Assembly (NCBI GenBank): GCA_947628345.1
Contig: CANQZM010000008.1
Coordinates: forward strand, 1 to 37,761
DNA: 37,761 bases
Source: an uncultured Bacilli bacterium
GTDB taxonomy: Bacteria > Bacillota_I > Bacilli_A > RF39 > UBA660
Reading direction: 5' to 3'
The notes beneath the pieces were generated by a model, which had not been told where the DNA came from, did no database searches, and saw only the letters and a list, made by a program, of their open reading frames with translations. The first letter of the stretch is position 1. Each line of letters opens with the position of its first letter. A program made the translations under genes and the position numbers. Positions 1 through 37,761 of the stretch are shown here, piece by piece.

Positions 1-68
1 ATTAAATTTTAACACTAATTTAACTCCTTTTATTCTATATATCTATTTTATCATTTACACATAATAAA

Positions 69-92
69 AACTACACATTTTCTTATGTAGTT
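69..92 (-). terminator. Weak stem-loop terminator downstream of the MazG-like gene
   Basis: On the minus strand AACTACA and TGTAGTT form a 7-bp stem, followed by TTTATTAT. It lies about 70 bases past the stop of the pyrophosphohydrolase gene and is the first plausible stop for that transcript. The stem is short and AT-rich, so this is tentative. Confidence 0.4.
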
Positions 93-160
93 CCTTAAAC
101 TGATGACATTGAGGAAGAAGTACAACAACTTTTCTAATAAAATTTAATAACTTTAATTTA

Positions 161-487
161 TTACTTTCTCAATACTTTTTCCAAAAATATTTTATCGTTA
201 AATGCTCCTCTTTTTAAACTTTTTACATTGGCAATAGCAATAACCTCATCTAATGTTGCATTTTCTAATTTAGCTAAAAAATTAATTATTTCTAACATAT
301 CTGCTAATTCTTCAATTCGATCTTTTCCCGTTGCATTTAAAACTTCTTGGTATTCTTCATTTAATTTTTTTTCTAATTCAACTTTATATTCTTCATCTGT
401 TAGAACTCTAGTAATTGGTTCCTCTCCATTTGATTTAATTATTTCAGGTATTTTATCTCTTACCAATTTGTTATATATTTGCTCCAT
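161..487 (-). CDS. MazG-like/phosphoribosyl-ATP pyrophosphohydrolase-like protein
   Basis: This 108-aa protein belongs to the small all-alpha NTP pyrophosphohydrolases. It opens with YNKLVRDKIPEII, the hallmark of the COG4997-type branch. The central EEYQEVL and the later EELADMLEIINFL match the E-x-x-E and E-x-x-D metal-binding helices of MazG-type enzymes. Family members hydrolyse nucleoside triphosphates to monophosphate and pyrophosphate, usually as housecleaning enzymes; the substrate here cannot be told. The start is supported by AAGGGAT a few bases upstream. The gene is monocistronic, and a perfect palindrome lies between its upstream region and the start codon. No his genes are nearby, so a role in histidine synthesis is unlikely. 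Confidence 0.85.
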   Translation of the reverse strand: MEQIYNKLVRDKIPEIIKSNGEEPITRVLTDEEYKVELEKKLNEEYQEVLNATGKDRIEELADMLEIINFLAKLENATLDEVIAIANVKSLKRGAFNDKIFLEKVLRK

Positions 488-503
488 AGTTTATCCCTTT
501 TTT

Positions 504-526
504 CTATATTGATATTGTCAATATAG
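504..526. promoter_or_regulatory. Perfect palindrome upstream of the pyrophosphohydrolase gene
   Basis: CTATATTGA and TCAATATAG are perfect 9-base inverted arms around TATTG, only 17 bases from the ATG of the minus-strand gene. A related inverted repeat (AATTGA...TCAATT) lies at about 541-561. Both share TTGACAA-TAT-TCAA. The position suits a repressor operator, but the factor is unknown. Confidence 0.45.
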
Positions 527-849
527 AAGTGTGTTTTCTAAATTGACAAATATATCAATTTTAATCTAAAAATATTTTATCATAAATGTAATCATTTTAA
601 AACCCGAACTACAAAAGTCCGAATTTCCTATCTATCTGGTGTGTTTGCAAAAGGGGTTTTGCACTTTAAAGTTTGATTCATCACATTTGATAAATATATT
701 CTAGCATAATAAAATATATTTATCAGCTACTTTGACTAAAAACTTTTATTACAAATTGTTTTTCATCATAAAGCAATGCTATTAATGTGCATATTTTCTT
801 TGCCAATATGCAAGTGTGCTTTCTAAATTGTCATATTTTTTTAAATATA
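527..849. other. Intergenic stretch with repeats and no gene
   Basis: I see no credible coding region here. The stretch holds one copy of a 22-base repeat (527-548) whose second copy is at 812-833 (20 of 22 identical), one copy of the structured repeat C (599-663), and an 11-bp perfect inverted repeat GATAAATATAT/ATATATTTATC at 689-724. The arrangement resembles the flanks of the toxin locus to the right with its coding part missing. Confidence 0.5.
599..663 (-). repeat. Structured intergenic repeat, copy C
   Basis: On the plus strand this reads as a small hairpin, then TTCCTATCTATCTGGTGTG, then a second hairpin TGCAAAA-gggg-TTTTGCA. A 31-base core (613-643) matches 1199-1229 in 27 positions. 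Both copies carry the same hairpin-core-hairpin order, although the second hairpins have unrelated sequences. The strand given is the one on which the first stem pairs better, using a G-U pair. Confidence 0.6.
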
Positions 850-878
850 TTGTATTAAAAACGAATGTTTGATATAAT
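850..878 (+). promoter_or_regulatory. Promoter of the 30-aa membrane peptide gene
   Basis: TTGTAT and TATAAT are separated by 17 bases, and TG one base before the -10 makes an extended -10. The predicted start is near 885, leaving a leader of about 57 bases. In that leader CCTCT (909-913) can pair with AGAGG (925-929), which is part of the Shine-Dalgarno region, so translation may be held back by structure. Confidence 0.7.
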
Positions 879-941
879 TTTCTTGGAACTTCGGTTGTTG
901 AGTGTCTACCTCTAATCTTTGTAGAGAGGAGGTTTGATAAA

Positions 942-1034
942 ATGAAAACTAAGACTTTTGTAGTAAAAGTCCTAAAGCTCATTGCTATCATTTTATTTCT
1001 CCTTATCATTATGATAGTAGTTATAAAAAAATGA
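942..1034 (+). CDS. Candidate type I toxin: 30-aa hydrophobic membrane peptide
   Basis: This ORF is below the track cut-off. It encodes a short lysine-rich N-terminus (MKTKTFVVKVLK), one continuous hydrophobic helix of about 17 residues, and a KK end. It has a very strong ribosome site, GAGGAGG, nine bases before ATG. The gene has its own promoter (850-878), and a terminator follows at 1078-1119. An antisense transcription unit converges on it from the right, with a terminator overlapping the last codons. Single-helix peptides with an SD-masking leader and a 3'-overlapping antisense RNA are the general plan of type I toxins such as TxpA and Fst. I see no sequence identity to a named family, so toxin activity is inferred from architecture. 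A simple small membrane protein is the alternative. Confidence 0.6.
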   Translation: MKTKTFVVKVLKLIAIILFLLIIMIVVIKK

Positions 1035-1141
1035 CACTTAATTCGCATTTGAATTAAATGTCTTCCTAAAAAATATTGGGTAGACATTCAACATAGCAAA
1101 ACTGAATGTTCCCTTTTTTATTTTATGCAAGTTTCCTTGAC
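1024..1141 (-). ncRNA. Candidate antisense RNA convergent with the membrane peptide gene
   Basis: A minus-strand transcript of about 118 bases is predicted from its promoter at 1148-1176 to a terminator at 1024-1062. The terminator stem is GACATTTAATTC/GAATTAAGTGTC with one mismatch, followed by seven U. The RNA contains the reverse complement of the mRNA terminator hairpin (1078-1113). It overlaps the 3' end of the peptide ORF and its 3' UTR, as in the txpA/RatA arrangement. No SD-preceded ORF is visible in it. Confidence 0.5.
1078..1119 (+). terminator. Rho-independent terminator of the membrane peptide mRNA
   Basis: GGG-tag-ACATTCA pairs with TGAATGT-t-CCC and is followed by TTTTTTATTTT on the plus strand. 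It lies 43 bases after the stop codon of the 30-aa ORF. Confidence 0.7.
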
Positions 1142-1147
1142 AAATAC

Positions 1148-1176
1148 ATCATAACATAAAAACGACCTTTTTACAA
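1148..1176 (-). promoter_or_regulatory. Promoter of the antisense RNA
   Basis: On the minus strand TTGTAA and TATGAT are 17 bases apart, with TG one base before the -10. The predicted start is near 1141. The -35 element lies inside a small hairpin (1159-1184), which could itself terminate transcription coming from the 308-aa gene. Confidence 0.55.
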
Positions 1177-1184
1177 GTCGTTTT
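1159..1184 (-). terminator. Hairpin with U tract between the 308-aa gene and the antisense promoter
   Basis: AAAACGAC and GTCGTTTT form an 8-bp stem. On the minus strand it is followed by TTTTTATG. It is the best candidate end for the 308-aa gene transcript, although it lies about 145 bases downstream of its stop and could work in both directions. Confidence 0.5.
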
Positions 1185-1192
1185 CTTATTTC

Positions 1193-1250
1193 TACTCGAA
1201 AAGTTCGAGTTTCCTATCAATCTGGTGCGAGTGTTGTAGATATCTACAAC
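1193..1250 (-). repeat. Structured intergenic repeat, copy B
   Basis: The order is ACTCGAA-aag-TTCGAGT, then TTCCTATCAATCTGGTGCG, then the perfect palindrome GTTGTAGATATCTACAAC (1233-1250). It is the partner of the copy at 599-663. The rest of the space up to the 308-aa gene (1251-1328) shows no other structure. Confidence 0.6.
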
Positions 1251-1328
1251 TTTTGCATAGTTCAAAATGATATTAAATATCATTCACTAAAAATATTTTA
1301 AAAAATAAAAAGTAGTAATAAATTTGTA

Positions 1329-2255
1329 CTACTTTATTTCACTATTTAAAGTTTTCTTTAAAACTTGTCTATTATTATTATTATTTTCGTTTAAAACCGT
1401 CATGTCTATAAGTCCCATATCTAATAATGCCTGAAAATTGTTTATTGTTGTTTGTATAAAATCCTCTGTTCGAATTAAAGTTTTATCACTAAAATTTTTT
1501 TGAATTGCTTCTTTACTTTTCACAAAAAACGATGCTCTAAAATGATTATCGTACCCTGGATGATAAATTTGAAAATGGTAACACATTAAATCATTTGAAA
1601 GTGTAGTTAAATTGTTTAATTGTAAAAAATAGATATCTTCAGCTATTTTACCAATTTTTGTTATACAATCATTATAATCTTCATAAACTTGCTTATGAGA
1701 AGAATCCAAGACATCAATATAATCTATTTTATATGCTTCAGGTCTGTAATATTTAATACCTGTTTGTGTACTTATATATTCTGGTATATATTTTTGAGTT
1801 TTATCTGGAATAGCACATTTTAATGTTATCGATCTTGATTGATTCCCATTATTTATCATTTCATTTAACTCATTTAATATAATAGAGCAATCTTCAATGC
1901 TCGTTTTCATAAATAAACTTGCTCTTTTTAAAAATATATTTGAATCAATTTGTTCATCAGTTAGTGAATTGATAAATTTTTTTAATTTTGAATATCTTTT
2001 TAATCTAACAGATTTTTTATAATCATCAGACTTATTAAACATTTCATCTTCAATATCATATGTTCCTACAATCTCAAATAATTCATTCTCTAAATTTTTA
2101 TTTTGTCTATTCCAATAATTATTACTCAAAAAATTATATGCTAATATATATCTATTTGACTTTAATTCTTCTTCCCGTACTTTTTTAATCTCTTCGATAT
2201 AATCATAAATTGTATAATCTGATGTTTCATCTTTTTTAAGATTAAATAATCCCAT
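1329..2255 (-). CDS. Orphan 308-aa hypothetical protein
   Basis: I do not recognise this protein. It is hydrophilic, rich in Asn, Lys, Asp and Tyr, with no signal peptide or membrane segment, so it is probably cytoplasmic. The first half is largely helical and charged; the second half alternates short hydrophobic strands with polar stretches, and a poly-Asn run (NNNNN) lies near the C-terminus. The start is well supported by AAAGGAGG eight bases upstream and a TATAAT -10 box at 2281-2286. It stands alone between the tmRNA gene and the toxin-like locus. Because tmRNA 3' ends are frequent integration sites, it may be cargo of a decayed element, though no integrase is visible. Confidence 0.75.
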   Translation of the reverse strand: MGLFNLKKDETSDYTIYDYIEEIKKVREEELKSNRYILAYNFLSNNYWNRQNKNLENELFEIVGTYDIEDEMFNKSDDYKKSVRLKRYSKLKKFINSLTDEQIDSNIFLKRASLFMKTSIEDCSIILNELNEMINNGNQSRSITLKCAIPDKTQKYIPEYISTQTGIKYYRPEAYKIDYIDVLDSSHKQVYEDYNDCITKIGKIAEDIYFLQLNNLTTLSNDLMCYHFQIYHPGYDNHFRASFFVKSKEAIQKNFSDKTLIRTEDFIQTTINNFQALLDMGLIDMTVLNENNNNNRQVLKKTLNSEIK

Positions 2256-2280
2256 ATAAATCCTCCTTTAATAGCTATTT

Positions 2281-2286
2281 ATTATA
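2281..2286 (-). promoter_or_regulatory. -10 box of the 308-aa gene
   Basis: TATAAT lies on the minus strand 25 bases before the ATG and just upstream of AAAGGAGG. No convincing -35 element is seen at the expected distance. Confidence 0.5.
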
Positions 2287-2349
2287 CCATACTTGTCTAG
2301 TTTTTCATATTATTTTAATTAGATTTCAACATTGTCTTTTTCTATTGTG

Positions 2350-2465
2350 TTATTTCTTTTGAATAATTTGATTTAGAATTCGTATTATATCTTTATAATT
2401 TTCTTTATTTAATGCACTAAAATAATAATCTAAACAGGTATGTTTTATTTTTGACAAAAATTTAA
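2350..2465 (-). pseudogene. Possible C-terminal gene remnant downstream of tmRNA
   Basis: On the minus strand a stop-bounded frame of about 38 codons ends with LNKENYKDIIRILNQIIQKK and TAA. It is amphipathic and looks coding, but has no start codon with a ribosome site and is closed upstream by TAG inside the terminator hairpin. It is most simply the tail of a gene whose front part was lost. The parent family is not recognisable. Confidence 0.3.
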
Positions 2466-2508
2466 CCCCCTAGGTATTTTGACAAGTATATTAAAATGAC
2501 CTAAGGGG
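2466..2508 (-). terminator. Hairpin downstream of tmRNA
   Basis: CCCCTTAGGTCATTTT and AAAATACCTAGGGG form a long stem with two mismatches and a loop of about 12 bases, followed on the minus strand by TTAAATTTTT. A smaller palindrome, ATTCGAA...TTCGAAT, lies between it and the tmRNA end (2525-2542). Together they probably end the ssrA transcript. Confidence 0.6.
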
Positions 2509-2553
2509 CTATCTTTATATCAATATTCGAAAAAGTTCGAATAGAAACGTCAC

Positions 2554-2895
2554 TGGTGGAGCTGAGGAGAATCGAACTCCTGTCCAAAAATACAGCTACA
2601 TAAACTTCTACAAGTTTAGTTAACTAAATAATTTAATTTACTATTCAAGTAGTTAACGACAAAAATAGTAAACGAGTCTATTGTTTTCATTTTAGCTATA
2701 GACATCACTAAAATATAATCTACTAAAATTGAATCTTATTTACTTTACGTAGATAAAAAGTAATAAGATGCTTCCTATATTAAGCGAAAGCTAATTGAGT
2801 ATTACTGTTTCCAGTTATATTTAATTTTGCTTGTATCGTAAGCATACGACTTGCCATTTATGCTCTAATATCCCTGTCGAAACCAAATCAGCCCC
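2554..2895 (-). ncRNA. ssrA: tmRNA (transfer-messenger RNA)
   Basis: The RNA begins GGGGCUGAUUUGGUUUCGAC and ends GGAGUUCGAUUCUCC-UCAGCUCCACCA, so the 7-bp acceptor stem and the T-arm are complete and CCA is encoded. The acceptor stem carries the G3-U70 pair that marks it for alanyl-tRNA synthetase. The tag frame starts at the resume codon GCA (2830) and ends at TAA (2780), giving AKLNITGNSNTQLAFA. It rescues stalled ribosomes together with SmpB, whose gene lies just upstream. The promoter is at 2907-2935 and a terminator hairpin follows at 2466-2508. The LAFA end differs from the LAA of most bacteria and resembles the FAFA/YAFA ends of Mollicutes. Confidence 0.97.
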
Positions 2896-2906
2896 ATGTA
2901 TTCCAT

Positions 2907-2935
2907 ATTATAACATATTTCTTTAATTTTTTGAA
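2907..2935 (-). promoter_or_regulatory. tmRNA promoter
   Basis: TTCAAA and TATAAT are spaced 17 bases apart on the minus strand, with TG one base before the -10. The -10 ends 12 bases before the mature 5' end. Confidence 0.6.
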
Positions 2936-2994
2936 GTCCTATAAATATTAATGTTTAATTATAAAAAATGGATTGATATTACAATTTATCAAAT

Positions 2995-3435
2995 TTAATA
3001 TCTTCTTTTTAATTGCTTTTCTAAAGAACGTTTTATATCTCTAGATTTAATTGCTTCACGTTTATCATAATTATGCTTTCCTTGACAAATTCCTAATTCA
3101 ACTTTTAATATATTTTTTTTAAAATACAGCTTTAGGGGAATGAGAGTTAATCCTTGTTGCTCAACTTGTTCTGAAATTTTGTTAATTTCTTGTTTATGCA
3201 ACAATAATTTTCTTGTCCTTGTTTCGTGATGATTAAAAATATTGCCTTCTTTATAAGGAGCTACAAACATATTAATTAAAAAAACTTCACCTTGCCTTAC
3301 GATTCCATAACTTTCCTTAATATTACAGTTACCAGATCTAATTGATTTAATTTCTGTTCCTGTTAATTCAATTCCGGCTTCATATGTTTTTTTTACAAAA
3401 TAATCATGTCTAGCCTTTCTATTTATTATTTCCAT
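2995..3435 (-). CDS. smpB: SsrA-binding protein SmpB
   Basis: SmpB binds the tRNA-like domain of tmRNA and delivers it to stalled ribosomes. The protein has 146 aa, within the usual 145-160. It shows the N-terminal N-R-K-A-R-HDY start, the GTEIKSIR segment, the core beta barrel, and the C-terminal KxxYDKRExIKxRDxKR tail that reaches into the decoding centre. The start has AGGAGG just upstream. It sits between rnr and ssrA, the common Gram-positive order, 45 bases after rnr, and is probably cotranscribed with it. Confidence 0.98.
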   Translation of the reverse strand: MEIINRKARHDYFVKKTYEAGIELTGTEIKSIRSGNCNIKESYGIVRQGEVFLINMFVAPYKEGNIFNHHETRTRKLLLHKQEINKISEQVEQQGLTLIPLKLYFKKNILKVELGICQGKHNYDKREAIKSRDIKRSLEKQLKRRY

Positions 3436-3480
3436 GTTTTCCTCCTTTAATGTTGTAAATTCAATATTGATTATTCTTAA

Positions 3481-5583
3481 TTACAATTTTCTTACTATTG
3501 CAAAATCAATTATTTTTTCTTCTTTATCAGCTCTGATAACTTTTATTATTACTTTATCACCAATGGTATATTTTATATGACTTTTTTCGCCTGTCAATGT
3601 CATATTTTCTTCATTATAGTTAAAGAAATCATCCATATCTCTTAATGGTACTAAGCCTTCAACTAAATTATCTAGTTCTACAAACATACCAAAAGATGTT
3701 ATTGAAGTAATCATACCTTCAAATTCTTCACCAATATGAGCCTTCATATATTCAGCCATCTTCATGTCTTCGACTTCTCTTTCACATTCGACAGATGCTC
3801 TTTCACGTTCAGAGGAATGTTCAGTTACATAAATTAGTTTTTCTTCCCAATGCTTTAATGTATTTGAATCTAAATTCTTATTAAATAAGTATGTTCTAAG
3901 TAGACGATGTACAGTAGTATCTGGATAACGTCTTATTGGAGAAGTAAAATGAGTATAACATTTACTAGCTAAACCATAATGTCCTAAATTTTCAGGTTTA
4001 TATACAGCCTTTTGCATACTTCTTAATAATAAACTAGATAATATTTTATATTCAGGTTTATCCTTTAAGGACACAATTAATTGCTGCATCGACTTAGGAG
4101 TAAAATCTTTGATATTACCAGCTACTTGATAGCCTAATGTTCCTATAAAAGATAAATAATTTCTGATTTTTTCTTCTTTTGGCATTTCATGAACTCTATA
4201 AACAAAAGGCAGATTCATATAATAAATATGTGTTGCAACACACTCATTAGCAGCAATCATAAAGTCTTCAATTAAAAGTTCTCCAGCTCCTCTATTTCTT
4301 TTTACTATTTCTGTTGGAACACAATTTTCATCTACTAAAATTTTAGCTTCATCGATTTCAAAATCAATATAACCACGATTGATTTTCATTTTTCTTAATA
4401 TTTTGGCTAGTTCATACATTTGTTGCAAAGGTTCAATATATGGTTCATAACCTTCAACAACTTCATTGTTTTCTAAAATTCGATTAACTTTATTATAAGT
4501 CATTTGAATACGTGATTTAATAACACTAGGGAAAATATCATAGCTAATTTGATTACCCTTATTATCAAACTCCATTACACAAGATATTGTTAATCGATCA
4601 ACATTTGGATTCAAAGAACAAATACCATTAGATAACTCATGAGGTAACATTGGAATAACTCTATCTACCAAATATACACTAGTACCTCGTTCCATTGCTT
4701 CAACATCTAGTGGTGATGATTCTTTTACGTAATAAGAAACATCTGCAATATGAACTCCCAATTGATAATTGCCATTTTCTAATTTTTTAATAGATATAGC
4801 ATCATCAATATCCTTGGTATCATCACCATCAATTGTAAAAATAACCTCATCTCTTAAATCTATTCTATCTTTTAAATCTTCTTCATAAACTTGCATAGGC
4901 ATGTGTTTTACTTGATCTTTTACTTCATCTAAAAATTCAGTATTAATATTATACTTACGCACAATAGATAAAATATCAACTCCTGGGTCGTTTTTATGAC
5001 CTATGATTTCAACTACTTTACCTTGATATCTATAGTTACTTATTTTCTTACTAAGTTCAACTACAACTTTATGACCATCGACTGCATTTAAAGAATTTTC
5101 TCTTTTCACTTCTATTTCAATTTTTATTTTTTTATCATCTAAGGTAATAATTCCCTTGTCTTTAACGAAATTAATTTCCCCAATATATTTAGAAATAGCT
5201 CTTTTAACAACTTTTAAAACTCGTCCTTCTAGACGATCTAGATTCATTTTACTGGTAATTTCTACTATTACCATATCATCATGAATCGCTCCATTCATAT
5301 TGTCCGCACTTACATAAATATCTTCATCTAAGTTTTCAACTGCAACAAAGCCAAAACCTTTCTTATTAACATGCATAATACCTTTTCTTAAGTGACTATT
5401 TTCTAACAACATATATTTATCTTTATTAGTATGATAAATAATAACTTCTTCTTCTAAGTCTTTCAAAACATCTATTAACTGTTTAAGTTCATCTGCGCTT
5501 TTTAAATTTAATTGATCCTGAATATCATATATAGTCATTGCCTCATTGTTATCTTCTAACAATTTTAATACTGATTCTTTCAT
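3481..5583 (-). CDS. rnr: Ribonuclease R
   Basis: This is a processive 3'-5' exoribonuclease of the RNB family that degrades structured RNA and works with tmRNA in clearing nonstop mRNA. Its 700 aa hold an N-terminal helix-turn-helix-like region, two cold-shock domains, the RNB domain with the metal-binding motif DGDDTKDIDDA near residue 250, and a C-terminal S1 domain (about 625-695). Unlike many R enzymes it lacks a long lysine-rich C-terminal tail and stops right after S1. The start ATG is preceded by GAAGGTG. It follows secG after a terminator and precedes smpB. Confidence 0.97.
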   Translation of the reverse strand: MKESVLKLLEDNNEAMTIYDIQDQLNLKSADELKQLIDVLKDLEEEVIIYHTNKDKYMLLENSHLRKGIMHVNKKGFGFVAVENLDEDIYVSADNMNGAIHDDMVIVEITSKMNLDRLEGRVLKVVKRAISKYIGEINFVKDKGIITLDDKKIKIEIEVKRENSLNAVDGHKVVVELSKKISNYRYQGKVVEIIGHKNDPGVDILSIVRKYNINTEFLDEVKDQVKHMPMQVYEEDLKDRIDLRDEVIFTIDGDDTKDIDDAISIKKLENGNYQLGVHIADVSYYVKESSPLDVEAMERGTSVYLVDRVIPMLPHELSNGICSLNPNVDRLTISCVMEFDNKGNQISYDIFPSVIKSRIQMTYNKVNRILENNEVVEGYEPYIEPLQQMYELAKILRKMKINRGYIDFEIDEAKILVDENCVPTEIVKRNRGAGELLIEDFMIAANECVATHIYYMNLPFVYRVHEMPKEEKIRNYLSFIGTLGYQVAGNIKDFTPKSMQQLIVSLKDKPEYKILSSLLLRSMQKAVYKPENLGHYGLASKCYTHFTSPIRRYPDTTVHRLLRTYLFNKNLDSNTLKHWEEKLIYVTEHSSERERASVECEREVEDMKMAEYMKAHIGEEFEGMITSITSFGMFVELDNLVEGLVPLRDMDDFFNYNEENMTLTGEKSHIKYTIGDKVIIKVIRADKEEKIIDFAIVRKL

Positions 5584-5620
5584 TTTTTCACCTTCTACTA
5601 CTATATCTAATAATATTATA

Positions 5621-5649
5621 AAATAAAAAAGACTAAATTCCTAGTCTTT
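5621..5649 (-). terminator. Terminator between secG and rnr
   Basis: AAAGACTA and TAGTCTTT form an 8-bp stem with a 6-base loop, followed by TTTTATTTTAT on the minus strand. The secG stop codon lies inside the stem, so part of the secG transcripts probably ends here and rnr receives readthrough or its own promoter. Confidence 0.75.
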
Positions 5650-5866
5650 AACCAATAAATGTTGAAATTAAGCAAATCAAGAAAAATGACAATCCAAGTA
5701 ACAAAGTAATTCTACTAATTACTAATTCAGAGCCTCTTTCTTTTCGCTTCACAAACAAATCAGAATTACCTCCACTAATAATTTGGGCAGCACCTTCGGC
5801 TTTACCACTTTGTAAAAGAACAATTACTATTAATAAAATTGATATAATTAATAAAGCTGCTTTCAT
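5648..5866 (-). CDS. secG: Protein-export translocase subunit SecG
   Basis: SecG is the small accessory subunit of the SecYEG channel in the membrane. The protein has 72 aa with two hydrophobic helices (about residues 3-20 and 48-70) joined by the conserved loop LLQSGKAEG. The ORF track starts six codons earlier, but those ATG codons lie on top of the ribosome site GAGGAGG; the ATG at 5866, seven bases after it, is the better start. Its position between eno and rnr matches many Bacilli. Confidence 0.93.
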   Translation of the reverse strand: MKAALLIISILLIVIVLLQSGKAEGAAQIISGGNSDLFVKRKERGSELVISRITLLLGLSFFLICLISTFIG

Positions 5867-5895
5867 AATATGCCTCCTCATCAAATATTTCTATT

Positions 5896-5924
5896 ATTTT
5901 ATCACAAAACAATATTTAATGCAA
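5896..5924 (-). promoter_or_regulatory. Promoter of secG
   Basis: TTGCAT and TAAAAT are separated by 17 bases on the minus strand, with TG one base upstream of the -10. It lies between eno and secG. An 8-bp inverted repeat covering the eno stop (ATCAATAA...TTATTGAT) lies just upstream but lacks a U tract. Confidence 0.6.
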
Positions 5925-5955
5925 CTACCAAATAAGCTATCAATAATAAAATAAT

Positions 5956-7179
5956 TTATTGATTATTTATTTTTTCTTCAATTCTCATTAATTGATTATA
6001 TTTACAAATTCGATCTGTTCTAGACATAGATCCTGTTTTTATTTGTCCTAAATTTAAACCAACTGCCAAATCAGCAATAGTTGTGTCTTCTGTTTCTCCA
6101 CTTCGATGGGAAATTATTGTGTTATATCCATGGCTTTTAGCAAGTTCAATTGTTTCCAATGTTTCTGTAATTGTCCCTATTTGGTTAACTTTTAATAAAA
6201 TTGCATTACCGGCTTTTTTATCAATTCCCATTTGTAAACATTTCTTATTAGTAACGAACAAATCATCCCCAACTAATTGGACCTTATCACCTAACAAGGC
6301 TGTAATTTTACTAAATCCCTCCCAATCATTTTCATCTACTGGATCTTCTATAGATACAATGGGATAAGTTTCAACTAATTGTTCATAAAAACTTATCAAT
6401 TCATCTGTCGTCATTTGCTTTCCATCAACATTATATAATCCGTCCTTATAAAATTCAGATGCAGCTACATCAATGGCTATCTTAACATCTTGACCTGGCA
6501 CATATCCAGCTTTTGAAATAGCTTCTATGATTAAATCAAACCCTTCTTTATTAGATGACAGATTAGGCGCAAAACCACCTTCATCCCCGACACCTGTTGA
6601 ATAATTTTTTTCATTTAAAACGGTTTTTAAACTATGAAAGACTTCAGCGCCTACTCGAATACGTTCATGAATATTATCTCTTTGAGGAATAATCATAAAT
6701 TCTTGAAAATCTAAGTTATTATCAGCATGAGCTCCACCATTTAAAATATTCATCATTGGTATAGGTAGAGTCCTCCCATTACCAATATATTCATATAATT
6801 CCTTGTGTTGTTCATTGGCACTAGCTTTTAAAGCAGCCATACTGACACCTAAGATGGCATTGGCACCAATTTTAGATTTAGTTTCGGTACCATCTAAATT
6901 TATCATTTTATAATCCAAAGCTTTTTGATCAGCAGCATCCATTCCAATAACTGCATCTTTTAAGACTGTATTAACATTATTAACAGCTTTAAGAACTCCC
7001 TTGCCATTATATCTTTCATCTTTATCACGCATTTCTAGTGCTTCTCTTTCTCCTGTTGATGCCCCACTAGGAACTGCAGCTCTTCCTATTACTCCATTTT
7101 CCAAAATAACATCTACTTCAACTGTAGGATTACCTCTAGAATCTAATATTTCTCGACCTATTACATTTTTAATTTTCAT
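5956..7179 (-). CDS. eno: Enolase
   Basis: Enolase converts 2-phosphoglycerate to phosphoenolpyruvate in glycolysis. The sequence has the N-terminal [17 protein letters not shown], the flexible catalytic loop [29 protein letters not shown], the Mg ligands in [17 protein letters not shown] and VGDDLFVTN, and the signature LLKVNQIGT with the catalytic lysine, followed by SHRSGETED. The length, 407 aa, is slightly shorter than the common 425-435. The ATG overlaps the stop of the preceding small ORF by one base, and an AAGGAGATG sequence precedes it, so the two are translationally coupled. Confidence 0.98.
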
Positions 7180-7565
7180 TATTTCATCTCCTTAAAATTT
7201 ATTACTTTTACCTTATTTTTTGTTGTTTCACCTAAGTTTTTATTTTTATAATTATTAAAAGTTTCCATTTTACTCATAGCAAATTGTTTTATTTTACCTT
7301 TATCATCTGTTTTACACATCATTGCTTCATCAAAAAATTCACCTTTATAGAATAATTGACTTGGAAGCACCTTCATTTTTAGTTTGGTACAAACGTCAAT
7401 AGCTTTAATTAAAGAAATATTACTATAATAATCTGATACACAAACAAGTAAAACTTTATGAATACCTAATTTAGAGGCTTCTTGCAACGTTTGTTGATAT
7501 AGCTCTATATCTTTTTCTTCACTTAGTTCTAATAATAAAGTGTCATTTTGAAAATCTTTTATCAT
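7179..7565 (-). CDS. Hypothetical 128-aa protein with weak GNAT-like features
   Basis: I do not recognise this family with confidence. The stretch [28 protein letters not shown] resembles the motif A/B part of GNAT acetyltransferases (A-x-x-x-G-x-x-K-V-L-L-x-C ... N-x-x-S), but the N-terminal half of such a fold is missing and the acetyl-CoA loop is not evident. It may be a shortened or divergent member. The track begins at GTG; the ATG at 7565 (MIKDFQND) is equally plausible because neither has a strong ribosome site. The gene sits 20 bases after murD and overlaps eno by one base, so it belongs to their operon. Confidence 0.65.
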
Positions 7566-7585
7566 AATAATTACCACATTTCTAT

Positions 7586-8947
7586 TTATTTTTTGTCCTG
7601 TGTCTTTAACTCTTTAACATAATTTTTAAATTCGGTTCCTCTAATTTCACACTCTTTATATTGATCCCATGATGCTGAAGCTGGACTTAATAATACTATA
7701 CCGCCTTTTTCTGTAACTTCAATACACTTTTTAAAACCTTCATCTAATTTTTCATAAATATAAGTAGGAATATTTAGTTTATCACCAAACTCTTTTACTC
7801 TTTCTCTACATTGTCCAATTCCAATAATATTAGTAACGTGATTCATATATGGTGTTAAATCATCAAAATTTTGGTTTCGTTCTAATCCACCTAAAATAAT
7901 AGTTATGGGTTTTGAAAAAGAAGATAAAGCAATTTGACTACATTTAATATTTGTTGCTTCTGTATCATTATAAAACATAATATCATTAACTGTATCTACA
8001 TATTCAAGTCGATGTTCAACTCCACTAAATTCACTTAATATTTTTATAATTATTTCATTGGATACATTAAATTCTTTGGCAATCATAATAGCTCCCATAC
8101 AGTTTTCTAAATTATGAATCCCTGGAATTTTAATTTTGTTGATATCAATTACTTTTTCATCATAATAATAAATTGCATTATCTTTTAGATAACAACCATT
8201 AATTTCATTTTTACTTGAAAAATACTTAGTTTGTGATTTTATATCTTTGAGTTGTTCCAAAACTTCTTCATTTTCCATATTAACAATTGCTATATCATCT
8301 TTAGTTTGATTATAAAACATTCTACTTTTTACTTGTTTATAATGCTCAAAAGTTTTTAAAAAATCAATATGGGCTTTACTTATATTAGTAAACAAACCAA
8401 TATGAGGTTTAAATTGTTTAAAATTTTCTCCTTGTTGACATGATACTTCCATAACAATTATATCATCTTTTTTAAGTTTTTCTAAAAAACTACATAAAGG
8501 ATACCCTATATTTCCAGCTAGATGAACGCGGCCTTTAAAAGCTTCTTCTAAAATTAAATATGTAAGGGTTGTTGTTGTTGTCTTTCCATTAGTTCCTGTA
8601 ATACCTATTAATGTCACATCATTAGGTAATAGGCGATAAGCCATTTCCACTTCATTAATTACTTCAATTCCCAATTCTTTGGCTTTTAATACATATTTAT
8701 GATCAATGGGAACTCCCGGATTTTTGATTAAATAGTCAAAACTATCATCTAAGATATCATCAGGATGGGATCCAAAAATTAGTTCAACACCTAAATCTCG
8801 TAATTCTTTTACTTGTTGTTTATTTTGAGTTGTTTCTTCTTTACTATCATTTAAAATTACAGTATTCCCTCGTCCTTTTAAATATTTTGCTGCTTCATAA
8901 CCACTTCTAGCCATACCTAAGATGAAAATTTTATTATTCTGAAACAT
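7586..8947 (-). CDS. murD: UDP-N-acetylmuramoyl-L-alanine--D-glutamate ligase
   Basis: MurD adds D-glutamate to UDP-MurNAc-L-Ala in cytoplasmic peptidoglycan precursor synthesis, using ATP. The protein has 453 aa and the three Mur-ligase domains: an N-terminal Rossmann-like domain (ILGMARSGYEAAKYL), the ATPase core with GITGTNGKTTTT, and a C-terminal domain with ILGGLERNQNF and LLSPASASWDQY. The ATG has AGAGGTG upstream and a TATAAT -10 box at 8966-8971. It is the first gene of the murD - 128 aa - eno operon and shows that the organism makes peptidoglycan. Confidence 0.97.
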   Translation of the reverse strand: MFQNNKIFILGMARSGYEAAKYLKGRGNTVILNDSKEETTQNKQQVKELRDLGVELIFGSHPDDILDDSFDYLIKNPGVPIDHKYVLKAKELGIEVINEVEMAYRLLPNDVTLIGITGTNGKTTTTTLTYLILEEAFKGRVHLAGNIGYPLCSFLEKLKKDDIIVMEVSCQQGENFKQFKPHIGLFTNISKAHIDFLKTFEHYKQVKSRMFYNQTKDDIAIVNMENEEVLEQLKDIKSQTKYFSSKNEINGCYLKDNAIYYYDEKVIDINKIKIPGIHNLENCMGAIMIAKEFNVSNEIIIKILSEFSGVEHRLEYVDTVNDIMFYNDTEATNIKCSQIALSSFSKPITIILGGLERNQNFDDLTPYMNHVTNIIGIGQCRERVKEFGDKLNIPTYIYEKLDEGFKKCIEVTEKGGIVLLSPASASWDQYKECEIRGTEFKNYVKELKTQDKK

Positions 8948-8965
8948 ATAATCACCTCTAATATA

Positions 8966-8971
8966 ATTATA
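8966..8971 (-). promoter_or_regulatory. -10 box of the murD operon
   Basis: TATAAT lies on the minus strand 19 bases before the murD ATG. A clear -35 element is not seen. The femABX promoter lies back to back with it on the other strand. Confidence 0.45.
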
Positions 8972-9005
8972 CTATATTTTACATTCTTTATCATTATAAT
9001 TTTTA

Positions 9006-9034
9006 TTGAAACATACAAATGGTTATGCTATAAT
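9006..9034 (+). promoter_or_regulatory. Promoter of the FemABX gene
   Basis: TTGAAA and TATAAT are separated by exactly 17 bases, with TG one base before the -10 (TGCTATAAT). The ribosome site AAGGAGG follows at 9048-9054. Confidence 0.8.
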
Positions 9035-9061
9035 GAAGGTAGTTTATAAGGAGGTTTCATA

Positions 9062-10300
9062 ATGGAAATAGTTACTATTAATCAAACTCAATTTGATGCT
9101 TTTGCTGATACCCATAAATATAGAAATTATTATCAAACCTCTAAATACGGTGACGTTATGTCTAAATTCAATTATGAAGTTAGATATATTGGAATTATGG
9201 ATGATAATCATAATATGATTGGAGCATCTCTATTACTATTACAAAATTCTGCCATGAAAACTAAACTTGCTTATGCTCCACGTGGTATTTTATTTGATTT
9301 TACTGATGCCTTAAAAGTTAATGAATTAACAAAAACTTTAAAAGAATCTTTGGGCAAGGAAGGTATTGTTAGTTTAAGAATGGATCCTGCTATACCAATG
9401 TCTATTCGTGATCATGAGGGAAATATTACTAATGTTAATAACGAAGCTCAAATGATTGATGAAAATCTTCAAAAAGCAGGATTTATTTATAAAGGTCAAA
9501 ATGTTTATTTTGAAACTGAAAAACCTAGATGGGAAGCTTTAGTGGTTTTATCCAAAGATATAAAAGATATATATAAACAATTTGATCAAAGAACTCGAAA
9601 TAAAATTAATAAAGCCATAAGTATTGGTATTGAAATTCATCGTGATGATAAAAAGGATATTACAAAGCTATATAGTTTTATTAAAAGTAATCATGCTAAA
9701 CCGCTTAAATTTTATACTCAATTAATTAATAATTTTGGTAATAATGCTGATGTTTTTTATGCTAAATTAAATACCGAAACTTTTGTAATGCAAACGAAAA
9801 AATTATATGAAGATGAATTAACCAATAATGAAAATTTATCTGAACAATTTCAAAATTTAGCCAAACAAAATGAGGATCGTCGTGAAATTTTTAATAAGAA
9901 AGTATTATCAGATAAATTATTAAATATTTATAAAAACAATTTAATTTTTGCTACTGATACTTTGAAAAAATATCCTAATGGAATAATTATAGCAGGAGCT
10001 TTAAATATTATTTATGATAATGCTGCTTTTTCAATAATAGAAACCAGTGATACTAATTATGCTAGTTTAAATGCTGCTTATTTGTTGAAATGGAGGATGC
10101 TATGTGATTATCATAATGAAAAATTAAAATATTTTAATTTAAGTGCTATCAGTGGAAATTTTGAGGGAAGTAACAAATATGCAACTTTAAATGCTTCTAA
10201 ACTTGGTTATAATTCTGTTATAACTGAATACATTGGAGAATATGATATTATTCTAAATAATTTTAAATATAATTTATATAAAAAATTTTCAAAAGAATAA
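9062..10300 (+). CDS. FemABX-family aminoacyltransferase (peptidoglycan interpeptide bridge)
   Basis: This 412-aa protein has the FemA/MurM layout: an N-terminal GNAT-like domain containing the family stretch YAPRGILFDF, a second GNAT-like domain, and an inserted charged helical arm (about residues 250-290, ending NKKVL) like the tRNA-binding coiled coil of FemA. Family members transfer amino acids from aminoacyl-tRNA to the lysine of lipid II to build the peptide cross-bridge. Which residue is transferred cannot be judged. It is one of few plus-strand genes, with its own promoter and AAGGAGG, and it converges on tuf through a two-hairpin terminator. Next to murD, it supports a cross-bridged cell wall. 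Confidence 0.92.
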   Translation: MEIVTINQTQFDAFADTHKYRNYYQTSKYGDVMSKFNYEVRYIGIMDDNHNMIGASLLLLQNSAMKTKLAYAPRGILFDFTDALKVNELTKTLKESLGKEGIVSLRMDPAIPMSIRDHEGNITNVNNEAQMIDENLQKAGFIYKGQNVYFETEKPRWEALVVLSKDIKDIYKQFDQRTRNKINKAISIGIEIHRDDKKDITKLYSFIKSNHAKPLKFYTQLINNFGNNADVFYAKLNTETFVMQTKKLYEDELTNNENLSEQFQNLAKQNEDRREIFNKKVLSDKLLNIYKNNLIFATDTLKKYPNGIIIAGALNIIYDNAAFSIIETSDTNYASLNAAYLLKWRMLCDYHNEKLKYFNLSAISGNFEGSNKYATLNASKLGYNSVITEYIGEYDIILNNFKYNLYKKFSKE

Positions 10301-10356
10301 GGACTAACATAAAATTAGTCCTTATTATTAAAAAAAACTGATTTCTCAGTTTTTTA
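10299..10356. terminator. Double convergent terminator between femABX and tuf
   Basis: Two hairpins fill the 56-base gap. AAGGACTAA/TTAGTCCTT (10299-10323) follows the plus-strand stop. AAAAAACTGA-tttc-TCAGTTTTTT (10331-10356) follows the tuf stop and has U tracts in both directions, so it can serve both genes. Confidence 0.85.
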
Positions 10357-11541
10357 TTATTCAATAATTTCTGAAACAGATCCAGCTCCAACAGTACGTC
10401 CACCTTCACGAATTGAGAATTTAGTACCTTGTTCAAGAGCTATAGAATGAATTAATTCTACTGTCATGTCAACATTATCGCCAGGCATAACCATTTCAAC
10501 ACCATCAGGAAGTGTAATAACACCTGTAACATCTGTAGTTCTGAAATAGAATTGAGGACGATAATTATTGAAGAATGGTGTATGACGTCCACCTTCTTCT
10601 TTACTTAGTACATAAACTGCTGCACTAAATTTATGATGAGGTGTAACTGTTCCTGGTTTAGCAAGAACTTGACCACGTTCAACATCTTCACGAGCAATAC
10701 CACGTAATAATACTCCAGCATTATCTCCTGCTTCAGCATAATCTAATTGTTTTCTGAACATTTCAATTCCAGTAACAACTGTCTTTTGAGTATCCTTAAT
10801 ACCAACGATTTCAACTTCATCGTTAAGATTTAATCTACCACGTTCAACACGTCCAGTAACAACTGTTCCACGTCCAGTGATAGTAAATACATCTTCGATA
10901 CTCATTAAGAATGGTTTATCAGTATCTCTAGCAGGTGTTGGAATCCATTCATCAACTGCTTTCATTAATTCTTCAATGCTAGCAACATATTTAGGATCTC
11001 CTTCAAGAGCTTTTAATGCTGATCCACGAATAATTGGAGTGTTGTCTCCATCAAATTCATATTCAGTTAATAAATCACGAATTTCCATTTCAACTAAATC
11101 TAATAATTCTGGATCATCAACCATATCACACTTATTCATGAATACAACCATTTTAGGTACTCCAACTTGACGAGCAAGTAAGATATGTTCACGAGTTTGT
11201 GCCATAGGTCCATCAGTTGCAGCTATAACTAGGATAGCTCCATCCATTTGAGCAGCACCTGTAATCATGTTTTTAACATAATCAGCATGTCCTGGACAAT
11301 CAACATGTGCATAATGTCTAGCGTCTGTACTATACTCAACATGTGCAGTATTGATTGTGATACCACGTTCTCTTTCTTCTGGTGCCTTATCAATATTAGC
11401 GAAATCAACAGCTTTGTTACCATTTTTTCCATCTAATACTTTAGTAATAGCAGCAGTAAGAGTAGTTTTTCCATGATCTACGTGTCCAATAGTACCAACA
11501 TTAACATGTGGTTTTGAACGATCATACTTTTCTTTTGCCAT
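10357..11541 (-). CDS. tuf: Elongation factor Tu
   Basis: EF-Tu is the GTPase that delivers aminoacyl-tRNA to the ribosome. The 394-aa protein has the G1 motif GHVDHGKTT, the switch I region [24 protein letters not shown] and SALKALEG, then the two beta-barrel domains. The start ATG follows AAAGGAGG. A dedicated promoter lies in the gap after fusA (11574-11602), in addition to readthrough from the str operon. A terminator follows directly after the stop. Confidence 0.99.
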
Positions 11542-11573
11542 AATTTTTCCTCCTTTATTTATTTACAACATAT

Positions 11574-11602
11574 ATTTTATCTAACAATTGAATATTTTTC
11601 AA
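11574..11602 (-). promoter_or_regulatory. Internal promoter of tuf
   Basis: TTGAAA and TAAAAT are 17 bases apart on the minus strand. The -35 region overlaps an inverted repeat, CAGTTGAA...TTCAATTG (11584-11604). Confidence 0.6.
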
Positions 11603-11629
11603 CTGTTTTGATACTTTTTTTAGTTTTTT

Positions 11630-13699
11630 TTAATTACCACTTTTTTTGATAATTTCTTCGGCAATATTTTTAGGTACTTCCTCATAATGATCAAATATCA
11701 TTTGGAAATTACCGCGTCCTTGTGTATTACTACGTAAGTTTGTTGCATATCCAAACATTTCTGAAAGTGGAACCATAGCACTTAATTTAACGGCATTACC
11801 TTGATTTTCTTGTCCTAATGGTTTTCCACGACGTGATGTTAAATCACCCATAACGTTACCAAAATATTCATCAGGGGTAGTAACATCTACTTTCATGATT
11901 GGTTCTAATAATGTAGCATTACACTTATTTTTAGCCTCCTTTAAGGCTAAGCTAGCAGCAATTTTAAATGCCATTTCATTTGAGTCAACATCATGATAAG
12001 AACCATCATATAATGTTGCCTTAATGTCAATCATTGGATATCCTGCTAAAATACCAGTTTGCATTGCTTCTTGTAATCCCTTATCAACAACTGGGATATA
12101 CTCACGAGGAACAACTCCTCCTACAACTTCATCAACAAATTCATATCCTTTATCTGGATTTGGTTCAAAGCGAACCCATACATGTCCATATTGTCCACGT
12201 CCTCCAGATTGTTTAATATACTTACCTTCACATTCACCAGTTGCTTTGATTGTTTCACGATAAGCAACTTGTGGAGCTCCAACATTTGCTTCTACATTAA
12301 ATTCACGTTTCATACGATCTACTAATACATCTAAGTGTAATTCACCCATACCAGCAATAACTGTTTGGCCTGTTTCATGATCAGTATGAACTTTAAAGGT
12401 TGGATCTTCTTCAGCAAGCTTTTGTAAAGCTATAGCCATCTTATCTTGATCAGCTTTTGATTTAGGTTCTACAGCTAATTGAATAACTGGTTCAGGTACA
12501 GAAAGTTTTTCTAAAATAATTGGTTTCTTTTCATCACATAAAGTATCTCCGGTAGTTGTATTTTTAAGTCCTACTGCTGCAGCTATATCTCCAGTATAAA
12601 CATCTGAGATTTCTTTACGAGTATTAGCATGCATTTGTAAAATACGTCCAATACGTTCTTTAGTATCCTTAGTAGAATTTAGAACATAACTACCACTACT
12701 TAAATGTCCTGAGTAAACTCTGAAGAATGTTAAACGTCCAACAAATGGATCTGTCATAACTTTAAATGCTAATGAACTAAATGGTTCAGAATCACTTGGA
12801 TGACGAACTTCTTCTTCACCTTTTAGATTATGTCCTTTGATACTACCAGTATCAAGTGGACTTGGTAAATAATCAATAACAGCATCTAGTAATGGTTTAA
12901 TTCCTTTATTACCTAATGCATCTCCACACATTACTGGGAAAAACTTAGTAGATAAACATCCATTACGGATAGCTCTTTTGATCATTTCAACTGATACTTC
13001 TTCTCCATCAAGATATTTTTCCATCATTTCATCATCAAATTCTGCAACTGCTTCTAGTAATTCAGCACGAGCATTTTCTACAGTTGATTTTAAATCTTCT
13101 GGAATATCAATTTCTTGAGCATTTTCTTCTGGTTGCCCATCAAAATGATAAGCTTTTAATGTAATTAAATCAATAACACCATTAAAATCATCTTCAGCAC
13201 CGATTGGCCATTCAATTGGCTTAGCATTAACTCCTAAACGTTCTTTAATACTTTTTAAACTGTATTCAAAGTCTGCACCAATTTTTCCCATTTTATTAGC
13301 AAAAATAATTCTAGGAACATTAAATTCATCTGCTTGTCTCCAAACAGTTTCCATTTGAGGCTCTACTCCTGCTTGAGCATCCAAAAGTGCAACAGATCCA
13401 TCTAATACACGAAGACTTCTACTAACTTCAATTGTAAAATCTACGTGTCCTGGAGTATCAATTATATTACAACGGTATCCTTTCCAATATGCAGTTGTTG
13501 CTGCAGAAGTGATTGTAATACCACGTTCTTTTTCTTGAGCCATCCAATCCATTTGAGATTCACCATCATGAGTTTCACCAATTTTATGGATTTTTCCAGC
13601 ATGATATAAAATACGCTCTGTTGTTGTTGTTTTACCAGCATCAATGTGAGCCATAATACCAAAATTTCTAGTCTTTTCTAATGTCGTATCTCTTGCCAT
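11630..13699 (-). CDS. fusA: Elongation factor G
   Basis: EF-G is the translocase GTPase of the ribosome. The 689-aa protein has the G domain with [33 protein letters not shown] and NKMGK, followed by domains II-V. NKMGK replaces the usual NKMDK in the G4 motif: the Asp that recognises guanine appears as Gly (AATAAAATGGGAAAA on the coding strand), which is unusual and is listed in findings. The start follows AAAGGAG, 12 bases after rpsG. It is part of the rpsL-rpsG-fusA-tuf operon. Confidence 0.98.
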
Positions 13700-13711
13700 A
13701 ATAACTCCTTT

Positions 13712-14179
13712 CTACCATCTATAATGTGCGAAAGCCTTATTTGCTTCTGCCATTCTATGTGTATCTTCACGTTTTTTAACTGCTGCACCTGTTCCATTAG
13801 ATGCATCAATAATTTCATTGGCTAAATTATCAGCCATTCCTTTTCCACCACGCTCACGAGAATATTTTGTTAACCATCTTAAAGCTAAGGCTTGCCCTCT
13901 AGCTGGTGTTACTTCTATTGGCACTTGGTAATTTGATCCTCCTACACGACGAGATTTAACTTCTAACTGTGGTTTTATATTTTCCATAGCTTGATTAAAT
14001 ACTTCTAATGGATCTCTACCAGTTTTTGCCTTTACTGTTTCAAATGCTTGATAAACTATAGTTTGAGCTGTCCCTTTTTTACCATCTAACATAATAGTAT
14101 TAATTAATTTTGTAACAATTTTTGATTTATATATTGGATCTGGTAGAACATCTCTTTTTACTGCACGTCTTTTACGCAT
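13712..14179 (-). CDS. rpsG: 30S ribosomal protein S7
   Basis: S7 nucleates the head of the 30S subunit and contacts E-site tRNA. Its 155 aa match the bacterial norm. Visible marks are the start [15 protein letters not shown], the [16 protein letters not shown] helix, the beta hairpin [14 protein letters not shown], and the C-terminal [20 protein letters not shown] ribosome site precedes the ATG. It lies 26 bases after rpsL. Confidence 0.99.
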
Positions 14180-14205
14180 TTAAAATTCCTCCCTTCATTT
14201 ATATC

Positions 14206-14619
14206 TTATTTTTTAGGTTTTTTAGCTCCGTATTTACTACGTCCTTGCATACGATCTTTAACTCCGGCTGTATCAAGGGTTCCACGTATAACATGATAAC
14301 GTACACCGATTAAATCCTTAACACGTCCGCCACGGATTAAAACAACACTATGTTCTTGTAAATTGTGTCCTATTCCTGGAATATAAGTATCTACTTCTTT
14401 TCCATTAGATAAACGAACACGAGCATATTTACGTAATGCAGAGTTTGGCTTCTTTGGAGTTTTTGTACCAACACGTGTACATACTCCACGTTTTTGAGGT
14501 GATGGATTATTAGTAGTTTTTCTTCTAACTGTATTTAATCCTACTCCTAGAACTGGAGCCTTACTTTTTCTTACTTTGTCCTTACGATTTTTACGAACTA
14601 ATTGTTGCATTGTAGGCAT
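14206..14619 (-). CDS. rpsL: 30S ribosomal protein S12
   Basis: S12 lies at the decoding centre. The 137-aa protein has the signature [20 protein letters not shown] and the basic C-terminus [11 protein letters not shown]. The segment usually reading GGRVKDLPGVRYH reads [13 protein letters not shown] here: the conserved proline next to the streptomycin site is isoleucine (codon ATC at 14310-14308). It is the first gene of the str operon, with its own promoter at 14720-14748 and AAAGGAG before the ATG. Confidence 0.98.
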
Positions 14620-14680
14620 ATATTACTTATCTCCTTTCTTTACACATATCCAGGTGTATCATTAATATTTTTAAATAATG

Positions 14681-14748
14681 CTCTGCTTTAATAGCAAAGC
14701 AAAATTCATAAGCAAACATAATATAACACTATATTAATTCAATGTCAA
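14681..14748 (-). promoter_or_regulatory. Promoter and leader hairpin of the str operon
   Basis: TTGACA and TATATT are 17 bases apart (14720-14748), with TG one base before the -10. The -35 lies 6 bases past the stop of the small membrane protein gene. In the leader GCTTTGC-tattaa-AGCAGAGC can form a hairpin (about 14681-14703), which may be a regulatory structure for rpsL, although I do not recognise it as a known class. Confidence 0.7.
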
Positions 14749-14753
14749 TATTT

Positions 14754-14918
14754 TTACATATTTTCTAATATAATTTCTTCATAAATATCATTAGGTGAAT
14801 TTTCTTCAATACCATAATTATATGAGATTATAAGCCAAATTATTAAGAAAATAAACAATACTACAATAAAAATAATCATATTACTTAATCCCCAACCATG
14901 GTTATTTAATTTCAACAT
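14754..14918 (-). CDS. Small single-pass membrane protein between rpoC and rpsL
   Basis: This 54-aa ORF was missed by the track. It reads MLKLNNHGWGLSNM, then a hydrophobic helix of about 19 residues (IIFIVVLFIFLIIWLIISY), then an acidic tail NYGIEENSPNDIYEEIILE. The start ATG has AGGGAG nine bases upstream. Charge pattern (Lys before, acid after the helix) predicts N-in, C-out. The N-terminal N-N-x-G-W-G followed directly by the helix recalls the front of type IV prepilin-like or competence pseudopilin peptides, but there is no proper cleavage motif. It follows the rpoC terminator and overlaps nothing; its end abuts the str promoter. Function unknown. Confidence 0.75.
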   Translation of the reverse strand: MLKLNNHGWGLSNMIIFIVVLFIFLIIWLIISYNYGIEENSPNDIYEEIILENM

Positions 14919-14990
14919 TATATATAACTCCCTTTAATTATTATATTTTATGAATATTCCTTTTATATTAATTTGTTACTAAATTTATGA

Positions 14991-15010
14991 AAAAGAAGTA
15001 CTTAAGTACT
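14991..15010 (-). terminator. Terminator after rpoC
   Basis: AGTAC-ttaa-GTACT followed by TCTTTTTC on the minus strand, immediately after the rpoC stop. The stem is short, so readthrough into the small membrane gene is likely. Confidence 0.65.
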
Positions 15011-15012
15011 CC

Positions 15013-18000
15013 TTATTCCATAAACTGATCTTCTAAACGATCTAAAGGTTCTTCATCAACAAATTCAGTTTCTAAATCATAATCTACATTAGAGTATCTT
15101 TTACTTCCAGTTCCTGCTGGAATTAATTTACCAATAATTACGTTTTCTTTTAAACCTTCTAAGTGATCAACTTTTCCTTTAATTGCGGCATCAGTTAAAA
15201 TTCTAGTAGTTTCTTGGAATGATGCAGCTGATAGGAATGAATCAGTTTCTAGTGAAGCTTTAGTAATACCTAATAATACTGGTTTACCAAGAGCAGGCTT
15301 TTTACCTTTAATAATAGCTTCTTTGTTTCCATCTGTGAATTCTTTGAAGTTTACTAATCCTCCAGGTAAGAATCTAGTATCACCTGATTCAACAATACGT
15401 ATTTTACAAATCATTCTACGAGCAATAATTTCTATATGCTTATCAGAAATATCAACACCTTGTGAACGATAGGTATTTTGAACTTCTTTTAAAATATATT
15501 CCTGAGTAGTAATAGGATCTGTTACTGCTAGTAACTCTTTTGGACTAATAGCACCTTCTGTAAGTTTGGTTCCACAAGTAACTTCTTGCCCTTTTTCAAC
15601 ACAAAGCTTAGCTCCATAGTTAGAAACGTGCTCTTTAGTTTCCAATTTGTTAGTAATACTAATTTTATATTTCCCATGATCTTCTTTAATTTTAGTAATT
15701 TTTCCATCTATTTCAGCGATAGTAGCTTTTCCTTTTGGATTACGAGCTTCAAATAATTCTTGTACACGAGGAAGACCTTGAGTAATATCTTCTCCACCAG
15801 CAACTCCTCCAGTATGGAATGTACGCATTGTAAGTTGAGTACCAGGTTCACCAATAGATTGTGCAGCCATAACTCCAACAGCTTCTCCAATTTCTACTAG
15901 ATTACCAGTTGCTAAGTTACGACCATAACATTTTTGACATAATCCGTTTTCTGTACCACAAGTTAAGATTGAACGAATTTCTACTTCCTCTATTCCTGCA
16001 TCAATAATTTTATCTGCAATAGACTCGGTAATCATTTCTAATCTATCCACTAAAACTTTTTTAGTTTCGGGGTGAATAATCTTTTTGTTAGCAAAACGAC
16101 CTACAATTCTATCTCTTAAAGATTCGATAGTAGCACCAGTTTTTTCATTAACAAATGCACGTACTACTACACCTTGATCAGTCCCACAATCAGCTTCTCT
16201 AATAATCATATCTTGACTGACATCAACAAGACGTCTAGTTAAGTATCCAGAATCAGCTGTTTTTAAAGCTGTATCAGCACTACCTTTTCTAGCTCCATGA
16301 GTTGATAAGAAGAATTCTGCTACAGAAAGACCTTCTTTAAAGTTTGATAAAACTGGAATTTCAACTGATTCTCCTGAAGGTTTTGCCATAATACCACGCA
16401 TACCAGCAACCTGAGTAAAGTTAGAGATATTACCACGTGCTTTTGAATGCATCATCATAAAGATTGGATTATCAATATCTTTATTAGATATTTCCTCAAG
16501 TTCAGCTTGAACTTTATCTTTTGCAGCATTCCAGGTATCAATGACCTTAGTAAATCTTTCTTCTTCAGTTATTAAACCACGTTTATACTGTTTATTAATC
16601 TTATCTACCAATTTTTGACTTTCAGATACTATTTCTTGTTTATTCTGACTAGTCTCAACATCAGCCATACTAACTGTAATACCGGCTATTGTTGAATAGT
16701 AAAATCCTAAATCCTTTAGTTTATCAAGCATTTCAGAAGTTTCTGTAGTTTTGTAACGTTTAAATACTTGAGCTATAATTTTTTCTAAAGTTCCTTTAGC
16801 AAATGGCTTTACTATTGGCATTTTAGCAATTTCTTCTTTTATATTTTTACCCTTTTCAATAAAGTATTTATTTGGGGTAATATTTTGAATATTATCATCT
16901 GTTGGTTCATTTACAAAAGCAAATGAATCTGGTAAAATTTCATTAAATTTAATCTTTCCTACTGTAGTTACCAAATATTTGTCTTTTTGTTCTTCAGTAA
17001 ATAACTTATGTCTAAATGAAGATACAGGTACTGCAATACGAGCATGTAGAGTTAATTCTCTACGTTCATATGCCATTAAGGCTTCATTACAATTTTTAAA
17101 GACACGGCCTTCACCTTCAAGACCAGCTTTTTCCATAGTAATATAGTAGTTACCTAAAACCATATCTTGAGAAGGGGTAACAATAGGATCACCACTCTTT
17201 GGATGTAAAATGTTATTAGATCCAAGCATCAATAATCTAGCTTCAGCTTGAGCTTCTTCAGATAATGGTACGTGTACTGCCATTTGATCACCATCGAAGT
17301 CAGCATTAAATGCTGGACAAACAAGAGGATGAAGGCGAATTGCCTTACCACCAACTAAAATTGGTTCAAAAGCTTGAATACCAAGTCTATGAAGGGTTGG
17401 AGCACGGTTAAGTAATACTGGATGCTCTTTAATTACTTCTTCAACAATATCCCAAACTACTGGATCTTGATTTTCAATCAAACGTTTAGCTGCTTTTATA
17501 TTATGTGCAATGTCTTTACTGACTAACCCATGAATAACGTGTGGCTTAAATAGTTCAAGAGCCATTTCTTTTGGAAGTCCGCATTGATACATTTTTAAAT
17601 TTGGTCCAACTACGATAACAGAACGACCAGAATAATCGACACGTTTTCCTAATAAATTTTGACGGAAGCGACCTTGTTTACCTTTTAACATGCTAGAAAG
17701 TGATTTCAAAGGACGATTTCCAGCACCTGTAACACTTCTACCACGGCGACCATTATCAAATAAAGCATCAACTGCTTCTTGCAACATACGTTTTTCGTTT
17801 TGAATGATGATTCCAGGAGCACCTAAATCAATAAGTTTCTTTAAACGATTATTACGGTTAATAACTCTTCTATATAAATCATTCAAATCACTAGTAGCAA
17901 ATCTACCTCCATCAAGTTGAATCATTGGTCGTAGTTCAGGTGGAATTACTGGAATAACATCTAAAATCATCCATTCAGGACGGTTTCCTGATTTATAAAA

Positions 18001-18645
18001 TGCGTCTAATACATCTAATCTTTTTAATAGTCTAGTTCTTTTTTGTCCTTGAGCAGTTTCAAGTTCTGTAGTTATATCTTTAATTTCTCTTTCTAAATCA
18101 ACCTTCTTAAGTAGTTCTTTGATAGCTTCTGCACCCATACCTACTTTAAAGCCTGTACCATATTTTTCATAATAAGAACGATACTCTTTTTCAGATAAAG
18201 TTTGTTTATTTTCTAAAGGAGCATTTCCTTTATCAATAACAACATAGCTAACGAAATATAATACTTCTTCTAGATCCCTTGGACTCATATCAAGTACTAA
18301 TCCCATACGAGAAGGAACACCCTTGAAAAACCAAATATGAGAAACAGGAGAGGCAAGCTCTATATGACCCATACGTTCACGACGAACTTTACTACGAGTA
18401 ACTTCAACTCCGCAACGGTCACATACTATATTTTTATAACGAACTCTCTTGTATTTTCCACAAGCACATTCAAAATCTTTTGTAGGTCCAAAAATTTTTT
18501 CACAAAATAACCCATCACGTTCCGGTTTTAGAGTACGATAATTAATAGTCTCAGGCTTTTTAACTTCTCCATATGACCATTCACGAATTCGATCAGAAGA
18601 AGCTATCCCAATTTTTAATGCTTGAAATTTATTTACTTCTATCAT
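15013..18645 (-). CDS. rpoC: DNA-directed RNA polymerase subunit beta'
   Basis: This is the 1210-aa beta-prime subunit. It carries the N-terminal zinc site [20 protein letters not shown], the clamp and lid regions, the catalytic NADFDGDQM that holds the active-site magnesium, the bridge helix and trigger-loop region (LLRxxx-like [10 protein letters not shown] to [16 protein letters not shown]), and the second zinc-binding cluster [14 protein letters not shown]. Its length is typical of Bacilli without large insertions. The ATG overlaps the rpoB stop by one base (TAATG), and AAGGAG lies in the rpoB end, so both are translationally coupled. Confidence 0.99.
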
Positions 18646-21600
18646 TAAATATCAGCTCCTTCCCCTATAATATCATCTATTTGTTCAAATTCATCTAGAC
18701 TACCTTCATAATCCAAATTACTTTCTTCATCTATCTGCTCCGATTCATTCAAAGTTTCTTCAACCTCATTATCAGTATTTACAATTAATTGTGGTTGTTC
18801 TATTTCTTCAATTGATAAACTATTATCGTCTCTTTCATCTTCGGATTCAATTTCTTTCAATTGTAAATTTTCTCCTTGATCATTAATGATTGAAATATCT
18901 AGACCTAATGCTTGGAATTCTTTCATCAGTACTCTAAATGATTCAGGAACTCCGGCTTGATCAATTTCTTGTCCTTTAACAATTGCTTCATAAACCTTAA
19001 CACGTCCCACAACATCATCTGATTTAACAGTAAGAAGTTCTTGTAATGTATGAGCAGCTCCATAAGCATATAATGCCCAAACTTCCATTTCTCCAAATCT
19101 TTGACCACCAAATTGAGCTTTTCCACCAAGTGGTTGTTGTGTAACCATAGAATATGGTCCTGTACTTCTGGCATGGATTTTATCATCAACCATGTGGTGT
19201 AATTTAATCATGTACATGACACCAACAGCAATACGATTATCAAATGGTTCTCCAGTACGTCCATCATATAGTACTGTCTTTCCATCTTTATCCATACCAG
19301 CTTCCTTCATTGTAGCTTCTATATCAGAAATTTGTGCCCCATCAAAGACTGGTGTAGCAACATAAACACCTAACTTCTTAGCAGCCATACCCATATGTAA
19401 CTCTAATATTTGTCCCAAATTCATACGAGAAGGTACACCTTGTGGGTTAAGCATAACATCTACTGGAGTACCATCTGGTAAATATGGCATATCTTCTTGT
19501 GGAAGAATAAGGGAAATAACACCTTTATTACCATGTCGACCTGACATTTTATCTCCAACTTGAATTTTTCTTTTTTGAATAATATATACACGAATAACTT
19601 TTGAAACTCCTGCAGGTAATTCATCATTATCTTTACGAGAATAAATTTTGATATCATGAACAATACCATCTCCTCCATGTGGAACACGAAGTGAAGTATC
19701 ACGAACCTCTCTCGTTTTTTCTCCAAATATGGCATGCAATAATTTTTCTTCTGAGGTAAGTTCTGCCATTCCCTTAGGAGTTACTTTTCCAACTAGAATA
19801 TCTCCTTCTTTTACTTCAGTACCAATGGTAATAATTCCATTCTCATCTAGATTTTTTCTAGCTTCTTCACTAACGTTTGGAATGTCTCTAGTAATTTCTT
19901 CTGGTCCTAACTTGGTTTCGCGGCATTGCATTTCATAATCTTCTAAGTGAAGAGATGTAAATTTATCATCCTTAACTAAATTTTCATTTAAAATAACAGC
20001 ATCTTCATAATTGTATCCATTAAATGTCATGAATGCAACTACCATATTTTTACCTAAAGCAAGTTCACCTTTATCTGTTGAATTTCCATCTGCTATAATT
20101 GTTTCTCCTGCTTTTACTTTATCTCCAACTTTAACAATTGGTCTTTGATGATTACAAATTCCTGCATTAGCAAGTTCAAAATTAGCTAATTGATAAGTAT
20201 CTTTATTTTCTTTAGTTTTTACTACTATTTTTCTAGCATCAACATATTCAACTATACCATCGTTTTTTGCAACAATACAAACTCCTGAGTCTTTAGCTGC
20301 AATATGTTCAACTCCAGTACCAATATATGGTGCTTCAGTTTTAATAAGTGGCATTGCTTGACGTTGCATATTTGCACCCATAAGAGCACGAGTAGCATCA
20401 TCATGTTCAAGGAATGGAATACAACTTGTTGTAACTGAAACAACTTGTTGTGGACTAACGTCTATATAATCAACTTGTTCAGGTTTAGCCAAAATGTTTT
20501 CCCCACGAAGTCTAGCATTAACTTGTTCATCAATAATAACGTTATTTTTGTCTGTATTAACTGTGGATTGTGAAATTATGTAATCTGCTTCTTCATCAGC
20601 TGTTAAATATTCTACTGTATCGGTTATTTTACAATCAACAACTTTACGATATGGAGTCATTATAAACCCATATTCATCCACTTTAGCATAACTAGCTAAA
20701 GAAGTAATTAATCCAATATTTGGACCTTCTGGAGATTCAATTGGACAAATTCTACCATAGTGAGAAGTATTAACATCTCGAACTTCTACTCCTGCACGAT
20801 CACGAGAAAGTCCGCCAGGTCCTAGAGCTGATAAACGACGTTTATTAGTAAGTTCAGCAATAGGATTAGTTTGATCCATGAATTGAGAAAGTTGAGAACT
20901 TCCAAAGAATTCTTTCATTGCGGCTGTAACTGGACGAATATTAATTAAAGTTTTTGGTGTTACTTCTTCCATTTCTTGAGTAGTCATTCGCTCACGTATT
21001 ACACGTTCCATACGAGAAACACCAATTCTAAATTGATTTTGTAATAGTTCTCCTACTTGACGAATACGTCTGTTTCCTAAATGATCAATTTCATCAAAAT
21101 TTCCAACACCGTGTAATAAATTTAGGTAATAAGATACTGAAGCATAAACATCAGAAATTGTTAATCTTTTTTCAGTAATAGTTTGATCATTACCAATGAC
21201 AACTAATTTTTTCTTCTTATCAGATGGATCAACAATTTTAATTTGTTGAACTTTATTATACATATCTAATTCTTCATTAACTTTGACTTCTTTAATACCA
21301 TAACCATCAGCAAAAATTTGTCTTAATTGTTCTAAATCTGCCTTAGTTATAACCGAACCCTTAGCAAAAACTACTTCTCCATCTACTTTAATATCTTCAG
21401 CTAAAGTTTGTCCCAAAAGTCTGTCTACTATATTAAGTTTACGGTTAAATTTATAACGACCAACACGAGCTAGATCATATCTAAATTCATCAAAAAATCT
21501 AGTGATAATTTGATTTTTAGATGAATCAATAGTAGCAGGTTCCCCTGGTCTCAATTTTTCATATATTTCTATTAAAGCTTCATCAGTATTTTTAGTAGAA

Positions 21601-22271
21601 TCCTTAGCAATAGTATTTTTTAGATAATCATCTTCTCCGAATACTTTTAATATATCATCATCTGATGATAATCCAAAGGCTCTAAGTAAAGTAGTAAGAG
21701 CAACTTTTCTAGTTCTGTCAATTCTAACATATAATACATCCCTAGCATCAGTTTCAAATTCCAACCAAGTTCCACGAGTAGGTATGATTTGAGATGTAAT
21801 TAATTCACGACCATTTTTATCAATTTCACGATTAAAATACACACTAGGAGATCTAACTAATTGAGAAACAATAACACGTTCTGCCCCATTAATTATGAAT
21901 GTACCACTTTCAGTCATCATAGGCATATCACCCATAAATATCTCTTGCTCTTTTACTTCTCCTGTTTCATGATTAAAAAGACGCACTTCTACTTTTAAAG
22001 GTGCTGAATAAGTAGTCTCTCTATCCTTACTTTCTTTAATTGAATATCTAGGTTCATCAAAATGATAATCTCCAAACTCTAATTTTAATGTACCAGAAAA
22101 ATTTTCAACTGGAAATAAATCTTCAAAAACCTCTTTTATTCCTACTGTTTTAAACCAATCATATGATTTTTTTTGAATCTCTAATAAATCCTTTAGTTCA
22201 TAAGTATTTCTAATTTTTGAGAAATTTCTTCTTTCTCTATAGTCACCACATTTTACAATTTTATATGACAC
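18645..22271 (-). CDS. rpoB: DNA-directed RNA polymerase subunit beta
   Basis: This is the beta subunit. The track starts at ATG 22316, but no ribosome site precedes it; the GTG at 22271 ([18 protein letters not shown]) has GGGGTG eight bases upstream and matches the usual start of Bacilli RpoB, giving 1208 aa. The rifampicin pocket reads [22 protein letters not shown]: the position of E. coli His526 is Asn (codon 20846-20844). Other marks are GRHGNKGV and [20 protein letters not shown] long acidic tail of about 70 residues follows the conserved C-terminus. A promoter lies directly upstream at 22343-22371. Confidence 0.98.
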
Positions 22272-22342
22272 TCTTTTCACCCCAAACAATTTAATTTTTA
22301 AAGAACAGAATCGCATTAAATTTAATACGTTGCCAATTTATA

Positions 22343-22371
22343 TTAATAACATAAATTCGTAAACAAGTCAA
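22343..22371 (-). promoter_or_regulatory. Promoter of rpoBC
   Basis: TTGACT and TATTAA are 17 bases apart on the minus strand, starting at the last base before the methyltransferase stop. With the GTG start at 22271 the leader is about 65 bases. Confidence 0.6.
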
Positions 22372-22956
22372 CTAAAAATTACATTTTAATACGAAAAATC
22401 CTTTTTTCTTTTTTAATATCTCAACATTATACTCTTTTTTTAAGTCGAATATTAGCGATTTAGCACCTTGCTCTTTTCTAATTACTAAAAAGAGATTCCC
22501 AGATGATTCTAAATGTTTTTTTGCATTAAATAGAATATTATATACAATTTCTTTACCGGCTCTTATCGGTGGATTAGTAATTATCGTATTATATTTATTA
22601 GTAATATTACTATAACAATCACTTTCAAAAGCATTAATATTGTTACAACCATTTTCCTTAATATTTCTTTCTGTCAAATGTAAAGCTCGTAAATTAACAT
22701 CCACCATATCAATAGAGGCTCCTGTTAGTTTGTTTAAAACTATACCTAAAACTCCATAACCACACCCAATATCTAAAACTTTGTCTCCAACTTCTTCAAG
22801 CGGGATGGATTCAAGAAGAAGTTTACTGCCAAAATCGACTCCGTCTTTTGAAAAAACTCCATTATCGGTCAAAAATGTAAATTTATATCCATATATAATA
22901 CATTCCTTTTTTTTTACATTACTAGGTAATTTTTCATTAGTAAAATACTGTCCCAT
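22372..22956 (-). CDS. Class I SAM-dependent methyltransferase (RsmC/YbxB-like)
   Basis: The 194-aa protein has the SAM-binding LDIGCGYGVLGIVL, an acidic residue in MVDVNLRAL, and the catalytic NPPI motif found in enzymes that methylate amino groups of guanine in RNA (RsmC/RsmD class). The position between rplL and rpoB is that of ybxB in Bacilli, for which 16S rRNA is the likely substrate. The track starts at 23058; the ATG at 22956 (MGQYFTNEKL) has GGAGAG upstream and matches family N-termini. Upstream is a strong promoter and a hairpin with a U tract at the very 5' end of the transcript. Confidence 0.92.
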   Translation of the reverse strand: MGQYFTNEKLPSNVKKKECIIYGYKFTFLTDNGVFSKDGVDFGSKLLLESIPLEEVGDKVLDIGCGYGVLGIVLNKLTGASIDMVDVNLRALHLTERNIKENGCNNINAFESDCYSNITNKYNTIITNPPIRAGKEIVYNILFNAKKHLESSGNLFLVIRKEQGAKSLIFDLKKEYNVEILKKKKGFFVLKCNF

Positions 22957-22970
22957 AACACTCTCCAAAT

Positions 22971-23013
22971 GCAAAAAGAAAGAGACAACTTCAAAAAAAT
23001 GTGTAGTTGTCTC
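22971..23013 (-). terminator. 5' hairpin with U tract before the methyltransferase gene
   Basis: GAGACAACT and AGTTGTCTC pair on the minus strand over a 14-base loop, followed by TTTCTTTTT. It begins about 7 bases after the predicted start of transcription from the promoter at 23027-23055 and ends 15 bases before the methyltransferase ATG. It can act as an attenuator for that promoter, or as a late terminator for rplJL readthrough. Confidence 0.6.
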
Positions 23014-23026
23014 CTTTCGTAAGGAT

Positions 23027-23055
23027 ATGATACAATATTTTCTTTTTTTTGTCAA
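23027..23055 (-). promoter_or_regulatory. Promoter of the methyltransferase gene
   Basis: TTGACA and TATCAT are 17 bases apart on the minus strand, between the rplL terminator and the methyltransferase. Confidence 0.75.
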
Positions 23056-23143
23056 CAAAAAAAGAGAAGTTAATTACCATGATATAAAACAAATTACACT
23101 AATGTACAACCATTATACTTAATATACTTTAATATCAGAAAAA

Positions 23144-23176
23144 AGTATAAAAAAAGAAGTTAAATTATTTAACTTC
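23144..23176 (-). terminator. Terminator after rplL
   Basis: GAAGTTAAAT and ATTTAACTTC form a stem that includes the rplL stop codon, followed by TTTTTTTATACTTTTTT on the minus strand. Confidence 0.85.
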
Positions 23177-23536
23177 TACAGTAGCGCCAGCTTCTTCAAG
23201 TTTACTTTTGATTTCATTAGCTTCATCAGCAGATACATTTTCTTTAACAACACCATTGCTATCAACGATATCTTTAGATTCTTTTAATCCTAATCCAGTA
23301 ATTTCACGAACTACTTTTATTACTGCTACTTTTGCAGCTCCTGCATCTGCAATACTTACAGTTACAACACTTGGAGCATCATTACTTGCTTCTCCTGCAG
23401 CTGCTGGTGCAGCTACTGCTACAGCAGATGGATCAACTCCAAATTCTTCTTTCATTGCATCTACTAATTCTTTAATTTCTAATAAATTCATTTCTTTTAA
23501 ACTACTGATAAATTCATCTTTAGTTAATTTTGCCAT
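23165..23536 (-). CDS. rplL: 50S ribosomal protein L7/L12
   Basis: This is the stalk protein that recruits translation factor GTPases. The 123 aa comprise the N-terminal dimerisation domain ([29 protein letters not shown]), an Ala-rich hinge ([13 protein letters not shown]) and the C-terminal factor-binding domain with [31 protein letters not shown] precedes the ATG. It follows rplJ closely and shares the L10 leader-controlled transcript. Confidence 0.99.
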
Positions 23537-23559
23537 TTTTTAATCCTCCTTATTTTTTA

Positions 23560-24054
23560 TTAATTTTCTTCTTTTTGTTGGCTATATAAATCTAAGCAAA
23601 TTGATAAATCTTTAACAAGCCCTATCATACCACCAGCAAGCATTGTAAGTAATCCTTCTCTTGATGGTATTGTAGCATATTCTGCTAATTTTGCTTTGTC
23701 GGCAACTTCTCCGTCTACAATCCCTACTTTTACAATTACTGATGGATGTTCTTTTGCAAAACTAGTTAAGGTTTTAATTGTACCAACCTGGTCTTCACCA
23801 TATGCAAATGCACTTGGACCAACTAAATTATCTTTAATATCAATTTTTAAATCATCAAATGCTCTAACCATTAAAGTATTCTTATATACCTTATAATTAG
23901 AATTGGCTTCTCTTAATTTAACACGTAATTCTTTAACTTCACTATCGGTTATACCACGATAATCAAATAATACCACTGATTTTGAAGATTGAACATGATC
24001 TTTGATTTCATCGATAATTTTTTGTTTAGCCTCTAAAATCTTTTGATTTGCCAT
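23560..24054 (-). CDS. rplJ: 50S ribosomal protein L10
   Basis: L10 anchors the L7/L12 dimers to the ribosome. The track begins at 24111, inside the leader; the ATG at 24054 (MANQKILEAKQ) has AAGGAGG seven bases upstream and gives 164 aa, the normal length. Family features are SVVLFDYRGITDSEVKELR, the YKVYKNTL segment and the C-terminal helix that binds L12. Expression is likely controlled by the L10 leader at 24088-24174. Confidence 0.97.
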   Translation of the reverse strand: MANQKILEAKQKIIDEIKDHVQSSKSVVLFDYRGITDSEVKELRVKLREANSNYKVYKNTLMVRAFDDLKIDIKDNLVGPSAFAYGEDQVGTIKTLTSFAKEHPSVIVKVGIVDGEVADKAKLAEYATIPSREGLLTMLAGGMIGLVKDLSICLDLYSQQKEEN

Positions 24055-24087
24055 AAAACACCTCCTTAATCTATTTAGGGATGCCAT

Positions 24088-24174
24088 AAAAAGAGCTCTT
24101 AAAATAGACATTTCAAGAACTCATAAATTTGTCCTCGGTAGGATTTATTTTTATACCTACTGTCTATGGCACCA
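24088..24174 (-). promoter_or_regulatory. L10 leader with terminator (autoregulatory)
   Basis: On the minus strand the leader has GGTGCCATAGACAGTAGG ... CCTACCGAGGAC, the conserved arms of the Gram-positive rplJ leader that binds L10(L12)4. It is followed by GAGTTCTT/AAGAGCTC and UUUUU, a terminator stem (24088-24122). This is the known pattern of L10 autogenous control by termination. Confidence 0.85.
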
Positions 24175-24205
24175 ATAAATTGTCTTTATTATATACTAAT
24201 TTATT

Positions 24206-24901
24206 CTATTTGTCAAAATTATTTTCAACCTTTATTCCAGGTCCCATTGTAGAAGAAATTGAAATATTTTTAATATATTCTCCTTTTACTGTTGCTGGTT
24301 TTATTCTTAAAATGTGTGCTACAAAAGCATCTAAATTAGCTATTAAATCTTCATCAGAAAATGATGCTTTACCAATGATTCCATGAATATTTCCATAAGA
24401 ATCAGTTCTATATTCAACACGACCAGCTTTAACTTCATTGATTGCTTTTTCAACATCTACAGTAACTGTACCTGTTTTTGGATTTGGCATTAATCCACGT
24501 GGTCCTAATACCCTACCAATTTTACCAAGAAGTGGCATCATATCAGGGGTTGCAATCATGGTATCAAACTCAAACCAATTTTCTTTTTCTATTTTTTCAA
24601 TCATGTCAACGTCACCAACATAATCAGCCCCAGCAGCAACTGCCTTTTTAGCATTATCTCCTTTAGCAATTACCAAAACTCTAACTGTTTTTCCAGTTCC
24701 CTTTGGTAAAACTACAGCTCCTCTTAATTGTTGATCAGCTTTTTTGGTATCAACATTTAATCTCATAGCGATTTCAATTGAACCATCAAATTTACTTACT
24801 GAAGTTTCTTTTACTAATTTTACTGCTTCTTCTTTTGAATAAAGTTTACTTTTTTCAATTTTAGCAACAGCTTCTTTATATTTTTTACTTTTATTTTTCA
24901 T
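24206..24901 (-). CDS. rplA: 50S ribosomal protein L1
   Basis: L1 forms the mobile stalk near the E site and is often a translational repressor of its own operon. The 231 aa show the N-terminal [22 protein letters not shown], the [14 protein letters not shown] segment, [15 protein letters not shown] and the C-terminal [17 protein letters not shown] precedes the ATG. The 81 bases between rplK and rplA can fold into a hairpin directly upstream of the ribosome site. Confidence 0.99.
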
Positions 24902-24915
24902 TATTTTTCCTCCTT

Positions 24916-24964
24916 ATGTGGTATTTTATACGGAATTCATGCAAGCGGACATTCCTTCCACATA
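24916..24964 (-). promoter_or_regulatory. Hairpin before rplA sharing a motif with the rplK leader
   Basis: On the minus strand TATGTGG pairs with CCACATA, enclosing an inner GGAAT/ATTCC stem; the closing arm touches AAGGAGG of rplA. The 5' side reads GTGGAAGG and the 3' side ACCACA. The rplK leader has GTGGGAGG and ACCACT in the same places. Such pairs suggest a common protein, most likely L1. Confidence 0.55.
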
Positions 24965-24982
24965 GGTAAAACCCTATTTTTA

Positions 24983-25426
24983 TTATTCTGCAGTTTCTTC
25001 TAATTCCTCAACTGAAATTCCCATGTTTCTTGCTGTACCTGCAACTATTTTCATAGCTTCTTCTACAGTATATGCATTTAAATCAGGCAGTTTAATTTCT
25101 GCAATTTCTTTTAGTTGATCTTTAGTTAATTTTGCTACAGTTTCTGTAGCTCCTTTAGTTGCACCCTTATTAATTTTAGCATATTTTTTCAACAAGAAAC
25201 TTGTAGGTGGAGTTTTAATAATAAAATCAAAACTTCTATCTTCATATATTGATATTTCTACTGGTAAGATATCACCCATCTTATCTTTAGTTGCATCATT
25301 ATATTTAGTACAAAATTCTTGTAAATTAATTCCTGCTGGACCTAAAACAGTTCCTACTGGTGGAGCTGGTGTAGCTTTTCCTGCTGGAATTTGTAATTTA
25401 ATCTTTTTTACAGCTTCTTTTGCCAC
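24983..25426 (-). CDS. rplK: 50S ribosomal protein L11
   Basis: L11 forms the GTPase-associated centre with 23S rRNA and is needed for RelA-type stringent signalling. The 147 aa include [41 protein letters not shown] and the C-terminal [12 protein letters not shown]. The start codon is GTG (MAKEAVKK) with AAAGGAGG nine bases upstream. The gene starts a transcript from the promoter at 25533-25561, after nusG. Confidence 0.98.
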
Positions 25427-25457
25427 GAAAAACGCCTCCTTTTATTTTGTTTTCGCG

Positions 25458-25503
25458 AGTGGTCCAAATAGCTATTACCGCTTTAATAGGCTTGCCTCCC
25501 ACT
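25458..25503 (-). promoter_or_regulatory. Structured leader of rplK
   Basis: On the minus strand AGTGGGAGGC ... GGACCACT forms a closing stem around an inner GCCTATTAAAGCGGTAATAGC region (CTATTA/TAATAG). It lies between the promoter and the rplK ribosome site. The GTGGGAGG and ACCACT arms are matched by the hairpin before rplA. Confidence 0.6.
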
Positions 25504-25532
25504 AATCTATATTTATTAAATATAGCTCCTAA

Positions 25533-25561
25533 ATAATACCATAATTTATGGTTTTTTGCAA
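25533..25561 (-). promoter_or_regulatory. Promoter of rplKA
   Basis: TTGCAA and TATTAT are separated by 17 bases on the minus strand, just past the nusG stop codon. Confidence 0.65.
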
Positions 25562-25564
25562 GCA

Positions 25565-26098
25565 TTACGCTTTTTCTACTTGATTTAATTCAACTTCAAC
25601 GGATGTTTCTTGTCCAAATAAATCAACTAATAAATTAACTTTTTGGTTAGGTAAGTCAACAGATTCAATTTTTCCAAACATTCCATTAAATGGCCCAGAA
25701 ATAATTTTAACACTAAGACCTTCCTTTAAATCATTTTCTACATTAATTCTTGAAATACCCATACCATTAAGGATTTTATCCACTTCATATGGTTGTAAAG
25801 GTGTAGGTTTAGCTCCTTTTCCACTAGAACCAATAAAACCTGTTACCCCTGGAGTATTACGAACAACATACCATGCATCATCCGTCATTACCATTTCTAC
25901 TAGAATATAGCCAGGAAACATTTTCTTATTTCTTTCTTTAGTTACTCCATCTTTTACTTCTACAACTTTTTCCTCTGGAATTATTACTCTACAAATATAA
26001 TCTTGCATATCCATAGATTCGGCTCTCATCTCAAGTTTTTCTTTAACCTTATTTTCATGACCTGAATAAGTATTAACTACATACCATTGTTTTTCCAT
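25565..26098 (-). CDS. nusG: Transcription termination/antitermination protein NusG
   Basis: NusG binds RNA polymerase and links it to ribosomes or modulates pausing. The 177 aa have the N-terminal NGN domain (KQWYVVNTYSGHENKVKEKLE, FPGYILVEMVMTDDAWYVVRNTPGVTGFIG) and the C-terminal KOW domain (GLSVKIISGPFNGMFGKIESVD). It lies 17 bases after secE, with AGGAGG before the ATG. Confidence 0.98.
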   Translation of the reverse strand: MEKQWYVVNTYSGHENKVKEKLEMRAESMDMQDYICRVIIPEEKVVEVKDGVTKERNKKMFPGYILVEMVMTDDAWYVVRNTPGVTGFIGSSGKGAKPTPLQPYEVDKILNGMGISRINVENDLKEGLSVKIISGPFNGMFGKIESVDLPNQKVNLLVDLFGQETSVEVELNQVEKA

Positions 26099-26115
26099 AT
26101 TGTTTCCTCCTAATT

Positions 26116-26436
26116 CTACTTAAATAGCGATTGTATTAATGCAAATATTGCATCAACTCCGTAAAAGAATAAAGAACAAAATATAACAAATACTATTGTT
26201 GCTATAGAATATTTCACCATATCCTCTTTCGAAGTCCAACGAACTGTTTTAAATTCGGATTTTACACCATGACAAAATGACATAAATCTGTACCATAATC
26301 CTTTTTTTTCTGCTTTTGAGTTCTTGTTGTTATTAACTGGTTTTTTCTTGTCTTTATCACTAACTTTTTTTTCTAACTTTTCTTCAGAAAATTTTACTAA
26401 TTCTTTCTTTTCTTTAATTTTTTGAACTTCTGCCAT
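26116..26436 (-). CDS. secE: Preprotein translocase subunit SecE
   Basis: SecE is the clamp subunit of the SecYEG channel. The protein has 106 aa: a lysine-rich, presumably unstructured cytoplasmic extension of about 45 residues, then the conserved amphipathic helix and hinge (GVKSEFKTVRWTSKEDMVKYS) and a single membrane helix (IATIVFVIFCSLFFYGVDAIFALI). The common form has about 60 residues, so the extension is a lineage trait. No rpmG gene precedes it. The promoter is at 26492-26520. Confidence 0.93.
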   Translation of the reverse strand: MAEVQKIKEKKELVKFSEEKLEKKVSDKDKKKPVNNNKNSKAEKKGLWYRFMSFCHGVKSEFKTVRWTSKEDMVKYSIATIVFVIFCSLFFYGVDAIFALIQSLFK

Positions 26437-26491
26437 ATTATCACCTTTTCATAATTATTACCAAAATAAAAACACCTCAGTGCTTGCTATT

Positions 26492-26520
26492 AAGTTATCA
26501 CAACCTTACAAAAATGTCAA
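26492..26520 (-). promoter_or_regulatory. Promoter of secE-nusG
   Basis: TTGACA and TAACTT are 17 bases apart on the minus strand, 56 bases before the secE ATG. Confidence 0.6.
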
Positions 26521-26579
26521 CGGTTAATTTTTATCGTGTTAATTTTTTATAGATGTAATTATAAACATTTAAAATTACC

Positions 26580-26604
26580 AAAATAAAAGACCTATATATA
26601 GGCC
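26580..26604 (-). terminator. Terminator after the frameshifted small gene
   Basis: GGCCTA-tata-TAGGTC followed by TTTTATTTTGG on the minus strand, three bases after the stop codon of the broken gene at 26607. Confidence 0.75.
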
Positions 26605-26606
26605 AA

Positions 26607-26878
26607 TTATTTATTTAATTTTTTGACTTTTTGAAATGATTTTACTATTTTTTCTTTTATTTCTTTCACTTCTTTAGATTTATCTAACCCAATTATTGCT
26701 ACATTTGTTAAATTAGCATCATATCTTTTTGCTATTCTTACTTCATATAACTTCATTACTGCTACCGTACTCCCCGTAAAGTCTGTTTTTTCAACGTAAA
26801 CGTCATCGAATGAACCTACTATTTTGATATCTTTATTTATTCTTATACACGCTTTCTACTAACTACAAGTATACTCAT
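26607..26878 (-). pseudogene. Small gene with a single -1 base frameshift, about 90 codons
   Basis: ATG at 26878 with a GAAGTGG ribosome site begins MSILVVSRKRV and hits TAA after 11 codons plus stop. In the other frame the sequence runs on without stops as CIRINKDIKIVGSFDDVYVE ... KLYEVRIAKRYDANLTNVAIIGLDKSKEVKEIKEKI to a stop followed at once by a terminator. One missing base near 26850 (AGTAGAAAGCG) joins the two. Only the last 49 codons have an ATG of their own (MKLYEV), without a ribosome site. The gene overlaps the end of the dCMP deaminase mRNA. The family is not recognised. Assembly error is possible. Confidence 0.6.
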
Positions 26879-26890
26879 ATTCCACTTCTT

Positions 26891-27370
26891 TTATAAATCT
26901 AAAGTTAACTTTTTCCCTTGCTTTTTATATTTTCTATAAATAATACCACAAGTGTTAAATATCTTTTTGGAGGCTATATTACCATCAGTTTTATCATATT
27001 TGTCGCATAAATAAATAATTTCTGTTATTCCTGCCTGAACTAGAGCTTTAGCACATTCGTTACAAGGAAATAAAGTAACATACATTTTGCAACCTTTAAC
27101 GCTTCCTGGTGCATTAAGTATAGCATTCAATTCTGAGTGACAAACATATGCATATTTAGTATTTAAAAATTCCCCTTCTCTATCCCATGGCATATCATTA
27201 TCATCATCAAACCCTGTAGGAGCCCCATTATAGCCTAAAGAAACTATTCTATTATTTTTATCAACAATACATGCTCCCACTTGACTATTAGGATCTTTAC
27301 TTCTTTCAGCAGATAATATAGCTATACCCATAAAATATTCTTCCCAACTAATATAATTTTTTCTTTTCAT
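26891..27370 (-). CDS. dCMP deaminase family protein (ComEB-like)
   Basis: The 159-aa protein is a zinc-dependent deaminase. The site is HSELNAIL (H-x-E, where most relatives have HAE) and PCNECAKALVQAGI (PC-x-x-C), with the upstream SKDPNSQVGACIVD. Family members convert dCMP to dUMP, feeding dTMP synthesis. The track starts with GTG at 27379; the ATG at 27370 (MKRKNYISWEEYFMG) fits the family better and has TTGGAG upstream. It is monocistronic or leads into the frameshifted small gene. It diverges from the transglutaminase-like gene. Confidence 0.93.
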   Translation of the reverse strand: MKRKNYISWEEYFMGIAILSAERSKDPNSQVGACIVDKNNRIVSLGYNGAPTGFDDDNDMPWDREGEFLNTKYAYVCHSELNAILNAPGSVKGCKMYVTLFPCNECAKALVQAGITEIIYLCDKYDKTDGNIASKKIFNTCGIIYRKYKKQGKKLTLDL

Positions 27371-27497
27371 AATTTTCACTCCAAAACTTATATAATTAAT
27401 TCTAAGTTATTATCTCCAATTTAAATTTTACTATTATAAAAATATTATAACACAATTAATTTTAACTTTAAACAAATAAGTCCATTTTAAAATAAAC

Positions 27498-27526
27498 TTG
27501 CTTATTTTATAATTTTATAGTATCAT
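27498..27526 (+). promoter_or_regulatory. Promoter of the transglutaminase-like gene
   Basis: TTGCTT and TATCAT are 17 bases apart on the plus strand, 36 bases before the chosen ATG. Confidence 0.6.
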
Positions 27527-27561
27527 ATATGGCAATTCAAAAAAGGGGAGAGAAAAACAGT

Positions 27562-28221
27562 ATGTTTGATAAATTAAAAAAACAACTATATTCTACAAAA
27601 TCTACATTGCTAATGAGCCAGGGAATAATTAATAAAAAAATAGTTCCGTTTGATAATAAATTTTATGAAAGAATGGACCATAATTACATTAGTGGAATAC
27701 CCATATCTATGTACATTAAATACTTAAGGCCAATTATGCCTCCAGGTAAATGTCATGATAGAAGTTTGTATATGTTTTTCTGTTTTCCAGAAGCAAAATT
27801 ATGTAGAGGAGATCATAAGGATTTAGCGTTACGATATGGCAAAGAAAACGCTTGTCATGGATGGATAGAAATTGATGATTATGCATATGACCCAGCGCTT
27901 TTAATGAGATTTGATAAAGATTTATATTACCGTATTTATGAGCCTACTAATGTTTCTAAGGCAACACTGTCCGAATATTGTTCTACACCAGAAAGCAAAA
28001 AATTTTATGACGATATAACTAAGCCTACAATATATGATTTACAAACCTCTATTGAAAAAAGAAGTGATTTAATTGTTTCAATACCATTAGTTAAAGGGAT
28101 AGCAGAAATGTCAGGCAATAAAGATTTTATAAGAGAACTTAATGAACATTTAACCTTAATAAATTATGATGAACAGCAAATTTCAAAAGAATTAGATTTA
28201 GCTATAAGAAAGCATCGCTAA
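27562..28221 (+). CDS. Hypothetical protein with a transglutaminase-like Cys-His-Asp core
   Basis: The 219-aa protein is not a known named family to me. It has PPGKCHDRSLYMFF (Cys64), ENACHGWIEID (His99) and YAYDPALL (Asp110), with the spacing and flanks of the transglutaminase/papain-like core: Cys at the start of a helix, then H-x-W on a strand and D-P after a turn. No signal peptide or membrane segment is seen, so it would act in the cytoplasm. The track start at 27529 has no ribosome site; the ATG at 27562 follows AGGGGAG by 12 bases. It is one of two plus-strand genes of length, monocistronic, and ends in a strong terminator. Peptidase, amidase or protein-modifying activity are all possible. 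Confidence 0.7.
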   Translation: MFDKLKKQLYSTKSTLLMSQGIINKKIVPFDNKFYERMDHNYISGIPISMYIKYLRPIMPPGKCHDRSLYMFFCFPEAKLCRGDHKDLALRYGKENACHGWIEIDDYAYDPALLMRFDKDLYYRIYEPTNVSKATLSEYCSTPESKKFYDDITKPTIYDLQTSIEKRSDLIVSIPLVKGIAEMSGNKDFIRELNEHLTLINYDEQQISKELDLAIRKHR

Positions 28222-28252
28222 AAATTTAAAATATTTTAACAATATAAGATTT

Positions 28253-28294
28253 AAAAATACGTATTTCCTTGTATAATAGGACTTACGTATTTTT
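28253..28294. terminator. Bidirectional terminator between the transglutaminase-like and MATE genes
   Basis: AAAAATACGTA ... TACGTATTTTT forms the stem and has U tracts on both strands. The 37 bases 28253-28289 match the hairpin before the MATE gene (29745-29781) in 30 positions and in the same orientation. Confidence 0.8.
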
Positions 28295-28331
28295 ACTGTG
28301 TATTAGTAATAAATTTAATATTTAAAACCAA

Positions 28332-29717
28332 TTATTTTTCAATTTTTCTAAATTCACTCTTCAATAAAATAATTCCTGTTACAAAAGCTAATATATCAGC
28401 AACAATTGCACTCCATAACATTGTCACGACATTATGACTAATGAAGGAAATTAATAAAATTGCTGGAACAAAGAAAATAACATCCCTAGTAAGTGAAAGT
28501 ATCGTTGATTTTAAACTTGATCCCATTGATTGTAACAAAATAGCCATCGATTTAATTAAACAAGTAAAAACAATACCACCTAAAAATATTCTTAAGCAAT
28601 AATTTGCAAATTCTATATATTCTTTAGAATTACCACTACCAAAAATACTAATAATAAATATTGGGAAAAATTCAAATAAAACAAATGCAATAATACCAAT
28701 AATTAGATTTGTTATTAATATATATTTGATAGTTTTTTTTACTCTTTCAATATTGCCCGCACCCATGTTATAGCCAATAATAGGCATTCCACCAAGTGAT
28801 ACACCAATAACAATAGATACAACAATACCAAATACTTTCATGCATATTCCAATAACTGCAAGTGGAGTTACAACTCCATAAGCTACCCCTGAACTGGCTA
28901 TTGTCATATATCCATATTTTTCTACTAAATTATTAGTAACTGCTATTATAATTACAATAGCAATTTGAGTTATTAAAGATGCCAGTCCTAAAGAAACAAT
29001 TTTTTTACATACTTCCTTATCTAATTTAATTGATTCTTTATTTACCTTAAATGATTTTGGTTTCCTAAAGTAATAAATACTTGTTATAAATGTTAAGATT
29101 TGACCAATTATTGTTGCAATGGCAGCTCCTTTAACACTCATATCAAACACAAATATAAATATAGGATCTAAAATAATATTAGAAATAGCACCAATAATAG
29201 TTGCACCCATAGCATACTTTGGGCTTCCGTCACTTCTTATTGAAGCATTTAACCCTTGACCGATAATATAAAATGGTAAACCATAGCATAATATTCTTAA
29301 ATAATCTTTTGCAAAATTATAACATTTTATTTCATTAGGATTCCCACCAAAGATACCTAATATTTGTTTACTAAAAACAATACCAATAATAGTTAAAATA
29401 ATAGAAACAAATATCAAAAGTATTAATCCATTACCTATCGATTTATTAGCTTTTTCTTTAGCTTGTGCTCCTAACGATAAATTAAATAGCGCAGCTGAAC
29501 CATCACCAATCAATAAAGCAAAAGCAAGAGATATTACTGTAAATGGATAAACAATATTAGTTGCGGCATTTCCATATGCTCCTGCATCACTCCAACCTAT
29601 AAATATTTGATCAACAATATTATATAAAGCCGCCACAATCATACTAATTACACATGGTATAGCAAATTTTTTAATCAATTTAACAATTGGTTCTTTCTTT
29701 AAATCTAATTCTTTCAT
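28332..29717 (-). CDS. MATE family efflux transporter
   Basis: The 461-aa protein has twelve hydrophobic segments in two similar halves, with the MATE marks IPCVISMIVAALYNIVDQIFIG near the N-terminus, a GLNASIRSDGSPKYAM segment in the first half, and MPIIGYNMGAGNIERVKK in the second. These exporters expel cationic drugs and metabolites against Na+ or H+. The track starts at 29756; the ATG at 29717 (MKELDLKKEPI) lies seven bases after GGAGG and is the better start. The leader holds a strong terminator hairpin and an upstream -10 box. The neighbouring DUF2798 gene has a similar leader. Confidence 0.93.
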   Translation of the reverse strand: MKELDLKKEPIVKLIKKFAIPCVISMIVAALYNIVDQIFIGWSDAGAYGNAATNIVYPFTVISLAFALLIGDGSAALFNLSLGAQAKEKANKSIGNGLILLIFVSIILTIIGIVFSKQILGIFGGNPNEIKCYNFAKDYLRILCYGLPFYIIGQGLNASIRSDGSPKYAMGATIIGAISNIILDPIFIFVFDMSVKGAAIATIIGQILTFITSIYYFRKPKSFKVNKESIKLDKEVCKKIVSLGLASLITQIAIVIIIAVTNNLVEKYGYMTIASSGVAYGVVTPLAVIGICMKVFGIVVSIVIGVSLGGMPIIGYNMGAGNIERVKKTIKYILITNLIIGIIAFVLFEFFPIFIISIFGSGNSKEYIEFANYCLRIFLGGIVFTCLIKSMAILLQSMGSSLKSTILSLTRDVIFFVPAILLISFISHNVVTMLWSAIVADILAFVTGIILLKSEFRKIEK

Positions 29718-29744
29718 AAACATACCTCCATCTTTTTTGAGCAC

Positions 29745-29781
29745 AAAAATACGCAAGTCCTAATACAATTGGACTTACGCA
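29745..29781 (-). terminator. Terminator/attenuator hairpin in the MATE leader
   Basis: TGCGTAAGTCC pairs with GGACTTGCGTA over a 10-base loop and is followed by TTTTTG on the minus strand. It lies between the promoter (-10 at 29836-29841) and the MATE start. A transcript from this promoter would end here unless an antiterminator forms. Tiny ORFs in the leader (MFRRKY*, MSSNYA*) lack ribosome sites. Confidence 0.75.
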
Positions 29782-29835
29782 TAATTGCTACTCATTGTGA
29801 TTTATTGACTTAGTACTTTCTTCTAAACATAACTA

Positions 29836-29841
29836 ATTATA
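29836..29841 (-). promoter_or_regulatory. Extended -10 promoter of the MATE gene
   Basis: TGATATAATTAGT on the minus strand is an extended -10 without a good -35. The same TATAATTAGT occurs in the DUF2798 promoter. The predicted leader is about 112 bases. Confidence 0.55.
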
Positions 29842-29873
29842 TCACAAATTTCTTTTTTACATAATAAAAATTA

Positions 29874-30425
29874 TTATTTGCTCTCTTGTTTTCTTTTAAA
29901 TATTGTCTTAAATGTTTGTCTTACAAATGGTTGAATAAAGAATAATTGAGAAAAATATGCAAATGGAAAATTAAAACAAATTAGTTTTAACCAATTAGCT
30001 AACAGAGTAAGCATATTAAATCCCATATAGTAAGGATAATATAACCAAGCTGCTATAAAACTCATCACAGGTACCATTATTCCTACAGTAGCACATATTA
30101 TAGCTGTTTCAAAATGTATTGGATCAGTTTTCTTGATGTTAAAATTCTTACATGCCATTTTGAAAGAGAAGGGTTGTCCTATTAGCATTTCGGCTAAATA
30201 GGCAAAACAAAATTCTACTAAAACAACTGCCCATATGGGAAAATAACAACCAAACATATAAACGCCACCAAGATTATTAATAGCTTTTATTACACTATTA
30301 GCTCCAGTTAAATTCATAAGTGTTGTTCCATTTACAACATACAAACTATAAAATACATAAGCGTGAACTGTAATAATTACGGTAATTAAAGCAAATAAAG
30401 CTCTTTCTTTTTTATTTGTTGGCAT
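29874..30425 (-). CDS. DUF2798 family integral membrane protein
   Basis: The 183-aa protein has four hydrophobic segments (about residues 9-30, 58-80, 106-130 and 138-165) with lysine-rich ends. The start MPTNKKERALFALI and the two similar halves with a short amphipathic link are typical of DUF2798 proteins, whose biochemical role is unknown; many sit next to drug or stress genes. AGGAGG lies upstream of the ATG. It precedes the MATE gene by about 160 bases and has its own promoter and a structured leader of about 116 bases ending in a U-rich terminator. Confidence 0.85.
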   Translation of the reverse strand: MPTNKKERALFALITVIITVHAYVFYSLYVVNGTTLMNLTGANSVIKAINNLGGVYMFGCYFPIWAVVLVEFCFAYLAEMLIGQPFSFKMACKNFNIKKTDPIHFETAIICATVGIMVPVMSFIAAWLYYPYYMGFNMLTLLANWLKLICFNFPFAYFSQLFFIQPFVRQTFKTIFKRKQESK

Positions 30426-30449
30426 AAACTTTCACCTCCTATTTTGCAC

Positions 30450-30528
30450 AAAAAAACACACATAGAAACTATCACATTATTCCAAATACATCTCTGTAAT
30501 CAGATTTACGTGCATAGCACTACGTGTG
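30450..30528 (-). promoter_or_regulatory. Terminator-containing leader of the DUF2798 gene
   Basis: On the minus strand CACACGTAG (30528-30520) can pair with CTATGTGTG (30465-30457), right before seven U, forming a terminator. The same first arm takes part in a local hairpin ACGTAGTGC-tat-GCACGT (30525-30508), which would exclude the terminator. A further ATCT/AGAT hairpin lies between. The layout fits attenuation; the signal is not identifiable. Confidence 0.5.
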
Positions 30529-30547
30529 TCAAATGTATTGCTTACTA

Positions 30548-30553
30548 ATTATA
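30548..30553 (-). promoter_or_regulatory. Extended -10 promoter of the DUF2798 gene
   Basis: TGGTATAATTAGT on the minus strand is an extended -10 with no clear -35. The start is expected near 30541. Confidence 0.55.
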
Positions 30554-30886
30554 CCATATTTTTTAATTTTTTTAAATTATAATTTTGGAATTTTATGACT
30601 ATTTACACTGTCATTTTTTTACATAATTGTTTATAATGAAAACATATTATTTATAGCAAATATTTTTCCTATTCTCTATTTTTAAAGATATCGCAAATTC
30701 TTATAAAACTTACTATTTTTGTATTTTTTCATTGTTGCAAATTTTCATTTTTAGTATATATAATGTTACTGTTATAATATTCAAAATTTTACGATTCTGA
30801 TGACACATAGTATTTATGTTATTTATAGTACTATCTTTACTATAAATATTTCATAAAATATTAAAAATTATTTAACCATTCTCTAA
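30554..30886. other. AT-rich intergenic stretch without a gene
   Basis: No supported gene. A perfect 10-bp inverted repeat ATTTATAGTA-ctatctt-TACTATAAAT (30821-30847) lies 40 bases past the ABC gene and may end its transcript, but lacks a U tract. Around 30700 on the minus strand is AGTAAGTTTTATAAGAATTTG, a third, weak match to the degenerate tail sequence near 34590 and 36410. Confidence 0.45.
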
Positions 30887-32593
30887 TTAATGAATCAACT
30901 CTTTATATGTGTCACTATTTTTTATTAAATCTTTATGTTCTCCTATACAATCAATTTTACCATTTTTTAAAACGACAAGATTATCGGCAGCTTTCATTAA
31001 TTCTTTATTATGAGTGATAATTATTAGAGTGTGGTCTGTTTTTAAATCCTCCAATAAATTTATTATCTTACTAGTTGTATTTGGATCTAAAGAAGAAGTA
31101 ACTTCATCTAATAATATTATCTCAGAAGTTGTAAGAAGTGCTCTAGCTAAAGATAATAATTGTTTTTGACCTCCACTTATATTGTAAGCATCTTCTTTTA
31201 AAATTGTATTATATCCATCCGGCAATGACATTATAAAATCATGAATTCCAACTCTCTTACAAGCATCAATTTGTCTTTTTTTATTAGAATCTATCAACGA
31301 TAAATTAGCCCTAATGCTCATATCAAAAATAAAAGTTTTTTGATTTACAATACTAATATTTGAGTAATAAACATCTTTTGAATACTCATAAATGTTTAAG
31401 TTATCAATCAATATTTTTCCACTATCTATTTTATATAATCTTAAAAGAAGATTAAATATTGTGGTTTTTCCTGCCCCAGTTTGACCAACAATTGTCGTTA
31501 TTTGATTGGGTTTAGCTACAAATGAAATATTATTTAATGTTAATATTTCATTATATTTAAAAGACACATTTTTAAATTCAACAAGTCCACTAATATCATC
31601 ATTATTAACTGTTCCATCAAGTTTTAAAGATTTATTTTTATAATTAATTATTTCATTAATTCTATATAATGAAACAGACTCCTCTCTAATAGATACATCA
31701 AAGCCCATTATATCATTGATTGAATCTTTGGCTTTATCATAGTAAGAAATTAATAACAAAAATATTGAAATTTTTAATTTATTTTTCATAAGAAAGGAAA
31801 TTAAAATAATATATAAAAATATTTTACCAAAATCAATAATTAAACTTAATATAGTTTTTCTAGTAAAAAAGTATTTTCTTTTTAAAAAATAACTTTCCTT
31901 CCACCTTTTTCTATAACCGTCCAATTTATTATTTAGTTTATCTCCAAGACCAAAACTTTTAATATCTTTAAGACCTATTAAAATCTGTTGCAATATTCCT
32001 GTTATTTTATCAGCATAATGTATTTGCTTTTTTAAATAATGAGTATTTTTATCATTACATTTTTTAGCTAAATTATAATATATTATATCTATTATAATTA
32101 CATATAAGGCAACTAAAATACTTTGTTTTACAAAAACAAAATATATAATAAATAATTTTATAAATTCAATAGATAATTCTATTATAAAAGAAGGAACCTC
32201 CGCAATATTAATAATGTCTGTATTTGATGAATTTATAATTTTTCCTGTAGATATCTTTTTAGAATATTCTTCATCATAATTATAGATACTATTTACTAAA
32301 GTATTATGAACATCTACATAGGTTTCCTTAAAAAAGTTAGCATAACACCAATTGGTACAATATGATCCTACTTTATTAACTAAATATGTTATTCCTAGCA
32401 TAATAACAAAAAAAAGAGACATATAATAAAGTTTATTGGTTAGGTTTTCTACTATCAATGATGCAAAAAGTGGTACTAATAAACTTATCAATACATTAAT
32501 TAAATCAACTATTATAAATGCTATTAGATATTTATTTTTAAATTTTACTAAAGAAAAATAATCTTTTGTAATTTTAATATTTCTTATAAACAT
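30887..32593 (-). CDS. ABC half-transporter, exporter type (TMD-NBD fusion)
   Basis: The 568-aa protein has an N-terminal membrane domain of about six helices (residues 25-300) and a C-terminal ATPase with VGQTGAGKTT (Walker A), ISGGQKQLLSLARALL (signature), EIILLDEVTSSLD (Walker B) and the H-loop ITHN. It should act as a homodimer exporting a lipid, drug or peptide; there is no peptidase domain. The track starts at TTG; the ATG at 32593 (MFIRNIKI) after GGTG is preferred. It is the last gene of an operon with a methyltransferase and an AraC-type regulator. Confidence 0.93.
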   Translation of the reverse strand: MFIRNIKITKDYFSLVKFKNKYLIAFIIVDLINVLISLLVPLFASLIVENLTNKLYYMSLFFVIMLGITYLVNKVGSYCTNWCYANFFKETYVDVHNTLVNSIYNYDEEYSKKISTGKIINSSNTDIINIAEVPSFIIELSIEFIKLFIIYFVFVKQSILVALYVIIIDIIYYNLAKKCNDKNTHYLKKQIHYADKITGILQQILIGLKDIKSFGLGDKLNNKLDGYRKRWKESYFLKRKYFFTRKTILSLIIDFGKIFLYIILISFLMKNKLKISIFLLLISYYDKAKDSINDIMGFDVSIREESVSLYRINEIINYKNKSLKLDGTVNNDDISGLVEFKNVSFKYNEILTLNNISFVAKPNQITTIVGQTGAGKTTIFNLLLRLYKIDSGKILIDNLNIYEYSKDVYYSNISIVNQKTFIFDMSIRANLSLIDSNKKRQIDACKRVGIHDFIMSLPDGYNTILKEDAYNISGGQKQLLSLARALLTTSEIILLDEVTSSLDPNTTSKIINLLEDLKTDHTLIIITHNKELMKAADNLVVLKNGKIDCIGEHKDLIKNSDTYKELIH

Positions 32594-32666
32594 ATACTTC
32601 ACCAATATAAGTATAGAATACTAAAAGGTATATTTCTTTACATTTCAAATATTAAAATTGTTAAGA

Positions 32667-33458
32667 TTATTTGATAGGTAAATATATATAACAACAATTA
32701 TCTTTGTATAATTCTATTTTAAGGTTGCTTTTTATATTATAATTAGTAGAAGGTATCCATTGCTTATTTATTTTTTCTTCTAAATCTACTATATCTTTCT
32801 GATCTTTTGATATTAACTTAAATATTACATATTTATTTTTATCTATTACGTATTTTTCTAAATTTGGATAACTTTCTGTTGAACCTAAGTAATAATGATA
32901 TAATCCATTATCTTTAGAAAAAATTCCATACATCCCTGTTTCATTAAATTTTTTATAATAGCCATTTGTTTTAACTTTTTTGTATAATTGTCTTATTTTA
33001 TATAATAAATCTGAATGCTTTTTTGCAGTAATATGATAACAATATAAAGATAAAGTCTCTAATTTTTTTATTTCATAATCAAAGTTATAATCTTTTTTCA
33101 TGTATTCAAAATTTACTATAGGTATTATTTTATATTTTCCTAACCCTTTTCTACATCCAGTTGGTGTTATATCAAATAATTGTTTAAATGCTCTATTAAA
33201 GGAGGAAGCGGAATTATATTGGTATTTAAAAGCAATATCTATTATTTTTAAATTCGTATTTCTTATTTCTTCAAATGCTTTACTTAATCTTCTTTTTTTT
33301 ATATATTCAATGATTGTCATATCTGTTAAAAACATAAAAATTCTTTCAAGAATAAATATATTAGTATTAGTTATTTTACTTAATTCACTATAATCAATTT
33401 CAGTATCTAGATTTTTTTCAATATATTCGGTCATTTTATTTAAATTATCAAAATTCAT
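32667..33458 (-). CDS. AraC-family regulator with a C-terminal effector domain
   Basis: The 263-aa protein begins with a double helix-turn-helix AraC DNA-binding domain (residues 1-105), including IDYSELSKITNTNIFILERIF and the second motif IIDIAFKYQYNSASSFNRAFKQLFDITP. The rest (about 120-263) has the size and strand pattern of GyrI-like small-molecule-binding domains found in Rob and BmrR-type drug regulators. The start at 33458 (MNFDNLNKM) follows AGGAGG; the track start is 14 codons too early. It lies between the methyltransferase and ABC genes and probably controls the operon in response to a ligand. Confidence 0.9.
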   Translation of the reverse strand: MNFDNLNKMTEYIEKNLDTEIDYSELSKITNTNIFILERIFMFLTDMTIIEYIKKRRLSKAFEEIRNTNLKIIDIAFKYQYNSASSFNRAFKQLFDITPTGCRKGLGKYKIIPIVNFEYMKKDYNFDYEIKKLETLSLYCYHITAKKHSDLLYKIRQLYKKVKTNGYYKKFNETGMYGIFSKDNGLYHYYLGSTESYPNLEKYVIDKNKYVIFKLISKDQKDIVDLEEKINKQWIPSTNYNIKSNLKIELYKDNCCYIYLPIK

Positions 33459-33551
33459 TAAACAAAACCTCCTACTTTTTAAATTTACTAATGCTCCCAT
33501 TGATAAATATTACCTTATTCCATTATAATTACATATTAAATAAAACTATAT

Positions 33552-34475
33552 TTATTTTTCTTTTTTCAATATGTGACAATAATATACTGATAAATTCATT
33601 TCAATTGTATTTGCCATGAAATATACTGGTACTATATTACCTAGAACTTCTTTAGGGATAAGTTTACAAAATAATTTGAAAAAAATACCAAATTTAAAAT
33701 ATTTTTTAATTCTATTTTGATATGAATATAAATGATTAATAACTTTATTTTTCATATTTTCAGCAATTACTATACTAAAATTATTATTTTTAATATAGTT
33801 ATCAATATTTCCAATATATTCAAATTCGTCTAAATAATAGCCATTTTCAACCAAAGTTGCTCCAATTTCTTCTATTTCTGATAGCTGTTTTCTAGGTTTA
33901 TTAAGATAGGCATCATAAATTACAAATAATCCTCCTTTTTTTAATACTCTATTTACTTCTTTAAAAATTTGATTTTTATTAATAGAATAGCATAATGTTT
34001 CTATCGCATATACAAAATCAATGGAGTTACTTTCTATTTTTTCTAAATTATGATAATCTCCTTCAATTAGACTTATATTATATTTTCTATTTTTTTTATC
34101 TAAAGATGGATATAAATCTATACCCGTAAATTTAACACTAGGATTTTTTTTAGCAAGATACGCCATATTTGCACCTTGACCACATCCCAATTCAAGTATA
34201 TTTTTAAAATTATTTTGTTTTATTATTTCATCTATTTTGTTCACATGATATGTTTGATAATTTTTGCCATTTTTATGTATACCATCATCCGAAATGTCGA
34301 TATGCATATATCCTTCATTGGATCCAACTAATCTATATAATAAATATTTCGTTTTTTTATAATATCTTTTAATATCATCGTGAGTAAATTGATCTTTATT
34401 GAAAATAAAATCAAAATTAATTTTGCTTCTTAGCCATACAAAATCTCTTATTAATTTTTTCTTATATTCTTCCAT
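33552..34475 (-). CDS. SAM-dependent methyltransferase
   Basis: The 307-aa protein has a class I Methyltransf_11 core: ILELGCGQGANMAYL (SAM motif I), FTGIDLYPS (motif II) and SIDFVYAIETLCYS (motif III region), then EVNRVLKKGGLFVIYD. The first 85 residues are a helical extension, and the C-terminal part is basic with hydrophobic patches, as in enzymes acting on lipid-like small molecules. The start at 34475 (MEEYKKKL) follows AAGGAG. It heads an operon with an AraC regulator and an ABC exporter, so the substrate may be the exported compound. Confidence 0.88.
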   Translation of the reverse strand: MEEYKKKLIRDFVWLRSKINFDFIFNKDQFTHDDIKRYYKKTKYLLYRLVGSNEGYMHIDISDDGIHKNGKNYQTYHVNKIDEIIKQNNFKNILELGCGQGANMAYLAKKNPSVKFTGIDLYPSLDKKNRKYNISLIEGDYHNLEKIESNSIDFVYAIETLCYSINKNQIFKEVNRVLKKGGLFVIYDAYLNKPRKQLSEIEEIGATLVENGYYLDEFEYIGNIDNYIKNNNFSIVIAENMKNKVINHLYSYQNRIKKYFKFGIFFKLFCKLIPKEVLGNIVPVYFMANTIEMNLSVYYCHILKKEK

Positions 34476-34744
34476 ATAAACTCCTTCAATATAAAACATG
34501 CATTTTTTAAATTTTGAGTATATTTTATAATTTTGTTATGTTTTATATGGTCTTTTCAAAACAAAAAAACTTACAACTTCTTATAAAATCTACTACTTCC
34601 AACAATACGTACAATCCATTCCATTATTATCAACATTAAGAAAAATTCAATATTTATTTGCCTTTCTTAACTTTTAATATAAATAAGTTTCTTTTTTATA
34701 ATACTTTACTCTTTTGTAATTATTCAATCCTTGCTATATATTTT

Positions 34745-35296
34745 TTATATTCTAAATAAATAAGCAGATAATTCGTCGTAGCATGCATCTCTTTCAACTA
34801 ATAAATTTTGTTCTCTCATTTCGTTTAATTCGTTGATATTAACAAATTTAATCGCTTGAACTTCACTTTCTTGAAACTTTGTTTTATTTATATCAATATC
34901 ATTTTTTCTTAAAATAAAGAAATCATAGAATTGTCTCTCAATAAATTCATCAGAAAATTTTTGTTCTTTTCTAAAAGAAAACATATATCTAAAATCTTTT
35001 ATATCTACATGATAACCTAGACTAACGCTAACTTCCTCATTTATTTCCCTAGTTGCTGCTGATAATGAATCTTGTCCTGTGGATATATGTCCTGCTACTG
35101 ATATATCCCACATATTCGCATTTTTATCTTTAGTCGCGCTTCTTTGTTGTAATAAAATTTCATTGTTCTCATTTATAATTGCAACCGCTATCGCTCTATG
35201 CCATAAACCTTTCTTGTGAACCAAACTTCGAGGTAAAATTTGACCTGTTTTAATTCCGTTTTCATCCAGTACATCTAACATTTCTTCTCTTTTCAT
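34745..35296 (-). CDS. Nudix hydrolase of the IPP-isomerase-like subfamily
   Basis: The 183-aa protein has the Nudix box GHISTGQDSLSAATREINEEV and the N-terminal EMLDVLDENGIKTGQ ... HKKGLWHRAIAVAII of the YfcD/IPP isomerase-like branch. These enzymes hydrolyse nucleoside diphosphate derivatives or similar compounds; true isomerase activity needs a conserved Cys and other residues that I do not see. The track begins at GTG; the ATG at 35296 (MKREEMLDV) after AAAGGAG is better. It is monocistronic with promoter TTGTTC-18-TATAAT at 35405-35434. Confidence 0.9.
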   Translation of the reverse strand: MKREEMLDVLDENGIKTGQILPRSLVHKKGLWHRAIAVAIINENNEILLQQRSATKDKNANMWDISVAGHISTGQDSLSAATREINEEVSVSLGYHVDIKDFRYMFSFRKEQKFSDEFIERQFYDFFILRKNDIDINKTKFQESEVQAIKFVNINELNEMREQNLLVERDACYDELSAYLFRI

Positions 35297-35322
35297 AATT
35301 TCTCCTTTCACGCAATTTATGC

Positions 35323-35434
35323 AAACATTGTCTTCATCCGTTTACTAATACAATGTCTTATTTTGTTAATTTGTTAGAAATATCTCCTTTTTTAAATCAT
35401 CCTTATTATATAACAAAAACGTTATGAAGAACAA
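35323..35434 (-). promoter_or_regulatory. Promoter and leader of the Nudix gene
   Basis: TTGTTC and TATAAT (35405-35434) are 18 bases apart on the minus strand. In the leader ACATTGT and ACAATGT (35325-35356) are 7-base inverted arms 18 bases apart. The remaining stretch up to the frameshifted gene at 35615 holds nothing else that I can support. Confidence 0.5.
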
Positions 35435-35614
35435 ATACAATTTATTAGTACTATTCATTATCTACCACAAATTATAACCAGATAATTCTATCATATATCA
35501 TACTTTTTATAAAATAAAGATATTATTGTAATTAAATTTTTTGTATATTCTTCGACAATTTAATTTAAGTTTTTAAAAATTAATACTTTTTTACCATGCT
35601 TATTATTATAATAT

Positions 35615-36192
35615 TTATCTAAACCTTTTTGAACTAGATTGCTCTTGATTTATAATTTTCATTTTTATTTTTTGTAAATCTTCATTTGTCATTGCAACAA
35701 ATTCATAGCTATTAATATTGGCATTTTGAGGAAATAATTTGTTGCCCATATCAATTTTAACTTTTTTTCTTCAATAAGTTTATATTGAAAATAATCATTA
35801 TCAATTTTAATAACATAGTATCCATATTCCTTTAATTTTTTATCAAATAGATATCCTCTTATTAATAATTGCTGCTTTTCCTTATTAAATATTTCTTCTT
35901 CTTTGCTTAATTCTTTTAAATATTCTTCATAAAATATTAATTTTTTATTATACATTTCAGGATTCATATCTTTTAATTCTTCTAAAAATGGATTGTATAA
36001 TACAGTGTAATTAATATTTGGTTCATTATTAATCATATTTTTGCTCTGTATAGAACTATATTTATTAGTAATATCACTTCTTCGTTCATAACTTCTACTT
36101 GATATCAAGTAATATTCATCATAATCTACCATGCCAAGATTATTTAAATTCAACATCTTCCTACCATTCAAATCATATTTCCTATAAGCCAT
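35615..36192 (-). CDS. Hypothetical protein with a -1 frameshift at A_AAA_AAG
   Basis: The zero frame encodes 167 aa ending in LLQ at 35689. At 35762-35768 the mRNA has A-AAA-AAG in zero frame (GAA GAA AAA AAG), the classic -1 slippery heptamer. In the -1 frame a continuous extension follows (VKIDMGNKLFPQNANINSYEFVAMTNEDLQKIKMKI...) to TAA at 35615, giving about 192 aa. The extension looks more protein-like than the zero-frame end. Domains are not recognised; the middle is helical and charged (EEYLKELSKEEEIFNKEKQQL). A ribosome site AGGAGG precedes the ATG. It may be programmed frameshifting, phase variation, or a simple indel or assembly error. Confidence 0.6.
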
Positions 36193-36322
36193 TTTATACC
36201 TCCTAACAATATTGTAAAATTAAAGCATAGATTCGAACATTTTAAAACTAACCATAAAAGTCCGAGCATAGTATCGTTTTTGTACGATTTGTTATATACA
36301 ACTTTTCCCATTGTTTGTATAA

Positions 36323-36347
36323 TTGTTTGCAAACATTTTGCAAACAA
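36323..36347. repeat. Inverted repeat TTGTTTGCAA
   Basis: TTGTTTGCAA and TTGCAAACAA are perfect 10-base inverted arms separated by five bases (ACATT). No U tract follows on either strand, so an operator is likelier than a terminator. Confidence 0.5.
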
Positions 36348-36416
36348 TTCTCAAAAATTTAGCAATTTTTACCCATTTTTTACCTTTAAAATCTTCACAA
36401 TTCCGTATAAAACCGA

Positions 36417-36458
36417 CTAGTTCCCACAACAGTTCTTATACTTCTTTCCACTTCCACA
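36417..36458 (-). pseudogene. Relic of a SEC-C zinc-binding motif
   Basis: The minus strand encodes CGSGKKYKNCCGN followed by TAG. This is the C-terminal three quarters of a SEC-C motif (C-P-C-G-S-G-K-K-Y-K-x-C-C-G), known from SecA and many small proteins. The codon two before the first Cys is TGA, so the front of the gene is lost or out of frame. The sequence after the stop (CTAGTCGGTTTTATACGGAATTGTGAAG) has a degenerate match near 34590. Confidence 0.5.
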
Positions 36459-36649
36459 TGTTCAGTGCCATCTTCTATTATCCTTATTTATGGTATTTAT
36501 AGTATTATTGTTATTTCTTTAAAATAAGGTCAATGGAACATCAGTATATATAGTATTATGAGTATTATCCGTATTATCATTATTCAAAAAATGAGAAAAA
36601 AATGAGAAAATTTTCAACATTCGTTTACCAACTTAATTATATAATTTTT

Positions 36650-37531
36650 TTATTGTTCAATCAACTTATTCTCATTAACTTGTTTTTGTAACAATTCTAA
36701 ATCTTTAAGACTTTTGTTATCTTTTAATGTTTCCATTTGTCTTCTTGCTGAATTGTTTAGTCTAATGAGTCTTTCTCTTTGAGGAACTTTTTCTTCAATT
36801 AATTCTGCATTTGTATTTTGTAAATTATTTAATATTACTAAATGAAGTAGATCTGTATAATCTCTTATATTTCCACTTTCTGCAAGTTCCGGATTATTCT
36901 CTCGCCATTCTTTTGCGGTCATTCCAAATAACGCAACATTTAATACATCAGCTTCTTCTGCATAAACAAACTGTTTTTGTTTTTCAGTTAAAGTTGGAAC
37001 TATGCATTTCTTAATTGCATCCGTATGAACTACATAATTAACTTTTGATAAAAGTCTAGTAGCACTCCACTCAACTTTATATTGATAAGCTTCGTTCGTT
37101 TTTAATCTTTCAAATTCAGTTATTAAATACAATTTAAATTCTGGTGATAACCAACTGGCAAATTCAAAAGCTATATCAGGATGAGCAAAAGTACCACTAT
37201 TATATCTTCCTTGTTTTGAAATTACACCAATAGCTTTTGTTGCTGTAATCCATTTTTTGGGAGTCATTACAAAAGCATTAGTTCCTGACTCATTTTTAAA
37301 CCCATCGAATTCGATGGAATTAAAATTTGGATTATTTAAATATTCCCAAGTTCCTAAAAAAAGAATTGTATTTGTAGTTCTCATCCAGTTTTGAATTATA
37401 TAGTCCGTTCTTTCTTTATCTTTATATCGTGCTAAATCGGTTAAAGAAATATAATTAACATTACCAACCCGCATTATTCCAATTTTATTTTCTTTTACAA
37501 TAATTTCAGTTGTTACTATATCTGTTTTCAT
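36650..37531 (-). CDS. KilA-N domain-containing protein
   Basis: The 293-aa protein starts with a KilA-N domain (about residues 15-140): YISLTDLARYKDKERTDYIIQNWMR, then FVMTPKKWITATKAIGVISKQGRYNSGTFAHPDIAFEFASWLSPEFKLYLITEFERL. KilA-N is a DNA-binding fold of phages and large DNA viruses, common in bacterial accessory islands. The rest is helical; the C-terminal third contains a basic segment RERLIRLNNSARRQMETL. The start at 37531 follows GAAAGGGGG; the track start is eight codons early. It probably derives from a prophage or mobile element, although no other phage genes are visible here. Confidence 0.9.
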   Translation of the reverse strand: MKTDIVTTEIIVKENKIGIMRVGNVNYISLTDLARYKDKERTDYIIQNWMRTTNTILFLGTWEYLNNPNFNSIEFDGFKNESGTNAFVMTPKKWITATKAIGVISKQGRYNSGTFAHPDIAFEFASWLSPEFKLYLITEFERLKTNEAYQYKVEWSATRLLSKVNYVVHTDAIKKCIVPTLTEKQKQFVYAEEADVLNVALFGMTAKEWRENNPELAESGNIRDYTDLLHLVILNNLQNTNAELIEEKVPQRERLIRLNNSARRQMETLKDNKSLKDLELLQKQVNENKLIEQ

Positions 37532-37565
37532 TTTAGTCCCCCTTTCCACTTTCATCGCTTTTTAT

Positions 37566-37761
37566 CTAGCATTCTTCAATAACTTTATTTAAAGATTGCT
37601 CGATTTTATTTTTTTGTGTTAAATAATGTAGGTAATTTTTTTACTAAGATTTGATTAGCTTGCTGTTTATTCACTCTTTGAAAAATATAGTCCTCTAAAC
37701 AAGACATTTTATACTCTAATAATTTAATATTATGACCATAATAATATTCATTAGAATTTAT
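37566..37761 (-). pseudogene. Partial gene at the window edge, frameshifted in an A7 run
   Basis: An open frame enters from the right edge (NSNEYYYGHNIKLLEYKMSCLEDYIFQRVNKQQANQILVKKLPTLF) and stops at TAA right after an A7 run (37609-37615). The frame shifted by +1 continues as NKIEQSLNKVIEEC and ends at TAG (37566). The beginning lies outside the window, and the family is not recognised. It lies 35 bases before the KilA-N gene and may have been cotranscribed with it. Confidence 0.45.

Follow-up and report, generated by a model that had tools for sequence, protein, structure and literature searches.

Among the described leader RNAs, the guanidine-IV riboswitch (mepA or GGAM-1 motif) and its orphan variant Gd4v come closest to what we report here. 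According to two published accounts (PMC7736828, PMC9788692), a conserved strand forms a pseudoknot with the loop of the terminator hairpin, MATE genes are found downstream, the carriers are gut bacteria and the essential residues of guanidine-IV, conserved G and U, are reported in the second loop. The commonest gene is reported to be sugE for guanidine-IV and a transaminase for Gd4v. Guanidine-I (ykkC, RF00442) is also a riboswitch on small drug and guanidine exporters. The HMP-PP (thiS) riboswitch (PMC6478431) is a compact aptamer which shares strands with an intrinsic terminator, and the vmlR and msrD leader-peptide attenuators (PMC9226507, PMC10314930) act by premature termination before resistance and export genes.

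We analyzed the leaders of two genes in the window, that is, the whole stretch of 37,761 nucleotides, and find that they carry two different motifs, M1 before a gene for a DUF2798-like membrane protein and M2 before a gene for a MATE exporter. Both resemble the HMP-PP riboswitch in their compact plan with strands shared between aptamer and terminator, but the genes controlled are others. Neither matches guanidine-I in sequence or structure, and unlike vmlR and msrD both are without a conserved reading frame or ribosome-binding site. M2 is similar to guanidine-IV and Gd4v in plan, genes and habitat, as judged from the published descriptions, and like guanidine-IV it is probably an ON switch which prevents termination. 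M1 differs from the published plan, as its aptamer takes the 5′ terminator arm.

With covariance models of Rfam 15 (4227 families), neither M1 nor M2 gave a match at the gathering score; guanidine-I and the other Rfam classes were thus rejected. The same scan found guanidine-I in a control locus (L229). Since no catalogued RNA family matched, the ligands of M1 and M2 are probably chemicals which nobody has identified. An attempt to derive guanidine-IV from sugE leaders failed, SMR genes being nearly absent from the phylum (2 of 245 genomes of the phylum sample) and the plasmid sugE control carrying guanidine-I. Plasmid MATE leaders contained neither M1 nor M2.

The locus and its two leaders

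The two genes and their promoters are arranged as follows.

28332–29717, minus strand: MATE-family exporter, 461 aa
29832–29844, minus strand: extended −10 promoter of the MATE gene, TGATATAATTAGT
29874–30425, minus strand: DUF2798-like four-helix membrane protein, 183 aa
30544–30556, minus strand: extended −10 promoter of the DUF2798-like gene, TGGTATAATTAGT

The exporter reaches the gathering score of Pfam PF01554 (135.2 bits) and matches TIGR00797 with 185.8 bits. The name DUF2798 was chosen for the other gene in a sequence-only reading of this DNA which preceded our analysis; the window protein itself scores 18.7 bits against PF11391, under the cut-off of 23.5, but 31 of 45 relatives match this domain (best E = 2.8e-6). 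The AlphaFold model is a confident four-helix membrane protein (pLDDT 87). We found a PDB relative neither by fold nor by sequence, and EXPERA matches weakly in 2 of the 45 relatives. In the literature searched we did not find DUF2798 and riboswitches mentioned together.

Upstream of both genes and on the same strand lie an ABC exporter (30887–32605, minus strand) and, adjoining it, an AraC/Rob-like regulator whose effector domain is Cass2/GyrI-like (32667–33500, minus strand). Convergent with the MATE gene is the gene of a 230-aa protein (27529–28221, plus strand) for which a Pfam match is absent even at E = 10.

The −10 regions of both genes share the same ten letters, TGNTATAATTAGT, as had been noticed before. 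The 1.3 Mb assembly has exactly two copies of this string, those at the two promoters; its reversed control pattern is present twice as well, and the relatives have other letters at this place. The shared string is therefore no better than chance and carries little weight, and we ruled it out as evidence for co-regulation.

The leaders extend on the minus strand from 30541 to 30426 (DUF2798-like gene) and from about 29829 to 29718 (MATE gene). The lengths estimated before, about 116 and 112 nt, agree with transcription starting about 7 nt past the −10 region. Both leaders contain a stem and a U tract, again as proposed, and none of 200 shuffles folded as well as the DUF2798 leader (z = −4.0 to −5.2) or the MATE leader (z = −3.2 to −4.5). 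A generic terminator scan detected the terminator of neither leader because of the loop length and the internal hairpins.

The M1 motif

In the leader of the DUF2798-like gene we distinguish these elements.

30478–30552, minus strand: M1 motif, match of covariance model R1 (80.7 bits)
30532–30539, minus strand: 5′ strand of P1, AAUACAUU
30522–30529, minus strand: conserved strand ACACACGU, shared by the aptamer-like core and the terminator, whose 5′ arm it forms
30510–30520, minus strand: P2 hairpin, GUGC-UAU-GCAC
30496–30509, minus strand: conserved strand GUAAAUCUGAUUAC
30485–30492, minus strand: 3′ strand of P1, GAUGUAUU
30450–30465, minus strand: 3′ arm of the terminator, CUAUGUGUGU, and U tract

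The consensus of M1 is CGACACAYGUA – hairpin – GUAAAUCUGAUUACGG, then a variable linker and (A)CAUGUG-U6. The 5′ strand of the aptamer-like core thus doubles as the 5′ arm of an intrinsic terminator.

Protein homologues of the DUF2798-like gene were searched in 291 genomes of the host family. In this approach, which relies on protein homology and assumes no sequence pattern, M1 was seen in the leaders of nearly all relatives examined; it is kept before relatives with only 36–40% protein identity, while upstream of the promoter the DNA shows no relation. Covariance model R1 finds M1 in 30 of the 291 family genomes and in four genomes from other families of the same class, and an exact-pattern scan of the GTDB genomes finds it in at least 119 contig stretches. 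Among the matches listed, the carriers are Lachnospiraceae, Oscillospiraceae, Ruminococcus, Clostridium bovifaecis, C. zeae, Bacilli and Treponema. Viral spread of M1 was considered and rejected, as the lone pattern match on a viral contig is without motif context.

About 116 genes follow M1 among the matches listed: about 80 are DUF2798-like, about 28 code for MATE exporters, three for MFS transporters of the DHA2 type and one for a methyltransferase-like protein. The MATE exporters controlled by M1 are 37–41% identical to the window exporter across most of their length. They are often fused at the C-terminus to a cytidylate-kinase-like domain (PF13189; 6e-42 for the protein of L103, 4795–6771). 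Where M1 precedes a DUF2798-like gene, a MATE gene is the only recurrent second gene which suggests a shared function.

Pairing was evaluated on 140 distinct copies of M1, mostly from metagenome-assembled genomes. Pairs 2–4 of P2 are paired in all 140 copies with many compensatory changes (UA 75, CG 41, AU 21; GC 103, AU 35; CG 123, UA 13, AU 3). In the covariance-model alignment 96.4% of the cells are paired, a share which drops to 66% or less when the structure is slid, and covariation scores 0.54 versus 0.22 ± 0.01 after shuffling. The support for P1 is moderate, with a register that varies across the copies: the outer P1 scores 10.9 versus 9.47 ± 0.20 for permuted partners, a distance of seven standard deviations. 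At the base of P1, C-G (105 copies) alternates with U-A (22 copies) beside an invariant G-C. The base 3′ of P2 tracks this pair, being G with C-G and A with U-A (100 and 19 copies), and may form a base triple with it. The single strands of the internal loop are almost invariant; in the copies derived from the exact pattern the conserved letters are partly fixed by the search pattern itself.

A U tract follows 12–95 nt past the core in 139 of 140 copies, and in 84% of the copies the 5′ strand pairs with at least 6 bp to the sequence just before this tract (pairing score of the arms 16.3 versus 9.1 ± 0.2 shuffled). The one variable position of the 5′ arm covaries with the 3′ arm (U-A 68, C-G 28, U-G 16, A-U 1). 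Full leaders fold with the terminator arms paired in 128 of 139 cases; in shortened leaders P2 alone is predicted in only 57 of 139. When growing transcripts of the window leader are folded, P1 with P2 is the minimum energy structure at 56–62 nt, and the terminator takes its place once 80 nt are reached. The U tract, the pairing of the arms, the covarying position and the folds of the growing transcripts taken together make it well supported that the terminator and the core fold exclude each other, in agreement with the two exclusive structures proposed earlier for this leader.

In many copies (among them L098, L123 and L172) the strand 5′ of CGACAC has a further possible partner in the bases just past the U tract, for example AACGCAAA with UUUGCGUU. 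Such pairing would lengthen the terminator helix beyond the U tract.

The M2 motif and its relation to M1

The MATE leader is organized differently, and R1 gives no match to it.

29745–29832, minus strand: M2 motif, match of covariance models R2 and R3 (R3: 29745–29803)
29787–29797, minus strand: conserved strand CAAUGAGUAGC, whose CAAU is complementary to AUUG in the terminator loop (possible pseudoknot, recognized by eye)
29779–29788, minus strand: hairpin GCA-AUUA-UGC, whose 3′ strand overlaps the terminator
29745–29782, minus strand: terminator, AUGCGUAAGUCC..GGACUUGCGUAUUUUU
28253–28311, minus strand: degenerate M2-like hairpin (36.9 bits), 3′ of the MATE gene

M2 is kept in 23 further MATE orthologues with 74–85% identity, the majority of which lack an immediately preceding DUF2798 gene. 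Together with the window copy these 24 sequences give the consensus CAAUGAGUAGC – UGCGUAAGUCCAAUUG – GGACUUACGU-U5; a paralogous MATE clade (about 47%) has the leader AAGUCNNAUCCAGC – UGCGUAAAAACAAGAC – GUUUUUACGU-U7. In a broad alignment the terminator shows 98.2% paired cells and a covariation of 0.46 versus 0.21 shuffled. The small hairpin is paired to 93.3%, with compensatory changes in the columns which it has in common with the terminator. Because these columns are shared and both structures covary, the two folds are mutually exclusive. The MATE leader thus likewise has two exclusive structures, which the sequence-only reading had missed. By eye, a possible pseudoknot in which the 5′ strand pairs with the terminator loop can be recognized in most of the sequences inspected, with pairings such as CAAU-AUUG, GUCU-AGAC and UCAAU-GUUGA.

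M2 is present in 34 of 213 family genomes and also precedes MATE genes in other families. Elsewhere it controls other genes. It stands before an ABC exporter pair in the Lachnospiraceae locus L103, divergent from an M1-MATE gene, so that a single intergenic region (4508–4731) holds M2 with the two ABC genes and M1 with the MATE gene back to back. In the genomes G015, G016, G130 and G196 it stands before a CarD-like gene. The CarD/CdnL-like gene follows M2 at the loci L250, L252, L242 and L258, with PF02559 over the cut-off in the L252 copy; its product is a regulator which binds RNA polymerase and not an exporter.

The degenerate hairpin lies directly 3′ of the window MATE gene and shares 76% identity with the leader hairpin across 45 nt; the gene thus stands between two similar palindromes. 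The downstream one probably serves now as a terminator between the convergent genes.

M1 and M2 are two distinct riboswitch-like attenuators and not the twin copies which had been suggested from the sequence. Their conserved sequences differ, and so does the design of the terminator: in M1 the 5′ strand provides a terminator arm and in M2 the 3′ strand. From these differences it follows that a common signal for both genes, also proposed, cannot be deduced. What stands of that proposal is that both leaders are conserved transcription attenuators, as judged by conservation, covariation and terminator. Unpaired evolution of the stems in relatives had been named beforehand as the outcome which would speak against it, and in the relatives the stems covary instead.

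Besides the window, DUF2798 and MATE genes stand next to each other in G113, G017 and G143, in several Clostridia (L078, L113, L148) and in Treponema (L119, L157). M1-DUF2798 precedes M2-MATE both in the window and in G113, and with less similar MATE proteins in the three Clostridia loci; G143 and G093 have both motifs in the neighbourhood. The succession of the two genes with M1 and M2 is a conserved arrangement of two different switches. A link of both gene types to export is supported by the recurrence of these neighbourhoods across phyla and by the presence of M1 before MATE and MFS genes elsewhere. The recurrence of MATE genes beside M1-DUF2798 supports the earlier idea of an export or resistance partner as far as the context is concerned; that the DUF2798-like protein itself takes part in export we infer from genomic context.

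Both motifs have in common the succession GUA – hairpin – GUAARUC. When M2 cores were scored with the M1 profile, only L141 and L103 stood out (0 of 300 and 1% of shuffles, respectively). As all other M2 cores fail this test, homology between M1 and M2 is a suggestion at most. It is conceivable, if rather doubtful, that M1 and M2 are branches of one undescribed superfamily which use opposite terminator arms and respond to one or two related toxic gut molecules, with the DUF2798-like protein as a new transporter or detoxification partner. Such a superfamily, if real, would be common in gut Firmicutes and Treponema.

Proposed switch mechanism and alternatives

Both M1 and M2 are conserved structured leaders with compensatory changes, and in both the expression platform excludes the conserved fold, as in riboswitches. 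Conservation, covariation, exclusive pairings, terminator, consistent 5′ position and gene association are computed from the sequences. We consider it likely that each leader is a separate riboswitch-type attenuator which acts in cis on transcription, and ligand binding by M1 is about equally likely.

We suggest that the M1 switch could proceed in these steps. The nascent RNA would first form P1, the hairpin P2 and the conserved internal loop (ACACAYGUA / GUAAAUCUGAUUA). A bound ligand would keep the 5′ strand CGACACAYGU from pairing with ACRUGUG(UCG), the 3′ arm of the terminator, so that the gene would be read. Without ligand CGACACAYGU would pair with this arm and transcription would stop at the U tract. 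M1 is likely an ON switch, as are other riboswitches in which the 5′ arm of the terminator belongs to the aptamer. In M2 the small hairpin, together with the pseudoknot to the terminator loop, would compete with the terminator because the 3′ strand of this hairpin is the base of the terminator stem. The ligand is probably a toxic or foreign small molecule which is exported by MATE, MFS or ABC pumps.

An assignment of M2, and perhaps M1, to guanidine-IV or Gd4v, with guanidine or a relative as signal, would explain the plan of M2, its MATE genes and its occurrence in gut bacteria, a likeness judged from the published descriptions (PMC7736828, PMC9788692). However, the conserved GUAAGUCC of M2 is paired in the terminator stem, whereas the residues reported to be essential in guanidine-IV lie in the second loop and their numbers find no clear fit in the M2 loop; the small hairpin of M2 overlaps the base of the stem. 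The plan of M1 is different, sugE, transaminase and PnuC genes do not occur among the about 116 genes downstream of M1 (matches listed), and the scarcity of SMR genes in the phylum noted above also argues against this assignment, which we regard as unlikely.

It is still less probable that an RNA-binding antiterminator protein, LicT/ANTAR-like or another factor, binds the leaders in place of a small molecule. Conserved hairpins which overlap a terminator are also typical of antiterminator targets, and a protein site would fit the conservation in 140 copies. However, what is conserved in M1 is a large internal loop whose single strands are almost invariant, and not a simple RAT or ANTAR hairpin pair; no gene for an RNA-binding protein travels with M1, MATE being the sole recurrent second gene, and M1 spans Bacilli, Clostridia and Treponema among the matches listed.

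In ribosome-mediated attenuation a drug-stalled ribosome on a leader peptide would block the terminator. An AUG with an immediate stop codon is indeed present in 64 of 140 M1 copies, which is under half, and the window M2 has a possible six-codon reading frame. But the AUG is absent in 31 of the 140 M1 copies including the window (ACG), a Shine–Dalgarno-like stretch occurs in only three of 140, the M2 frame is variable or absent between relatives, and it is the RNA pairs that are conserved and not the codons. Without a conserved reading frame and a ribosome-binding site, this mechanism is very unlikely. That the hairpins are ordinary terminators is extremely improbable. The one at the MATE gene would then end the DUF2798 transcript, for which its distance of about 90 nt from the DUF2798 stop codon and the similar hairpin 3′ of the MATE gene could be cited, and the one at the DUF2798 gene would be incidental. 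However, the hairpin at the MATE gene lies downstream of the MATE promoter and stays with MATE genes that have no DUF2798 gene before them, the 3′ ends of DUF2798 relatives without MATE are unrelated, and M1 covaries as a structure.

In summary, we favour two riboswitch-type attenuators in front of a putative export gene pair. It is uncommon for orphan riboswitch candidates to be so widespread and so strongly linked to multidrug exporters. The DUF2798 family, whose function is unknown, gains a testable role, and M1 and M2 offer ready-made sensors for the exported molecule. They point to a small molecule which many gut bacteria must pump out.
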